From positions 62,001-126,000 of the forward strand of contig NZ_NFJP01000007.1 in the NCBI RefSeq assembly GCF_002159915.1: 64,000 nucleotides of DNA, written 5' to 3'. The stretch is from Gordonibacter sp. An230 (lineage in GTDB: Bacteria > Actinomycetota > Coriobacteriia > Coriobacteriales > Eggerthellaceae). The translations under genes and the position numbers were made by a program. Position 1 is the stretch's first letter; the number at the start of each line of letters is the position of its first letter. The notes under the pieces were generated by a model. That model saw nothing but the letters and a program-made list of their open reading frames with translations, ran no database searches and was not told where the DNA came from. Below, in pieces: positions 1-64,000 of this stretch.

Positions 1-389
1 GGACCGACCGGCAAGCCAAGCGCGATGAGCAGAGCGCCGTAGAGCGTCTCCACGGCAAACGAGGCCGCAACGAGTATGGCGAGCGGCATGAACAGCGTAT
101 CGTTGTCGAGCACGGCGAACGCACGCGACGCGACGAACGACACGAGCACGAACAAAAGCGCCATGCCCCCCACAGGCCCCGTCCCGAGCAGATCGGCAAG
201 CAGCCCGAGGACGAAGGGCAGCACGGGGCCCGCACCGAGCGGGTTCGCAATGGCCACCGCCAACACGTACGCGAGGAGGAAGTTGGGCTGGGCCGAGAAG
301 ATGGCCACGTTCGGCGACACGACCACCTGCAAGACGATGGCAACGACCGCGCCCACGGCGACGACGATGTTCTCGCGGGTTAGGCTCAC
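1..389 (-). CDS. mreD: Rod shape-determining protein MreD, C-terminus beyond window
   Basis: Integral membrane partner of MreB and MreC in the cell-elongation (Rod) complex. About 129 codons lie in the window, starting VSLTRENIVVAVGAVVAIVL and reading through hydrophobic helices separated by short polar loops, the pattern of MreD; the 3' end is outside the window. The start is a GTG at 387-389 that overlaps the TGA of mreC by four bases (GTGA), so translation is probably coupled. Identity rests on the hydrophobic profile plus the mreB-mreC-mreD order. Confidence 0.85.
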   Translation of the reverse strand, partial: MSLTRENIVVAVGAVVAIVLQVVVSPNVAIFSAQPNFLLAYVLAVAIANPLGAGPVLPFVLGLLADLLGTGPVGGMALLFVLVSFVASRAFAVLDNDTLFMPLAILVAASFAVETLYGALLIALGLPVG

Positions 390-1279
390 TCAGCATCGCC
401 CCCTTCCGCGCCGTTCGCATTTTCACCGTCGTCCCCGTCGGCCTCGAGGGCGCTGAACACCACGAGCACCTCTTCGAGAGCCGAAGCGCTCTCGTTGGGC
501 GAGACGACTGCGCGTCGGGAGGACTCGCCCTGCTTCGCGTCCACTTTGACCACCGTACCGATGACGAGGCCGCGCGTGTAGCTGCCGCCGAGACCCGAGG
601 TGACAACGAGGTCGCCCTCCGCAACCTCCGCATCGGCCTCAAGATCCTCCAGATAGAGCAGCCCTTCGAGCGAGCCGCGCACAACGCCCTGCGCACGGCT
701 CGACTGTACGAGCGCGGCAGCGCCGCTCTTCGGATCGGTGAGCAAGCGGACGGTCGCGGTGCGCGCGTCGGCAGCGACCACCTGACCGATCACGCCGGAC
801 GTCCCCATGACGGTGAGACCGGCATCCACGCCATCATCCGAGCCTTTGTCGATGGTCACGGTCTGGTCCCACGCTCCCGCAGGGTTGCCGATCACGCGCG
901 CACCAACGCCTTCGATCCCATAGGTGTCCTTGAGGTCGACAAGCTGGCGCAGGCGCTCGTTCTCTTGCCGGTACTCCTCCATCTGCGCGTACTGCTCGAC
1001 AAGCTGCTCGTTGTAGGCGCGCAGCTCCGACAGCGTGTCCGCGTCAGCTGCAAGGTCGCCGAGCGCCTCGCCGGCCGACTGCGCGCCCGAGCTCGCCGTC
1101 GCGCCGACGAGCTTCAACGGCGCGGCGGCACCCGAGACGGCGGCCTGAGCGCGATGGAGCGCGCCGTCGTCCCCTTCGCGCGCGTACACCGCCGTCATCG
1201 CGAGCGACGCAACGAGGAGAACACCGAACAGGACCCGGCGGACAAGCGCCGAGCCCCTCTGTTGGAAGTTAAGCGCCAT
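386..1279 (-). CDS. mreC: Rod shape-determining protein MreC
   Basis: Bitopic scaffold protein that links the MreB filament to the peptidoglycan synthases RodA/PBP2. The 297-residue product has one N-terminal membrane helix (about residues 14-33), a coiled coil (about 82-118, rich in Glu, Gln, Arg and Leu) and then the beta-rich MreC domain, with the typical GVVRGS and VVTSGLGG segments. The acidic C-terminal tail (EADGDDGENANGAEGGD) is extra. It lies 18 nt downstream of mreB and overlaps mreD, consistent with one operon. Confidence 0.95.
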   Translation of the reverse strand: MALNFQQRGSALVRRVLFGVLLVASLAMTAVYAREGDDGALHRAQAAVSGAAAPLKLVGATASSGAQSAGEALGDLAADADTLSELRAYNEQLVEQYAQMEEYRQENERLRQLVDLKDTYGIEGVGARVIGNPAGAWDQTVTIDKGSDDGVDAGLTVMGTSGVIGQVVAADARTATVRLLTDPKSGAAALVQSSRAQGVVRGSLEGLLYLEDLEADAEVAEGDLVVTSGLGGSYTRGLVIGTVVKVDAKQGESSRRAVVSPNESASALEEVLVVFSALEADGDDGENANGAEGGDAE

Positions 1280-1297
1280 AAGGGGAGGTGTCCGCCT

Positions 1298-2353
1298 TTA
1301 CTTCGAGCGCATGAGCGTCTGCTTGAGGGCCGTGGGCGTCTCGAGCACCTTGAGGCAGCCCATGACCACGTTCGTGAGCGCCGTCTCGCTCACCCACACG
1401 GGAATCTCCAGCTTGTCGGTGAGGTAGCGGTCCAGTCCGGACAGAAGGCCGCCGCCGCCCGTGAGCAGGATGCCGTTCTGTATGATGTCGGAGGCGAGGT
1501 CGGGGTTGGTCTTCTTGAACGTTTCCTTGATGTGCACGACCATCTCCTCGCACGGCTGCACGAGCGCGGCGCGCACGTCCTCGGACTGGATGGTCACTTC
1601 CTTCGGCTGCTCGGTGATGACGTCTTGGCCCGAGATGATCATGTCGCGCTCGCGGCCGTCCTCGAACGGCAGGATGGAGCCGATCTTGATCTTGATGATC
1701 TCGGCCGTGCGCTCGCCGATCTTGATGCCCAAAAGGTCGCGCAGGTGCATGGCGATGGCCTCGTCCATACGGTTTCCGGCTAGGCGAAGCGACGAGGAGG
1801 TGACGATGCCGCCGAGCGAGATGACGGCCACCTCCGTGGTGCCGCCGCCGATATCCACCACCATTGACCCTGTGGGCTCGGTGACGGGCAAGTCGGCGCC
1901 CATCGCCGCGGCCATCGGCTCCTCGATGAGGTAGGCCTGGCGCGCTCCGGCCTGGATGGCGGCCTCGAACACCGCGCGCTTCTCCACCGAGGTGGCGCCG
2001 CACGGGATGCAGATGACGATGCGGGGCTTCGCCTGCCACGGATACTTGCGCGGCGCGGCCTTATTGATGAACGCCGAGATCATGGCCTCGGTCACATCGT
2101 AATCGGCCACCACGCCGTCATGCAGCGGGTGCTCGGCCGAGAACGCCTCCGGCGTGTGGTTGATCATGTTCTTCGCCTCGTGGCCCACCGCGAGTACGCG
2201 ATGCGTGCTCTTCTCGATGGCCACGACGGACGGCTCGTTCACAACGATGCCCTCGCCCGGAATGGCGACCAGTGTATTTGCAGTCCCGAGGTCGATGGCC
2301 ATGTCCGTAGACATTTGGCCGGTCAGCCCGGAGAACGCGTCTAAGAAGGACAT
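1298..2353 (-). CDS. mreB: Rod shape-determining protein MreB (bacterial actin)
   Basis: Actin-like ATPase whose filaments guide lateral cell-wall synthesis. At 351 residues it has normal family length. The phosphate-1 loop (IDLGTANTLV, about residues 20-29) and phosphate-2 loop (VDIGGGTTEV, about 166-175) are intact, as is the C-terminal LTGGGGLLSGLD adenosine-binding segment. It is the first gene of mreB-mreC-mreD. A TAGAAT -10 box sits about 43 nt upstream of the ATG. No strong ribosome binding site precedes this ATG; an internal start at the MSTDMAID methionine (residue 14) is possible. Confidence 0.97.
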   Translation of the reverse strand: MSFLDAFSGLTGQMSTDMAIDLGTANTLVAIPGEGIVVNEPSVVAIEKSTHRVLAVGHEAKNMINHTPEAFSAEHPLHDGVVADYDVTEAMISAFINKAAPRKYPWQAKPRIVICIPCGATSVEKRAVFEAAIQAGARQAYLIEEPMAAAMGADLPVTEPTGSMVVDIGGGTTEVAVISLGGIVTSSSLRLAGNRMDEAIAMHLRDLLGIKIGERTAEIIKIKIGSILPFEDGRERDMIISGQDVITEQPKEVTIQSEDVRAALVQPCEEMVVHIKETFKKTNPDLASDIIQNGILLTGGGGLLSGLDRYLTDKLEIPVWVSETALTNVVMGCLKVLETPTALKQTLMRSK

Positions 2354-2395
2354 AGAGGCAAACCCCTTGAATTCTCGTGTTCCAAGTAAAATCGC

Positions 2396-2401
2396 ATTCT
2401 A
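2396..2401 (-). promoter_or_regulatory. -10 box of the mreB operon
   Basis: TAGAAT on the minus strand, within an AT-richer patch upstream of mreB. It predicts transcription starting near 2389 and a leader of about 36 nt. No clear -35 hexamer is visible. Confidence 0.5.
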
Positions 2402-3308
2402 GCACAGGCGTTGCCACGGCGTTGAAAATCCACGAGGGACACACCCTGCCCGACAAGCGGAGACTGCGACGAGAGGACGGGCTCCTTCGCACCAAAGCTG
2501 TGAGAAGCGGGCCTATCGCGCCGCACGGTGGCGCCATGCGCGTCATCGATCCCGCCTGGATGGCGGAGGCGGCCGCGGCGCTTGCGAGCCGCAGGGATCC
2601 GGAAGCGGAGCACGAGGCGCCACGACGGGCGAAACCGACCGCAGCTATGCGCTCGAAGTCGATCTCGACCGACGATGATCCTTCGAAAGGCTCCTCGAGC
2701 CTGCGGGAAACCCTGCGTCGATCTGCTCGCGCGGCGCCTCATGGACAGACGCACCCACATGCCGGCAAAGGCCGCCACGCGCACTTGCCAATGAGCTCGC
2801 CTCGTCCCGCCGCCTCGCGAGCCATGCGCCCCTACGACATGCAAGACCACATGGGCCCCTCATTCGGACCGCTTATGCAGCCTCCCCCATCGAGGCGAAA
2901 TGGCGCCCGCCATGGCGCCGCGCTCAATGAATCCCGGCCCCCGACCTGGGAGCGGCCTTCCTTGAAAACCGCCGAAGCGGCTACGGACAGCACGCCGGCA
3001 GCGATTCGAGGCCGCCTACGACGCCTCGACGGCGCTCGGCCTCCTCACCGCGAAAAACCCGTCGTCGAACCCTGCAATCCGCACCATGGCCACAAGCGCT
3101 TGGCCGGTCTCGACGTGAAAGGAATCCGCCCAAGCGAGATCGAAAAACAAGCGCCCAGCTGAAACTTGCCGGAGTGCGGTTTCCCAGACCGAGGCTGGCT
3201 CGCATCGCACGCGACATCATCATGCACGCGACTCTGGCACCGCGCCGATGAGCGCTTCTATGCGCTATCGATCCTCCTATCCCCTTGTTGCAAGCTCGCA
3301 GCGAGAGG
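2402..3308. other. Gene-free GC-rich interval
   Basis: About 0.9 kb between the mreB promoter and the end of the hydrogenase operon. Open frames exist on both strands (the longest is plus strand 2377-3162), but they are rich in Arg, Ala, Pro and His, have no ribosome binding site and resemble no protein family I recognise. I see no tRNA, repeat or clear terminator. Confidence 0.5.
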
Positions 3309-4601
3309 TTAATGCACGCTGCAAGAGAGACAGGGATCGTAGGCGCGCACGAGCTTCTCTATCTCGAGCTGGATGTCGTCGCGCTCAGCGCCGTCGGAAA
3401 CCAGCTTTTCGGCCAAAGCGCGCATATCGGTTTCGAGGCTCGCGCAATTCTGAGCCGTGGGAGTGAGGATAGAGGCATGCTCGACGCGCCCCTCGGCATC
3501 GAGCGCGATATCGTGGAAGAGCGCCCCGCGCGGAGCCTCGGTGAAGCCCGTGGCGCGACCGGCACGCACCTCGAAGGGTGCGGGAGAGCTCGCGCCCTCG
3601 AAGGAGTCCGGCTCGGCAAGGCGACGGCACAGCGCCGCACAGCGGTCGAGCGCATCGACGATCTCGACCGCCTGGGCCACGTTGTTCATGAAGGGGTTGC
3701 GCTCGGGCGGGCGCAACCCTGCCTTCGCGGCGGCCACTTTGGCATTTTGACCGAGATGCTGCCACGAGGCGTTCGCTCGGGCGAGCGCTCCGGTGAAGTA
3801 CGGTCGGCCCGTCTCGCGCACGCGCGCGAAGAGCGCCGCCGAATGCGGCACCGAAAACTCCTCGATACGCACGGCCGCCTCGTCTGCGTCGAACTCCGCT
3901 TCGGCATCGAGGAAGCGCGCGCTGCGCGAGCTCGCCACCGGATAGGCTCCCTCCTCCACCATAGCCAGCATGTCGCCGGCCATCTCGACATCAGGCGCCG
4001 AGAAGCTGCGGAACAGATCGACCGCCCGAGTCGCGAACTCGCGCGCCGCGTCCATCTTCTCCGCCAGCTTTAGGTACTCCCCTGCCGAGATCTCGTGCGT
4101 GAAGCCTCCCACGACCGCGGTGATGGGGTGCACGCTGCGACCGCCCACTTTCGTGCACAGCTCGTTGCCGAGCGCCTTGAGGGCAAGCGCCTGCTCGAAC
4201 AGCGCAGGGTCGGTCTCGGCCAGCGGAAACACGCTTGGCATACCGAGGAAGTCCGGCGCGGCGAACACGAATAGGTGCGTGGCGTGGTTCTGGAGGTAGG
4301 ATCCGTACACGAGCAGGTCGCGCAGCGCGAGCGTACGGTCGGTCGGCTCGATGCCGAAGACGCGCTCGATGGCCAGCAAGTCGGTGACCACGTGGCTCGA
4401 AGAGCAGATGCCGCAAATGCGGGAGGCGATGTAGGGAACCTCGTCGAAGCGGCGACCGCGCACCATGCTCTCGAACAGGCGCGCCGGCTCCACCACGTTC
4501 ATCTCCACGGTCTTCACAGCGCCGTCCTCAATGACCACGCGCACGTTGCCGTGGCCTTCGACGCGGGCGATATGGTCCACGCGTATGGCGGTTTTCGTCA
4601 T
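3309..4601 (-). CDS. hydA: NiFe hydrogenase large (alpha) subunit, group 3b type
   Basis: Catalytic subunit carrying the Ni-Fe(CN)2CO site of a cytosolic NAD(P)-linked hydrogenase. Both ligand motifs are present: RICGICSSSH (Cys63, Cys66) and DPCLSC at the end (Cys424, Cys427). The 430-residue protein stops exactly after the histidine of DPCxxCxxH, so the C-terminal propeptide normally removed by a maturation protease is absent. It is the last gene of a beta-gamma-delta-alpha operon, the order of the Pyrococcus sulfhydrogenase genes hydBGDA, and starts 10 nt after the delta gene. Group 3b is inferred from the set of partner subunits. Confidence 0.93.
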   Translation of the reverse strand: MTKTAIRVDHIARVEGHGNVRVVIEDGAVKTVEMNVVEPARLFESMVRGRRFDEVPYIASRICGICSSSHVVTDLLAIERVFGIEPTDRTLALRDLLVYGSYLQNHATHLFVFAAPDFLGMPSVFPLAETDPALFEQALALKALGNELCTKVGGRSVHPITAVVGGFTHEISAGEYLKLAEKMDAAREFATRAVDLFRSFSAPDVEMAGDMLAMVEEGAYPVASSRSARFLDAEAEFDADEAAVRIEEFSVPHSAALFARVRETGRPYFTGALARANASWQHLGQNAKVAAAKAGLRPPERNPFMNNVAQAVEIVDALDRCAALCRRLAEPDSFEGASSPAPFEVRAGRATGFTEAPRGALFHDIALDAEGRVEHASILTPTAQNCASLETDMRALAEKLVSDGAERDDIQLEIEKLVRAYDPCLSCSVH

Positions 4602-4611
4602 GGGAGCTTCC

Positions 4612-5406
4612 TCACTCGCTGCCCCGAAGGGCGGGGTTCGTCTGGTTGAACATCTCGAGCGCCCGATCGAGGTCGGATGCGGGCACGCCGTAACGCTCGC
4701 AAGCCTCCTGCGCGCTTCTCAAGTTCGCGTCCGGCGAGAGACCGCGGCACCCGTTGCAAGGACGGCCGAGGCTCACGCAGCGCGCTCCGCAGCCGGCGCG
4801 CGTCACAAGGCCGAGGCACAAAGAGCCCTTCCCGAAGAAGCACTCCGTCTCGTTGCGCTTGCAATCGCCGCACATCGTGCGCGTGGGGATCGCCTTGTTC
4901 GAGCCGTAGAGAGCCCGTTGCAGCACGCTCACGAAATCGAGCGAGTCGATAGGGCACGAGCGCACTTCGAAGTCCACGTCCACGACGGCGCTCACGGCGC
5001 GCGGCGCGATCATGTCGCCGCACGCAGAGGGCACATGCTCGTACACTTGGCGCGGACGCTCGATAAACCCCGCAGCCGCCATTCCGGGGATGCCCGCCGT
5101 CGTGGCGCACGCGCCGATGGCGACAAGCGTGCGAGCGCGCTCGCGCAGCGTTCGCACGAGCTGCTCGGCCTCCTCGGTGGTGACGGCGCCCTCGATGACG
5201 GCCACGTCGAACTCCTCGGGCAAGGGATCGCTCGAAGCCAGCTGCCAGTAGCGCAGATCGACTTGACCGAGCACGTCCACAAGGTGCTCCTCGGCGTTGG
5301 TGATCTGCAGCTGGCAGCCAAAACAGCTGGCCAAGCCCGCCACCACGACACGGGGCGCGGCCGCGTCGCCGCGTCGAAGGGGGCGCTGTCCGTTCTCATT
5401 CGTCAT
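4612..5406 (-). CDS. hydD: NiFe hydrogenase small (delta) subunit
   Basis: Electron-transfer subunit that holds the Fe-S clusters linking the Ni-Fe site to the diaphorase part. The N-terminal LASCFGCQ motif supplies proximal-cluster cysteines; further cysteines follow in IGACATTAG, RSCPID, MCGDCKRNE and in a C-terminal cluster region (GCGARC, PCNGCRG). The ATG at 5404-5406 (MTNENG) is preferred because it follows the gamma stop in a TGATATG arrangement; the frame is open upstream to 5460. The product is 264 residues. Confidence 0.92.
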   Translation of the reverse strand: MTNENGQRPLRRGDAAAPRVVVAGLASCFGCQLQITNAEEHLVDVLGQVDLRYWQLASSDPLPEEFDVAVIEGAVTTEEAEQLVRTLRERARTLVAIGACATTAGIPGMAAAGFIERPRQVYEHVPSACGDMIAPRAVSAVVDVDFEVRSCPIDSLDFVSVLQRALYGSNKAIPTRTMCGDCKRNETECFFGKGSLCLGLVTRAGCGARCVSLGRPCNGCRGLSPDANLRSAQEACERYGVPASDLDRALEMFNQTNPALRGSE

Positions 5407-5407
5407 A

Positions 5408-6319
5408 TCACATCGACCCCTGGATGTTCTTGGCTTCCCAGTAGTTGAACACGGGCCCATCGATGCACACGTACTGATGCCCGATCTGGCAGTGGCCGCA
5501 CTTGCCCATGCCGCACTTCATATGCCGCTCGAAGCTCACGTAGATACGGTCGTAGCTGATGTTCTTCTTGCGCATCTCGTCGATGGCGAACCGGTACATC
5601 ACCGGCGGGCCGCACAGCGCCCCGAACGTGTTCGACGCATCGATCTCAAGATGCTCGAAAGGCTTCGTCACCACTCCCACCTCGCCATCCCACGTGTCGT
5701 CGGGATGATCGACCGTCAGGTGCAGATCGAAGTCCTTGCGGTGGCGCCACATCTCGAACTGCTGGCGGAACATCACCTCGGAGGGGTTCTTCGACCCGTA
5801 GATGATGGTGACCTTGCCGAACTCGGAACGCTCGTCGTGAATGTTGTTGATGAGCGAGCGCAGAGGCGCGATGCCGAGACCGCCCGCCACGAGCAGGATG
5901 TCGTGCCCCTTCATCTCCTCCACGGGAAATCCTCGGCCGAACGGACCGCGCAGGCCCACGATGTCGCCGCACTGCATCGTGTGCAGCACCTCGGTGAACG
6001 CGCCGGCGCGGCGCACGGTGAGCTCGACGAACCCGCGCTTGGTTGGCGAGCTGGAAATGGAGATGGGAGCCTCGCCCACCCCGAAGATCGACAACTCGAC
6101 GAACTGACCGGGCTCGTGACGGAACGCGTCGCGAATCCGCTCGTCGATGAGGCGGAATTCGAAAAGCTTCTCAGTGGCCGTGAGATCGGTGATGGACGTG
6201 ATGCGAGCCGGCCAGGGTCGGTAGGGGTTCGCAGCCATCATCTGCTCACCCGTCTGCGACGAAAGGGCCGCGTCGTAGGGCTTCACCCGCACGGTGGACG
6301 CGGCGCAGCTACTGGGCAT
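5408..6319 (-). CDS. hydG: Hydrogenase gamma subunit, FAD/NAD(P)-binding diaphorase
   Basis: Ferredoxin-NADP reductase-like subunit that exchanges electrons between the hydrogenase and NAD(P). It has an FAD-binding beta-barrel (PGQFVELS and ISISSSP segments), an NAD-binding half (LLVAGGLGIAPLRSL, then LCGPPVM), and a C-terminal 2Fe-2S cluster motif (KCGMGKCGHCQIG ... C), as in dihydroorotate dehydrogenase electron-transfer subunits and HydG. Its start overlaps the end of the beta gene by 11 bp, so the two are translationally linked. Confidence 0.92.
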   Translation of the reverse strand: MPSSCAASTVRVKPYDAALSSQTGEQMMAANPYRPWPARITSITDLTATEKLFEFRLIDERIRDAFRHEPGQFVELSIFGVGEAPISISSSPTKRGFVELTVRRAGAFTEVLHTMQCGDIVGLRGPFGRGFPVEEMKGHDILLVAGGLGIAPLRSLINNIHDERSEFGKVTIIYGSKNPSEVMFRQQFEMWRHRKDFDLHLTVDHPDDTWDGEVGVVTKPFEHLEIDASNTFGALCGPPVMYRFAIDEMRKKNISYDRIYVSFERHMKCGMGKCGHCQIGHQYVCIDGPVFNYWEAKNIQGSM

Positions 6320-7346
6320 CGTCAGCCCCCTTCCTCTCGAAAAACTCGAGCACCCTGATGGGGTTGATGTCGGCCTTGCACGCCTTCACGCACCGTCCGC
6401 AGCCCACGCACAGCATGCGGTCATGATTCGCCAAGAAGCCGTTGAGCTTGTGGTACATGCGGTGCCGCACGCGACCCCTCCCGTCGGCGCGGAAGTTGTG
6501 CCCGCCCGCCACTTCGGCGAACTGGGGCGAAGTGCACGCATCCCATACGCGCTCACGCTTCCCCGTCGCTCCGTCGGGGTCGAGCGCATCCCGGATGTCG
6601 AAGCAGAAGCACGTGGGGCACACGGCCGAGCACGCCGTGCATGAAAGGCAGCGCCCTCCCAGCTCCTCCCAGAACGGATCGCTGTGGAATGCGTCCATGA
6701 GCATGGCGACGTCCTGGATGTCGGGAATAGCGCCGTTGAACGCATCTTGGCGTCGACGCGTCGCATGGCGGAACTCTATGCGGTCGGCATCGGTTGCCAC
6801 ACGCGGGTTGCAGGCCGCTTCGAGGATGTTCGCCGCCTCGACGCTCGATATGCTCACGAGATACTTGCCGCCTATATCGTGCAGGAACAAATCGTAGCCG
6901 AAACGCGCCTCGTCGCCATCCCACAGATGGCAGAAACATGTATCGGCAGGCGTGCAGCTCACGCCCACCACGAGTGTTGCCGCACGGCGCGCGACATAGT
7001 AGGGATCGGGATAGCGGCCGTCCCTGAACACGAGATCGAGGCGGTTCAGGGCATTGATGTCGCATGCGTGTGCGCCGAAGACGACCCGGGGAGTGATCTC
7101 GACGGCGTAGTCGCTCACGCCGTTTTCCCTCGCATCAAACGTCATGAGCGTCTCGACGGGCGGCAGGAAATATTTCTTGGGAGACGCGATGGTGGTGTCG
7201 TAAGAGAGATCCATGTCATCGGGCGACTGAATGGCCTCGAACACGTAGCTCCGGCCGCGCTTGACCGGAGCTACCACTTCATAGGATTCCATGAAAGCCG
7301 ACACGAGCGAGGGAAGTTCTGAGGCATCGATGACGCGATAGAGCAT
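6309..7346 (-). CDS. hydB: Hydrogenase beta subunit, 4Fe-4S dicluster protein
   Basis: Fe-S subunit of the HydB / anaerobic sulfite reductase A type, a likely electron relay of the diaphorase module. The 345-residue protein carries two ferredoxin-like cysteine clusters near its C-terminus (CLSCTACSAVCP and CVGCGRCVKAC), typical for 4Fe-4S centres. It is the first gene of the hydrogenase operon. Only 74 bp separate it from ndk upstream on the same strand, so a dedicated promoter is not obvious and read-through from ndk is possible. Confidence 0.9.
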   Translation of the reverse strand: MLYRVIDASELPSLVSAFMESYEVVAPVKRGRSYVFEAIQSPDDMDLSYDTTIASPKKYFLPPVETLMTFDARENGVSDYAVEITPRVVFGAHACDINALNRLDLVFRDGRYPDPYYVARRAATLVVGVSCTPADTCFCHLWDGDEARFGYDLFLHDIGGKYLVSISSVEAANILEAACNPRVATDADRIEFRHATRRRQDAFNGAIPDIQDVAMLMDAFHSDPFWEELGGRCLSCTACSAVCPTCFCFDIRDALDPDGATGKRERVWDACTSPQFAEVAGGHNFRADGRGRVRHRMYHKLNGFLANHDRMLCVGCGRCVKACKADINPIRVLEFFERKGADDAQ

Positions 7347-7420
7347 GCTCTCGTCCTTTTCTCGTCTGGTGACCTGCTAATGCGCAACAGAATACCCGCT
7401 CGATGCGCCAGCGGCGATGA

Positions 7421-7825
7421 CTATTCGAAGAAGATGCCGATTTCTCGCTCAGCGGACTCGGGGCTGTCGGAGCCATGGATAACATTCTCGTCCATAACGA
7501 GGCCGAAATCGCCGCGAATGGTGCCGGGGGCCGCCTCCGCCGGATTCGTGGCGCCCATGAGTGAGCGGCACTTCGCCACCGCGCCCTCGCCGGACACGAC
7601 CATCTTCACCACAGGACCGCTCGTGATGTAGGAGATGAGGCCCTCGTAGAACGGCTTGCCCTCGTGCTCGGCGTAGTTGGCCTTGGCCTGCTCGTCAGTG
7701 ACCATGCCCAGCTCCATGCGCTCGACGGTGAGGCCCGCGCGCTCGAAGCGGTTGACGATCTCGCCGATGTGGCCGTTGCGCACGCCGTCGGGCTTGATCA
7801 TGGTGTAGGTTCTCTGCACTGCCAT
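7421..7825 (-). CDS. ndk: Nucleoside-diphosphate kinase
   Basis: Transfers phosphate between nucleoside triphosphates and diphosphates through a phosphohistidine. The 134-residue length is standard. The signature NVIHGSDS is intact, with the catalytic histidine at residue 117, and the N-terminal YTMIKPDGV nucleotide-binding segment is conserved. A purine-rich ribosome binding site (GAGAGAGGAA) precedes the ATG. Confidence 0.97.
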   Translation of the reverse strand: MAVQRTYTMIKPDGVRNGHIGEIVNRFERAGLTVERMELGMVTDEQAKANYAEHEGKPFYEGLISYITSGPVVKMVVSGEGAVAKCRSLMGATNPAEAAPGTIRGDFGLVMDENVIHGSDSPESAEREIGIFFE

Positions 7826-7980
7826 GGGGTTTCCTCTCTCTCGTGTACAGGTCGTGCCAAGCGGCGGCGCGAGTCGTCGCGCAGCCTCCGAGCGGGATGC
7901 GGCACAGCGAAGGCGGAAGAGCCTGCGATGACCGCAGAGCCCTTTCCGCCCAGTACGCCGACGACGTCGCCCGGGCGGTG

Positions 7981-8003
7981 AAAAAACGGCTCCGGCCGTC
8001 GTT
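7981..8003 (-). terminator. Intrinsic terminator after the TPR gene
   Basis: On the minus strand a hairpin ACGGC-CGGA-GCCGT is followed by six T residues and begins a few bases after the stop codon of the TPR protein gene. It separates that transcript from ndk. Confidence 0.75.
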
Positions 8004-8007
8004 TCCG

Positions 8008-9366
8008 TCAGTTCTGGCTGGCGAAGTAGAGATCGACGCTCGATACTTTCCAGCCGATCAGATCGCGCACGAGCGACACCTCGTATTGCATCTGACCGCC
8101 CTCGGGCGTCTCGACCGTCACATGAGCGGTCGTCTCGCTCATGGAAGCGTCCATCCCGTCGAAGCCGACGAGTCCGGCGCCCTCGGGGATCAATCCCGCC
8201 ATACTTGCGGCGCTGTCAGGCTCCACTTCGTCAGCGAACAGCGTCGATGGCGCCGCCTGCGGGTCGGCGAACAGCTCCTGCACCACCGTCTCCGCGGACG
8301 GATAGCCCCAACCCTGCGTGTACAGGAAGACGGCGGCGGCAAACGCCGCCAGCACGAGCAGAACGATGACCACGAGGATCTTCAAGCCGACGTTCCTGCG
8401 CTTGCGATCCTGCTTCGCTAGGCCGCGCGACCACTGCTCGAGCTCTTCGTCGCTGGCGTTGAAGAAGCGATCCTCTCCCCCGGCCGCCGGATAGGCGTCC
8501 TGCTGAGCATAGGGATCGGCATAGTAGTACGGATCGGAGGTGCCGTAGGGATCCTGCTCCACGTAAACCGTCGACCCGTCGGCGGCAACGTCGAGACCGG
8601 ACATGTCGGCAGCGGAAACCGGAGCCATGACCTGCGTGATCTCAGACGTTCCCTGCGCCACGGCGGCAACGGCGCGCTGATAGTCCACGCTCGCCGAATC
8701 GCTGAGAAAATACGTCTTGTCCGCGATGGACTCCTCGAAGGCGTTGACGGCCTTCTGCATCTGCCCGCAGGCCACGTAGGCTTGGCCAAGGTTCGCGTAC
8801 AGGCGGTTGCGCGTCTCGGGCCTCATGTCGAACTGCAGCGCGCTCTCGTAAGAGGCGACGGCATCGGCGGGACGATCGAGCGCCATGAAGCAGACGCCTA
8901 GGTTGAGGAGCGCTTTCGTGGGATCGGGATTCGCCTCGTCGAGCGCGGCCTCGCGGAAGGCGACCCCGGCCTCGGCCGACTTGCCCAGCTTGAGAAGCGC
9001 GCTTCCCATGCCGGTATAGGCCTTGTAAGGGGCGTCGTACTTGGCGTCGGACACAGCCACCTCGAAATGCTTGACCGCATCCTCGTAGTCATGCAGCGAG
9101 GCGTAGGCCATGCCGAGGTTGTAGTTCACCGCGCCGCACGCATCGTAGGCCGCATCGGCCGTGGCCTGCGTGTAGGCATGAATAGCCTCGCCTGGATTTT
9201 TGAGTTTGACCAGGCAGTTGCCAATTTGATGGTAGAGCAGACCCGATTCGCCGGGGGCGAGCGGACTGCTCGCATCCTGCAGGCACTGCGTGTACGCGGT
9301 CAGGGCCTCTTGGTAGTCCTTGCGCGCATACGCTGCCCGAGCCTGCTGGAATAACTCGTTGTTCAT
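8008..9366 (-). CDS. TPR-repeat protein with one membrane helix
   Basis: No specific function recognised. The first 215 or so residues form tandem tetratricopeptide repeats (LLYHQIGNCLVKL, VNYNLGMAYASL, KALLNLGVCFMAL), a protein-interaction scaffold. A linker rich in Asp, Tyr and Pro follows, then a basic stretch (KQDRKRRN), one membrane helix (about 329-350) and an outer domain of about 100 residues ending at the C-terminus. The repeats are therefore predicted in the cytoplasm. It lies 46 bp downstream of the cyclophilin gene; AAGGA precedes the ATG. Confidence 0.8.
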   Translation of the reverse strand: MNNELFQQARAAYARKDYQEALTAYTQCLQDASSPLAPGESGLLYHQIGNCLVKLKNPGEAIHAYTQATADAAYDACGAVNYNLGMAYASLHDYEDAVKHFEVAVSDAKYDAPYKAYTGMGSALLKLGKSAEAGVAFREAALDEANPDPTKALLNLGVCFMALDRPADAVASYESALQFDMRPETRNRLYANLGQAYVACGQMQKAVNAFEESIADKTYFLSDSASVDYQRAVAAVAQGTSEITQVMAPVSAADMSGLDVAADGSTVYVEQDPYGTSDPYYYADPYAQQDAYPAAGGEDRFFNASDEELEQWSRGLAKQDRKRRNVGLKILVVIVLLVLAAFAAAVFLYTQGWGYPSAETVVQELFADPQAAPSTLFADEVEPDSAASMAGLIPEGAGLVGFDGMDASMSETTAHVTVETPEGGQMQYEVSLVRDLIGWKVSSVDLYFASQN

Positions 9367-9412
9367 CTGCTTCCTTCGTGTCCTCGTGGGCCAACGCCCG
9401 CTACGGGGGCCC

Positions 9413-9946
9413 TTACTCCGCGGCGTTCTCGATCTCGACGCTTTCGATCACATCGCCGACGCGCAGCTGGCCGATCACGTCCAAGCCTTCGACGGTCTGC
9501 CCGAACACCGTGTAGCCCGAGTCGAGCATGGGTTGGGCGCCCAGGCACAGGTAGAACTGGGAGCCAGCGGAGTTGGGATCCTGCGAGCGAGCCATGGCGA
9601 GCGAACCGTCAAGGTGCTTGTTGTGGGGGTTCGTGGAGAACTCCTCCTTGATGGAGTAGCCCGGTCCTCCGGTGCCGAGGCCCGCAAACGGGTTGCCGGC
9701 CTTCTTCACGACCTCTTCGGAGGAGAGGTCGCGGGTGTTGGGGCATCCGCCCTGGATGACGAACCCGGGAACGTGGCGGTGGAACTTCAGGTTGTCGTAA
9801 AAGCCCTTGCGCGCCAGCTCGACGAAGTTGCCCACGTGGATGGGGGCGTCTTTGCCGGCCAGCTGAACGCGGATGTCGCCTTTCGACGTCTTGATGACGG
9901 CGATCTCCTCGCCGGTCGGCTGGTATTCGGGGGTGTACTGCGCCAT
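9413..9946 (-). CDS. Cyclophilin-type peptidyl-prolyl cis-trans isomerase
   Basis: Catalyses proline isomerisation during protein folding. The 177-residue protein carries the cyclophilin signature residues: FHRHVPGFVIQGG holds the active-site arginine and the downstream GSQFYLCLG loop is conserved. No signal peptide is visible, so it is cytoplasmic. A good AAAAGGAG ribosome binding site precedes the ATG, and it probably heads a two-gene unit with the TPR protein. Confidence 0.93.
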   Translation of the reverse strand: MAQYTPEYQPTGEEIAVIKTSKGDIRVQLAGKDAPIHVGNFVELARKGFYDNLKFHRHVPGFVIQGGCPNTRDLSSEEVVKKAGNPFAGLGTGGPGYSIKEEFSTNPHNKHLDGSLAMARSQDPNSAGSQFYLCLGAQPMLDSGYTVFGQTVEGLDVIGQLRVGDVIESVEIENAAE

Positions 9947-10595
9947 GGAGCGGCTCCTTTTCGTTTCTCATCTATCGTGCGCCCACGCGAAACGGGGCGA
10001 TTGGCGTCGCATGCAAGGACGAAGTTTAGCAGGTCGAAGCCGCCCGTTCGGAAAAATCGTAGAACATCCACGTCGCAGCCGCGCGCCCGACGGACAACCG
10101 CGCCCGATGCGAAAGGGACGCGTTCGCGGCGCACCGCCATGCGGAAAAGACGGCAAGGAGGCACCGCCCCTTGCCAAGCCCCCTCGTCGTCTCGGATCGG
10201 CTTTTCGCCCAAAGCGAGATCCCCGCCAGCGCCGATCGCCTCGAACCGAGCTCCCGCGCGCATCTCGCACAAGCATTCCGCAGGGCCAGGTTCGCAAGGC
10301 GAACCGGGCAAAGGCGCCTTCCCTCGCGCCCGTCTCGACGCCCTTGCGCTCGCGTCCGACCCGACGACCTTGTGACCCATCGAACCCCCATGAGCGCTGG
10401 CCACCTCGTCGACGTCATCGAGATTCCGGCCAACCGACGCCTGGCGATCAGGAATTCCCCAGATTCGGAAACGAGAGACGGGGTCGTGCGAAAAAGCCGC
10501 CGAGAAGTGAGAGAAGAACCGCTCGCCCGTTGTCCGACGAGCCGTTTGGATGCGAGCCGAGGGCAGATCGCGCCCCTGCGCCGCCTATGGCGATG
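9947..10595. other. Gene-free GC-rich interval
   Basis: About 650 bp between the cyclophilin promoter and tRNA-Arg. The open frames present are arginine/proline-rich without ribosome binding sites and match no family I recognise. I find no clear terminator for the tRNA here. Confidence 0.5.
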
Positions 10596-10671
10596 TGGTG
10601 CCCTTGACAGGATTCGAACCTGCGGCTTTCTGCTCCGGAGGCAGACGCTCTATCCCCTGAGCTACAAGGGC
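10596..10671 (-). tRNA. tRNA-Arg, anticodon CCG
   Basis: A 76-nt cloverleaf with acceptor stem GCCCTTG/CAAGGGC, a D-arm GCTC...GAGC, anticodon loop CTCCGGA (anticodon CCG, reading CGG), a T-arm with GGTTCGAATCC, discriminator A and an encoded CCA end. Confidence 0.96.
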
Positions 10672-10681
10672 ACGGACGGAG

Positions 10682-10687
10682 ATTATA
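10682..10687 (-). promoter_or_regulatory. -10 box of tRNA-Arg
   Basis: A perfect TATAAT on the minus strand, 10 bp upstream of the tRNA 5' end, so the precursor would carry only a few leader bases. Confidence 0.7.
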
Positions 10688-10736
10688 CGCTATCATGGTG
10701 GAAAACGGAAAAACAATGCAAGGAATCCCCACGATC

Positions 10737-12080
10737 ATGAAGCAGATCATCACGATAGAGCGCATGGGCTACGGCGCCGAGGCGGTCGGGAGGCTGGAAA
10801 ACGGCAAAACGGCGTTCGTCGAAGGCGGCGCGCCCGGCGACGTCGCACTGATCGACGTCTTCGAGGAAAAGCCGTCCTTCGCCCGCGCGCGCATAGCGAG
10901 GCTCGTCGAGCCTTCCACTCTGCGCGTCGAGCCCCTTTGCCCGCACGCGGCGCTGTGCGGCGGCTGCCCATGGGCGCACTTGTCCTATGCCGCCCAGCTC
11001 GACGCGAAGCGCGCCAACGTCGTGGCGGCGCTCGCACGCACGGCCCGCCTCGACGAGAAGCGCGCCGACGAGCTCGTGCGCCCCTGCCTGCCGAGCAAGC
11101 GGCAGTGGGGCTACCGCAACAAGCTCGAGCTGAGCGCGACCTTCGACGGACGCGGAGCGCTCCATTTGGGGTTTCATCGCGAAGGCACGCACGACGTCGT
11201 CGCAGTCGACTCCTGCCCCGCAGCAAGCTCCCCCATCGCGAGGGCCCCGAAGGCGCTGCGAGGCGCGCTCAGGTTCGCCCAAGGCTCGCAAGACCTCGGC
11301 ATCTACCGGGTCGGCGTGCGCGGCAGCGTTCGCACGCGCGCCGTGGAGATCGCGCTGTGGACGAGGCCGAGGGCGTTTCCGCGCGGGCACGTGGCGAAGA
11401 CGCTCAAAAGCGCCCTCAAGGCCACGAGCATCGTGCGCGTCATGGCCGACCCCGGCAAGGCGCGCAAGATCAAGGGCCTCGAAACGCTCGACGGCAGGGG
11501 CTGCTGGGAGGAGCGGCTGGGCGAGGCACGCTATCTGACGAGCGCCCCGTCGTTCTTCCAAGTGAACACCGCGCAAGCCGAAAAGCTCGTCGCGCGCGTC
11601 GTCGAAGGGCTGGGCGGCCGCATGGGCGAAAACGGGCCAGAAGGGCTGAACGGCCTTCTGGTGGCCGACCTCTACGCCGGTGGCGGCACGTTCTCGATTC
11701 CGCTCGCGCAGGCGGGCGCCGATGTGCTGGCCGTGGAATCCGCAGGCTCGTCAGTGCGCGACCTTCGGCGCAACGCCGACTTGAACGCCGTGGATGTCGA
11801 GGTGATCGGCGGCGATGCGGCACGGGAGCTGCCGGAGCTCGGAGGCCTCGATGCGATCGTGGTGGATCCGCCGCGCGCAGGCCTCGCCGACGGCGTGGCG
11901 GAGAGCATCGCCGCGGCCGCTCCCGCGCGCGCGATCTACGTCAGCTGCAACCCGGCCACATGGGCCCGCGACGTCGCGCGCTTCGAACGCGAAGGGTACC
12001 GCCTGGTGAGCGCCCAGCCCGTCGACCTGTTCCCGCAAACCCATCACGTCGAGACCGTCGGCGTCTTCGAGCGCCTTTGA
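10737..12080 (+). CDS. rlmD: 23S rRNA (uracil-5-)-methyltransferase, RlmD/RumA type
   Basis: SAM-dependent RNA m5U methyltransferase. It begins with a TRAM-like RNA-binding domain (GYGAEAVGRL ... GAPGD), followed by the Fe-S motif CPHAALCGGCPW, the SAM loop DLYAGGGTFS, the DPPRAGL motif and the catalytic-cysteine motif YVSCNPATWARD. The target (U1939 in RlmD, U747 in RlmC) cannot be decided here. I place the start at ATG 10737, preceded by AAGGA; an in-frame ATG at 10695 would add 14 residues and could be leaderless. It diverges from tRNA-Arg. Confidence 0.9.
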   Translation: MKQIITIERMGYGAEAVGRLENGKTAFVEGGAPGDVALIDVFEEKPSFARARIARLVEPSTLRVEPLCPHAALCGGCPWAHLSYAAQLDAKRANVVAALARTARLDEKRADELVRPCLPSKRQWGYRNKLELSATFDGRGALHLGFHREGTHDVVAVDSCPAASSPIARAPKALRGALRFAQGSQDLGIYRVGVRGSVRTRAVEIALWTRPRAFPRGHVAKTLKSALKATSIVRVMADPGKARKIKGLETLDGRGCWEERLGEARYLTSAPSFFQVNTAQAEKLVARVVEGLGGRMGENGPEGLNGLLVADLYAGGGTFSIPLAQAGADVLAVESAGSSVRDLRRNADLNAVDVEVIGGDAARELPELGGLDAIVVDPPRAGLADGVAESIAAAAPARAIYVSCNPATWARDVARFEREGYRLVSAQPVDLFPQTHHVETVGVFERL

Positions 12081-12137
12081 CGGCATGCGGCGCTCCGCGC
12101 CGACCGATACCGCCCCGAGAACCTGAAAGGACCCGCC

Positions 12138-12716
12138 ATGATCTTGTCGGACGCAACCATAGAGAAACTGCTCGCCGAAGGCATGCTCTCCATCGAGCCG
12201 CTCGAGCCCGAGCAGATCCAGCCCGCGAGCGTGGACATCCGCCTCGGCAACACGTTCAGCATCATCGAGGACACGCCGAGCGGCATCGTGGGGCTTGAGG
12301 ACGAGATCGCCTACAAGTCCATCCACGCCGACCGCTACATCCTTCTGCCGGGCCAGTTTGTGCTGGCCACCACCATGGAGTACGTCCGGCTCGGAAACGA
12401 CCTGACCGCTTTCGTGGAAGGCCGAAGCTCACTTGGGCGCATGGGGCTGTTCGTGCAGAACGCCGGCTGGGTGGATCCGGGCTTCGAAGGGGAGATCACC
12501 CTCGAGCTGTTCAACGCGAACCGCTGCGCCCTTGAGTTGCGCGCTGGGCGGCGCGTGGGGCAGCTCGTGTTCGCCCGCATGGACGGCTCGGCGAAGAGCC
12601 CGTACGCGGGCAAGTACCAAGGGCAGCGCGGCGCGACGGGTTCGCGCGTGTACCTCGACCGCGAAGTCGGTCGCGAGCGCCTCGATCGCCCTGACGGCCC
12701 GCAAGCGCGCCGTTAG
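12138..12716 (+). CDS. dcd: dCTP deaminase
   Basis: Deaminates dCTP to dUTP for thymidylate synthesis; some relatives also hydrolyse dUTP to dUMP. The 192-residue trimeric-dUTPase-fold protein shows the signature GRSSLGRMG and the catalytic-glutamate region DPGFEGEITLEL. It has GAAAGGA before its ATG, sits 57 bp after rlmD on the same strand, and converges with gtrA. Confidence 0.95.
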   Translation: MILSDATIEKLLAEGMLSIEPLEPEQIQPASVDIRLGNTFSIIEDTPSGIVGLEDEIAYKSIHADRYILLPGQFVLATTMEYVRLGNDLTAFVEGRSSLGRMGLFVQNAGWVDPGFEGEITLELFNANRCALELRAGRRVGQLVFARMDGSAKSPYAGKYQGQRGATGSRVYLDREVGRERLDRPDGPQARR

Positions 12717-12720
12717 GGTG

Positions 12721-13154
12721 CTACTCGGCTTCGGGAAGCGCCCCTTCGAGCTCGTCCCCCGCATCGAGAAGCTTCTTGCGGGTGACGAAGTTCCACACCA
12801 TGACGAGGAACGTGGCTCCGATCTTCACGACGAGGTAATGGATGCCGACAAGTTCGACGCCGGCCCACATGCACAAATTGTTTATGGCAAGACCGATTAC
12901 CGACAGAGCAACGAAGATGGCGAACTCTCGCCGACGGCTCATGCCCTCCTTGTGAGTGAACACGTAGCGCATGGACGCAGCGTAGTTGAACGCGACCGAA
13001 ACGGTGAACGATACGGTAGCGCTCGCAAGGTAGTTCACGCCGAACACCTCGGTGAGCAACGCGAGCAGTCCATAGTCTATGGCGAACGCGACGACGCCCA
13101 CGACGCCGAACTTCATGATCTGGGCAACGAGCCTCTTCACGGGCGCACTCCCTT

Positions 13155-13158
<4 letters not shown>
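12721..13158 (-). CDS. GtrA-like polyprenyl-phosphate-sugar flippase family protein
   Basis: A 145-residue protein with four predicted membrane helices, matching the GtrA family (FGVVGVVAFAIDYG ... FNYAASMRYVF). Relatives flip undecaprenyl-phosphate-linked sugars or serve cell-wall glycan decoration. Its start overlaps the stop of the histidine kinase gene by four bases (ATGA), so the pair is co-translated. A GtrB/DPM1-like glycosyltransferase lies nearby at 15601 on the opposite strand, a plausible functional partner. Confidence 0.85.
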
Positions 13159-15413
<2,255 letters not shown>

Positions 15414-15600
15414 CGGAAGAGCGCCACCTCACCTCGTTGTCATGGGCGCGAGTATTCTACCACGCACCGAATCGAGCATCCTTACCGCACGTCAACGGCT
15501 CGCCCACCGCATTCCGTCTGAAAAATGACGCGCACGGCTGGCGCGAACCGCCCCGTTCGGGTAGGATGAAGCGGCTTACCGACACCGCAAGGAGCCTTCC

Positions 15601-16575
15601 GTGGAACAAACAGCTTACGCCCCCGAGACGCTCGAGCGCGCACCCCGCGTCGCCGTGCTCATCCCCTGCTACAACGAGGCCGTGACCATCGGCAAGGTGG
15701 TCGACGACTTCCGCCGGGTGCTGCCGGAGGCCACGGTGTACGTCTACGACAACAACTCCTCGGACGGCACGGGGGAGATCGCGCGCGAGCACGGGGCCGT
15801 GGTGCGCTGCGAGCGGCGCCAGGGCAAGGGCAACGTCGTGCGCCAGATGATGCGCGACATCGACGCGGACTACTACCTCATGGTGGACGGCGACGACACC
15901 TACCCGGCCGAGGCCGCGCCCGCGCTCCTCGCCCCGCTCATGGCCGACGAGGCCGACATGGTGGTGGGCGACCGCCTCTCCAACGGCACCTACGGCGAGG
16001 AGAACGACCGCGCCTTCCACGGCTTCGGCAACGACCTCGTGCGCGTGCTCATCAAGTGGATCTACGGCTTCGAGTTCTCCGACGTCATGACCGGCTACCG
16101 CGCCTACAACGCCGTGTTCGCCAAGACCATGCCGGTGCTCAGCCCCGGCTTCGAGATAGAGACGGAGCTCTCCATCCACGCGGTGGACAAGCGCTGGCGC
16201 ATCGCCGAGGTGCCCATCGACTACCGCGACCGCCCCGAGGGCTCGGAGAGCAAGCTCGACACGTTCTCCGACGGGTGCAAGGTGCTGCTCATGATCCTGT
16301 CGCTGTTCAAGGACTACCGGCCGCTGGCCCTCTTCAGCTGGGTGTCGCTCCTGTTCTGCGTGCTGGGGCTCGTGGCGGGCGTGCCCGTGATCGCGGAGTT
16401 CCTGGCGACGGGCCTCGTGCCGAAGCTGCCCTCCGCGCTTTTGGCCGTGGCGCTCGTGTTCATCGGCATCTTGAGCTTCACCTGCGGGCTCATCCTGGAC
16501 ACCGTGGTGAAGGGCACCCGCAAGGAGTACGAGCTCGAAGTGCTCAAGGCCTACGGGCATTACGGGCATCGCTGA
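15601..16575 (+). CDS. Family 2 glycosyltransferase, DPM1/GtrB-like
   Basis: Likely transfers a sugar to a polyprenyl-phosphate carrier. The GT-A domain starts with VAVLIPCYNEAVTIG and has the metal-binding motif MVDGDDTYP (residues 96-99). The last 90 or so residues contain two membrane helices, as in GtrB-like enzymes. The start is a GTG preceded by AAGGAG at ideal spacing; TAGGAT further upstream is a candidate -10. The divergent gtrA/kinase pair suggests a cell-envelope glycosylation role. The donor sugar cannot be told. Confidence 0.9.
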   Translation: MEQTAYAPETLERAPRVAVLIPCYNEAVTIGKVVDDFRRVLPEATVYVYDNNSSDGTGEIAREHGAVVRCERRQGKGNVVRQMMRDIDADYYLMVDGDDTYPAEAAPALLAPLMADEADMVVGDRLSNGTYGEENDRAFHGFGNDLVRVLIKWIYGFEFSDVMTGYRAYNAVFAKTMPVLSPGFEIETELSIHAVDKRWRIAEVPIDYRDRPEGSESKLDTFSDGCKVLLMILSLFKDYRPLALFSWVSLLFCVLGLVAGVPVIAEFLATGLVPKLPSALLAVALVFIGILSFTCGLILDTVVKGTRKEYELEVLKAYGHYGHR

Positions 16576-16787
16576 CGCTCCTTCCGGACGGTCGCTCGGC
16601 CGCCGCGCCGCCCGGAGGCGCCTCGGGGCCTGTTTACAGGTCGGTCGCGTCGTCGTGCTGCCTCCCCCCGCGCGCGGCCCCGACAACCCTCATGATAGCA
16701 GCGTTCCGTCGCGCTCACCCCGCACCTTCGTTACAGCCCCCAACCATTCGCAGGGGCTTCGAGGCGCGCCCGTCTGCGATACTAGAA

Positions 16788-16825
16788 GGTTCGGGCTTCC
16801 GGGGCGCTTCCCGGAAGCCCGAACC
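16788..16825. terminator. Perfect 16-bp hairpin between convergent genes
   Basis: GGTTCGGGCTTCCGGG pairs perfectly with its complement across a six-base loop. It lies between the ends of the glycosyltransferase and addA genes, where a bidirectional terminator is expected. Neither side has a U-tract. Confidence 0.6.
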
Positions 16826-16860
16826 GCATGAAGGGGTTCATTGTCGCCTGGTGCACTTTT

Positions 16861-19800
16861 TCACGAACGCTTCCGCGCTGCGAGAATGCGCGCTTCGAGA
16901 TCAGCGAGGTCGGAGATGGCGAAACGGTAGCGCACCTCCTCAAGATCTCCGTCCGGCGTTTCGCGCTCTACTCGCACGAAACGCAGCTCCACCTCCTCGA
17001 ACCCGCTCCTTAGAAGCGCGAAAGCGTAGCAGGCAGCCTGCAGCCCATGGCGCTCGCGAACCGAATCCAAAGGCTCGCCGCCCCGACCGCCCGTCTTATA
17101 GTCCACGACGAGAGCGCGCCCCTCGGCGCATGCGCCCCTCGAGCACAGAAGGTCGATCGCTCCCGCCAGGCGCGCGCCACCGACCGTCACGAGGAACGGA
17201 ACCTCCGCGCGGCACATCGGCCAAGAGAACGCCTCTGCGAACGTGGCGCTCGAGAGCCAGCGGGCGCACGCGGCCTCGAGACGCGCGCGCTGCGCCAAGG
17301 AAAGCCCGAAAGAGCGTTTGAGGGCGTCGAGATGCGCGGCATCGGGGAAGCCCCCCGTTTCCACGATCTGCTGAGCGGCTCGATGGAACGCAGCGCCGAG
17401 GCGGGTGGCGCGATCGGCGTCCATGCCGCCGAGCGCCCCAGTCCCCTCGATATCGGCATCCCCTTCGGAGGCGCCATCAAAACTGTCCGAGGAGAAAGCG
17501 GGCGCGATCGAGGAGTAAGAGAACACGTCCTCACGTCCGCCCCCCCAAAAGAGGCGGGGGATGCGGGCACGACCTCCCGCGGACGGGACGAAGAAGCGCT
17601 GCGTCGCAGCGTCGGATGCAGCGCGCACGTCCGCGTCGCCAGCCGCGGGCAGGACGTCGACCGACCGCACGGCGATGCGCTCGAACCGCGCAGGGCGCGT
17701 GCCCCCATACGCAAGCTCGGCCTCGCCTTCGGGGAAATCCTCGACACCGCAGAGCGCGCTGCGGATGTCGTCGACGAGCGGTGCGTAGGAGAAGGGTTTG
17801 CCCGGAGAAGGAGCCTTCGCGTCCATGGCAACGACAAGAGCCTCGCTCGCCCGCGTGAGCCCCACATAGAGCTTGCGACGCGCCTCGGCCAGTTCCTCGC
17901 AGGCGGCGCGATCGATAAGCGCAGACCGATAGGCCGCTTGCGAGCAGGAGCAAGACGCATCGACGCCGCCTTCCACGAACCGACGGGCGGCGATCACGTC
18001 GGAATCTTCGTCCTCGTCGCCGCCCGAAGAGGCGACAGCCCCCGCTACGCGCTTCGCAAGCCGGGGAAAGGCGTCGAGCGTCGATCCGGGCATGAGCGAG
18101 CCGCGCACGACCTCGCCGCAAGCCTCGACGACGAGCTTCGAGCCCGCGCGGCCCGCGTCCGCGAAGTCAGCCAGCGCGACGATGGGGAACTCGAGGCCCT
18201 TCGACGCGTGGATGGTCATGATCTTCACCACGTCGCCATCCGCGCCCGACAGCGCGCCAGGCGCCTCTTTGAGTCCCGCATCCAGCTCGTCGGAAAAGGC
18301 GCGCGCGACCGAAGCCGGTCCGAGCGGGCGCGCGCGTTCGATCTCCTCGACCAGGCGAATGGCCTTGAGCACGTTCGCCGCGCAAGCCACGCCGCACGCC
18401 CCCTTGCGCTCGAGGCGCGCCATCCATCCGGAACGCACGACCGCCTCGCGCAGCACCTCCGACGCCGGACGCGTGCGGATCGCATGACGCGCGCCATCGA
18501 TGAGGCGCAGCGCATGCGCGAGGCTCGGCGACAGCCCGTCCTCGCGTCCGACGAGACGCGCGAGGCCCTTGTCGAGATCGCGGCGACGCAGCTGCCCTGT
18601 CTCGGGGTCCTCCTCGGTGGAAAGCTCGAGGAAGTCGTCCGCCGACAGACGCGCCAGGTCGCTCGCGAGCACCTCGAAAAGCGCCGAAGTGTTCGCCGGG
18701 TTCGCAACGGCCTCCAGAAGGCGCTCAACCACACGCACCTCGGGAGCGGAGGCGAACAGCGAGCCGCCCGCGATGACGCATTCGAAACCCTCCTCGCGCA
18801 GCGCATCGGCGTACAACCCCGCACGCGACATCTTGCCCAGAAGCACCACCATCTCGCCCGCCGCGTGCCCGTCGTCCTTAAGGGCCGCGAAGCGCCGCGC
18901 GACGGCGCGCGCGCAGGCGCGCTTCGCATCGGCCGCGCCCACCCCCGTGCCGCGACCCGGCGGCAGCTCGGCCAGCACGAGGTCGATGCGGGGAGCGCGA
19001 CCCCGGTAGCGCGAGACGCGCGCCTCGCAGGGGGACAGCGACATGAACGCGCTCCCGAACACGTGAGGCTGTTCAAACACCCGGTCCACGAACGACAGCA
19101 CGTCGGCATGGCTGCGGAAGTTCCGGTTCAGTTCCACATAGCGCGCTCCCACCGCTTCGGAGCACATGACGCGCTTGTGCTCTTCGTACACACCCACGTC
19201 GGCGCCGCGGAAGCGGTAGATGGACTGCTGCGCGTCGCCCACCGTGCACAGACGCGAGAGGTTCGGGCCGGCCAAGCGCGCGATCATGTCGATCTGCAGC
19301 TGACTCGTGTCCTGGAACTCGTCAACCATCACAAGCTTGAAGCGCTGCTCGTATCGTCGAGCGATATCGGGATGCCCCTCAAGGGCCTCGAGCGTGCGTG
19401 AGAGCAGATCGTCGTTGTCGAGCGCGCAGGCCTCGCGCTTCGCCTCTTCGTAGCGGAAGCTCACGTCGGCGGCAAGATCGACGAGGGCGCTTGCGAACGG
19501 ACGAGCGAGCCCGAGCGCGATCTGGCAGACCACACGGTCGTAGACCGCCTGAAACGCCCTGACCGCGGGCTTCGCCACCGCCGCGAAGTTCCCGCCGATG
19601 CGCGCGCAATCCGCATCCACAATGCCCGCAAGAGCACGCAGCGCGACGTCCGCACCGTCCCCTTCTGCGCACTCCTCGCCGACTCCTCCTGCCAGAAACG
19701 CCTCGAGCGCCGAGGCGGCATCGGCCGCCTGGGCTCGAGCGCGCTCGGCCGTCGCGCTGCCCCCCGCACCCGCAAGCGCGCCTGCCGCCTCCTCGTAGGC

Positions 19801-20412
19801 TAGGAGAAGATCTCGCGCGAGAACGGAGGCTCGCTCGGACGTCGGTCCGAAGTCCAGCGCGTCGATCCCTCCGCGTTGCCCGGCCGCCTTGTCGATCAGG
19901 GCCTCGACCATCGACGCCACCGACGTCTCGTTCGGCATGCGCGAACGCGCTTTGTACTCGTCGAGGAGCGCGCGGTACGCATCGCCGCCCGCAGACAAGG
20001 CTGCGTCGATTGCCGTTTCTAGAAGGTCGGCGCGCTGCGCGTCGCCCACGATGCGAAACGCGGGATCGATGCCCAGCTCGAGCGCATGCGCCCTCAGGAT
20101 GCGCGCGCACATGCCATGGATCGTCGATATCCACGCGCCGTCCACCTTGAGAGCCTCGCCTCCCAGGCCCTCCGCTCGCAGCGTGCGCTTGACGCGCGCC
20201 TTGATCTCGGAGGCCGCCTTCTCTGTGAACGTGATGGCGAGCACCTCGTCGATGCCGTCTGCGGCAGGGCCGCTGTCCGGCAGAAGAGCGTAGGCGATGC
20301 GCTGCGTGAGCGTGAACGTCTTGCCCGAGCCCGCTCCCGCGGACACGAGCAAAGGGCCCTCCACGTGCTCCACGCTCGCGCGCTGGCCCGGCGTGCAGGC
20401 GTCGAGGTTCAT
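16861..20412 (-). CDS. addA: ATP-dependent helicase/nuclease AddA (RexA)
   Basis: UvrD-like helicase plus RecB-family nuclease subunit that processes double-strand breaks for recombination. Helicase motifs in order: SAGAGSGKT (Walker A), TFTEKAASEI, VMVDEFQDTS (Walker B), GDAQQSIYRFRG, LNRNFRSH, TIHASKGLEFP and YVGLTRASE. The C-terminal PD-(D/E)XK nuclease is visible as GAIDLL ... VVDYKTGG. I choose the ATG at 20410-20412 (MNLDACTPGQ), which overlaps the addB stop as ATGA; the frame is open upstream to 20457. The product has 1183 residues, normal for AddA. Confidence 0.95.
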   Translation of the reverse strand: MNLDACTPGQRASVEHVEGPLLVSAGAGSGKTFTLTQRIAYALLPDSGPAADGIDEVLAITFTEKAASEIKARVKRTLRAEGLGGEALKVDGAWISTIHGMCARILRAHALELGIDPAFRIVGDAQRADLLETAIDAALSAGGDAYRALLDEYKARSRMPNETSVASMVEALIDKAAGQRGGIDALDFGPTSERASVLARDLLLAYEEAAGALAGAGGSATAERARAQAADAASALEAFLAGGVGEECAEGDGADVALRALAGIVDADCARIGGNFAAVAKPAVRAFQAVYDRVVCQIALGLARPFASALVDLAADVSFRYEEAKREACALDNDDLLSRTLEALEGHPDIARRYEQRFKLVMVDEFQDTSQLQIDMIARLAGPNLSRLCTVGDAQQSIYRFRGADVGVYEEHKRVMCSEAVGARYVELNRNFRSHADVLSFVDRVFEQPHVFGSAFMSLSPCEARVSRYRGRAPRIDLVLAELPPGRGTGVGAADAKRACARAVARRFAALKDDGHAAGEMVVLLGKMSRAGLYADALREEGFECVIAGGSLFASAPEVRVVERLLEAVANPANTSALFEVLASDLARLSADDFLELSTEEDPETGQLRRRDLDKGLARLVGREDGLSPSLAHALRLIDGARHAIRTRPASEVLREAVVRSGWMARLERKGACGVACAANVLKAIRLVEEIERARPLGPASVARAFSDELDAGLKEAPGALSGADGDVVKIMTIHASKGLEFPIVALADFADAGRAGSKLVVEACGEVVRGSLMPGSTLDAFPRLAKRVAGAVASSGGDEDEDSDVIAARRFVEGGVDASCSCSQAAYRSALIDRAACEELAEARRKLYVGLTRASEALVVAMDAKAPSPGKPFSYAPLVDDIRSALCGVEDFPEGEAELAYGGTRPARFERIAVRSVDVLPAAGDADVRAASDAATQRFFVPSAGGRARIPRLFWGGGREDVFSYSSIAPAFSSDSFDGASEGDADIEGTGALGGMDADRATRLGAAFHRAAQQIVETGGFPDAAHLDALKRSFGLSLAQRARLEAACARWLSSATFAEAFSWPMCRAEVPFLVTVGGARLAGAIDLLCSRGACAEGRALVVDYKTGGRGGEPLDSVRERHGLQAACYAFALLRSGFEEVELRFVRVERETPDGDLEEVRYRFAISDLADLEARILAARKRS

Positions 20413-23330
20413 GCGTCGCGCCTCCTCTCGCAAGCGGGCACGGGGCAAAATCCACACGGATCGCCGCCGCGCGGATCGGGATCGATGACGCCTTGCGAAA
20501 GCGAGCGCACCGCGCAGGCGATGCCCTCCTCAACCGCATCCACCAGCTCGGAAAAAGACGCGGCGCCCATGGCCTCGCATGCGGGCCCCGGCGCGCCGCA
20601 CCCCTCCTCGTCGATGCCGGGCAAGTCGACAGGGCCGAGGACGGTGCGGTCGAACGCCCCGGACACGCCCCCGTTGCGCCCATAGGACACATAGAGCGCC
20701 CCCACGACGTCAAGTCCGAGAGCCCTGCGCGCCACCTGGGCGTACACGAGCGCCTGCACCCGATGGGGCAGAAGCGCGCCTGCGGCCTGAGCGACGGGAG
20801 AGGCCGCCGCGAGGGCATGATCGCGCGAAAGCGAGCCTTTGTAGTCGATGACGACTGCCTGCCCGCGGTCGTTCACGTCGATGCGGTCCACGCTTCCGCG
20901 CAGAAGGCAGCCTCCGTAGGAGAACGCCGCATGGCCGCCGAACTCGAACTCGAAGCGCTCCGGCACGAAGCCCGGCAAAAGCCCGCACTCGCGATCGAGA
21001 TAGGACAGGAGCGTTCGCTTGAGCTCCCGCACCTCGGCCCGCTCGACGGCTGTGCGCGGCACAAGCGGGTTGAACGAGCGCTCGAGTTCAGGCTGGATCG
21101 CAAGGAGCTGCTCGAACGTCTCGCTCAAGAGGACGCGAGCCGCCTCGACGTTCTCCGACGACACCCTTCTTCCACCCGCCTCGCGGAAGCGCTCGTAGAA
21201 GCTTTTGAGCACGCTGTGCGAGAAGCTCCCCCTCTCGAGGGGGCCGAACCCCGCGTCCAGCTCTGACAGGCGCAGGCGCCGCGAGGCGAACCACTTGCAG
21301 GGGCATTCAAGATACGCCTCAAGGGCCGAAGGAGACAACACGATCCGTCCCTCGTCGAGATCGATCGCCGGCGATCCCTCCGAAGCGCGGCGGGGCAGCG
21401 CTACTCGATCCCTGCGAACGACCTCGCCCACGCGCGGCAAATCCCACTCCTCGCCCGCTCCCAAGGCCAGAACGTCGGCGGAGACGAGCGCGAGGTTCTC
21501 GTGAAGCGCATCCTCGCCTGCGGTGCGCGCGAAAGGAACGAGTCGCACAGGCAGGCTCGTCGTCCGGTCGACATCCTCCGCAGGACCCACAGAGGCATCG
21601 CGATAGCAGTCGAGCAGCTCTTCGAGCATGACGGCAGGATACGCCTCCGCCGCATCCTGCGTGCTGAGTTCGCGCTCGCACACCACCTCCGAGCGCGCCG
21701 CGCACAAAGCGCGGAAGAAGCGCCGCCGGGCTGCGGCGAGAGGGTCAACGGGGCGCGCCAGCCCGAGGCGCTCGAGCAGAAGCGTCCCGGTGTCCTCTTC
21801 GACACGCACTGGATACGCCTTTGATGTGAGGTCGCAGATGAAAAGCGCCGATACCGAGCACATCGGCAGCTCGGCCGCATCCGATAGCGACATGAACATA
21901 GCATCGGGACTCGCGACGGCGCCCTGCAGCGGCGTCTGGGCGCTCGCCGGACACGGGGCCCGCTCGAGAAGGGGGAGGGCCGGCAACGCGTCCGTTCCGA
22001 CCATGTCGCACGCGTCGACGAAGCGCCGAGCTCGCGCCGCGGCCGCAAGCGCCTCGGCACGGCTCGCCGCATCAAGCCCGCCGGCCTCGCGCGCACCCTC
22101 CTCGAGAGCGCGCAGCGCCCCATCCGCATCCTTGCGAGAAAGCGCCTCGAGCGCGTCGGACGCGACGGAGCTCGCGGCCGACAGGTCGCGAATAAGGCGA
22201 GCGGCATCGACGGTGCGGTCGCCGCGCCAGGCGGCGTCGAGCCGTCCGGCCGCATCGATCGACATGCCGGAAAAAGCGCCCAACGCAAAGTCTGTGGCTC
22301 TCTCGACAAGCCTCCCCTTCCCGATCACGAGGGAAACGAGCGCTCCGAACGCGCGGCCAAACGCCGTTTGGGAGAACGGACGAGTCGCGACAACGGCGAC
22401 AGAGGCTCCCTTTTCTCCGAGCGCGTCGGCAAGCTCGTCGAACAACCCGAGCGGATCGCGCGCGCACACCACCGCCGGTAGCGGATCGCGCTCTTGGCGC
22501 GCTGCAGCCTCACGCTCGCGGGCGATGGCGTCTAACAGCTCGTCGAGCACGAGCGCAGGTGCAGCGTAGCGGCCCGCGGGCACGAGGAAGCGCACCGCCC
22601 CCGTCGGCTCCACCGGATCTGCATCTGCCTTGTAGAGCCGTCCGACGAGCGAGGTGAGCTCCGGCGCGCGACGAGCATCGGCAAACGGAGCCCGGCAGCC
22701 GTCATCGAAGCGCGCTACGACGGTGCGCACGGAGAGGGCTTCGGAGAGGACCTTGAGATAGCAGGGGACTTCGTCGAAGCCGAGCAGCACAAGCGGGCGC
22801 GCGGGCAGCAGCGCGGGCAGCTCCCATGCCGCCTGCGACGCCTCCGCAAGACCGCGCTCCCCGAGCAGTCCGGCGTAGCGGGACAGCGCGTCGACGAGGG
22901 CCCGCTCGGCGTCGCCGAGCACAAGGCGCTGCGCCTCGGCGCCGCCAACCGAGACGATCCCCGGCAGAGCCTCGCGTGCGAGCGCAGAGGCGAGATCGAT
23001 CATGCCGGGAGTGGGCTCAGGGCACAGAACGTCCGACGAGCCTTCGGCGAGCGCACGGCGGACAAGCAGCTCGCGCTCGACTCCGTCCACAAGACGCCTG
23101 CCGTCGCCGAAAAGCTCCCATCGGTCGGCAATCCAAGACTCAGGGGTCTCGACTCGAGCTCCGAACGCGTCCGCATCATCCGCAAGCGCGCATCGGACAC
23201 GCAGTGCAGCGGCCGACGTGGGCACGAGCAGCGTCGGGTCCTCCCCCGTCTCCCCGAACTCAGAGAGCAGCGAGCGCGCGGCGTCGAGCGCGGCATCCGC
23301 ATTGTCGAATATGTGCGATCGAAACGGCAT
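20409..23330 (-). CDS. addB: AddB-type nuclease subunit of the recombination complex
   Basis: Partner of AddA. The C-terminal nuclease domain shows LSPSALEAYLECPCKWF, LRGSVDRIDV ... VVIDYKGS and a final CGFCPVPAC, matching the Fe-S-cluster nuclease of AddB. No Walker A loop is visible at the N-terminus, as in RexB-like forms. The frame is open upstream to 23537, but a TACAAT -10 box at 23338-23343 lies 7 nt before the ATG at 23328-23330 (MPFRSHIF), so I place a leaderless start there; an ATG three codons upstream overlaps the -10 itself. About 973 residues. Confidence 0.9.
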   Translation of the reverse strand: MPFRSHIFDNADAALDAARSLLSEFGETGEDPTLLVPTSAAALRVRCALADDADAFGARVETPESWIADRWELFGDGRRLVDGVERELLVRRALAEGSSDVLCPEPTPGMIDLASALAREALPGIVSVGGAEAQRLVLGDAERALVDALSRYAGLLGERGLAEASQAAWELPALLPARPLVLLGFDEVPCYLKVLSEALSVRTVVARFDDGCRAPFADARRAPELTSLVGRLYKADADPVEPTGAVRFLVPAGRYAAPALVLDELLDAIAREREAAARQERDPLPAVVCARDPLGLFDELADALGEKGASVAVVATRPFSQTAFGRAFGALVSLVIGKGRLVERATDFALGAFSGMSIDAAGRLDAAWRGDRTVDAARLIRDLSAASSVASDALEALSRKDADGALRALEEGAREAGGLDAASRAEALAAAARARRFVDACDMVGTDALPALPLLERAPCPASAQTPLQGAVASPDAMFMSLSDAAELPMCSVSALFICDLTSKAYPVRVEEDTGTLLLERLGLARPVDPLAAARRRFFRALCAARSEVVCERELSTQDAAEAYPAVMLEELLDCYRDASVGPAEDVDRTTSLPVRLVPFARTAGEDALHENLALVSADVLALGAGEEWDLPRVGEVVRRDRVALPRRASEGSPAIDLDEGRIVLSPSALEAYLECPCKWFASRRLRLSELDAGFGPLERGSFSHSVLKSFYERFREAGGRRVSSENVEAARVLLSETFEQLLAIQPELERSFNPLVPRTAVERAEVRELKRTLLSYLDRECGLLPGFVPERFEFEFGGHAAFSYGGCLLRGSVDRIDVNDRGQAVVIDYKGSLSRDHALAAASPVAQAAGALLPHRVQALVYAQVARRALGLDVVGALYVSYGRNGGVSGAFDRTVLGPVDLPGIDEEGCGAPGPACEAMGAASFSELVDAVEEGIACAVRSLSQGVIDPDPRGGDPCGFCPVPACERRRDA

Positions 23331-23601
23331 GGCGTTCATTGTAGCGCAGACGCGCCCGCAGCGCCGATATGGATGGGCGCCTTGAGGACGAACCGAATCC
23401 GACGAGCGAAAGGCCTCCGAAAGCCGAGAGCGCCGTCGCTCTCGCTTCACAACCCACTGAAGCCGAGGCACGCAGAGGATCGCGGCGGCGCCTCCGAACC
23501 TTTCCCACGCTCGGCAGGCCGGCCATCGTCCGAGCACCGAATGGGCGCGGCCGCGATCACCGCCACGATCAGAGGGCCGTCCGGCGAACCGCCTTCAAGA
23601 G

Positions 23602-23633
23602 AAAAACGGGCCGGGCGACATGCGCCCGGCCCG
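23602..23633 (-). terminator. Intrinsic terminator of tRNA-Glu
   Basis: On the minus strand an 11-bp GC hairpin (CGGGCCGGGCG and its complement, five-base loop) is followed by TTTTT, starting 10 bp after the tRNA 3' end. Confidence 0.9.
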
Positions 23634-23642
23634 CGATGTTCG

Positions 23643-23717
23643 TGGTGCCCCCAACGGGAATCGAACCCGTGTCTCAGCCTTGAAAGGGCCGCGTCCTGAC
23701 CTCTAGACTATGGGGAC
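23643..23717 (-). tRNA. tRNA-Glu, anticodon TTC
   Basis: A 75-nt cloverleaf with acceptor GTCCCCA/TGGGGGC, anticodon loop CTTTCAA (anticodon UUC), a T-arm with GGTTCGATTCC, discriminator A and an encoded CCA. It has its own promoter and terminator. Confidence 0.96.
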
Positions 23718-23752
23718 ATGGCATGCATTTTCCCTGCGGAAAAGCAGCCTGA

Positions 23753-23783
23753 ATATTATTGCAAAGCCCGCGCGGCATTGCAA
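23753..23783 (-). promoter_or_regulatory. Promoter of tRNA-Glu
   Basis: On the minus strand a TTGCAA -35 (23778-23783) and an AT-rich -10 (ATAATA/TAATAT at 23753-23759) are spaced 18-19 bp, about 36 bp upstream of the tRNA. Confidence 0.55.
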
Positions 23784-23838
23784 GCGGTTTTTTCGCGCAT
23801 CGATGCTCGAACGCGGTGGCCGATGCCGTCCGCTGCGG

Positions 23839-23844
23839 TATGAT
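23839..23844 (+). promoter_or_regulatory. -10 box for a leaderless glycosyltransferase mRNA
   Basis: TATGAT ends 7 nt before the ATG at 23852, and there is no ribosome binding site between them, so the transcript probably starts at or next to the start codon. Confidence 0.55.
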
Positions 23845-23851
23845 AGTCGCC

Positions 23852-25309
23852 ATGAGTCCAGACGTTTCCGACACCACCGAGCACCTCTCATCGCCCGTCA
23901 CCGCCTCGGACGGCGGCGACGGGCGTACCCGCTCCGACGAGACGGCGCCCGAACCCAACCCCCAGCTTGCGCTTGGCGTCTCGCCGGCGAGCCGTCAAGC
24001 TCTCGGCCCCCAAGAGGGGCCCGAGAGCGCCCACCGCCCGACGCTCATCATCATGCACGCCTCCGTGGGCTCGGGCCATCGCAGCGCGGCGAACGCCGTC
24101 GCCCAGGCTTTCCGCCTGCTGCGCGACGAGCTTTCTGCAGCCGACGGTTCGTCCGACGACTTGAAGGCCAAACCCCACTTCCCGGAAGATCTCGAGGTGG
24201 AGGTGCTCGACGTGCTCGATTTCGGGCGCATCGTGTTCGATGGGAACAAGGCCGCGTCGCTGTTCACGGGCGCCACCCGACCCATTTACGACCTCACCTG
24301 GCGTTTCACGCTCACCGGCCGCCTTTTGTGGGGAGGCGGCACCGCATGGAACCGCATCATGTACCCCGCATTCACCGAGTTTGTCCGCGAGCGCGAGCCC
24401 ATCGCCATCGTGTGCACTCACATCACCGCAGCGAACGTGGCGGTGGCTGCGCGCATGCTCACCGGCCAGCACTTCCCCATCGTATGCGTGCCCACCGACT
24501 ACGAGACCGAAGGGCTGTGGCCGCACCTGTCCGCCGACCTGTTCTGCGTGGCGAACGAGTCGATGGCCGAGACGCTGCGTCCGCGCAAGGTGCCCGAGGA
24601 GCGCATCCTCATCACCGGCATCCCCACGCGCGACGACTTCCGCCGGCCCATCGATCGACCGTCCACGCGCGAGCGGATCGGGCTTCCGCAGGATAAGCTT
24701 GTCGTGCTCGCGCTAGCAGGCGCCTACCTGCCCCGCCCCTACGTCCACTTCCGCGCCGCCCTCGACAAGCTCCTGCCCTATCTGCACACTTTCGAGAAGA
24801 CGCTGCACTTCGTGTTCGTGGCCGGCAACGACGCCGACTACGCCCGCCACCTGCGCCAAGAATGCGACGAGCTGGGAGTTGGCAACGCCACCGTGTTCGG
24901 CTACGTGGACGACATGGCCGCGCTCATGGCCGCAAGCGACGTTGCCATCTGCAAGTCGGGCGGCCTCACGGTGACCGAATGCTTGTGCGCGCAGGTGCCC
25001 ATGATCCTCATGGGCAAGGCCTACGGGCAAGAGAAGGTCAACGTGCAGATGCTCACGTCGCTCGGTGCGGCCATGCATGCGACCACGGCTCGCGAGCTGC
25101 TCGAAGCGCTGCGCCGCGTGGCACGCAACCCGGAAAGCGCGCGCGCCATGCTCGTCAACGGGAGCTTCCTGCGTCGTCCGGACGCTGCCCGAGACATCGC
25201 TATCGCCACAATGCGCCTGGTCGAGAAGCCGAAGGATCCCGCAGACGCGCGCTACCGCAAACGGTTCCTTCATTTTTATTGGGGAGGCAAGCCGGCGCAC
25301 ATACGCTAG
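23852..25309 (+). CDS. MGDG synthase/UgtP-type processive glycolipid glycosyltransferase
   Basis: Probably adds hexoses to diacylglycerol for membrane glycolipids or a lipoteichoic-type anchor. The N-terminal MGDG-synthase domain contains IIMHASVGSGHRSAANAVAQAF, and the C-terminal GT28-like half has the donor-binding region KSGGLTVTECLCAQVPM. After a disordered acidic N-terminus of about 45 residues the fold begins. I start at ATG 23852 because TATGAT lies 7 nt upstream (leaderless); the open frame extends back to 23759. The product is 485 residues. Confidence 0.88.
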   Translation: MSPDVSDTTEHLSSPVTASDGGDGRTRSDETAPEPNPQLALGVSPASRQALGPQEGPESAHRPTLIIMHASVGSGHRSAANAVAQAFRLLRDELSAADGSSDDLKAKPHFPEDLEVEVLDVLDFGRIVFDGNKAASLFTGATRPIYDLTWRFTLTGRLLWGGGTAWNRIMYPAFTEFVREREPIAIVCTHITAANVAVAARMLTGQHFPIVCVPTDYETEGLWPHLSADLFCVANESMAETLRPRKVPEERILITGIPTRDDFRRPIDRPSTRERIGLPQDKLVVLALAGAYLPRPYVHFRAALDKLLPYLHTFEKTLHFVFVAGNDADYARHLRQECDELGVGNATVFGYVDDMAALMAASDVAICKSGGLTVTECLCAQVPMILMGKAYGQEKVNVQMLTSLGAAMHATTARELLEALRRVARNPESARAMLVNGSFLRRPDAARDIAIATMRLVEKPKDPADARYRKRFLHFYWGGKPAHIR

Positions 25310-25323
25310 CGCATCCGAAGAGG

Positions 25324-25539
25324 CTAGAACTCGATCAGATCGCGAACGTCCACCCCGAACGCCGTGGCGATGCGGCACAGCACATCTATCGTAACGTTCT
25401 TATCGCCCCGCTCCATCGCCGATATGTATTGTTTGCTGCCGTTGCCTATCATCGCAGCCACCTGGGCCTGCGTCAGCCCGCGCTCTTCCCTTAACGAGCG
25501 TATCCGGCGCCCGAGCAGCTTTCTCTGTCCGATTCCCAT
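25324..25539 (-). CDS. XRE-family helix-turn-helix regulator
   Basis: A 71-residue protein that is almost entirely a Cro/C1-type HTH domain (LGRRIRSLREERGLTQAQVAAM ... YISAMERGDKNVTIDVLCRIATAFGVDV). It has no sensory domain. It is divergent from the tetrahaem cytochrome/flavoprotein pair, with a perfect 18-bp palindrome between them next to its own -10 box. Autoregulation and control of the cytochrome operon are inferred. It converges with the glycosyltransferase gene, 14 bp apart. Confidence 0.9.
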   Translation of the reverse strand: MGIGQRKLLGRRIRSLREERGLTQAQVAAMIGNGSKQYISAMERGDKNVTIDVLCRIATAFGVDVRDLIEF

Positions 25540-25563
25540 TGGACAAGCGTATGCTCTTCGGAT

Positions 25564-25589
25564 ATTATATGGTCATCCTATAGGATGAC
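25564..25589 (-). promoter_or_regulatory. XRE gene promoter with perfect 18-bp palindrome operator
   Basis: TATAAT on the minus strand (25564-25569) lies 25 bp upstream of the XRE start codon. Directly upstream, where the -10/-35 spacer should be, is the perfect palindrome GTCATCCTATAGGATGAC (25572-25589). This is the classic position for a repressor operator. Confidence 0.75.
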
Positions 25590-25679
25590 TTTTGCAAGAA
25601 GAAGCAAGAAGGGCTCGTCACGAGTGCTCGATTCGGGCGCTTGCGGCGAGCCCTTCGCGAGCGAATGAAAGGAAAGGCT

Positions 25680-26096
25680 ATGAGAAGAGCAGCGACGGCG
25701 CTTGCGGCGGCCGCGCTCGTCGCGGGTGCGGCGTGCCTGGGGTGCGCGCCGCACGGAGCAGCCGTCTCCGACGAGGACGCGCTTCGCGCGGCCTACCCGC
25801 TCAACAACCCGATGCACAGCGAGAACGCAGCCATGACGTGCGCATCCTGCCACGACGAGGAGGATCCGACGCAGGGAGTCCAAGCGGTTTCGAACGACAA
25901 ATGCCTCTCGTGCCACGAAAGCTACGACAAAGTCGCCGAGAGGACGGCCGGCATCGGAGAGGACCTCAACCCGCACAACAGCTTCCATTACGATCAACAA
26001 CTCGACTGCACGACCTGCCACAAAGCCCATTCGGAATCCGTGAACCTCTGCATGAGCTGCCACGACGCCGACCAATGGATGAACGACGCCCCCTGA
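25680..26096 (+). CDS. Tetrahaem c-type cytochrome, exported
   Basis: Electron carrier outside the cytoplasmic membrane, probably feeding the flavoprotein encoded next. The 138-residue protein has four CxxCH haem-binding motifs (CASCH 54-58, CLSCH 75-79, CTTCH 110-114, CMSCH 124-128) and several extra histidines as possible distal ligands. The N-terminus is an Ala-rich export signal ending in a cysteine-containing lipobox-like segment (CLGCAPHG). AAAGGAAAGG precedes ATG 25680; the frame opens at 25641. The pairing with an FAD subunit resembles flavocytochrome c fumarate reductase split into two proteins. Confidence 0.9.
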   Translation: MRRAATALAAAALVAGAACLGCAPHGAAVSDEDALRAAYPLNNPMHSENAAMTCASCHDEEDPTQGVQAVSNDKCLSCHESYDKVAERTAGIGEDLNPHNSFHYDQQLDCTTCHKAHSESVNLCMSCHDADQWMNDAP

Positions 26097-26160
26097 TCGG
26101 GCGCGAAAGGCAATCGTGCAACAACGCACGAGGGAGAACACGACACCCGAAGGAGGGTCC

Positions 26161-27696
26161 ATGGATAGAAAGCAGTTTCTGAAAGCCGGCCTCCTCGCAA
26201 CCGTCACAGCTGCGGCAATGGCCGGAACAGGACGCGCCTTCGCCGAGGACGGAAGCGGAAAGGAATCCGGGAACGAAGGATTCGACGAGATCGCCGACGT
26301 GATCGTCGTTGGCAGCGGTCTCGCAGCCACGGTCGCCGCCGTCACCGCTGCCGAAGCAGGAGCCAAGACGCTCGTGCTCGAGAAAATGGATCAACTCGGC
26401 GGCACTTCGCGCGTGAGCGGGCTTAACTGCGCCGTGGTAGGCAGCGACGAGCAGGCCGCGGAAGGCATTCTCGACGATCCCGAGTGGATGTACGAGGACA
26501 TGAGGAAGGTGGCCGAGGACTACGGCAACCCCGATCTGGCGCGCGTCGTGGCGGAGGGATCGCACGACCTCTACCGGTTCCTCACAGAGCGAGGAGCGAC
26601 CTTCAAGCAGCTCAAGAGCGGCGGCGGCCACAGCGCGAAGCGCCTGCTGTGGGCCGGAGGGGGACGGTACCTGCTCGACGCGCTCGTCTCGCACGCGCAG
26701 AGCACGCTCGCCGACACGCTCGAAATGCGCACGCGCTGCAAGGTTGACGACCTCGTCTTCCGCGACGGACGCGCCATCGGCGTCATCGCACGGGAGAATT
26801 ACTCGTTCGACTACGGTGCGCCAGAAACCGACGACCTTGAGAACCAGACAGGGAGCGCCAAGCGCATCGGCGCACGTCGAGGCATCGTGTTCGCCACGGG
26901 CGGCTACGCGCGCGACAAGGAGCTTTTGCGCTCCGAGTCCGCCGTCTTGGCGCAAGCGGACACCATGACCAATCCCGGAGCCACTTCCGGGGTGCTGCGG
27001 ATGCTGGCCAAGCACGGCGCGCAAACGGTCAACCTCTCGCTGTTCCGCCTGTCCTACCCCATTCCCACCGAGGATGTCTGCTGGGGCATGCTCGTCAACC
27101 CCGACGGAAAGCGCTTCGTCAACGAGCTCGGCAGCCGCAACGACCTCGGCATCATCATCCTGAGGCAGATGCGGGACTTCGACGGCAAGCCCCCTTTGCT
27201 CGTGTACGATTCGAAGGGAATCGAACTGTTCCACGACAAGCAGCGTCTTGAGATGTCGCTTTCCGGACGCAATTTCAAGAACGGAACCATGTACCGGTTC
27301 GACACCGTCGAGGAACTGGCCGACCACTTCGGCTACGACAGGCAAACGCTCGTAGACGCGGTGAGCCGCTATAACGAGATGTTCGACAACGGGGTGGACG
27401 AAGACTTCGGAAAGGACATGTCCGCTTTGCAAGGAGCCGCCATAAAGCAGCCACCTTTCTACGGAATGAACCTCATTCCAAACAACAACTACACGCCCGG
27501 CGGCGTGCGCATCGACACGTCGGCCCGCATCCTCGACTCGAACGGGAGCCCCATCGAGGGCCTCTACGCCGCGGGCGAGGTCACAGGCGGAGTTCACGGC
27601 GCACAGCGCCTCACCGGATGTTCGGCTCCTGACTGCGGCGTGTTCGGCATGGTGGCGGGCTCCACGGTCGCGGGCGCGACGCCCGTAGAGCCGTAG
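26161..27696 (+). CDS. Exported FAD-dependent reductase, fumarate reductase/Cgr2-like
   Basis: Flavoprotein of the fumarate/urocanate reductase family, reducing an unknown organic acceptor outside the membrane with electrons from the adjacent cytochrome. The 511-residue product begins with an export signal (DRKQFLKAG ... GRAFA), a Tat-like motif in which the second arginine is lysine. The FAD dinucleotide loop is VGSGLAATVAA (50-60) followed by EKMDQLGGTS, and the C-terminal FAD segment is GLYAAGEVTGGVHGAQRLTG. A strong AAGGAGGG precedes ATG 26161, 64 bp after the cytochrome gene. The substrate cannot be predicted. Confidence 0.9.
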   Translation: MDRKQFLKAGLLATVTAAAMAGTGRAFAEDGSGKESGNEGFDEIADVIVVGSGLAATVAAVTAAEAGAKTLVLEKMDQLGGTSRVSGLNCAVVGSDEQAAEGILDDPEWMYEDMRKVAEDYGNPDLARVVAEGSHDLYRFLTERGATFKQLKSGGGHSAKRLLWAGGGRYLLDALVSHAQSTLADTLEMRTRCKVDDLVFRDGRAIGVIARENYSFDYGAPETDDLENQTGSAKRIGARRGIVFATGGYARDKELLRSESAVLAQADTMTNPGATSGVLRMLAKHGAQTVNLSLFRLSYPIPTEDVCWGMLVNPDGKRFVNELGSRNDLGIIILRQMRDFDGKPPLLVYDSKGIELFHDKQRLEMSLSGRNFKNGTMYRFDTVEELADHFGYDRQTLVDAVSRYNEMFDNGVDEDFGKDMSALQGAAIKQPPFYGMNLIPNNNYTPGGVRIDTSARILDSNGSPIEGLYAAGEVTGGVHGAQRLTGCSAPDCGVFGMVAGSTVAGATPVEP

Positions 27697-27811
27697 GCAA
27701 TCCGCTCGCAGCCGTCCGAACCGAAAGAGCGGGCAGCCGCGACGACCCGCCCGCCGAGGTCGAATCCCAAAGCCGGCCGCAGGCGAACGGGGCTACACGC
27801 TCGCACACGAA

Positions 27812-27854
27812 ACGGTGTCGGAGGCGCCGCGTCGACCGGCGCCTCCGACACCGT
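27812..27854 (+). terminator. Perfect 17-bp hairpin after the reductase gene
   Basis: ACGGTGTCGGAGGCGCC pairs without mismatch across a nine-base loop, 115 bp downstream of the flavoprotein stop codon. There is no U-tract. Confidence 0.55.
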
Positions 27855-28354
27855 CCATCGCAGAAGCCCGAAGCCTCTGCGGCAAAGAACCCGCCTCCCG
27901 ACGGCGCCTCGCCCTTGGATCTGCGGCAAAAGCGTTTAAACCGCCTTTTTTTCGGAGAGGATCTGCTTTTGGGCGAAATGCGCCGCAGAAAGGCCGGGAC
28001 ATCGGCTTCGATCCGCAGCGTCCCCCTCCTTGCGCCCACGGATCCCTGCGAAACGACCGCGCGCCGAAGGCGAAAGGCCGAACGGGCCTCCGAAAGCTTT
28101 CGCGTGGAACCCGCCCTGCGAGCATCGTCGCACGCCCTCGCGCTGTATCCGCTCGATCCGCCATGCGCTCGAGCGATCAGAACTTTCTCGGCGCATGCTC
28201 GCGAAAGCCCGCTGGAAGACGTATAATATCGACCTGGCGCCCCTCGGCCGCGGGCCGGGACGCCTCGATCTTCCGCACAGACGACGCGGCGGATCGAACC
28301 CCGCGTCCGCATCGCGCGGCCTGCGCCGCGCCGACACAGAAATCAGAGAAACCT
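27855..28354 (+). other. Gene-free interval with DEAD-box helicase promoter and long leader
   Basis: About 500 bp without a convincing gene. A perfect TATAAT at 28222-28227 predicts transcription from about 28234 and an untranslated leader of about 120 nt before the helicase ATG. Long leaders are common for cold-inducible RNA helicases, but no known element is recognisable. Confidence 0.5.
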
Positions 28355-29893
28355 ATGCTGAAATTCGACGAACTCGGCCTGTCAGAGGCTGCCCTGCAGG
28401 CCGTCGCCCGACTCGGCTACGAGGACCCGACGCCCGTGCAGGAACGGGCCATCCCACTCGCGCTCGAAGGCCGCGACCTTATCGCCGCCGCCAAGACCGG
28501 CACCGGCAAGACCGCCGCGTTCTCGCTGCCCTCCCTCGACAAGCTCGGCCATGCGAAGGGCGGGCAGGGCCCGCTCATGCTCGTGGTCACGCCCACGCGA
28601 GAGCTGGCGCAACAGATAGGCGAGGTGTGCGGCACCATCGCAGCGTCCACGCACCATCGTATCCTCACTGTGGTGGGAGGGCTGTCCTACGAGCCCCAGA
28701 TCAGCAAGCTCAAGCGCGGCGTGGACGTGCTCATCGCCACGCCGGGGCGACTCGTGGACCTCATGGAGCGGGGAGCAGCGCGCCTCGGGGACGTGGAGGT
28801 GCTCGTGCTCGACGAGGCAGACCGCATGCTCGACATGGGCTTCTGGCCTGCCATGAAGAAGATCATCGGCGCGACGCCGGTCGGCCGCCAGACGCTTCTG
28901 TTCTCGGCCACCATCGACCGCTCCATCCTCGGAAGCGTGGGGAAGCTTTTGCGCAACCCGGCCATGGTGGAGATCGCCCACAAAGGAGAGACGGCCGACA
29001 CCGTGGAGCAGTACGTCGTCCACACGCAGCAGGCGCTCAAGCCCGCCCTGCTCAAAGCCCTCCTCGCCGAGAGGGGCGCCGAACGCGTCATCGTGTTCGC
29101 TCGCACGCGCAGCCGCGCGGACGCAACCTGCCGCCGCCTCAAGCGCGCAGGGTACGCAGCCGAGGCCATCCACTCCGATCGCAGCCAAAACCAGCGCCGT
29201 CGCGCGCTCGACAACTTCGCCTCCGGAAAGACGAACGTCATAGTGGCGACCGATGTGCTCGCACGCGGCATCGACGTGGACGAGGTCGATTACGTGGTGA
29301 ACTACGACCTTCCCACCCAGCCGGAAGATTACGTGCACCGCATCGGACGCACAGGGCGCGCAGGCGCGGCGGGCTTCGCCGTGTCCTTCACCTGTCCCGA
29401 AACCGCCGACGCGCTGCGCGATATCGAGAGGCTCATCAAGCGTCCCATCCCCGAGCTGAAGCTAGCCTCTTGGGACGCCGAGGCCGCCGCCGAAGAGGAG
29501 GCGGCCCGCGCGGCCCGCTCCGAAGCGCGCAGGGACCCCGAGATCAAACAGGCCGCCAAAGAGCTGGCCGCGCGGGAGCGCAAAAAAGAAAAGGCGCGCG
29601 AGACAGCGCGCAGGGAGTCGCCAACCGGCGGCAAGAAAAGGCAGGGTGCGGCGAAAGGGGGCGGCGGCGATCCGAAAACGAAAAACGCCCCCAACCGCGG
29701 ATGCCGCAAGCAGACAGGCGGAAGGCAAGAACCGCAGCGCGATGGCCGGCCTTTGGGCAAAAAGCCCCGAGCAAACGCTCCGAAGCGGAAAGGATCGCCG
29801 AGGGGAGACGAGCGCCAAACGCGCAAGCCCGACCTGCGCCCAGGTCGGGCGCACCGCGCCTCGCTCGCGCGGGAACGTGGCGAACAGCGCTAA
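28355..29893 (+). CDS. DEAD-box ATP-dependent RNA helicase
   Basis: RNA helicase likely acting in ribosome assembly or mRNA turnover. The Q-motif (PTPVQE), Walker A AAKTGTGKT (45-53), TPTRELAQQ, VLDEADRMLDMGF, SATI, ATDVLARGIDVD and HRIGRTGRAG are all present. The C-terminal 140 or so residues are a low-complexity tail rich in Lys, Arg, Glu and Gly, typical for RNA binding. I start at ATG 28355 (MLKFDELGLSEAAL), where family similarity begins; the frame is open far upstream to 27815. The product is 512 residues. Confidence 0.93.
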   Translation: MLKFDELGLSEAALQAVARLGYEDPTPVQERAIPLALEGRDLIAAAKTGTGKTAAFSLPSLDKLGHAKGGQGPLMLVVTPTRELAQQIGEVCGTIAASTHHRILTVVGGLSYEPQISKLKRGVDVLIATPGRLVDLMERGAARLGDVEVLVLDEADRMLDMGFWPAMKKIIGATPVGRQTLLFSATIDRSILGSVGKLLRNPAMVEIAHKGETADTVEQYVVHTQQALKPALLKALLAERGAERVIVFARTRSRADATCRRLKRAGYAAEAIHSDRSQNQRRRALDNFASGKTNVIVATDVLARGIDVDEVDYVVNYDLPTQPEDYVHRIGRTGRAGAAGFAVSFTCPETADALRDIERLIKRPIPELKLASWDAEAAAEEEAARAARSEARRDPEIKQAAKELAARERKKEKARETARRESPTGGKKRQGAAKGGGGDPKTKNAPNRGCRKQTGGRQEPQRDGRPLGKKPRANAPKRKGSPRGDERQTRKPDLRPGRAHRASLARERGEQR

Positions 29894-30549
29894 TTCATCT
29901 TTGCAGGATACGGCAGCGATCATCCGTCGCGGATCGCAGACGACGCCCTTCCCTTCCCAGCTTTTGGCAAGGACTCAATCGCTGCGATCTTCGTCTGCCG
30001 AATACGCCGAACCCACGCACTCGTCGGCGGCTGCGACGCCCTCCAAGGCACCGCGCCCGCCGACCAAGAAGGCCCTCGCCCCGCTTCGCGCCTACGCACA
30101 CGAAGCGCATGGGCGGCCGCTGCGCCCCTCGAAGCAGCGAAACCCGAAAGAGGGGTATCGGCGTCCCCACGCCGTCCCGATGACGACGAGATCGTCCTTG
30201 CCGCTGCGTCGAACCGCACGTACGCCGCCACAGGACATGTCGTCGCAACGACAAGCAACTCGCCAAATCCGCCCTCCCTGACGCCCTCACTGCATCGCCA
30301 TCCCGTTCACATGCCCTCGAGCACCTTGTTTTAGCCGCACTGCGAGGCCTCGGCCCGCCTGAAGCGCACGGGGCGGGCGTATGCCCAGCGCCGCGTCGTC
30401 GCACGGCGGCGCTTCCTGATTAGTTATATGAGCACTCAAATCATATTATGTCGTTCATCTTGCTATTTGTCCCCGCTGGGCGAAAGAGCGCCCCGGGGCA
30501 GGGTTCGACGCGCTATCGTGGCAGGAACGAATGCGACGAAAGGATCGAT
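29894..30549 (+). other. Gene-free interval with inverted repeat before the NifX-like gene
   Basis: About 650 bp without a supported gene. The last part (30418-30470) is abruptly AT-rich and contains ATATGA-N9-TCATAT (30426-30446), a dyad with the geometry of a regulator site, beside a TATTAT that could be a -10. It lies about 100 bp upstream of the NifX-like gene. Confidence 0.5.
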
Positions 30550-30906
30550 ATGAGGATAGCGGTGGCGAGCGAGGGGCTGAACGTGTCCCCTCACTTCGGA
30601 CAATGCGCAAGCTTCACCTGCTACACGATCGACCGAGGCATGATCGTCGAATGCCAGAACACGCCCAACCCCCGCCTTCCGCCTCGCCAGCTGGCCTCGA
30701 TGCTCGGCGATCTCGACGTACGAGTGCTCGTCGCAGGATGCGTCGAACGCGACGCCCTCGATGCCCTGGGCGCCGAGGGCATCGAGGTGGTTCCGTGCGC
30801 TTCCGGAACCGCACGCGGCGCGGCAGAAGCCTATTTGGCGCGCACCCTCGCCGGAGACGGCGAGTGGCACGGCGAAGAGGAGGGACGCGCAGTCCACGGC
30901 ATGTAG
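30550..30906 (+). CDS. NifX/NifB-family (dinitrogenase iron-molybdenum cofactor) small protein
   Basis: A 118-residue protein with the family's N-terminal signature MRIAVASEGLNVSPHFGQC and an RNase H-like fold expected. Proteins of this family bind metal-sulfur cluster precursors in nitrogenase organisms, but many anaerobes without nitrogenase carry them and their role there is unclear. No nif genes are in the window. GAAAGGA precedes ATG 30550; the frame opens at 30448. The region beyond residue 90 is poorly conserved. Confidence 0.82.
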   Translation: MRIAVASEGLNVSPHFGQCASFTCYTIDRGMIVECQNTPNPRLPPRQLASMLGDLDVRVLVAGCVERDALDALGAEGIEVVPCASGTARGAAEAYLARTLAGDGEWHGEEEGRAVHGM

Positions 30907-30933
30907 GCCATCGCCCAACGCTCCCAGGGCCCT

Positions 30934-30969
30934 ATATGCGAAGGCCCCCGATAGGGGGCCTTCGCATAT
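30934..30969. terminator. Perfect 16-bp hairpin, probable bidirectional terminator
   Basis: ATATGCGAAGGCCCCC pairs perfectly across a GATA loop, 28 bp after the NifX-like gene and between it and the convergent rplT. On the plus strand it is followed by CGTTTTCT, a weak U-tract. Confidence 0.75.
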
Positions 30970-31065
30970 CGTTTTCTGCCAGGCAACCAACCCGAGCGCC
31001 GCCGAAGCGCGCCGGACATGCCTTCGCCTCTCGGCCCAAAGTCCGGAAAAGTCGAAAAGAAGCCC

Positions 31066-31419
31066 TTACAAGGCCTTCTTGGCCACCTCGACGACGGCGG
31101 CGAACGCGGCAGGATCGTTCACGGCCATGTCGGAGAGCACCTTGCGATCCAGCTGCACGCCAGCCTTCTTGAGACCGTTCATGAACACGGAGTAGCTGAG
31201 TCCGTTCAGGCGGGCGGCCGCATTGATGCGGGTGATCCACAAACGGCGAATCTCGCGCTTCTTGTTGCGGCGGTCGCGGTACATGTACTGGAGCGAATGC
31301 TGCACCTGCTCCTTCGCCGCGCGGTACGAACGGGACTTCGCGCCATAGTACCCCTTGGCGCGCTTGAGGACGGTACGACGCTTCTTATGGGCGCTCACTG
31401 CGCGCTTGATGCGTGCCAT
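31066..31419 (-). CDS. rplT: 50S ribosomal protein L20
   Basis: Early-assembling 23S rRNA-binding protein; in several bacteria L20 also represses its own operon. The 117-residue sequence has the hallmark [19 protein letters not shown] start and the SYRAAKEQV and LWITRINAA segments. It is the last gene of infC-rpmI-rplT, 23 bp after rpmI. Confidence 0.98.
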
Positions 31420-31442
31420 AGTATCTCACTGCTCCTTCTGGT

Positions 31443-31640
31443 CTAGCGGATGCCGAGGTTTCGACCGATAACCTTCTGGTCGGCCTTGGACACCTCGGTC
31501 TCGTGGCGGAAATTGCGCTTGCGCTTCTGACTCTTCTTCGTCATGATGTGGCTCTTGTAGGCCTTGGCGCGCATGATCTTGCCGGAACCGGTGACGCGGA
31601 ACCGCTTCGCGGTGCCACGATGGGTCTTCATCTTAGGCAT
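31443..31640 (-). CDS. rpmI: 50S ribosomal protein L35
   Basis: Small basic ribosomal protein of 65 residues. The start [14 protein letters not shown] is the universal L35 N-terminus, so the ATG at 31638-31640 is used although the frame opens at 31661. The initiation codon lies inside the 3' end of infC (overlap of 8 bp), which suggests translational coupling. Confidence 0.97.
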
Positions 31641-32229
31641 TGCCGTCGTCCTTCCCTTCAACTTCCTTTTTCTTGTCGTTTTCCTTCTTCTTTTTCGCCG
31701 CCACCGCCGAGGGAAGCGGGGCGATGAGCATGTGCATGTTGCGGCCCTCCATCTTGGGCTGGCTCTCGATGACGGCCACGTCCTTCAGATCGTCGGCCAA
31801 GCGCTCGAGGATGGTGAGGCCCTGCTCAGGATGCGCCATCTCGCGACCGCGGAACATGATGGTGATCTTCACCTTGTTGCCCGCATCGAGAAAACGCAGC
31901 ACGTGCTTCTTCTTCGTCGTGTAATCGCCCACGTCGATCTTCGGGCGGAACTTCATCTCCTTCGTCTCAACCTTGCTTTGGTTCTTGCGAGCCTGCTTGG
32001 CCTTGATCGCCTGGTCGTATTTGAACTTCCCATAATCCATGATGCGGCACACGGGCGGTTCGGCCATCGGGGCGATCTCCACAAGGTCGAGACCTTCGTC
32101 GTCGGCGATCCGCTGAGCCTCAGACGTGGCGTAAATGCCCATCTGAGTGCCATCGAAGCCGATGAGGCGGCATTCGCGGACGCTGATTTGTTCGTTGAGC
32201 CGAGGCTCTTGGGCAGCTATCGCGCTCAC
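31633..32229 (-). CDS. infC: Translation initiation factor IF-3
   Basis: Binds the 30S subunit and proofreads initiator tRNA pairing. The N-domain ([17 protein letters not shown]) and C-domain (KEMKFRPKI ... [14 protein letters not shown]) are intact, followed by a lysine-rich tail. No ATG is suitably placed. The likeliest start is GTG at 32227-32229 ([10 protein letters not shown]), preceded by AGGA at 7 nt; an ATA four codons later has a similar purine-rich stretch 8 nt upstream. Non-AUG starts are common for infC. About 198 residues from the GTG. Confidence 0.93.
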
Positions 32230-32261
32230 CTTCCTTTCCTGCGCGCCAAGGCGCTTCAATG

Positions 32262-32293
32262 AAAAACCCGTCGCTTTGGAAGCGTACGGGTTT
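32262..32293 (-). terminator. Attenuator in the infC leader
   Basis: On the minus strand a hairpin (AAACCCGT paired with ACGGGTTT, inner CGCTT/AAGCG with one bulge, CCA loop) is followed by a run of T residues and lies 33 bp before the infC start. A terminator inside the leader implies regulated read-through, as known for ribosomal-protein leaders of this operon. Confidence 0.8.
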
Positions 32294-32397
32294 CGCATTC
32301 GTTTCGGGCTTTTCAGCCGACATTCGAGCGACCCATCAGCAACCAAAGCGCCGAACCAGGTGGAGGGCTTCCCCTCACTTGAATAAACAGTCCGTTC

Positions 32398-32425
32398 ATT
32401 GTAGCACGAAGCCAGGCGGATGCAA
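32398..32425 (-). promoter_or_regulatory. Promoter of infC-rpmI-rplT
   Basis: TTGCAT (-35, 32420-32425) and TACAAT (-10, 32398-32403) on the minus strand with a 16-bp spacer. The predicted leader is about 160 nt and contains the attenuator. Confidence 0.75.
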
Positions 32426-32527
32426 GCGTTTTGCGCAGCTTTTCCCCGGCAGCTTTTTCAGGTCGCTTGCGAAAGCAAGAGCGGCACTGCAGAGCTAAGC
32501 ACAACGGTTGCACTTTATCTTGCAGAA

Positions 32528-32923
32528 TATAGTGAGCTGATTGCAAATGCCAGTGCAACACCGAGGGAGCAAGCGCAACAGCTGCGTTCTCCCGTGCAGG
32601 ATCTGATCGAAAGCGCTGCGTTCACCCTTGCAAGAAAGGCCGCAAAGAGGCATTCTCCCCGAGCCTTTCCAACGAGTAGAAGCTCGCATGGCCGCAGCAG
32701 ACGCCCAGATCCCAGGCGGGCAGCGCATCGAAAGTCGGCTTGCGTCGAAGCCGAGGGCAGATCGCCGCAGCAGGCGATTGACAACCGCTTGCCAGAACCC
32801 CTGCGTCTCTGGCATGCGGTTGTCGCCCCCCCATGGACAGCGGTCAGCCAACTCGAGGGGGGGGTGGATGCACCATGGGAGAGGGGTCGAAGGGGGGGGG
32901 TCGCCGACGACACCCCCTTTTTT
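32528..32923 (+). ncRNA. Candidate untranslated RNA with hairpin and terminator
   Basis: A TATAGT box (32528-32533), with TTGCAC nearby upstream at a shorter than ideal spacing, precedes about 360 bp with no supported gene. It contains a long stem (GACAACCGC ... GCGGTTGTC, 32780-32824, with inner GCCAGA/TCTGGC) and ends in a hairpin GGGGGTCG-CCGA-CGACACCCCC followed by six T residues (32896-32923). It matches no RNA family I can recall. Promoter strength and transcription are unproven; it may instead be debris beside the IS3 remnant. Confidence 0.35.
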
Positions 32924-32954
32924 CAGACGGTCAAGGAGAACCGCAGTTCAAAGC

Positions 32955-33540
32955 AATGATCGAGCGACCAAGGCGTGAGAACGAGTCGCTTTCAAAGCGA
33001 ACGCCTTCTTCGCCAACAGGCAGTCACAAGGGCCGAGACGAAGAAGGCGAAGATCGAGACCATCCCTACGAACAAGAGGCGCCGGACAGTGCCGGACACG
33101 CGTTCTGCGCCACCGGACGGGGCTACTGCACGCGGCGTGCACTCCTCACGCGAGCAGGTGGTCCACATCATGTGGAAGAGAGTCTCGCCGACGACGCGCT
33201 CGGGTGCGATCGCCCACAGGCATCCGGAAAAGGGCCGCGTCCGCCACGGTGGCCACGGGTCGCAGCGCGTTTCGCTGCTGCTCGACGAGGCTATGCGCGG
33301 CACCGGCATCGAGTCTTCCGCATGCCTGATATCCTGCCTTCGGGACAACACGGCCATGGAGCCCCATGGAGTTGATGGGGCACGAACGCGCGCACGTCCG
33401 CGTGTTCGACGGCAGGGAGCAGGCGGCGGTCGAAGCATTCGACTGCATCGAGACGTTCTACGACAGGGTCGGGGAGCATTCGGCACCGGGACGCCCCAGC
33501 CCGGACGGGTTCGTAAAGCGAACAGGCCGAAGCGAAGAAC
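32955..33540 (+). pseudogene. Degenerate IS3-family transposase remnant
   Basis: Fragments in several frames resemble IS3 transposases. MIERPRRENESLSK (from 32955) matches the OrfA leucine-zipper end. A shift of frame then gives ANAFFANRQ, like the OrfA/OrfB junction, and a stretch near 33290-33360 reads RGTGIESSA ... DNTAME, like the GDxYDNAxAES block. VEAFDCIETFYDRVGEH (33429-33479) then matches the OrfB C-terminus (the region with the last catalytic glutamate). Multiple frameshifts make it inactive. No terminal inverted repeats were identified. Confidence 0.7.
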
Positions 33541-33847
33541 TGCGGAGAAGTCGGCTTGAGGGTGTAGACGGAATCGGGATGGATTCAGGATTCCGGCATG
33601 CTCCTTTCTCCTGCCCGCCTGTCGCCTTCGGCGGGCGGAAAGGGAAAGAGGGAAAATCCTCCTTCCCAGGATGGGACCTTCGACCCTACGCCCGGAAAGG
33701 CGAATACACGCTATCCTGCACGACCAAGCGCAACGGAGCTGCGTTTTGAAATTTAATCTACGGGATCTTTTCCTCACGCCCCTGTCATCTTGAAAGGGGC
33801 GGCTTGGAGCCACTTGCGCATCGACGGCGAATAGAGCAGCGCGGCTA

Positions 33848-33905
33848 AATGATCGATCATTGACTTCGACGGTCATTTGCCAGCGGATCACGGCTCGACG
33901 ATAAT
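33848..33905 (+). promoter_or_regulatory. Promoter and upstream palindrome of the LuxR-type gene
   Basis: TTGCCA (-35, 33877-33882) and GATAAT (-10, 33900-33905) are separated by 17 bp. The perfect 14-bp palindrome AATGATCGATCATT (33848-33861) lies just upstream of the -35, an activator-type position. The rest of 33561-33955 holds a small hairpin (33777-33801) and no gene. Confidence 0.65.
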
Positions 33906-33955
33906 GGCATGCAATGCGATGGATGAGGCCGCAGCATGCAAAGGGGATGGGGATC

Positions 33956-35371
33956 ATGCGCGCTGTCAAGAATGCACGTCGAACACGTACGTCGTTTGAA
34001 TGGGATCTTCTGGGGTTCGGGCTTTGCCGTGCATGGATCTCGACCGTGTTCGCCCTACCCATTCCCGCCTTGCTCACGCTGGGTTACGATTTTTCGCCAT
34101 GGTATTTTCTCCCCGGCGCACTCGCTTGCGTCGTGGTCGGCATCGTGTCGGAAAGAACGGTCCCCGAGCGTGCCCGAACGACCATCCTCCTCGTATCGGC
34201 TGCGCTTACGATTATCGGCATCGCCGGAACGACATCGAGCATCGGCGTCGAAAGCGAAGCGCCTATCACGATCTCACTAGTTTGCACGGGAATCGGGGCA
34301 GCGATGCTGCAGACGCTCTGGGGCGACAAGATGGCGGTTTTGCCTTCGCGCGACATCAACCTGTACACGGTCGCATCCATGCTGCTCGCAGCGTTGACGT
34401 CCATCCTCGTTTGGTCGGCGACGTCGCTTGAAGCAGCCTTGCTCGTATTCGCCGTGCTCCCCGCCGGATCGTTCATCCTTCTGTTCCGGGGCTTCGATTC
34501 GGGACGATGGAGCATCCCCTCTAAAATGGACGCAACGGAAGAGCTCGAGGACGGGCCCTTGCACCTCGACCGACTTTGCACCTCCATATTCGTGTTCGTA
34601 TTCGTGTTCAACCTCGCTTACACCACCCTGCCCGCCAGCCCTTTCGAGGACATGGCGGCACACCCGATTCGCAGCGTGGCGAACGTAAGCGTCACGATCG
34701 CGCTTCTGGCCATGCTCTTGGCGAAAGGCAACATCAACCAGATGAGCCTGTACCGCCTTTCGTTCCCCGTGCTGCTCGGAGCGTTGCTCCTCATGCTCGT
34801 GATACCCGACGAGCACGCCGTATTGGCGTCCGTGCTCGCCGCAGCCGGGTACAAGCTGTTCGACGTTCTGTTCTGGTGCGTGCTCGTAGGGCTCGCCCAT
34901 GAGAACAGGGCGATTTCATGGCGGGTGCTCGGCTTCGGCATGACCGCCAACTTCCTCGGCATGGGATTGGGCATAGGGCTGCGAGAGCGCGCATGGGCAG
35001 CGACCGCATCGGGAGCCCTCGATCCCACCCTGCTCGTGTGCGGCCTCATGTTCGCTCTCGTCGTCATCATCATGCTCATCCTGCCCGAAAGCGTCGTCTC
35101 CCAGATCATGACCCGGAGCTCGAAGAAGCAACGTCAAGAGGAGCCGTCATTGGCGCAACGCTGTTCGACCGCAAGCGAGATGCACGGGCTGACGACTCGC
35201 GAGCGGGAGGTGCTCGTCTTCCTCGCGCAAGGGCGCACGCAGGGCGTGATCGCGCGGAAGCTGAGCATCAGCGAGGGCACGGCCCACACCCACATCATCC
35301 ACGTGTACCAAAAACTGGGGGTTCATTCCCAACAGGAGCTGATCGACCTCGTGGAGGGGATCGCCGAATAA
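33956..35371 (+). CDS. LuxR-type regulator with multi-helix membrane N-terminus
   Basis: Membrane-embedded transcription factor. The first 400 or so residues form a hydrophobic domain with about ten to twelve helices, resembling a transporter fold used as a sensor. The last 65 residues are a LuxR HTH (LTTREREVLVFLAQGRTQGVIARKLSISEGTAHTHI). This architecture is abundant in Eggerthella, where such genes sit beside inducible cytochrome/flavoprotein reductases, as here. ATG 33956 follows AAGGGG; an ATG at 33914 would add 14 residues and lies almost at the predicted transcription start. Confidence 0.9.
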   Translation: MRAVKNARRTRTSFEWDLLGFGLCRAWISTVFALPIPALLTLGYDFSPWYFLPGALACVVVGIVSERTVPERARTTILLVSAALTIIGIAGTTSSIGVESEAPITISLVCTGIGAAMLQTLWGDKMAVLPSRDINLYTVASMLLAALTSILVWSATSLEAALLVFAVLPAGSFILLFRGFDSGRWSIPSKMDATEELEDGPLHLDRLCTSIFVFVFVFNLAYTTLPASPFEDMAAHPIRSVANVSVTIALLAMLLAKGNINQMSLYRLSFPVLLGALLLMLVIPDEHAVLASVLAAAGYKLFDVLFWCVLVGLAHENRAISWRVLGFGMTANFLGMGLGIGLRERAWAATASGALDPTLLVCGLMFALVVIIMLILPESVVSQIMTRSSKKQRQEEPSLAQRCSTASEMHGLTTREREVLVFLAQGRTQGVIARKLSISEGTAHTHIIHVYQKLGVHSQQELIDLVEGIAE

Positions 35372-35400
35372 AAGGGCGTCCCGCCAGGCACGGCGCGGCG

Positions 35401-35440
35401 CCTCTACCGCCTCCGGGATTCCTCTACCTGAGAGGTAGAG
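35401..35440 (+). promoter_or_regulatory. Candidate LuxR operator upstream of the hexahaem cytochrome
   Basis: The perfect inverted repeat CTCTACCT-GAG-AGGTAGAG (35422-35440) lies about 95 bp before the cytochrome start. Another CTCTACC half occurs exactly 20 bp upstream (35402-35408), two helical turns away. It falls in the short gap between the regulator and its presumed target. Confidence 0.6.
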
Positions 35441-35533
35441 AAGCGCATCGCACGCAAAATCCACCCCTCGGGCAGTTCCCCCCTTCCTCCTTTCGCTGTT
35501 CCATGGAGCCGCGGACAGAAAGGAGGGAACGCA

Positions 35534-36136
35534 ATGAAGAACCGCATCATCATCGCCTCGGCTGCAGCCATCGCGCTGGTCGGCATCCTGGCAACCGCCG
35601 GATGCGCGCCGCAGGCGAACGGCGAATCGGAAGGCGGGAACACGACGGTGCCCGAGCCGAACGGATCGCAAGCCACCGTGGCCTGGTCTCCCGATTCGGA
35701 CTGCAGCGCCTGCCACGAGAAAGAAGCGGACTCGGCGGGCGAGGCCGGATGCCTCGCGCAAGCGCACGCGCAAGAGGGATACGCATGCTCAGACTGCCAC
35801 GTCGACGAGCAAGCTCTCTCGGCGGCGCACGAGCAGAGCGCATCGAGCTCGCCGGCATCGAAGCTCAAGAAAACCGACGTGAGCGACGAAGCCTGCCTCG
35901 CCTGCCATGAAAGCCGCGAGACCGTGGCAGCCGAAACCACCGACGTCGTGCTGACGGACGACCACGGAACCGCGGTGAACCCGCACGACCTGGCTCCCAG
36001 CCCCGATCACGACGCGCTCGCGTGCACGGACTGCCACGTGTCGCACGAAGCGACACCGGCAATCGAGGAAGCGCAGAGCACATGCGCGTCGTGCCATCAC
36101 GCCGGCGTGTTCGAATGCGGCACGTGCCATACGTAA
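35534..36136 (+). CDS. Hexahaem c-type cytochrome lipoprotein
   Basis: Surface electron carrier for the flavoprotein encoded next. The 200-residue protein has a lipoprotein signal (membrane helix then ATAGC, Cys24) and six CxxCH motifs (57-61, 85-89, 121-125, 164-168, 184-188, 195-199). An acidic/Ser-rich stretch separates the second and third motifs. The start has AAAGGAGG upstream. The layout regulator-cytochrome-flavoprotein matches the Cgr1/Cgr2 arrangement of Eggerthella, although haem number and substrate may differ. Confidence 0.92.
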   Translation: MKNRIIIASAAAIALVGILATAGCAPQANGESEGGNTTVPEPNGSQATVAWSPDSDCSACHEKEADSAGEAGCLAQAHAQEGYACSDCHVDEQALSAAHEQSASSSPASKLKKTDVSDEACLACHESRETVAAETTDVVLTDDHGTAVNPHDLAPSPDHDALACTDCHVSHEATPAIEEAQSTCASCHHAGVFECGTCHT

Positions 36137-36191
36137 AAGCCTGCGTATTGCCGCGATTCGCAAAAACCGTATGCAGAACAAGGAGGAGACC

Positions 36192-37865
36192 ATGAGACAG
36201 CAGGAAGCAACCGACGTTTCGCGCCGTTCGTTTCTGAAGGGCGCGGCAGTGGCGGGAGCCTCGCTCGTCGCGACGAGCGCGCTGGCCGGGTGCGCTGCCG
36301 GACAAGCGGAGGAGGAGACGCCCGACTGGATGCCCGAAGCCTGGGATTACGAAACCGACGTGCTGGTGATCGGGTACGGAGGAGCCGGAATGTGGACCGC
36401 GCTCACAGCCGCCGACGAAGGAGGGTCGGAAGTATTGATCCTCGAGAAAGCGCCCGTTCGAGGCGGCGGCAACTCGGCCATCAACCTGGGCGAGTTCACC
36501 ATTCCCGTCGACGAGCAGGGTTGCGCCAGGTACATCAAATCGTTCAGCCGAGGGCTGACTCCCGATACCATGGCGGACGCCTGGGCAAAGGAAGCCATGC
36601 GAAATGGGGAATACGCCACCAAGTGGGGCCTGCCTTGGCAGCAGAACGAGGGCACGCTCGCCAGCCGCTACACCGAAAGCTGCGAGTACCCGTTCCTTCC
36701 CGGAGCCGACTCGATGGAGATCGGAGCCATCGAGGGATACGGCATGAACTTTTGGGACATCATGGACGCCCATCGCCAGGAACTCGGCATCGAAGTGCTG
36801 TTCAGCGTCGAGAACGAAGAGCTCATCCAGAACCCCGACACCAAGGAGATCCTCGGATGCTACGCCGACTATGAAGGCAAGCGCATCGCCATCAAGGCGC
36901 GCAAGGCTACGATGATGACCATCGGCGGGTTCGAGTTCAACGAGGAGCTCAAAAACGAGTATCTCAAGGTGTACCCGGCGCTCGGCTTCTACGGCTGGCC
37001 GTACAACACCGGAGACGGCATCCGCATGGTGCAGGCCGTGGGCGCCCAGCTGTGGCACATGAACTGCATGATCGGAGGCGCGAACCCCAACTTCCAAGAC
37101 GAACAATACCCGTACGCCATTCAGCTGAGCCCGAAAACCGACAACTTCATCTGGGTCGACCGAACCGGCAAACGCTGGCGCAACGAGAAAGCCAGCAGCA
37201 GCCCGCACGTCGGATGGCATCAATACCTCGCGTTCGACGACGGCATCTGTGACTTCCCCCTGATACCCACCTGGGCGATCATCGACCAAACCGCCTTCGA
37301 CGCCGGCAGGCTGGGGCCGGATCCGTCCGCCAAGCTCGCCCGTGGCATGTACGCCCCCACCTTGCCCGACGAAGTGGGCCGCTACCCAGGTTGGAGCGAG
37401 GACAACAAGGCCGAACTAGAAAGAGGGTGGCTCAAAACGTCCGACACCGTCGAAGGATTGGTCGAGCAGATGCGCCAGGTCGACCCGGATATGATGGACG
37501 CTGAAACGCTGAGGGCGTCGATTGACCGGTACAACGCGCATTGCGCCGCAGGCGACGACCCCGATTTCAACCGTCCGGCCGAGAGCCTGCTTCCGCTGGA
37601 CAACCCGCCGTACTATGCGTGGCCCATCTATCCCGGCGGGTGCTCCACGCTGGGCGGGCCCAAGAAGAACGAGAACGCCCAGGTTCTCGATGTGAACGAC
37701 GAGCCCATCCCACGCCTGTACGCAGCCGGATGCTTCGGGAACTTCGCCGCGCACACCTACGGCATCTCGGGAGGCAACAACGCCGAGAACATGGTATGGG
37801 GACGCATCGGTGCCCGACACGCCTGTACGCTCGATCCGTGGGATGCCGGGACCGCATCCTCCTAG
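36192..37865 (+). CDS. Tat-exported FAD reductase lipoprotein, fumarate reductase/Cgr2-like
   Basis: Flavoprotein reductase acting outside the membrane on an unknown acceptor. The 557-residue product has a twin-arginine signal (SRRSFLKG, Arg11-Arg12) that ends in a lipobox (LAGC, Cys34), so it is exported folded and lipid-anchored. The FAD loop is IGYGGAGMWTA (60-70) with EKAPVRGGGNSA, and the C-terminal segment RLYAAGCFGNFAAHTYGISGG replaces the usual fumarate reductase ending. AAGGAGG lies 6 nt before ATG 36192; the frame opens at 36171. It is 55 bp after the cytochrome gene. It is only distantly similar to the flavoprotein at 26161. Confidence 0.92.
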   Translation: MRQQEATDVSRRSFLKGAAVAGASLVATSALAGCAAGQAEEETPDWMPEAWDYETDVLVIGYGGAGMWTALTAADEGGSEVLILEKAPVRGGGNSAINLGEFTIPVDEQGCARYIKSFSRGLTPDTMADAWAKEAMRNGEYATKWGLPWQQNEGTLASRYTESCEYPFLPGADSMEIGAIEGYGMNFWDIMDAHRQELGIEVLFSVENEELIQNPDTKEILGCYADYEGKRIAIKARKATMMTIGGFEFNEELKNEYLKVYPALGFYGWPYNTGDGIRMVQAVGAQLWHMNCMIGGANPNFQDEQYPYAIQLSPKTDNFIWVDRTGKRWRNEKASSSPHVGWHQYLAFDDGICDFPLIPTWAIIDQTAFDAGRLGPDPSAKLARGMYAPTLPDEVGRYPGWSEDNKAELERGWLKTSDTVEGLVEQMRQVDPDMMDAETLRASIDRYNAHCAAGDDPDFNRPAESLLPLDNPPYYAWPIYPGGCSTLGGPKKNENAQVLDVNDEPIPRLYAAGCFGNFAAHTYGISGGNNAENMVWGRIGARHACTLDPWDAGTASS

Positions 37866-37891
37866 CAAACGGCCGCTCCTTCCTTCCCCCT

Positions 37892-37924
37892 CGCGGGCCG
37901 GCACCCCTCCCTCACCGGCCCGCG
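37892..37924 (+). terminator. 10-bp GC hairpin after the reductase gene
   Basis: CGCGGGCCGG pairs perfectly across 13 bases, 26 bp after the stop codon. No U-tract follows. Confidence 0.5.
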
Positions 37925-37980
37925 TGCGGGTAAAACCATCGATTCGCCCAGCGCTGCGCTGCGACGGCGCGAGAGTTTGC

Positions 37981-38004
37981 TATACTCCGGACATCAGATG
38001 TCCG
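37981..38004 (+). promoter_or_regulatory. ybaN promoter with 17-bp palindrome at the start site
   Basis: TATACT (37981-37986) is a near-consensus -10. The odd palindrome CGGACATC-A-GATGTCCG (37988-38004) covers the predicted transcription start, a position that would block initiation when occupied. Confidence 0.65.
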
Positions 38005-38034
38005 AAAACCGCCCTCCCCGACGGAAGGACGCCC

Positions 38035-38442
38035 ATGAGTCGCATCGCACGCTGCCTCCTGCTCGCCTGCGCCTGGATATCCTGCGCGCTCGGCTTCGTC
38101 GGCATCGCCGTCCCCGTGCTGCCGACCACCCCGCTTCTGCTGCTGGCCGCGTTCCTATTCGCGAAATCGTCGCCGCGCTGCCATGCGTGGATCGTCTCGA
38201 CGAAGGTGTACAAGGACTACGTGGAGGCGTTCAAGGAGTCGGGCGGCATGCCCGCATCGCAGAAGGTCAGGATCCTGGCCGTCTCCTTGCCCGTCATGGG
38301 CGTGAGCGCCTTCGTGGTGCAGAAGGCGCTCGTTTGGGTCATCCTCGGCTGCGTTACGGCGTTCCTGCTGTACCTCATGCTCGTACGCATCCCCACGCTG
38401 CGCCCCGATAGGATCGCGGCGCAGGACGTGCAATCGGAGTAA
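38035..38442 (+). CDS. DUF454 (YbaN-like) small inner-membrane protein
   Basis: A 135-residue membrane protein with three to four helices and the family segment GFVGIAVPVLPTTPLLLLAAFLFA, followed by a short cytoplasmic loop (SSPRCHAWI) and two more hydrophobic stretches. The function of the family is unknown. GGAAGGA precedes ATG 38035; the frame opens at 37810. It is a single-gene unit with its own operator-bearing promoter and converges with pyk. Confidence 0.85.
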   Translation: MSRIARCLLLACAWISCALGFVGIAVPVLPTTPLLLLAAFLFAKSSPRCHAWIVSTKVYKDYVEAFKESGGMPASQKVRILAVSLPVMGVSAFVVQKALVWVILGCVTAFLLYLMLVRIPTLRPDRIAAQDVQSE

Positions 38443-38460
38443 GCGGGCCCGACGCCGCCG

Positions 38461-39945
38461 TCAAGGGCGAGGAGCGCCGCCGGGGATGTCCTCGGGACGA
38501 AGCTCCACGACGTACATGATGTTCGTGGGCGCGAAGGCCGCGTGATCGGCGTTCGGACTCGTGTCGCGATCCCCCACGGTGAACACGCCGATATCCCCGA
38601 CGTCGGCCAGCCCGCGCTCGAGGACGATGCGGCGGGCCTGCTCGATGACGTAGTCCGTGTCGCCCTGCACATCCCCCAGAAGCGGCGTGACGCCCCAGTA
38701 CAGCTGCATGGAGCGCATGACGCGCGGAATCGGCGTCACCGCGTAGATAGGCTGGCGGGGCCGAAAGCTCGCCATGAGCCGTGCGCTGCGGCCCGACATC
38801 GTGGGCGCCACGATGCAGCGCGCGCCGAGCGTCTCGGCAGCGTGCACGGCAGCCATCCCCACGGCCACCGACACGCTGCCGTGGCCCTCCATCCGCGACG
38901 CCTCGCGCAGGCCCGCCGCCTCCTCGCGCAGATACGGCTCGCTCTCCTCGGCGATGCGCGCCATGATGCGAACCGCCTCCACCGGATACGCCCCGGCCGC
39001 CGTCTCTCCCGAAAGCATGAGGCAGTCCGTTCCGTCGTACACGGCGTTGGCCACGTCGGCCACCTCCGCTCGCGTCGGACGCGGAGAGCGAATCATCGAG
39101 TCGAGCATCTGCGTGGCGGTGATGACGGGCGTGTTGCGCTCGTTGCACAGGCGGATGATCTTCTTCTGGATATGGGGCACGCGGTAGGACGGTATTTCCA
39201 CGCCCAGATCGCCACGCGCCACCATCACGCCGTCGGAAGCCTCCACGATAGCCTCGATGTCCTCGACCGCCTCGGCCGTCTCCACTTTGGCGATGAGCCC
39301 GACGTGCCCCCCTCCGTGCTCGCGCAGAAACGCGCGTATCTCGCGCACGGCCTCGGCGCTGCGGACGAAGGAGGCGGCCACGAAGTCCACGTCCTGCTCG
39401 ATGCCGAAGAGAAGGTCCGCGCGATCCTGATCGGTCATAACGGGCAGCGGCACCGTCACGCCGGGCACATTGACGGACTTGCGCTCGCCGAGCATGGCGT
39501 CGTTTCCCACGCGGCACGCGATGTCGGCGCCTTCGACGCCCTCCACCGAAAGCTCGATGAGGCCGTCGTCCAGAAGCAGCTGCGTTCCAGGGCGCACGTG
39601 CTCGGACAAGCCGACGCACGTCTGGGTGACGAGGGCCGCGCTTCCGGCCACCTCTCGCTCCGTCAGCACGATCGAATCCCCCGCGCGAAGCGCGACCGGA
39701 CAACCGCCTGCCAGTCGGCCCGTCCTGATCTCTGGGCCGCGCATGTCCAAAAGGATCGCGCAGGGATCGCCCGCCTTTGCGCACGCCCGACGCACGCGCG
39801 CGATGCGCTCGGCGTGCTCGGCGTGCGTGCCATGCGAGAAGTTGAGCCGAGCGATGTCCATGCCCGCGTCGAGGAGGCGCGAAAGCACGCCCTCGTCGTC
39901 GGTCGCCGGGCCCAAAGTGCAGATGATCTTCGTTCGCTTCGCCAT
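38461..39945 (-). CDS. pyk: Pyruvate kinase
   Basis: Last step of glycolysis, phosphoenolpyruvate plus ADP to pyruvate plus ATP. The 494-residue protein has the N-terminal KIICTLGPA and RLNFSHGTH, the catalytic VARGDLGVEIP loop, the ATQMLDSMI segment and a C-terminal domain. The end is unusual for its length (VELRPEDIPGGAPRP) but still in the normal size range. A TACAAT -10 box is at 39984-39989. Confidence 0.97.
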   Translation of the reverse strand: MAKRTKIICTLGPATDDEGVLSRLLDAGMDIARLNFSHGTHAEHAERIARVRRACAKAGDPCAILLDMRGPEIRTGRLAGGCPVALRAGDSIVLTEREVAGSAALVTQTCVGLSEHVRPGTQLLLDDGLIELSVEGVEGADIACRVGNDAMLGERKSVNVPGVTVPLPVMTDQDRADLLFGIEQDVDFVAASFVRSAEAVREIRAFLREHGGGHVGLIAKVETAEAVEDIEAIVEASDGVMVARGDLGVEIPSYRVPHIQKKIIRLCNERNTPVITATQMLDSMIRSPRPTRAEVADVANAVYDGTDCLMLSGETAAGAYPVEAVRIMARIAEESEPYLREEAAGLREASRMEGHGSVSVAVGMAAVHAAETLGARCIVAPTMSGRSARLMASFRPRQPIYAVTPIPRVMRSMQLYWGVTPLLGDVQGDTDYVIEQARRIVLERGLADVGDIGVFTVGDRDTSPNADHAAFAPTNIMYVVELRPEDIPGGAPRP

Positions 39946-40074
39946 GTACTCGCTCCGATCGCTCTCGAAAACGGCCGACGACCATTGTACCCGACCACCG
40001 CTCGTTAGGCGAGAATCGAGCGCGCCCTGCCACCGAACGCGCCGCCCCCGCGCAGACGGGCCACGAGCCGAGCG

Positions 40075-41217
40075 CTACGCGTTCACGTAGACGTAGATCA
40101 TGCGGATGGTGTCTGCGAGATTGCCCGAGGTGTTGGCGGTAGCGTAGTTGTACAGCAGCACCGACGACCACTCGTGCGCGACGCCATCGAGCTCCACCGT
40201 CCCGGAAAACGAGCACTTCTCTTCGACGAGCGTCGTGCCGTCGGATGCGTACGTGGAGTAGGCCGCCTTGTCCTCGGGCAGCACCGCGGAGCCCGCGGGA
40301 ACGCTCACGCCGGCCTCCTCGAGCGTCTTCTCGACGATGCCCTCGTTCTCCACGGCGTCCACGAAGCTGAGCGATCCGTAGCCCAAAGACGCGGTGGCGG
40401 CCGAGTAACCCGCCTGGATGGTCCTGCCCCCCTCGTCGAGGCCCAGGTAGACCGTGGGCGTGCCGGAACGCGTGTCGGCCGGCTCGTCGGTCAGCGCGAT
40501 CGTGACGTTCGTCTTGACGGCGCTGCCCTCCTCGCTGACCTCCTTCTCGCTTGTCACGGTGGCACCATGCCGAAGCTTCTCCACCGCCTCGTCCCGCGTC
40601 AGCCCCAGCACGCCTGCCAAGTTCGGCACCTCGGTCTTCTTCGTGGTGGCCGTGGCGGCGTCCTTGGTGTCCTCCTCGTGCATGGCATCGACCTCTTGGG
40701 AGCTTTGCTGCTGCTGGGCCTGCTGCGTGGCGAGCGTCTGGCTCTCCCCCAGAAGCCTCCATGTGAGGTAGCCGAGAGCGCCGATGAGCAGCACGAGAAG
40801 CACTACGACGGCGATGAGGATGCGCCTCATGCGCCGCGATTTGCGCAGGTGGGGCGGCAAAGGCTGCTTACTCGCCCCTTGGCGCTTGCCGTGACGGCCC
40901 CTCTTCTCGCCAGCCGATGCCGCAGACGCACCGTCATCGTAGAGAAGCGAGGGTTCCGGAGCGGGCTCGAGGCTCTCGAGCGCGTCGGGATACTCGCCCT
41001 CGTTGTCGCCCCGGTAGCTGAAGCCTTCGGCATGGGCGCCGCCCACGGGGGCGAACGCCTCGGTCAGGCCGATACGGCCCTCCTCGTCAGAATGCCCGGG
41101 ACGCTCGGCTCCCACGGGCGCGAACGCCTCGGTCAGGCCGATGCGCTCGTCGGAAGGGCTCTCTGGAGAGGATTCGGGGGAAGCGCCTCGGGGTGCGTTT
41201 GCGGCATGTTTCGGCAT
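40075..41217 (-). CDS. Single-pass membrane protein with PASTA-like outer domain
   Basis: Function unknown. The cytoplasmic N-terminus contains the motif RIGLTEAFAPVGA twice (about residues 26-38 and 48-60) within an acidic, Pro-rich region. A basic stretch (RKSRRMRR) precedes one membrane helix, then a Gln-rich linker and a segment like a PASTA domain (TEVPNLAGVLGLTRDEAVEKL), followed by a beta-rich C-terminal part. PASTA domains bind peptidoglycan, so an envelope role is plausible. It lies 33 bp after a smaller membrane protein gene on the same strand. Confidence 0.75.
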   Translation of the reverse strand: MPKHAANAPRGASPESSPESPSDERIGLTEAFAPVGAERPGHSDEEGRIGLTEAFAPVGGAHAEGFSYRGDNEGEYPDALESLEPAPEPSLLYDDGASAASAGEKRGRHGKRQGASKQPLPPHLRKSRRMRRILIAVVVLLVLLIGALGYLTWRLLGESQTLATQQAQQQQSSQEVDAMHEEDTKDAATATTKKTEVPNLAGVLGLTRDEAVEKLRHGATVTSEKEVSEEGSAVKTNVTIALTDEPADTRSGTPTVYLGLDEGGRTIQAGYSAATASLGYGSLSFVDAVENEGIVEKTLEEAGVSVPAGSAVLPEDKAAYSTYASDGTTLVEEKCSFSGTVELDGVAHEWSSVLLYNYATANTSGNLADTIRMIYVYVNA

Positions 41218-41250
41218 CGTTTCAACCTTCCTGATCTATGCTGCGCGAAG

Positions 41251-41568
41251 CTAATGCGTGGCGAGATACGCCACCGCGACGACGAACAAAACCACGGCCA
41301 CCGCGATGACCGCCTTCTGCATCGTCGGCATGGGAGGAGGCTCGAGATCCTCGATCGTCGTTTCGCGAAAGGCCTCATCCGAGGAGGGCGCGCCCTTCTC
41401 CGAAGCCGGTCGAACAGGACGCACGGCAGGCGCGTCGTCGGCGGGGACATCGCCCGCACCGTCGTCATCAGAATGGGAGGTATCGGGGGCCCCGGCGCGT
41501 ATGACCACATCATCCTCGTCGTCGGGCGTCACGGTGATATGGGAGAACCTGGTTTCGTCAAAGGCCAC
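41251..41568 (-). CDS. Small acidic tail-anchored membrane protein
   Basis: Not recognised. The product has about 105 residues: a polar, very acidic N-terminal part (TPDDEDDVVIRAG, HSDDDGAGDVP) and one C-terminal membrane helix (KAVIAVAVVLFVVAVAYLATH), so the bulk is cytoplasmic. GTG at 41566-41568 has AAAGGA at good spacing; ATG 41577 would add three residues but touches the AAAGG. It probably forms an operon with the PASTA-like protein gene downstream. Confidence 0.65.
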   Translation of the reverse strand: MAFDETRFSHITVTPDDEDDVVIRAGAPDTSHSDDDGAGDVPADDAPAVRPVRPASEKGAPSSDEAFRETTIEDLEPPPMPTMQKAVIAVAVVLFVVAVAYLATH

Positions 41569-41596
41569 AGAGCACATCCTTTCACACGTTGCTGCG

Positions 41597-41602
41597 ATTA
41601 TA
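41597..41602 (-). promoter_or_regulatory. -10 box of the two membrane protein genes
   Basis: A perfect TATAAT on the minus strand, about 20-30 bp upstream of the small membrane protein start. No -35 is clear. Confidence 0.55.
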
Positions 41603-41976
41603 GAGGATCGGGAACCCGCACGAGGGCCCCGCAAATAATATCCACGCCGCGCCGCTCCGCCCGCGTGCGGCGTGGCGTCCGCAGCGCGCCGTCGAGAAGG
41701 CCTCGGCGCCCGTTTCTCGAAACGCCAACCCGACGCGGCTTCACCCTGGAACGGCCGGGCGGACGGCACGCCGCTCGCCCTCCCCTTGCTACCTTTCAGC
41801 GGGGCAATCCGCGCGTTCGTCGGATTGTGGGGCCTCTCACGGGCCTTTGCAGCCCCTCAGCCTCTTTATTGCACTAAAGTATAGCGATACGCGTTCGCAC
41901 CCCAAGCGAAGCGTCGGCGGGGAGCAGCCCCCGCGGATCGCCCCGTGAAGGACGGGGCATGAGGGAAGGAGAACCT
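41603..41976. other. Divergent intergenic region before the peptide transporter operon
   Basis: About 370 bp without a supported gene. Its right end has an AT-richer patch (TTTATTGCACTAAAGTATAG, near 41865-41884) that probably contains the transporter promoter, about 95 bp before the first gene. Confidence 0.45.
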
Positions 41977-43602
41977 ATGGAACGGAAGACAAGCGCGTTC
42001 AGCAGGCGCACGTTCGTCGAGCTGCTCGGCGTGTCCGCAGCGAGCTTCGGCCTCGTGAGCCTGGCCGGATGCGGCGGAGGCGGCGAGGGCGGCTCTACAG
42101 GCGGCGGGAGCGCGGGCGGCGCGGCGGACAGCCTCACCTACAGCCTCACCGCCGATCCGCGCGCCCTCGACCCGGCCTTCTTCGACGACGGCGAGTCGGC
42201 CGTCGTCGCCTGCAACATCCACGAGGGCCTGTACCGCTTCGGCGAGAAGGACGCGACGGTCGAGCCGTGCCTGGCTACCGAGCTACCCGAGATTTCGGAC
42301 GACGGCCTCGTGTACACGATCAAGCTGCGCGAGGGCGTCAAGTTCCACGACGGCGCGGAGTTCAACGCCGAGGCCGTGAAGAAGTCCATCGAGCGCCAGC
42401 TCGAGCCCAACCGCACCTCCGACATGCCCTACGCGTCGTTCGTGTTCGGCGAGGAGGCCGCCGGCAACGGTGTGGAGAGCGTCGAGGCCGTGGACGCCAC
42501 CACCCTCAAGATCACCCTGCGTGCGGCGTCCACGCCGTTCGTGAAGAACCTCGCCATGGCTCTGGCCTCCCCCATCGTCTCCCCGACGGCGGCCGAGGCC
42601 GCCACGCCGGGCCAGCCCATCCAAAAGCCCGCAGGCACCGGCCCCTACAAGTTCGTCGATTGGACGAAGGGCGCCTCGATCACCCTCGTCGCCAACGAGG
42701 AGTACTGGGGCGACGCTCCCAAGATCAAGAACCTCGTGTTCAAGATCATCGCCGAGGGCAACACGCGCCTCACCGCGCTCATGAACGGCGAATGCGACAT
42801 CATCTCGAGTGTCGACTCCGCCTCGGCCGACCAGGTGACGAGCAACGGCTTCGAACTGTTCGCCGAGGATGGCATGACCATCAACTACATGGCCTTCAAC
42901 ACCGAGACGGGCCAATGCACCGACCAAGAGGTGCGCAAAGCCATCGCCCAGGCCATCAACGTCGAGGAGATGGTGAAGTCCATCTACGGCGAGTACGCAA
43001 CGGTGGCCAATTCGGTCATGCCCACTTGGATGGCCCCTTACACCAAGGACGTCAAACAAACCGCCTACGACCCCGAGGCCGCTAAGAAAACGCTCGCCGA
43101 CAAGGGCATCACGTCGCTCACGTGCATCACCTACACCACCGCTCGCCCCTATAACCAAAAGGGCGGCAGCGACCTGGCCCGCATGATCCAGGGCTACTTG
43201 GCCGAGGTGGGCGTCGACGTGAGCATCACCGAGTACGACTGGACCACTTACAAGACCAAGGTGCAGACCGATCCGTACGACATCTGCTTCTACGGCTGGA
43301 CGGGCGATAACGGCGATCCGGACAACTTCATGAACCTGCTCGCCGACACGAACTGGTCCATGAACGTGGCGCACTGGCAGGACGAGGAGTACAAGGCGCT
43401 CGTCGCCGAGGGCCTCACGGCTCCCGATGGAGATGAGCGCGACGCCATCTACCTCAAGTGCGAGGAGATGGTGGCGGAAAAGCAGCCTTGGCTGCTCATT
43501 TCCCACTCCAAGAACCTGCTCGGCATCAACCCGAAGGTTAAGAACTTCTACTACCATCCCACCGGTGTCGCCTTCTTCAAGGGGGTTTCCAAGGAGGCGT
43601 AA
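41977..43602 (+). CDS. Peptide ABC transporter substrate-binding lipoprotein (family 5)
   Basis: Captures peptides (or nickel chelates or other ligands of this family) outside the membrane. The 541-residue protein has a twin-arginine signal (SRRTFVELL, Arg10-Arg11) ending in a lipobox (LAGC, Cys32) and a Gly/Ser linker. The SBP_bac_5 fold follows (EGLYRFGEKDATVEPCLATE, then GTGPYKFVDW). AAGGAG precedes ATG 41977. Tat export of a family 5 binding protein is somewhat unusual. It heads a five-gene operon. Confidence 0.93.
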   Translation: MERKTSAFSRRTFVELLGVSAASFGLVSLAGCGGGGEGGSTGGGSAGGAADSLTYSLTADPRALDPAFFDDGESAVVACNIHEGLYRFGEKDATVEPCLATELPEISDDGLVYTIKLREGVKFHDGAEFNAEAVKKSIERQLEPNRTSDMPYASFVFGEEAAGNGVESVEAVDATTLKITLRAASTPFVKNLAMALASPIVSPTAAEAATPGQPIQKPAGTGPYKFVDWTKGASITLVANEEYWGDAPKIKNLVFKIIAEGNTRLTALMNGECDIISSVDSASADQVTSNGFELFAEDGMTINYMAFNTETGQCTDQEVRKAIAQAINVEEMVKSIYGEYATVANSVMPTWMAPYTKDVKQTAYDPEAAKKTLADKGITSLTCITYTTARPYNQKGGSDLARMIQGYLAEVGVDVSITEYDWTTYKTKVQTDPYDICFYGWTGDNGDPDNFMNLLADTNWSMNVAHWQDEEYKALVAEGLTAPDGDERDAIYLKCEEMVAEKQPWLLISHSKNLLGINPKVKNFYYHPTGVAFFKGVSKEA

Positions 43603-43643
43603 GGCCGCGGGCTCCCGCAAAAGGCGCGGATGATGCGAACGGA

Positions 43644-43679
43644 CGGCCCGCACGTCATATTCTCAAGGCGTGCGGGCCG
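43644..43679 (+). other. Hairpin between binding protein and permease genes
   Basis: CGGCCCGCACG pairs perfectly (11 bp) across a 14-base loop. Such hairpins behind binding-protein genes commonly limit read-through or protect the upstream mRNA, raising binding-protein levels over permease. Confidence 0.55.
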
Positions 43680-43811
43680 CTCTTGCGCTAAACTATCGTC
43701 GGCACCGCCTGATCGATAGTGCGCGCCGAACGGATCCGGCGCGGTTGAAGCCGAGGGTCGCAGGCCCCCGGCTTCCTTCCTGTTCAGACGGGAAACAAGA
43801 AAGGAGCAGCG

Positions 43812-44831
43812 TTGCTCAAGTACATCCTGAAGCGAATCTTGATGGTGATCCCGGTCCTTTTGGGTGTGACCGTGATCATCTTCATGATCACGCGCGTGTT
43901 AGCCTCGGATCCGGCCCCCGTGGTCCTCGGCGAGCACGCAACCCCCGAGGCGATGGAGGCGTGGCGGGCCGACAACGGCCTCGACGACCCCATCTGGCTC
44001 CAGTACGTCAACTTCGTCGTCGGCGCCGTCCAAGGCGACCTCGGCACCTCTTACTACACCCATCAGCCGGTCACCCAGGAGATCGCCGCGCGCTTCCCCG
44101 CCACGGCAGAGCTCGCCGTCTGCGCCATCATCGTGGCGTCGCTTCTGGGCGTCGCCCTCGGCGTGCTGGCCGCCGTGCGCAGGAACAAACTCGCCGACAA
44201 CGTGAGCATGGTCGTTGCGCTCGTGGGCGTGTCGATGCCCATCTTCTGGTCGGGCATCCTGCTCATCCTTCTGTTCTCCGGCATCCTTCACGTGCTTCCA
44301 TCGAGCGGACGCGTGTCCCCGCTTCTGCAGCCCACCGGGGGCACCGGCTTCTTCATCATCGACACCATCGTGCGAGGTGACTGGACGGCGCTCGGCGACG
44401 TGCTCGTGCACCTCGTCCTGCCCACGCTCGCCTTGTCGCTGTACTCGATGGCCATCATCACGCGCATGACGCGCTCGAGCATGATCGAAACCCTCAGCGC
44501 CGACTACATCCGCACCGCGCGGGCGAAGGGGCTTTCCAAAGGCGCCGTGAACATCAAGCACGCGCTGCGCAACGCGATGCTGCCCATCTCCACCGTCATC
44601 GGCCTGCAGTTCGGGAGCCTCCTCGGCGGCGCGCTGCTCACCGAGACGGTGTTCGCATGGCCGGGCATCGGCAAGTTTGCCGTCGACTGCGTGTTGAAGA
44701 GCGATTTTCCTGTCGTGCAGGGCATCGTGCTTCTGGTGGCGGTTATCTTCGTCATCATGAACCTCGTCGTCGACATCGTCTACGCCTACCTTGATCCCCG
44801 TATCAAGTACGGCGCGAAGGAAGAGGGGTGA
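43812..44831 (+). CDS. dppB: Peptide ABC transporter permease, DppB type
   Basis: Membrane subunit forming half of the translocation channel. The 339-residue protein starts LKYILKRILMVIPVLLGVTV, has about six helices and the permease EAA loop (YIRTARAKGLSKGAVNIKHALRNA). The start codon is TTG at 43812 with AAGGAG nine bases upstream; no ATG or GTG fits better. The specificity (di/oligopeptide) is inferred from the family. Confidence 0.93.
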   Translation: MLKYILKRILMVIPVLLGVTVIIFMITRVLASDPAPVVLGEHATPEAMEAWRADNGLDDPIWLQYVNFVVGAVQGDLGTSYYTHQPVTQEIAARFPATAELAVCAIIVASLLGVALGVLAAVRRNKLADNVSMVVALVGVSMPIFWSGILLILLFSGILHVLPSSGRVSPLLQPTGGTGFFIIDTIVRGDWTALGDVLVHLVLPTLALSLYSMAIITRMTRSSMIETLSADYIRTARAKGLSKGAVNIKHALRNAMLPISTVIGLQFGSLLGGALLTETVFAWPGIGKFAVDCVLKSDFPVVQGIVLLVAVIFVIMNLVVDIVYAYLDPRIKYGAKEEG

Positions 44832-45781
44832 TGAGCATGGCGAAGAGCAAGCTGCTCGCAACCGATCCGGCCCCGTCCGGCGAGGCGGCGCTCGGCGGGA
44901 GTCCGACCGCGCCGGCGAAGGAGAGGCGCGTGAGCGTCTGGAGGGACGTCCTTGCGGGCATCGTGTCGAACAAGGCCGCGCTCGCAAGCGCGATCTTCAT
45001 CCTGCTCCTGGCAGCCGTCGCGCTCGTCACGAAGTTCTTCCCGCAGGTGCTGCCGTACGATCCGTACGCTCAGAACCTGAGCGAGTCCTTGCTGGGGCCC
45101 TCGGCGCAGCATTGGTTCGGGACCGACATCCAAGGGCGCGACATATTCTGCCGCGTGCTCGTGGGCACGCAGATCACGCTCACCGTGGGCCTGGCCGCCG
45201 TGGCCATCTCGCTTTTCGCAGGCGTCCTCCTCGGATCGATCGCCGGGTACAAGGGCGGCAAGTGGGACACGGTCATCATGCGCATCATGGACATGATGCT
45301 GTCCATCCCCTCCATCCTTCTCGCGATCGCCATCATGGCGGCCCTCGGCCCCGGCATCGAGAAGGCGGTCGTCGCCATCGGGCTGGTGGCCATCCCCGAG
45401 TACGCGCGCATCGTGCGATCGGAGATCCTCTCCATCAAGGAGAACGACTACGTGGCCGCTGCGCGCGTCATAGGCGACTCGAACGCGAAGATCGTTTTCA
45501 GGCACGTGCTGCCCAACGTGCTGCCCTCCATCATCGTGCGCGCCACGCTCGGCATCTCAACGGCCATTTTGGACGCGGCGGCGCTCGGCTTCCTGGGCCT
45601 CGGCGTCCAGCCTCCGGCCGCCGAATGGGGCGACATGCTAGGACGCGGGCGCAACGAGCTGTTCCGCGCCCCATGGCTCATGATATTCCCCGGCCTCGCC
45701 ATCACGCTGACCGTCCTCGCGTTCAACCTCTTGGGCGACGGCATCCGCGACGGCCTCGACCCCAAAGCTAGGAAGAGGTGA
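44831..45781 (+). CDS. dppC: Peptide ABC transporter permease, DppC type
   Basis: Second channel subunit. It has a long N-terminal cytoplasmic segment, a first helix ([16 protein letters not shown]), the DppC-type [16 protein letters not shown] motif and the EAA loop ([23 protein letters not shown]). Stop and start overlap as TGATG with dppB. GTG 44828 and ATG 44837 are alternative starts; the latter has better spacing to AGAGGGG. Confidence 0.93.
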
Positions 45782-45785
45782 TCCC

Positions 45786-46909
<1,124 letters not shown>

Positions 46910-46913
<4 letters not shown>

Positions 46914-47941
46914 ATCGGAACATCGAATCCCAAGGCGCGGCATCCGATCAGGACGTCCTGCTCGACGTGCGGCATCTGACGAAGCGCTTCGCCGCAGAGA
47001 CGAACTTCTTCGGCCGGGCCACCTCCTACGTGCAGGCTGTCGACGACGTGAGCTTCCAGATTCGCAGGGGCGAGGCGTTCGGCCTCGTTGGCGAATCGGG
47101 CTGCGGCAAGACCACCGTGGGCAAAATGCTCGTGAACCTGCTTACGCCCACCTCGGGCACGATCATCTTCGACGGACACGACCTCACGGCCATGAAGCGC
47201 TCCGAGCGCAAGCGCTACTGCAAGGACATCCAGCTGATCTTCCAGGATCCTTACGCCTCGCTCAACCCGCGCATGCGCATCGGCGACATCATCGCCGAAC
47301 CCATCATCACGAACAACATCCTGCCGAAAGACCAGGTGGAAAGCCGCGTTGACGAGCTTTTGGAGTGTGTGGGCCTGGCGAACTACATGCGCAACCGCTA
47401 TCCCCATGAGTTCTCGGGCGGCCAGCGCCAGCGCGTGGGCATCGCGCGGGCGCTGGCCGTGAACCCGAAGCTCATCGTGTGCGACGAGCCGGTATCGGCT
47501 TTGGACGTTTCGATCCAGGCGCAGGTGCTGAACCTGCTCGACGACCTCAAGGAGCGTTTCGGTCTCACGTACCTGTTCATCGCGCATGGTCTGAACGTGG
47601 TGAAGCACGTGTCGGACCGCGTAGGCGTCATGTACCTCGGCAAGATGATGGAGATCGCGCCCAAGAAGTCGCTCTACGCCGACCCGCTGTCGCCCTACAC
47701 GCAGGCGCTGCTGTCGGCCATCCCATCGGTCGACCCGGCCGCCAAACGCGAGCGCATCATCCTGGAGGGCGACGTGCCCTCGCCCATCGACCCGCCCGCA
47801 GGCTGCCGCTTCGCCGGTCGCTGCTTCGCGAAGGTGGACGGCTGCGACGAAGTCATGCCCCCGCTTTCCGAGGTGAAGCCCGACCATTGCGTGGCCTGCC
47901 ACCGCTTCGACGAAGGCGGACCGGGAGCAGCGCTCATCTAG
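46910..47941 (+). CDS. dppF: Peptide ABC transporter ATPase, DppF type
   Basis: Second ATPase of the transporter. It has Walker [10 protein letters not shown], a Q-loop ([20 protein letters not shown]), signature FSGGQRQRV, Walker [14 protein letters not shown] and the C-terminal cysteine-bearing oligopeptide domain ([14 protein letters not shown]). ATG 46910 overlaps the dppD stop by four bases; the same frame is open upstream inside dppD but that is not coding. The product is 343 residues and completes the operon. Confidence 0.95.
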
Positions 47942-48404
47942 GACGCGCAGGGAGCCATGGGGTTTTTCGAGGGGCTCGCCCATGATGGCGGGCCCCTCGT
48001 CGCGTGCGCTGCCTGGCAACTGCCAGTTCGACAATTCGTCGCACGCTGTTTTAGCTCAAATTTGCACTTATGAACGATTCTGCATCACCATTTCACACAC
48101 GGCGAAGAAAAACACCTGATCGCGTTCTTCTCTCTCGCTGAAAATCGTTCATAACTTGCGATCTGTGCTATCGGCAAGGTTTAGCGAAGAGCATGGGTGT
48201 AGCGCGAACGCAGGACGCATCGAAGCGCAAGGCGCGGTCGAACGCAAAGGAGCGACGACGCAAGCGCAGTGCCAAGCGGGAACGGCGAGGCAACGGGAGT
48301 TTGCGGATGAGGTGATGCGGCCCGCGCACGGGCGTACGAGCGACATCGTTGTGAGACAATGGGGAAAGCATAAGCGAACCGCACATACGAAAGGCGTGAA
48401 TCAC
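47942..48404 (+). promoter_or_regulatory. Regulatory region with distant perfect 12-bp inverted repeats
   Basis: About 460 bp between dppF and the M16C peptidase. A hairpin near 47967-48000 (GAGGGGC/GCCCCTC) may end the transporter transcript. TTATGAACGATT (48068-48079) recurs in inverted orientation at 48143-48154, 63 bp apart, in an AT-rich patch. A CTATC-type -10 follows near 48168, with the second repeat at its -35 position. Confidence 0.55.
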
Positions 48405-51350
48405 ATGGATCTGACCCCTGGTTTCCAGCTGCACGGCTTCACCGTGCGCTCGTGCGAGAAGCTTCCCGAGATCGACGGCACGGCCTACGTGCTCGACCAC
48501 GGCAAAAGCGGAGCACGCCTGCTCTACCTCGCCAACGACGACCCTAACAAGGCGTTCTCCATCTCCTTCAAAACCCCGCCCGCCGACGACACGGGGGTGT
48601 TTCACATCCTCGAGCACTCGGTGCTGTGCGGCAGCCGGAAATTTCCCGTCAAAGAGCCGTTCGTGAACCTGCTGAAGGGATCGATGCAGACGTTTCTGAA
48701 CGCGATGACGTTCCCCGACAAGACTACGTATCCCGTTGCCAGCACGAACGACAAGGATCTGCGCAACCTCATGGACGTGTACCTAGATGCGGTTCTGCAT
48801 CCGGCCATCTACGAAAAACGCGCCATCTTCGAGCAGGAGGGCTGGCACTACGAACTTGTCGACAACACGGAGCAAACCGGCGACACGGGACGCCTCATCC
48901 TCAACGGCGTGGTATACAACGAGATGAAAGGGGCGCTATCCGACCCGAACTCGGTGCTTTACGACGAGCTGCAAGCGGCCCTGTTCCCCAACACGGCGTA
49001 TCGCTTCGAATCCGGCGGCACGCCGCTCGCCATCCCCGACCTCACCTACGAGCGGTTCCTTGAGGAGCACCGCCGTCACTACCGCCTCGACAATAGCTAC
49101 CTCACGCTCTACGGCGATGTCGATCTCGACGAGACGCTGGCGTTTTTGGACGAAGCCTACCTCTCCCCCGTCGCCGACGAGGAGACCGTCCGCGACGAGG
49201 AGGACGGCCGGCTCAACCCCCATCCGCTCGAGCTTCAAGCCCCTGTAAAGACGCGCGGTGTGGTGCGCCGAATGGCTACCGCGCAGGAGAACGCGTGCAT
49301 GGCGCTCGGATACGTGATCGGAGAGGCGCGCGAACGCACGCGAATGGTCGCCGTCGACATCCTCATCGACGCGATGATGGGCAGCAACGAGGCGCCGCTC
49401 AAACGGGCGCTGCTCGACGCCGAGATCGCCGACGACGCGCAGGCGTTCTACGCCGACGCCTTGCTGCAGCCCTTCGCAGTCATCCAGCTCAAAGGCCTTG
49501 TCGAAGGCGCTGCCGAACGCTTTAAGCCCATCGTCGACGAGACGCTCGCCGCCCTCGCAGACGGGGGGCTCGACCACGCTCTTGTGGAGGCGTCGCTCTC
49601 CCGAGCCGAATTCGTCATGCGCGAGCGCGACTTCGGCATGGCCGACGGAGTGGCGTTGTCGATGGCCGCGCTCTCAGGCTGGCTCTACGACGAGGAACTG
49701 GCCACCTCCTACCTCAAATACGAGGACGATTTCGCATTTTTGCGGCGCGCGCTCGACGAAGGGTACTTCGAAGAGCTCATCCGCTCCGTGTTCTTGGAGA
49801 ACGCCCATATGGCTGAAGTAGAGGTGCGCCCGACCGACGGCGACGAGGACGCTAACGAGCGCGAGCGCCTGCGAATCGCGGAGGCCTCCTTCTCCCCCGA
49901 GGATTTCGAGCGCGTGGCCGAAGAACAGGCCGCGCTACGCCGACTGCAGGAAGAGCCCGACCTTCCCGAGGCGCTGGCGACCCTGCCGCGCCTCACGGTG
50001 GGCGACATTGGACCGGCTCCCGAGGAGCCCGCTTACGGCCTGGTCGAGGGAATGCCCGTGCCGTGCCTGCGCCATCACGCCCCCACGCGGGGCATCGCCT
50101 ACGCGTACCGCTACCTCGACCTTTCGGGCGTGCCGTACGACGAGCTCCCCTACGTGGCAGTGCTCGGACTCGTGCTGGGCAAGCTCGGTACGGCGAAGCG
50201 CTCGGCCTCCGAGCTCGACACGCTTGTGAACGGCTCTTTGGGCAGCCTCTCGTTCTTCGCTGAGATATACGAGGACGCAGACGATCCCGAGCGCCTCGCA
50301 CCGAAGCTCGTGGTGGGAGCGAGCGCGCTCTCGGAGAACGTCGGGCACTTGGCCGACCTGCCACGCGAGGTGATGCTCGAAACGGACTTCTCGGACACAT
50401 CCAAGATCAAAGACGTGCTACAGCAGCGCCGCATCGGCATGGAGCAAGCGTTCGCCTCGTCGGGCCATGCGAGCGCCATGGCCCGGTTGGCCTCCTACTA
50501 CCTGCCTGCAGGCGTGGTGCGCGAGCAACTGGGCGGAGTCGGATTCTACCGCTTCCTGAAAGGCCTCCTCGCAAGCTTTGACGAACATGCCGAGGAGCTG
50601 TCCGCGCGTCTGGACGATTTGGCGCGGCGACTGTTCGTCGACGACGGGTCCCTCGTGAGCTTCACCGGATCCGACGAGGACTTTGAACGCTTCTGGCCCG
50701 CAGGCGGCATCCTCGGGCGCACTTCCGAGGGCTGCGCGAACTACAGGCTCGCCGCTCCCGCGCCCGAAGTGCGCAACGAAGCGTTCATCGTGCCGACCGA
50801 CGTGTGCTACGCCGCGCAAGGGTTCGACCGCCGAGCCTTCGGAGCCGCGTACTCGGGCGTCTGGCAGGTGGCAGCACGGGCGCTGTCTTACGATTACCTG
50901 TGGAACGAGGTTCGCGTGAAAGGCGGCGCGTACGGAGCGGGTTTCCAGACTGCGCGCACCGGCAATCTGCGCTTCTACTCCTACCGCGATCCGCACCTCG
51001 ATGAAACCCTCGTGCGCTTCGCGGGCGCGTCGGCATGGCTGGCCGCGTTCGACCCCGATCCCGACGAGATGGACGGCTATGTGGTGAGCACCGTGGCCAG
51101 CTTCGACCAACCGCTCAAAACGCGCGCGCTCGCACGTCGCCAAGACGGCGACTTCTTCGGAGGCCGGACCCCCGCTGATCGCGCTCGGACGCGCGAGGAG
51201 ATGGTCGGCGCCGACGTAGGAGCCGTGCGCGCCCTTGCGATGCCCGTGGCGCAAGCGGTGCGCGCGAACGCCGTATGCGCCTTTGGGAGTCGAGACATCC
51301 TCGAAAGCGCTCAGACCACCTTCGAGATGGTCGATTTGCTGAACGAGTAG
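48405..51350 (+). CDS. M16C zinc metallopeptidase, presequence protease-like
   Basis: Cytosolic peptidasome-type protease that degrades peptides; a good partner for peptide uptake encoded upstream. The inverted zinc motif HILEH gives His67, Glu70 and His71, with Glu145 in FEQEGWHYEL as the distal ligand. The 981 residues contain two M16 halves with the M16C-associated linker. ATG 48405 (MDLTPGFQLHGF) is where family similarity starts, with AAAGG ten bases upstream; the frame opens at 48156. No signal peptide is visible. Confidence 0.93.
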   Translation: MDLTPGFQLHGFTVRSCEKLPEIDGTAYVLDHGKSGARLLYLANDDPNKAFSISFKTPPADDTGVFHILEHSVLCGSRKFPVKEPFVNLLKGSMQTFLNAMTFPDKTTYPVASTNDKDLRNLMDVYLDAVLHPAIYEKRAIFEQEGWHYELVDNTEQTGDTGRLILNGVVYNEMKGALSDPNSVLYDELQAALFPNTAYRFESGGTPLAIPDLTYERFLEEHRRHYRLDNSYLTLYGDVDLDETLAFLDEAYLSPVADEETVRDEEDGRLNPHPLELQAPVKTRGVVRRMATAQENACMALGYVIGEARERTRMVAVDILIDAMMGSNEAPLKRALLDAEIADDAQAFYADALLQPFAVIQLKGLVEGAAERFKPIVDETLAALADGGLDHALVEASLSRAEFVMRERDFGMADGVALSMAALSGWLYDEELATSYLKYEDDFAFLRRALDEGYFEELIRSVFLENAHMAEVEVRPTDGDEDANERERLRIAEASFSPEDFERVAEEQAALRRLQEEPDLPEALATLPRLTVGDIGPAPEEPAYGLVEGMPVPCLRHHAPTRGIAYAYRYLDLSGVPYDELPYVAVLGLVLGKLGTAKRSASELDTLVNGSLGSLSFFAEIYEDADDPERLAPKLVVGASALSENVGHLADLPREVMLETDFSDTSKIKDVLQQRRIGMEQAFASSGHASAMARLASYYLPAGVVREQLGGVGFYRFLKGLLASFDEHAEELSARLDDLARRLFVDDGSLVSFTGSDEDFERFWPAGGILGRTSEGCANYRLAAPAPEVRNEAFIVPTDVCYAAQGFDRRAFGAAYSGVWQVAARALSYDYLWNEVRVKGGAYGAGFQTARTGNLRFYSYRDPHLDETLVRFAGASAWLAAFDPDPDEMDGYVVSTVASFDQPLKTRALARRQDGDFFGGRTPADRARTREEMVGADVGAVRALAMPVAQAVRANAVCAFGSRDILESAQTTFEMVDLLNE

Positions 51351-51417
51351 CCCTCGCCCCGGCAACGACATCGGCCTCCGCAACCGTCTTCGCTCTGAGC
51401 CGGGCGCGCGCTCGTTT

Positions 51418-51451
51418 GCCTGTGCAGCGAGGGAAACCTCGCCGCACAGGC
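51418..51451 (+). terminator. GNRA-capped hairpin after the peptidase gene
   Basis: GCCTGTGC-A-GCGAGG, a GAAA tetraloop and the complementary arm form a 14-bp stem with one A-C mismatch, 68 bp after the stop codon; only a weak T-rich stretch (TTCCTC) follows. The remaining interval to 51919 holds no supported gene. An AT-rich patch near 51864-51895 probably carries the sufC promoter. Confidence 0.6.
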
Positions 51452-51919
51452 TTCCTCGGGAGAAGAGCGCCTCCAGCCGCCCCTCGCTTCCAGCTGCGAC
51501 GCAACGCGGGGTCACCGCTCGCAACGGGCAGTTCGCATGCCGACCAAAAGCGCATCGTAAAGGAGGAGGGGGGGGTTCGACCGAAGGCGCTGAACGCCAT
51601 CGCAACTGGGCGCCCTGCGCCACCCGCAACGCGCCCGAGCCCCCTCCCTGCGCCGTCCCCGCCCTTCCCGCCTCCCGTATGCGCGCCGACTCGGCAAACC
51701 GCACTTTCGACGCACCTTTGCCTTCGATTGAGCTAGAATAGGCGATTGGAACCGAACCCGCGCGACGCGACGACGCGGTCGGATCGGAACTGTCCCGTCC
51801 GTTTGCCGGCGAGACGACGCTTCCCTTCCCGCCCGTGCGGCGCGGTGCTTGACGGGGCGTCGTTTAAATGATAGTAATAGAGCATCAATTAACGCGAACA
51901 GACAGAGAGGCCGCACATC

Positions 51920-52696
51920 ATGCTTGAACTCAAGAACCTCTCTTTCGAGGTGCCCTTGTCCGAGGGCTCGAAGGAGACGAAACGCATCATCGACAACCTG
52001 TCCCTCACCATCCCCGACGACCGCTTCACGGTGATCACCGGCCCGAACGGCGGCGGCAAGTCCACGCTCGCAAAGCTCATCATGGGCGTGGAACGACCCA
52101 CGGGTGGCCGGATCGTTTTCGACGGCGAGGATGTCACCGACCTGCCCATCACCGAGCGAGCCAAGCGCGGCATCGGCTACGGCTTCCAGCAACCCGCGCG
52201 CTTCAAGGGCATGAAAGTGAAGAAGCTCCTCGACATCGCAGCCGGCAAGAAGCTGCCGATGCTGGCCTGCAACGAGTACCTGGCCAAGGTGGGCCTGTGC
52301 TCGGCGAGCTACCTCACGCGCGAGGTGGACAAGAACCTTTCAGGCGGCGAGGTGAAGCGCATCGAGATCGCCACCATCCTCGCGCGCGATCCGAAGCTGG
52401 CCATCTACGACGAGCCCGAAGCCGGCATCGATCTGTGGAGCTTCGACCGCCTGACCGAGACGTTCCGCGACATCCACGAGGCACGCGACGGGCGCTCCAT
52501 CGTGATCATCTCGCACCAGGAGCGCATCATCCAGCTGGCCGACGAGATCGTGCTTTTGCGCGACGGCAAGGTGGCCGAGACGGGCACGCCCGACGAGCTC
52601 ATGCCGAAGCTGGGCTTCGTGTCGAAAGGCATCCCCGGCTGTCAGCTGAGCACCCCCACCGAGCTGCACATCACCGAGATCCCCACCACCTGCTAA
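51920..52696 (+). CDS. sufC: SufC-like Fe-S cluster assembly ATPase
   Basis: ABC-type ATPase that drives cluster assembly on SufB. The 258-residue protein has Walker A GPNGGGKST, signature LSGGEVKRIEI and the SufC-style Walker B region LAIYDEPEAGIDLWSF. GAGG lies 9 nt before the ATG. It is followed by a short sufB, with no sufD, sufS or sufU beside them. This two-gene layout corresponds to the minimal SMS/SufBC-type system known from archaea and anaerobic bacteria. Confidence 0.92.
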   Translation: MLELKNLSFEVPLSEGSKETKRIIDNLSLTIPDDRFTVITGPNGGGKSTLAKLIMGVERPTGGRIVFDGEDVTDLPITERAKRGIGYGFQQPARFKGMKVKKLLDIAAGKKLPMLACNEYLAKVGLCSASYLTREVDKNLSGGEVKRIEIATILARDPKLAIYDEPEAGIDLWSFDRLTETFRDIHEARDGRSIVIISHQERIIQLADEIVLLRDGKVAETGTPDELMPKLGFVSKGIPGCQLSTPTELHITEIPTTC

Positions 52697-52788
52697 CCCG
52701 CCCGTGCCGCGCCGAATGTTTCACATGAAACATTCGTTCGCCTTTAAGCGAGAGCGCAATACGGACACTACCCACGAAGGAGGCCATC

Positions 52789-53718
52789 ATGGCTGTTGAT
52801 TTGTCCCCCATCGACGAGAGCCTGCTCGCCGAAATCGCCAACATACACGGCATGCCGAAAGGAGCCTTCAACATTCGCAAGGATGGAAAGCTCGTCGAGC
52901 GCCACTCGTCGGCGAACATCGAGATCGCCACGAAGACCGACAACCCCGGCATCGACATCCGCATCAAGGCCGGCACGAAGGGCGAGACGGTGTACATCCC
53001 CGTCATCGTGACGCAGGCGGGCCTCAAGGACGTCGTGTACAATACGTTCTACATCGAGGACGACTGCGACGTAACCATCATCGCCGGCTGCGGCATCCAC
53101 AACAAGAGCCACCAGGCCTCCGAGCACGACGGCATCCACACGTTCTACTGCGGGAAGAACTCCCATGTCAAATACGTGGAGAAGCACTACGGCGAGGGCA
53201 CCGGCACCGGCGAGCGCATCCTCAACCCCGTGACGAACGTCATCATGGAAGAGAACTCGAGCTGCGAGATGGAGCTCACGCAGCTGCGCGGCGTGTCGTC
53301 CACCGTGCGCGATACGAACGCCGAGCTGGGCGCGGGCGCGAAGCTGGTGCTCACCGAGAAGCTGCTCACGCACGACGACCAGGTGGCCACCTCGAACATG
53401 AAGGTGGAGCTCAAGGGCGACGACTCCAGCGTGCAGGTGATCTCGCGCTCGGTGGCGCAGGACAACTCCAAGCAGATCTTCAACCCGCTCGTCATCGGTG
53501 AGGCGCAGTGCCGCGGTCATGTGCAGTGCGATGCCATCATCATGGGCAAGGCAAACGTCACCGCGATCCCCGGCATCGAGGCTGCCAGCGAGGACGCGCT
53601 TCTGGTGCACGAGGCAGCCATCGGCAAGATCGCCGGCGACCAGATCGTGAAGCTCATGACGCTCGGGCTCACCGAGGAGGAAGCCGAGCAGGAGATCCTC
53701 GAGGACTTCCTGAACTAG
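52789..53718 (+). CDS. sufB: Short SufB-like Fe-S scaffold protein (SmsB type)
   Basis: Scaffold on which Fe-S clusters are assembled. At 309 residues it lacks the N-terminal part of classical SufB (about 470) and corresponds to the beta-helix core (VYIPVIVTQAGLKDVVYN ... GKNSHVKYVEKHYGEG ... GEAQCRGHVQCDAIIMG ... VHEAAIGKI). Conserved cysteines occur in DDCDVTIIAGCG and QCRGHVQC. AAGGAGG precedes the ATG, 92 bp after sufC. With no sufD, a SufB homodimer bound to SufC is the likely complex. Confidence 0.9.
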   Translation: MAVDLSPIDESLLAEIANIHGMPKGAFNIRKDGKLVERHSSANIEIATKTDNPGIDIRIKAGTKGETVYIPVIVTQAGLKDVVYNTFYIEDDCDVTIIAGCGIHNKSHQASEHDGIHTFYCGKNSHVKYVEKHYGEGTGTGERILNPVTNVIMEENSSCEMELTQLRGVSSTVRDTNAELGAGAKLVLTEKLLTHDDQVATSNMKVELKGDDSSVQVISRSVAQDNSKQIFNPLVIGEAQCRGHVQCDAIIMGKANVTAIPGIEAASEDALLVHEAAIGKIAGDQIVKLMTLGLTEEEAEQEILEDFLN

Positions 53719-53758
53719 AGGCTGACGAACCGTCTTCATCGAGAACGCCCGAACCGCG

Positions 53759-53796
53759 AAACGCCCGCCGAACCTCTGCGGATCGGCGGGCGTTTT
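53759..53796 (+). terminator. Intrinsic terminator of sufCB
   Basis: A 13-bp perfect stem (AAACGCCCGCCGA with its complement) ends in TTTT, 40 bp after the sufB stop codon. The following 285 bp to larBC contain no gene I can support. Confidence 0.85.
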
Positions 53797-54081
53797 CCAT
53801 GCAGCCAGAGGAGCGCCTCGCGCGAGAGGCCCATTGCAAGAAATCGGATTAGACGAGATGAAGGCAGGTGGGTGATTTGAAAGTAGCGGACCAATCTGCA
53901 GCCGACCACCCTCCTTCGGACTCGAAACTTGCTCGCAAGCGGCCCATTCTCAACCTCCCCATTCTCATGCGAACGAACGTCTCGCATGGAACATTCCGGG
54001 CGCCCAGCCGCAGGCAGGCGAAGGACGCAACGTGAAGAGGCTCCTTGACCGGAGACGGAAGCCCCAATGAAAAAGGCAGGG

Positions 54082-55443
54082 TCAATCCTCGAACCGGTCA
54101 ACGAAATGCAGGATAACGGCCGCAGACGTAGGCGTGCAGCGCTCCCCCGGCAGACGGCGCTCGCATACGGAGATTCCACGAGCGATGATAGCGGCCGTTG
54201 CCGGCGCGGGAATTGGCAGTTCGCCATGGGCGCACACAACCGTGCCCGAGCCGACCTGCACGCGCGTGGCAACGACCTCAACGGGGCCGAGGGCCTCTAC
54301 GGCCAGGCAGATCGCGAGCACGTTCTCGAGCGCCTCTCCGTTGCCCACCTCGTGGAAATGCGTCTCGTCCACCGAACAACCGTGTGCTGACGCCTCGGCT
54401 TCGGCGAGGATGCGGTAAACCGCGCGCATGTCGTCCTTCACGCGACCGCTCGCGGAGAGTCCATCGATGGTGGCCAGCACCTCCCTCAAATCGTGATGAT
54501 GGGAGTCGGGCACGCCAGCGCCCTTCGCATCCGAAAGCACCTGCGCCCGTCGGGCTTTGGGAAGATGAAGAAGCGTCTCATGCAGAAGATGGCGGCGCGT
54601 GGCGTTCTCCTCGAGGTTCCAGCGAAGCGTCGGATTCGCTTCGGAGCCTTTCCCGCAAGACAAGGACGCGCGCGCATGGTTGACGAGATGGGCCTGGTAA
54701 CCCGCACCGAAGCCGTTGTCGATGTTGACCACCGACACGCCCGACGCACACGAGTTGAGCATGGCCAAAAGCGCCGCCACCCCGCCGAAGCTCGCGCCGT
54801 AGCCCACGCTCGTCGGCACGGCGATAACCGGACATGACGCCAGGCCGCCCACGACGCTGGCCAACGCGCCTTCCATGCCGGCCACGGCCACCACGGCACG
54901 CGCGGCGGCGATCTCGTCCATATGGGCGAGCAGCCGATGGATGCCAGCCACCCCTACATCGTAAAGGCGAACGACCTCGTTGCCCAGCACCTCGGCCGTC
55001 ACAGCAGCCTCCTCGGCAACGGGCAGGTCGCTCGTGCCAGCCGCCGCGACAACCACGGAGCCCTCTCCGTCCGGCTCGGGAAGCTCTCCGAGAATGCCGA
55101 TGCGCGGCAAATCCCGGTACTCGAACGAAAGCGGCACGGCGTCATCCCCATCGAAGAGCAGGCGCTCCACCTCGGCGGCCTTCTTGGCGTCGAGACGCGT
55201 TACGAGCACCCGCTTTTGGCCGGCGCACGCAAGCGCGCGGCAGATGCCCGCGATCTGCCCGGCCGTCTTCCCTTCGCCGTACACCACCTCGGACACTCCT
55301 TGGCGCATTCCGCGATGATGGTCGGCCTTCGCGTATCCGAGATCGGTGAACGGAGCCGTGCGCAAGGCGCATTCTGCCTCGTCGATGGACGCCTCTCCCT
55401 TCGCCACCCGCTCGAGCAGCGCACGCAACTCCCGCGTTTCCAT
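54082..55443 (-). CDS. LarB-LarC fusion protein, nickel-pincer cofactor biosynthesis
   Basis: Residues 1-255 are a complete LarB (PurE-like fold: AAGTSDLPVAEEA, GVAGIHRLL, AGMEGALASVVGGL, VPTSVGYGASFGG, SCASGVSVVNIDNGFGAGY with the candidate catalytic Cys232). LarB carboxylates and hydrolyses nicotinate adenine dinucleotide. Residues 313-450 match the middle of LarC (HHHDLREV, HFHEVG 362-367, VGSGTVVCAHGELPIPAPAT 397-416, GERCTPTSAA 433-442). The LarC N-terminus and the LarC2 (cyclometallase) part are missing, and no LarC2 frame follows downstream. GGAGGA precedes ATG 55443; 453 residues. No larE or lactate racemase is in the window. Confidence 0.88.
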   Translation of the reverse strand: METRELRALLERVAKGEASIDEAECALRTAPFTDLGYAKADHHRGMRQGVSEVVYGEGKTAGQIAGICRALACAGQKRVLVTRLDAKKAAEVERLLFDGDDAVPLSFEYRDLPRIGILGELPEPDGEGSVVVAAAGTSDLPVAEEAAVTAEVLGNEVVRLYDVGVAGIHRLLAHMDEIAAARAVVAVAGMEGALASVVGGLASCPVIAVPTSVGYGASFGGVAALLAMLNSCASGVSVVNIDNGFGAGYQAHLVNHARASLSCGKGSEANPTLRWNLEENATRRHLLHETLLHLPKARRAQVLSDAKGAGVPDSHHHDLREVLATIDGLSASGRVKDDMRAVYRILAEAEASAHGCSVDETHFHEVGNGEALENVLAICLAVEALGPVEVVATRVQVGSGTVVCAHGELPIPAPATAAIIARGISVCERRLPGERCTPTSAAVILHFVDRFED

Positions 55444-55477
55444 GGATTCCTCCCTCGTCGTCGGCCCGTACGCGTCC

Positions 55478-55508
55478 ATTGAACCATATAGAGCGCACTC
55501 CAAGTCAA
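55478..55508 (-). promoter_or_regulatory. larBC promoter with MerR-type spacing
   Basis: On the minus strand TTGACT (-35, 55503-55508) and TTCAAT (55478-55483) are 19 bp apart, with TTGGAGTGCGCTC covering the -35/spacer. Thirteen of the same bases recur in the aldo/keto reductase promoter at 62301. The predicted leader is about 28 nt. Confidence 0.55.
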
Positions 55509-55510
55509 GC

Positions 55511-55545
55511 AAAACGGGGCCGGCGCGCTCTGCGCCCCGACCCCG
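55511..55545 (-). terminator. Terminator of the solute-binding protein gene
   Basis: On the minus strand a GC-rich hairpin (CGGGG ... GGCGC-AGAGC-GCGCC ... CCCCG, with small internal mismatches) is followed by TTTT. It lies 30 bp after the binding-protein stop and abuts the larBC -35. Confidence 0.7.
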
Positions 55546-55574
55546 CCCGTTACCATATCATATTCGACGGCGCC

Positions 55575-56582
55575 TCAAAGAAGGGCGACGTCCTCTGGCT
55601 GCACGGCGTTCCCCCCAGCTTCGGAAGAGGGCTCGGAGCCGTCGCCTTCATCGCCGGTAGCTTCCCCGGTTCCGACGTCCCCGCCTTCCCCGCCGAGAAC
55701 CTCCGACTCGCCGTCATCCTCCGAACCCGTCGATGCGGCCGACGCACCCTCGGTCAAGGGCGTCGCGGACAGGTCGAGAGGCCCACCGAGCCATTTCGTC
55801 TCGATAACCGAGATCACACCGTTCCCGGTGAGCGAGGCGAGCGCATCGGAAACAGCCGTCTTGAGATCGGTGTTGCTGTCGAGCACGCCTACGCTGTAAC
55901 CGCTCGGTTGCTGCATGAGCGCAACGATGTGCACATCGTCGCCGGCATTGTGCGCAGCGTAGGTTCCGATGACCGCGTCGGCGGCAACATACTGCACCTG
56001 GCCTGACTCCAGCTCGGAGAACGCGTTCTTGAGGTTGTCGGTGGTGGTGATGGTCCCTTGGTCAAACTCGTTGGTGACGGCCCAAGCGCTCTTCGAGGAT
56101 ATTTGGGCGGCTACGGAGGGCTCCGAGTCGTTCGTGGGAACCTCGGCGTTCGGCTCTGCGGAGAAAAGGGCCACTGCGGTGGGCAGATAGGCCTCCGACT
56201 TCCAGAACGCCGCGTCGGTGTCGGACTTGTCGACGCCCATGACGATATCGACGCGACCGTCCGAAAGAGCCCCCTCCAGATCTGCGCCGACGTCAACGAC
56301 CTCGAGCTTCAAACCGAAGCTGTCCGCCAAAGCGGCGGCAACATCCACGTCCACGCCGACGATCTTGCCGGAATCGGAGAGCTGCCCGGCAAGCGGCGCG
56401 CTGTCCGCGTTCACGCCGACGCGCAGCGTGCCGTCCTTTCCGATGGTCGGAGACGAGAGCGTCGGGGTCTTGTCGGGCGGCGTGTAGGCCTCCTTCGACG
56501 AGCAACCCGACAACGAGACGAGCAGAGCCGCAGCGCACGCGACCGCAAGACAGCAGGTCGCGAGCCTCTTCATGCGCTTCAT
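55575..56582 (-). CDS. Family 3 solute-binding lipoprotein (amino-acid type), orphan
   Basis: Extracytoplasmic ligand-binding protein of the polar amino acid family. The 335-residue protein has a lipoprotein signal ending SLSGC and the SBP_bac_3 fold (TLRVGVNADSAPLAG, KIVGVDVDVAAALADSFGLKLEVV, GRVDIVMGV). After about residue 275 comes a long acidic Gly/Ser/Glu tail (SEDDGESEVLGGEGGD) that is not part of the fold. No permease or ATPase is adjacent. GGAGG lies ten bases before ATG 56582; the frame opens at 56717. TATCCT at 56747-56752 predicts a leader of about 160 nt. Confidence 0.87.
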   Translation of the reverse strand: MKRMKRLATCCLAVACAAALLVSLSGCSSKEAYTPPDKTPTLSSPTIGKDGTLRVGVNADSAPLAGQLSDSGKIVGVDVDVAAALADSFGLKLEVVDVGADLEGALSDGRVDIVMGVDKSDTDAAFWKSEAYLPTAVALFSAEPNAEVPTNDSEPSVAAQISSKSAWAVTNEFDQGTITTTDNLKNAFSELESGQVQYVAADAVIGTYAAHNAGDDVHIVALMQQPSGYSVGVLDSNTDLKTAVSDALASLTGNGVISVIETKWLGGPLDLSATPLTEGASAASTGSEDDGESEVLGGEGGDVGTGEATGDEGDGSEPSSEAGGNAVQPEDVALL

Positions 56583-57118
56583 AACCGGTGGGCCTCCATC
56601 TAGCGTGCGTCGTTTGCATGCGCTTCTTCCGACTGACCTAGTCTTTGCCCCCACACTCGCGCACCGGAGCGGAGCTTGCGCCCATGCCCTCTCGCCCGTC
56701 GCGGCGGTATGCCGCATCGAGTAAACGGGCGGTGCGTCTTACCTCTAGGATACGCCATGATCGCCGCGCAGGGCGCGGCTTACGTGGGTCCTTTCGACCG
56801 CATCTGCCGTGGACTGAGGCGAAACGCCCGCAACTACAGACTCGAAAGAAGCATGGCTAGTGTATCAGAACATGAAAAGCCCCGGAAGCCGCGGCGCAGA
56901 ATCTGCGGGAATAGCGCGACCGTCGCCGCATCCGCCCGAATTGCGCGTTCGACGCGCGCCAGCCGCATACGATCATCGCACGCGCCAACCGCATGGAACC
57001 CGCGTGGGAAACGAGAGCGCGGCGCGCGACATCCATGCGGAATCGACGCCGGAAGCGTGTTGGACCGACGAGCGCTCGGCATTATCGCGCGTTGTTCGAA
57101 ACGTGGGGCAGCCCATGC
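56583..57118 (-). other. Divergent intergenic region with long leader of the binding-protein gene
   Basis: About 540 bp without a supported gene. A minus-strand -10 (TATCCT, 56747-56752) would give the binding-protein mRNA a GC-rich leader of about 160 nt with complementary segments (GCACC/GGTGC, GCCCGT/ACGGGC), so it can fold. It matches no riboswitch I know. The right half shows nothing recognisable. Confidence 0.45.
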
Positions 57119-57124
57119 TATCCT
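57119..57124 (+). promoter_or_regulatory. -10 box for leaderless comF
   Basis: TATCCT ends six bases before the comF ATG, leaving no room for a ribosome binding site, so transcription probably begins at the start codon. Confidence 0.5.
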
Positions 57125-57130
57125 CGGCGG

Positions 57131-57955
57131 ATGAGGATCTTCGAAACCGCATTCCCCGACCCGCCCGCAGAGGACCTGCGCGCCACGATGGCGGCGAATC
57201 CGCCCTCGCCGCGGCGCGCAGGTTTTCTGAGCACGGCGAAACTGTACGCTCACGGCGCCGCCGAAGCGTTCGCAGAGACGTTGTGGCCCACCCGTTGCGC
57301 CGTATGTGACGAGCCTGGTGAGGTGTTGTGCGCACGATGCAGCCTCGATCTGCCGCACATCGACTGGTGGCGTGCCTGCCCGCGCTGCGGCGCCCCGTTC
57401 GGACGCGTGCAGTGCAGCGAGTGCAACGACGTGATGCTGGCCGCCTCGGGACGCGATCGCCTGCCCTTCGACGGCTGCGCGAGCGCAGCCGCTTACGACG
57501 ACGCGACGGCCCGCATCGTGCGCACCTGGAAGGATGCCGGCGAACGACGGCTCGCCGACGCCATGGCCGCGCTGATGGCCCCTTTGGTTCCGCCTTCTTG
57601 GCTTGCCGGGAGTCCGGCCGTCGTGCCCGTGCCGGCCACCTCCGCAGCCCGCAGGAAGCGGGGTTTTGACCATATCGACGAGCTTTCGCGAGCAGTGGCC
57701 GAGCGCCTCGGACTGGCTGTGGCGCCCCTGCTGGCCCCGCCGCATGCCCACGATCAGCGCGCGCTCGCCCGCCGCGGTCGCCTGGAGAATATGCAGGGCC
57801 GCTTCGCCCCTTTGCCTGGCGCGAGCGCGCCGTCGTCGGCGATCATCGTTGACGATGTGTGCACCACCGGCGCCACCCTGTTCGCCGCCTCCGACGCCGT
57901 CCGCGCGGCAGGCGCCCGCACCGTTTTCTGCCTCACTTTCGCACGCGTCTGGTAA
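57131..57955 (+). CDS. comF: ComF family protein (zinc ribbon plus phosphoribosyltransferase)
   Basis: Homologue of the competence protein ComF, linked to handling of incoming single-stranded DNA in competent species; its enzymatic role is unclear. Two cysteine pairs form a zinc ribbon (CAVCDEPGEVLCARC and CPRCGAPFGRVQCSEC), followed by a phosphoribosyltransferase domain with the PRPP loop IIVDDVCTTGATL and the family motif RRKRGFDHIDELS. I start at ATG 57131 (MRIFETAFPDPP) because TATCCT lies just upstream; the frame opens at 56993. The product is 274 residues. Confidence 0.9.
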   Translation: MRIFETAFPDPPAEDLRATMAANPPSPRRAGFLSTAKLYAHGAAEAFAETLWPTRCAVCDEPGEVLCARCSLDLPHIDWWRACPRCGAPFGRVQCSECNDVMLAASGRDRLPFDGCASAAAYDDATARIVRTWKDAGERRLADAMAALMAPLVPPSWLAGSPAVVPVPATSAARRKRGFDHIDELSRAVAERLGLAVAPLLAPPHAHDQRALARRGRLENMQGRFAPLPGASAPSSAIIVDDVCTTGATLFAASDAVRAAGARTVFCLTFARVW

Positions 57956-58972
57956 GGAGGCTCTCGCAAAAACCGTACCCGAAAGCCTGTCGGATGCGTC
58001 CGGCCGATGACGAATCGACCCTCTGCCGAGCCGTCGTTCGCAAGGGTCGGGCAGGCCGTTGCGCACGACCTCGGCAGCGGCTTCGCGGAGTTCCTTTCGC
58101 CCAACAAGGCGCCCTGCCGCGTCCGATCGCGAGGAACCGCTCCAAGCTCAACGGGTGCGAGCCCGCGCCGACCTCGACCGAACAGGAAGAGGCGCCGGCC
58201 ATGGCTGAAAACGACGGAAAGCCGCCATCGCGCACGGCGCTTTCCGATAGAAGGCACTCGCCCGAGCGAGCCGACTAAGGATGCGCGGCGAGGGCTTCGC
58301 CGTCGCCGATCCGTCGCCTTCCGAGCGCGGCCTTCCGTCGTTTCCCACCACGGAGCCGATCCGCCCATGCCGCGCCGCAGCCCGCAGGGACCGGAAACGG
58401 CCGGTCGTGCACGGCCCTTCCGACAAGACAAAGCCCTTGTCTCTAGACAGGAGGTCCTTCGCATCGACCGGCCCAACGACCCTGCCCGAGGTCCAGCGAG
58501 CGCGAGCGCTTACCGATGGCGGTTCAACATGGAGGAGAGTATTTCGCCGCCAAACCACCGTTAACACGAACACATGTTCGCCTGATCTCGCACCAACCCT
58601 TCCGACCAGACGTTTCGGATTCCCTTTCCGCCCGACGGGCGGAACCTTCCGAAGCGCTGGCAGAGCCTTGCGAGACAGGCCGTCCTAGACGATGTCAATG
58701 GAGTTTAGCAGCGAGGAAAGCGCGTTTGGCACGGAATTGAGCCCGTGGCAGCGATTCGGTAGTTTTCAGATCGGTTCTTCGCTGCCTCTCGGAAAAACCT
58801 CAGGTCAGTATTCTTTCGATCGTCCATTCCATTGCCACAGATCGAAATTCGCGCCTAAACGCGCAGCGGTCTCCGCCAAATCGCCGCCAGCCGGAGCCGA
58901 GCCAACCGCCGCACCCGTCCCCGAAGCCTTCGCAGAGCCTCCTTCGCCCATTGCGAGCCGATCCGCCGCAGG
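57956..58972. other. Gene-free 1-kb interval with SOS-box-like site
   Basis: No supported gene lies between comF and the convergent glycosyltransferase. The first half is GC-rich. From about 58540 the DNA becomes more AT-rich and contains CGAAC-ACAT-GTTCG (58567-58580), a perfect match to the Gram-positive LexA/DinR box core, and the odd palindrome TTCCGCCCG-A-CGGGCGGAA (58626-58644), which could be a terminator for either flank. Confidence 0.5.
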
Positions 58973-60301
58973 CTACATCATGCGCTCGCTCCGCGACTCG
59001 GCACGGGACGCCTCCGAGAGCTCCGCCACGTCCACCGAGATGCTGTGCCTGATGGGCTTCCAGTTGCACTTTTTCACAAGCGCCACGAGCGCGATGGGCA
59101 CGTAAGTGAGCATGAAGAACGGGAAGGTGAACATGTAGCGCACCTTCTTCGCCGTGGTGGAGCGGATGGAGTCCCACTCGACGAACGTGGTCAGCACGCC
59201 GAACATGAACATGAACACGAGATAGTTCATCAGGCAGAAGCAGATGGAGGACACCGACGAGGCCACCATGATGCCCGTGGACATGGCGCCGGTGAGGCTG
59301 AGGAAGACGATGATGGCGTTGAACAGCACCGACACGATGGTTAAAAGCATGCCCGGAGCGATGGTCATCAGCATATCGTAGCATGCGAAACGCGAACCTT
59401 TCGGATTGGTGGCGACGCCCTTGGCCAAACGCGCTCCATAGTGCCAGAATACCTGATAGAAGCCCTTGGCCCAGCGGAAGCGCTGGTTCCACGAATCGCG
59501 GAAGGTGATGGGCTGCTCATCGTAGAGGACGGCCGTGGGCGTGTAGCTGATGCGCGTGCCCTCGAGGATGCTGTTCGCCGAGAACTCGATGTCCTCGGTG
59601 AGCAAGTGCCACTTCCAGCCGCCGTTCCTTTCTATGATGTCGGCGGCGACGAAAAAGCCCGTGCCGGACACCGCGCAGCTCGTGTTAAGCGTGAGGCGCG
59701 CCTGGTTGAGGAATTTCGCCTCGCGCAGAAACCACACGGCGTAACCGGCGGAGATCCAGTTCGAGTCGTAGTTCTTTGAGTTGCGGTAGCTCGTGGAGGC
59801 CTTCGCGCCGGCATCGAAGGTCTTGTTCATCTCGCGGAAGTAATTCACGTCGAGCACGTTGTCGGCGTCGAAGACGAAGTACGCCTCGTAGCCGCGGTCG
59901 CCGTACTGCTCGCGGATGGCCTGGAAGCCGTAGTCGAGCGCGTAGCCCTTCCCCACCTCCTTCTGATTGAAGCGGGGGAACACGATGGCGCCGGCCTCGC
60001 GGGCCACCTTGGCCGTGTCGTCGGTGCAGTTGTCGGCGATCACGAACACGTCGATGAGGCCTGAAGGGTAGTTCTGCACTTTGATGGAGTGGATGAGGTC
60101 GCCGATGACGGCGCTCTCGTTGCGCGCCGAGATGACGGCGGCGAACTTGTGGTTGCGCTTCGCCTCGAGCCGCTTGGGCTTGCGCGTCAGCACCACGAAC
60201 ACGTAGTAGAGCTGATACGTGTAGCAAATCGTGAACACGAGGAACACGCTGAAGTTGAAGATATCGACGAACGAGATCTGCGAGAAAAACTGGTCCAGCA
60301 C
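58973..60301 (-). CDS. Membrane family 2 glycosyltransferase (processive type)
   Basis: Likely polymerises or transfers sugars at the membrane. The 442-residue protein has an N-terminal membrane helix, a GT-A domain (AAVISARNESAVIGDLI, FVFDADNVLD with the DxD, GTGFFV, LTEDIEFS with the catalytic Asp, and the QRFRWAKG motif like QxxRW), then several C-terminal helices. This is the layout of polysaccharide synthases and N-acetylglucosaminyltransferases. The sugar and product are unknown, and it has no partner glycan genes next to it. Confidence 0.9.
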   Translation of the reverse strand: MLDQFFSQISFVDIFNFSVFLVFTICYTYQLYYVFVVLTRKPKRLEAKRNHKFAAVISARNESAVIGDLIHSIKVQNYPSGLIDVFVIADNCTDDTAKVAREAGAIVFPRFNQKEVGKGYALDYGFQAIREQYGDRGYEAYFVFDADNVLDVNYFREMNKTFDAGAKASTSYRNSKNYDSNWISAGYAVWFLREAKFLNQARLTLNTSCAVSGTGFFVAADIIERNGGWKWHLLTEDIEFSANSILEGTRISYTPTAVLYDEQPITFRDSWNQRFRWAKGFYQVFWHYGARLAKGVATNPKGSRFACYDMLMTIAPGMLLTIVSVLFNAIIVFLSLTGAMSTGIMVASSVSSICFCLMNYLVFMFMFGVLTTFVEWDSIRSTTAKKVRYMFTFPFFMLTYVPIALVALVKKCNWKPIRHSISVDVAELSEASRAESRSERMM

Positions 60302-60760
60302 CTTTGCTCCTTTGTCAGGCCGCCCTTCCTCCTCGCGGCCGTGCCGTCGCGCTCCCGACGATGAGGAGGCGTCCTATCCTTCGAGGACGCCCGCGCCTCC
60401 AATCAAGGATCGCGCAGCGCCGCAGACCCGCCGCGCCGGGGCGTCGAAAGGTCGAGCGCTGTTCCAAACGGATGAGATTATAGCTGCCCACCTGGCGAGA
60501 AGACCGACAACGAAGCTCTTCGTTGCCGTTTCTTCCTTTTTCACCGAAGAAATCACCGGGAAGAACACACGTTCTGCATACGAACTCCATAAGCACCTGG
60601 ACGAATGCTCTCAACCACGCCTCCCGGCGAGCACTTGCCTTCCTGTGTCCTCCGTCCGTTTTATGAAACGGACGATCCCCCTCCAAGGCCGTGCGCCACC
60701 CTGTGATATTCTCAAAAGCCGATCGAATAAGACACGCACACCGCATCGTTTGGAGGCATC
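60302..60760 (+). promoter_or_regulatory. ahcY upstream region with 9-bp inverted repeat
   Basis: About 460 bp without a gene. CGTCCGTTT-TATG-AAACGGACG (60653-60674) is a perfect dyad about 35 bp upstream of a GATATT -10-like box (near 60705), 87 bp before ahcY. GGAGG precedes the ahcY ATG. Confidence 0.6.
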
Positions 60761-62026
60761 ATGCCCGAGAACCACGACATCAAGGACATCAACCTGGCCG
60801 ACGAGGGCCTTGCCCGCATCCTGTGGGCCGACCGCGACATGCCCGTGCTCGCGTCCATCCGCGAGCGCTTCGAGCGCGAGAAGCCGCTTGCGGGCGTGCG
60901 CATCGGCGCCTGCATGCACGTGACCACCGAGACGGCGAACCTCATGCGCGCGCTCACGGCCTCCGGCGCGCAGGTGGCGCTGTGCGCGAGCAACCCGTTG
61001 TCCACCCAGGACGACACGGCCGCCGCGCTCGTGCGCGACTTCGGCATCAGCGTGTTCGCCATCGCCGGCGAGGACGCCGACACCTACAACCGCCATATCG
61101 AGGCCGTCATCGCCACCGACCCGCAGATCATCATGGACGACGGCGCCGACCTCGACACCGCGCTGCACACCCGCTTCACCGACAAGCTGGCCGGCGTGGT
61201 TGGCGGCACCGAGGAGACCACGACGGGCGTCGTGCGCCTCATGTCCATGGCGGCCGAGGGCACGCTCGCCTACCCCGTATTCAACATCAACGACGCCAAC
61301 ACGAAGCACTGCTTCGACAACCACTACGGCACCGGCCAGTCCACGCTCGACGGCATCATCCGCGCCACGAACCGCCTTCTGTGCGGCCGCACCATCGTCA
61401 TCTCGGGCTACGGCTACTGCGGCAGCGGACTCGCCCTGCGCGCGAAGGGCATGGGCATGCGCGTGATCGTGTGCGAGGTGGACCCCTTGAAGGCGCTCGA
61501 GGCGCACATGGAGGGCTACGAGGTGATGCCCGCGGCCGAGGCGGCGCGCTTCGCCGACGTGTGGGTGACCGTCACCGGCAACTGCAAGGTGGTGGACGGC
61601 CCGGCCTTCGAGAACATGAAGGACGGCGCGATCATCTGCAACTCCGGCCACTTCGACTCCGAGATCAACCTCGTGTGGCTTGAGGAGCACGCCGTGAAGA
61701 AGGAGGAGCTGAAGCCGCTCGTGGAGGAGTACACGCTCGCGGACGGCCGCACGGTCATCGTGCTGGCGCAGGGACGCCTCGTGAACCTGTCGTGCGCCGA
61801 GGGGCACCCCGCGAGCGTCATGGACATGAGTTTCGCGAACCAGGCGCTGGCCGCCGAGTACCTCTACCAGCATGCGGGCGAGTTGGAGAACAAGGTGTAC
61901 GACGTGCCGGCCGCCATCGACGAGGGCGTGGCGCGCGTGAAGCTGGAGACGCTCGGCATCGCCATCGACGAGCTCACCGAGGAGCAGATCAAGTACATGA
62001 ACAGCTGGAACTTCGAGACGCTGTAG
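60761..62026 (+). CDS. ahcY: Adenosylhomocysteinase
   Basis: Hydrolyses S-adenosylhomocysteine to homocysteine and adenosine, relieving product inhibition of methyltransferases. At 421 residues it is of the short type common in archaea and Gram-positive anaerobes. The substrate-binding regions (GACMHVTTETANL, ASNPLSTQDDTAA, GGTEETTTGVVRL, FNINDANTKHCFDN) and the NAD loop ISGYGYCGSG (214-223) are intact, as is the C-terminal Tyr-containing dimer tail. GGAGG lies before the ATG. Some relatives prefer S-inosylhomocysteine; this cannot be excluded. Confidence 0.96.
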   Translation: MPENHDIKDINLADEGLARILWADRDMPVLASIRERFEREKPLAGVRIGACMHVTTETANLMRALTASGAQVALCASNPLSTQDDTAAALVRDFGISVFAIAGEDADTYNRHIEAVIATDPQIIMDDGADLDTALHTRFTDKLAGVVGGTEETTTGVVRLMSMAAEGTLAYPVFNINDANTKHCFDNHYGTGQSTLDGIIRATNRLLCGRTIVISGYGYCGSGLALRAKGMGMRVIVCEVDPLKALEAHMEGYEVMPAAEAARFADVWVTVTGNCKVVDGPAFENMKDGAIICNSGHFDSEINLVWLEEHAVKKEELKPLVEEYTLADGRTVIVLAQGRLVNLSCAEGHPASVMDMSFANQALAAEYLYQHAGELENKVYDVPAAIDEGVARVKLETLGIAIDELTEEQIKYMNSWNFETL

Positions 62027-62192
62027 ACCGCACTTGACGAGAGGCGCGAACGGGAGCGGGGCGGCGCGATCCCCGCTCCTCCAAAACAGCCCCGCCCCCT
62101 CGAACCTCCTCGGCCCCTCGGCCTCCTCCCCTGCTCCCCTCGCACCTCTGCTCCCTCCGGTCGCTCTCGCCCAAGGACCAGGCGCATTCGAC

Positions 62193-62297
62193 CTCATCCA
62201 AGCGAACCTCCGCCCTGCCCTTCGCTCTCCGTTGAATTGCTGGGGACGAGGCTTCCTATCGTGGGTACTCATCCAAACGAACCCCTGCCCTGCCCCC
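62193..62297 (+). repeat. Imperfect 30-bp direct repeat upstream of the aldo/keto reductase
   Basis: CTCATCCAAGCGAACCTCCG (start of copy 1, 62193-62222) and CTCATCCAAACGAACCCCTG (start of copy 2, 62268-62297) match at about 25 of 30 positions with a 75-bp period. The flanking interval 62027-62300 has no gene. Confidence 0.55.
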
Positions 62298-62300
62298 CTC

Positions 62301-62331
62301 TTGACTTGGAGTACGCTCCAAAGAGCATACT
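62301..62331 (+). promoter_or_regulatory. MerR-type promoter/operator of the aldo/keto reductase
   Basis: TTGACT (-35, 62301-62306) and CATACT (-10, 62326-62331) are separated by 19 bp, the long spacer typical of MerR-regulated promoters. The palindrome TTGGAG-TACG-CTCCAA (62306-62321) fills the spacer. No merR gene is in the window. Confidence 0.75.
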
Positions 62332-62363
62332 GGACCTCGGCAACAAGACGAGAGGAGCCGGCT

Positions 62364-63461
62364 ATGGAATACCGCACCGTGCCGCGCAGCGGCCAGAGCG
62401 TGAGCGTCATAGGGCTGGGCATGGGCAGCATCCATGCAGCCGACACGAGGGAAGTGGAGCGGACGGTGCGCCTCGCGCTCGATGCGGGCGTGAACCTGTT
62501 CGACTTCATCCCCAGCGAGGCCGCGCCCTTCGAGGGCTACACGCGGGCGCTCAAGGGCCAGCGCGACCGAGCGCTTGTGCAGGTGCATATCGGCGCGGAC
62601 TACACGAGCGGCAAATACGGCTGGACGACCGACGCCGCGCTCGCCATCGGCCAGTTCGAAGAGCGCCTGCGCACGCTGGAAACCGACTACGCCGACTTCG
62701 GCTTCATCCACTGCATCGACGAGGACGCCGACTTCGACAAAGTGATGAACGGCGGCATCTGGGATTACGCATGCCGGATGAAGAAGGAGGGCGTCATCCG
62801 CCACCTCGCGTTCAGCACGCACGACGTGGGGATGGCGCGGCGCTTCCTGGCGACCGGCGCGATGGACTGGGGCATGTTCAGCCTGAACCCCCTGTACGAT
62901 TACACCGACGCGTCGGAGTACGGCAAGGGTGCGGCGGACGACCGCGCGCGGCTCTACCGCGAGTTCGAGGCCGCCGGCGTGGGCATCTCGGTGATGAAGG
63001 CGTTCGCGGGCGGGCAGCTGCTCGACGCGGCGGCGTCGCCATTCAAACGCGCGCTCACCAAGGCGCAGTGCATCCAATACGCGCTCGACAAGCCCGGCGT
63101 GGTATCGGTACTGCCCGGTGTGCGAGGCGAGCGTGATCTGCTGGACGTGCTGGCGTACTTCGACGCCAGCGACGAGGAGCGCGACTACTCCGTGCTGGGC
63201 GCGTTCGCGCCGCCCGCAGCCGAGGGGTCGTGTGTGTACTGCAACCACTGCCAGCCATGCCCGCGGGGCATCCAGATAGGGCTGGCGAACAAGTACTACG
63301 ACCTCGCGCGCTTGGGCGACGCGCTGGCCGCCGACCACTACCGCGGGCTGGAGCGCCATGCGGGCGACTGCATCCAATGCGGCCATTGCGACACGCGCTG
63401 CCCCTTCGGCGTGAGGCAGGGCGCGCGCATGCGGGAGATAGCCGCCTACTTCGGAGCGTAG
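62364..63461 (+). CDS. Aldo/keto reductase with C-terminal 4Fe-4S ferredoxin domain
   Basis: Oxidoreductase of the anaerobic aldo/keto reductase family with an appended Fe-S module. The TIM-barrel part runs from VIGLGMGSIHA to about residue 280 (DYADFGFIHCID, RHLAFSTHD, GVGISVMKAFAGG). The last 70 residues have two cysteine clusters (CVYCNHCQPCP and CIQCGHCDTRCP). The substrate is unknown. AGGAG lies 6 nt before ATG 62364; the frame opens at 62034. The stop overlaps the convergent flavoprotein gene by 16 bp. The product is 365 residues. Confidence 0.92.
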   Translation: MEYRTVPRSGQSVSVIGLGMGSIHAADTREVERTVRLALDAGVNLFDFIPSEAAPFEGYTRALKGQRDRALVQVHIGADYTSGKYGWTTDAALAIGQFEERLRTLETDYADFGFIHCIDEDADFDKVMNGGIWDYACRMKKEGVIRHLAFSTHDVGMARRFLATGAMDWGMFSLNPLYDYTDASEYGKGAADDRARLYREFEAAGVGISVMKAFAGGQLLDAAASPFKRALTKAQCIQYALDKPGVVSVLPGVRGERDLLDVLAYFDASDEERDYSVLGAFAPPAAEGSCVYCNHCQPCPRGIQIGLANKYYDLARLGDALAADHYRGLERHAGDCIQCGHCDTRCPFGVRQGARMREIAAYFGA

Positions 63462-64000
63462 AGGGCCAACGCCCTTAAAAGATAGGCCATGTTCTTCCCG
63501 AGAGAGCTCATGATGTCCAACCCTTCCGCATCGTCTCGAACATCTCCCGGCATCTGCCCGTAAGCCATCGGCCAGTAACAGGAACCCACCACGAACATCT
63601 CTTGAAGCAGAAAGAAGTGGTTCATCGCATCCAGCGCGTTCACCGCGCCCGCACGCCGGGCCGCGGTGACGGCGGCTCCGACTTTGCGCCGGAATAGCCC
63701 CGCATCCCGGTTCATATCCGTCACGACCGATGCCCGCTCCAGAAACGCCTGCATGTTGGCAGACATGTTCGCCATGTAAACCGGGGATCCGAGAATGATT
63801 CCGTCGGCTTCTTTCATTTTGTCGAAAATCTCGCGGAAAGCATCTTTGCGATGGACGCAGTTACGCTGTCCTCCACAGGCCCAGCATGCTCTGCATGGTT
63901 CGATGACTTGCCCGGAGAGCTGAACCATCTCCGTTTCAACACCTTCTCGGTTCAGCTTTTCAAACAACCGGTCGATCAAAATCGAGGTGTTCCCGTCTTT
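63446..64000 (-). CDS. Iron-sulfur flavoprotein / FMN reductase family, N-terminus beyond window
   Basis: Flavodoxin-fold NAD(P)H:FMN oxidoreductase. The reading frame stays open to the window edge with KDGNTSIL before IDRLFEKL, so the N-terminal SGSPR-type flavin loop start is outside; a TTG at 63977-63979 is not the real start. The compact motif CRACWACGGQRNC (Cys-x2-Cys-x2-Cys-x5-Cys) is that of iron-sulfur flavoproteins that bind a 4Fe-4S cluster. GSPVYMANMSANMQAFLER is the FMN-binding loop region. It converges with the aldo/keto reductase, overlapping 16 bp. Confidence 0.88.
   Translation of the reverse strand, partial: KDGNTSILIDRLFEKLNREGVETEMVQLSGQVIEPCRACWACGGQRNCVHRKDAFREIFDKMKEADGIILGSPVYMANMSANMQAFLERASVVTDMNRDAGLFRRKVGAAVTAARRAGAVNALDAMNHFFLLQEMFVVGSCYWPMAYGQMPGDVRDDAEGLDIMSSLGKNMAYLLRALALYAPK

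What the first reader, a model, noticed from the sequence alone, without database searches (positions are those of the whole stretch)
33956..37865. LuxR membrane sensor, hexahaem cytochrome and Tat-lipoprotein reductase as one inducible cassette
The order regulator-cytochrome-flavoprotein matches the Eggerthella cgr arrangement, but this cytochrome has six haem sites and the flavoprotein is a twin-arginine lipoprotein with a divergent C-terminal FAD segment. It is probably an uncharacterised substrate-specific anaerobic reductase whose inducer is sensed by the membrane domain of the regulator.
Basis: partly seen in the sequence, partly recalled or inferred. Interest (0 to 1): 0.6.

Follow-up and report, generated by a model that had tools for sequence, protein, structure and literature searches.

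The report
Sensor-controlled envelope reductase gene cassette
Three neighbouring genes of a gut bacterium look like one unit, in which a membrane sensor switches on an enzyme on the outside of the cell and its electron-feeding partner; units of this kind are known, but this one has an unknown substrate and carries what looks like its own private DNA switch.

Summary
Confirmed: 33956-37865 holds a 12-TM LuxR regulator, a six-CxxCH cytochrome and a Tat-lipobox flavoprotein, all on the + strand. The host is a Rubneribacter species. Across 20 loci, regulator and reductase distances correlate at 0.81; 0 of 2000 permutations reach that.

Corrections: this is not the cgr order; in an E. lenta-like genome the flavoprotein precedes the cytochrome. 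Five or six haems are normal for the family.

New here: (1) a palindrome, CTCTACC-N5-GGTAGAG, at 35422-35440. It occurs exactly once in each of three Rubneribacter genomes, always in this promoter. Many sister cassettes carry a TATCGGAT-N5-ATCCGATA-type site instead, with a different recognition helix. This suggests private operators. (2) The sensor domain is predicted to have an MFS-transporter fold. (3) Positions aligned with three fumarate-reductase catalytic residues are replaced, so the substrate is probably not fumarate-like.

Verdict: new member of a known kind; substrate and inducer unknown. Side finding: several related sensors, not this one, are frame-interrupted at C/G runs, a possible phase-variation signature.

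The parts
33956..35371 (+). 12-TM LuxR-type regulator: membrane sensor domain with predicted MFS fold, plus C-terminal GerE HTH
   Evidence: (PF00196); alternative upstream start at 33914
35401..35408 (+). upstream direct half-site CCTCTACC of the candidate operator
   Evidence: also in L059 and L060, variant CTATACC in L061
35422..35440 (.). candidate operator palindrome CTCTACC-N5-GGTAGAG
   Evidence: exact form once each in G000, G088 and G089, none in G133 (variant there)
35456..35465 (+). AAAATCCACC block present in the four orthologous intergenic regions compared (promoter element or second site; function unknown)
35534..36136 (+). c-type cytochrome with six CxxCH and a probable lipoprotein signal (ATAGC)
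   Evidence: (PF14537)
36192..37865 (+). Tat-exported lipoprotein FAD reductase (SRRSFLKG, LAGC; FAD_binding_2)
   Evidence: alternative upstream start at 36171

Best explanation
A substrate-inducible anaerobic respiration module of the cell envelope. An MFS-like 12-TM domain binds a small molecule (inferred). Its cytoplasmic LuxR HTH then activates transcription from the palindrome CTCTACC-N5-GGTAGAG at 35422-35440 (site shown, binding inferred). The transcript encodes a six-haem cytochrome and a Tat-exported FAD reductase, both probably lipid-anchored on the outer face of the membrane (signals seen, location inferred). Electrons from the quinol pool, through a donor not identified here, pass over the haems to FAD and reduce the substrate (inferred from Cgr1/Cgr2). 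The substrate is most likely an activated C=C, such as an enone or lactone of a dietary or host compound, rather than a fumarate-like carboxylate (inferred).
For: Domains and signals. Co-inheritance over 20 loci: reductase-regulator Spearman 0.81, reductase-cytochrome 0.57, cytochrome-regulator 0.63, 0 of 2000 permutations each. Operator: TACC-N5-GGTA in the 4 orthologous promoters that could be read and in 5 of 38 family promoters, against a resampled mean of 0.03; GGAT-N5-ATCC in 14 of 38 against 0.41. Exact palindrome once in each of 3 Rubneribacter genomes, each time here. Helix and operator class go together: AH-type helix 4 of 4 TACC; AR-type 14 of 23 GGAT and 2 of 23 CGAT; AI/AT-type 0 of 6 and AQ-type 0 of 2 (the helices of the window and L141 were misparsed there and read). 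Sensor fold: MFS, Z 33.5, rmsd 3.2, 363 residues. Reductase fold: urocanate reductase Z 35.2, 3-ketosteroid dehydrogenase 7p18 35.1 and cyclohexanone dehydrogenase 8am8 34.4, tied; Foldseek TM-scores 0.65-0.70 for cyclohexanone and ketosteroid delta1-dehydrogenases, 0.55 for 4at0, 0.54-0.60 for urocanate reductase. Positions aligned with FccA R402, H504 and R544 hold S336, C484 and I525 (R402 placed by the R402A mutant chain, the names H504 and R544 are recalled). Precedent: DadR, HcdR, CadR and the proposed Cgr1/Cgr2 electron path.
Against: No expression, binding or activity data. No NapC/NirT (PF03264) and no ResB (PF05140) match in the 96.66% complete genome, so electron donor and haem attachment are open. 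The palindrome can also fold as an RNA stem (z -2.5 is for the whole 162-nt region). No sigma-70-type promoter match in 35300-38050. In G133 the site is altered (CTATACC-N5-GGTATAT), and one Slackia locus with an AR-type helix (L138) also has a TACC-N5-GGTA. 7 of 23 AR-type loci show neither site. Shared species history inflates the distance correlations. The cytochrome's lipobox is weak in the window copy.
Confidence: 0.7

Rival explanations
1. The reductase is an ordinary carboxylate (fumarate, urocanate or acrylate type) respiratory reductase with a drifted active site, and the regulator senses that acid.
For: Best PDB profile hits are flavocytochrome c3 and urocanate reductase; urocanate reductase Z 35.2 is tied for best fold.
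Against: The positions aligned with R402, H504 and R544 are non-basic in the window protein; C484 is invariant in the 35 sequences of A3 and I525 is 90% or more conserved. The alignment near R402 is weak.
Confidence: 0.2
2. The enzyme runs in the oxidative direction in vivo, as a ketone or steroid desaturase that passes electrons to the cytochrome.
For: Highest TM-scores are with cyclohexanone and 3-ketosteroid delta1-dehydrogenases.
Against: Cgr2, a distant relative with a known activity, reduces, and a gut anaerobe gains more from an electron sink (inference).
Confidence: 0.08
3. The palindrome at 35422-35440 is an RNA hairpin (attenuator) and not an operator.
For: It folds as an 8-bp stem with a 3-nt loop.
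Against: No T-run follows it; a direct half-site lies 20 bp upstream; many sister promoters hold a different sequence with the same N5 spacer, and the class follows the recognition helix.
Confidence: 0.12

Closest known systems
10-12-TM LuxR regulators of Coriobacteriia (DadR, HcdR, CadR; PMC9734109, passages read)
   Same: N-terminal 12 TM helices, C-terminal GerE HTH, gene next to a redox enzyme
   Different: inducer unknown; a palindromic operator is proposed here, while the main text of that paper holds 0 of 'inverted repeat' and 0 of 'palindrom' (supplements not seen)
cgr operon of Eggerthella lenta (Cgr1/Cgr2; PMC5953540, passages read)
   Same: Tat-exported FAD_binding_2 reductase plus a PF14537 multihaem cytochrome, TM-LuxR gene upstream
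   Different: 26% identity; order LuxR, flavoprotein, cytochrome; Cgr1 has a TM anchor, 3 strict CxxCH and the variants CAAICH and CLNESCH
Flavocytochrome c3 fumarate reductase and urocanate reductase (FccA, Ifc3, UrdA)
   Same: FAD_binding_2 fold; flavocytochromes also take electrons from haems
   Different: haem and flavin on separate proteins; positions of R402, H504 and R544 replaced
3-ketosteroid and cyclohexanone dehydrogenases (7p18, 4c3x, 8am3)
   Same: highest TM-scores
   Different: 20-26% identity; gene neighbourhoods of those enzymes were not compared

Membership tests
TM-LuxR regulators (PMC9734109) | GerE (PF00196) HTH at the C-terminus | tested here: met
   E 1.6e-15
TM-LuxR regulators (PMC9734109) | 10-12 N-terminal TM helices | tested here: met
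   twelve long helices in the predicted model; MFS fold
TM-LuxR regulators (PMC9734109) | activates the neighbouring enzyme gene | not testable with these tools
   needs RT-qPCR with a regulator deletion
cgr-type reductase operon | Tat-exported FAD_binding_2 flavoprotein next to a PF14537 multihaem cytochrome | tested here: met
cgr-type reductase operon | flavoprotein gene first, cytochrome with a TM anchor | tested here: not met
fumarate/urocanate reductase (flavocytochrome c) | FAD_binding_2 domain and overall fold | tested here: met
fumarate/urocanate reductase (flavocytochrome c) | R402, H504 and R544 of FccA | tested here: not met
   S336, C484, I525 at the aligned positions; the alignment near R402 is weak
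3-ketosteroid / cyclohexanone dehydrogenase | catalytic tyrosines (recalled) | tested here: inconclusive
   Y475 and Y523 are invariant in A3, but no residue-level alignment to these enzymes was read for them
bacterial lipoprotein (reductase and cytochrome) | lipobox Cys after the signal peptide | tested here: met
   LAGC in the reductase; the cytochrome has TAGC, a weaker match, read by eye; no signal-peptide predictor was on hand

The most novel reading that the evidence does not exclude
In some species the sensors of these reductase cassettes are phase-variable contingency genes. C or G runs of 9-11 bases in the linkers of TM-LuxR regulators change length by slipped-strand pairing, so that single cells switch individual substrate sensors on or off at random and a gut population hedges which electron acceptors it can respond to. 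The orthologues of the window regulator in two sister species are interrupted exactly at a C10 run; the window copy is intact.
Probability: 0.3. Interest if true: 0.7.

Novelty: new member of a known kind. Interest (0 to 1): 0.45.

Why it matters
Eggerthellaceae hold very many reductases with unknown substrates: the window genome gave 129 flavoprotein matches (some are several pieces of one gene) and 124 LuxR HTH matches. If each TM-LuxR has its own operator, regulator and target can be paired from sequence, and a reporter behind the operator would report the inducer, and so probably the substrate. The sister operator also lies upstream of one of two copies of the cassette in an E. lenta-like genome, and E. 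lenta can be manipulated genetically (PMC9734109), so the idea can be tested. If the C/G runs prove variable, drug and diet metabolism by these bacteria would have a stochastic layer that gene presence does not show.

Tried and rejected
Same order as cgr: rejected by reading the E. lenta-like locus. Six haems as a special trait: rejected. The TACC operator as general to the whole family: rejected, the first scan found it in none of 34 sister promoters; the de novo palindrome scan then showed the GGAT class. Viral carriage: one viral-contig scan found no relative. NapC/NirT electron donor and ResB haem attachment: no match in the own genome, so both steps stay open.

Phase variation, results on both sides. 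For: among 56 HTH hits in 40 loci plus the window, 5 have a C/G run of 8 or more within 1300 bases upstream, and in all 5 (L104, L105, L116, L127, L131) TM part and HTH lie in different frames at the run (L127 read by eye). In R. badeniensis 14 of the 100 listed C/G10 runs (of 105) fall in LuxR spans against 3.6 expected, two of the 14 at contig ends and some at the edge of the span. Of ten such genes checked (L205-L214; L213 and L214 are the loci L116 and L105 again) six are out of frame at the run, three in frame, one unclear (with HTH positions). In the window genome three are out and two in frame. Against: enrichment is not significant in the window genome (5 against 3.0, p 0.19) and absent in the E. 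lenta-like genome (0 against 0.8). The HTH lists were cut: 76 of 89, 87 of 124 and 63 of 88 hits were used. The end filter differed. Short HTH frames without any run of 8 or more also exist (L216-L218; L227, L229, L230). The run length is the same in two pairs of species, which free slippage does not predict. Many poly-C matches in the window genome are contig-end artefacts. No second strain of one species could be compared. A paper search listed 20 of 738 papers; none of the 20 titles reports homopolymer phase variation in Coriobacteriia.

A paper on gut respiratory reductases that I recalled (10.1038/s41564-023-01560-2) is not held and was not seen.
Full report
Observation. The regulator starts best at 33956, the flavoprotein best at 36192. 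Pfam finds a LuxR HTH, Cytochrom_c3_2 and FAD_binding_2. The cytochrome has six CxxCH. The flavoprotein has a Tat motif and a lipobox; the cytochrome has a signal peptide ending in ATAGC, a weaker lipobox.

Host. The window genome has 3.88 Mb in 73 contigs. The window is next to genes that look like infC and rplT upstream and DUF454 and a pyruvate kinase downstream; in the two sister species the neighbours differ, so the cassette sits in different places.

Family. In 138 genomes of the taxonomic family, 28 (own included) hold a match at E 1e-100 or better. Three other genomes there have 79-89% identical copies (G088, G089, G133); one more is in a sheep MAG (L107, 78%), whose contig begins close upstream. 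After that the identity drops to about 50-56%. The own genome also has a 55% paralogue with its own cytochrome and regulator. In 39 related loci, 33 hold a cytochrome relative and 36 a LuxR relative. Gene order varies: regulator, cytochrome, flavoprotein in one direction in the window group; mostly a divergent regulator and flavoprotein before cytochrome in the sister group. Over 20 loci with all three proteins intact, distances correlate: 0.81, 0.57 and 0.63. Species history contributes to this, so it supports but does not prove joint function.

Sensor. The regulator aligns along its whole length with regulators of sister cassettes (46% to G133, 28-33% to the others). The model (mean pLDDT 82) has six plus six long helices, and the best PDB matches are MFS transporters, Z 33.5 to 29 in the 50 rows shown. 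Whether it transports or only binds is unknown.

Operator. Between regulator and cytochrome lies CTCTACC-N5-GGTAGAG (35422-35440), with another CCTCTACC 20 bases upstream and AAAATCCACC downstream. The four orthologous promoters that could be read all have the TACC-N5-GGTA core. The exact palindrome occurs once in G000, G088 and G089, each time here, and not in G133, where the arms differ. In the sister group a palindrome with the same N5 spacer but other arms, TATCGGAT-N5-ATCCGATA and variants, occurs in 14 of 38 promoters, among them that of the 55% paralogue in the own genome. The class follows the recognition helix: AH-type 4 of 4 TACC; AR-type 14 of 23 GGAT, 2 of 23 CGAT, 7 of 23 neither; AI/AT-type 0 of 6; AQ-type 0 of 2. 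One AR-type locus (L138) also has a TACC site. An E. lenta-like genome has the GGAT site at one of its two copies. I read this as private operators of paralogous regulators; binding is not shown.

Reductase. The model (mean pLDDT 84.5) matches urocanate reductase, ketosteroid and cyclohexanone dehydrogenases equally by Z, the last two better by TM-score. In the profile alignment the FccA catalytic positions R402, H504 and R544 correspond to S336, C484 and I525. C484 is invariant and I525 nearly so in 35 family sequences; H339, Y475 and Y523 are also invariant and are candidates for new active-site roles. This argues against a fumarate-like substrate. The claim of an enone or lactone substrate is inference.

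Comparison with cgr. A genome of 3,632,260 bases (the size of E. lenta DSM 2243, recalled) holds the published cgr2 primer once. There the order is LuxR, flavoprotein, cytochrome. Cgr2 is 26% identical to the window reductase. Cgr1 has a TM anchor and 3 strict CxxCH plus two variants. So the window cassette works like cgr in outline but is not a member of it. PMC9734109 and PMC5953540 were seen in passages only, PMC13060105 likewise.

Electron path. No NapC/NirT or ResB match in the own genome. The donor to the cytochrome and the haem attachment route remain unknown.

Side finding. Several TM-LuxR genes of this kind, but not the window's, have their frame interrupted at a C or G run of 9-11 bases in a linker. 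Details, counts and the results against it are under Tried and rejected.

Verdict. Ordinary in kind, well supported as a unit, with an unreported-looking operator pair (one paper's main text, and one capped search are the basis) and an unknown substrate. Interest 0.45.

Noticed in passing
L104, L105, L116, L127, L131 (regulator genes); L205-L214; L220, L221, L226: TM-LuxR regulator genes whose TM part and HTH part lie in different frames at a C/G run of 9-11 bases; others with such a run are in frame (L208, L209, L212, L222, L223). Possible phase variation, or transcript slippage, or assembly error.
   Followed up: partly
L226 and L116: The regulator of the 55% paralogue has a C11 run just upstream of the HTH in both the window species and R. 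badeniensis; a mutable run kept at the same place and length in two species.
   Followed up: partly
window 25641-27696: A second cytochrome and flavoprotein pair: a 151-aa cytochrome (PF14537) and a FAD_binding_2 protein that keeps arginines at both FccA arginine positions by eye (NELGSR, HGAQRL).
   Followed up: partly
L111-L141, next to sister regulators: Sister cassettes often have a cyclophilin-type prolyl isomerase gene beside the regulator (PF00160 in L063; similar N-termini in other loci); the window cassette does not.
   Followed up: no
G000 contigs C4, C22 and others: Long poly-C stretches at contig ends, probably assembly artefacts.
   Followed up: no
window 35456-35465: AAAATCCACC conserved in the four orthologous promoters compared; role unknown.
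   Followed up: no
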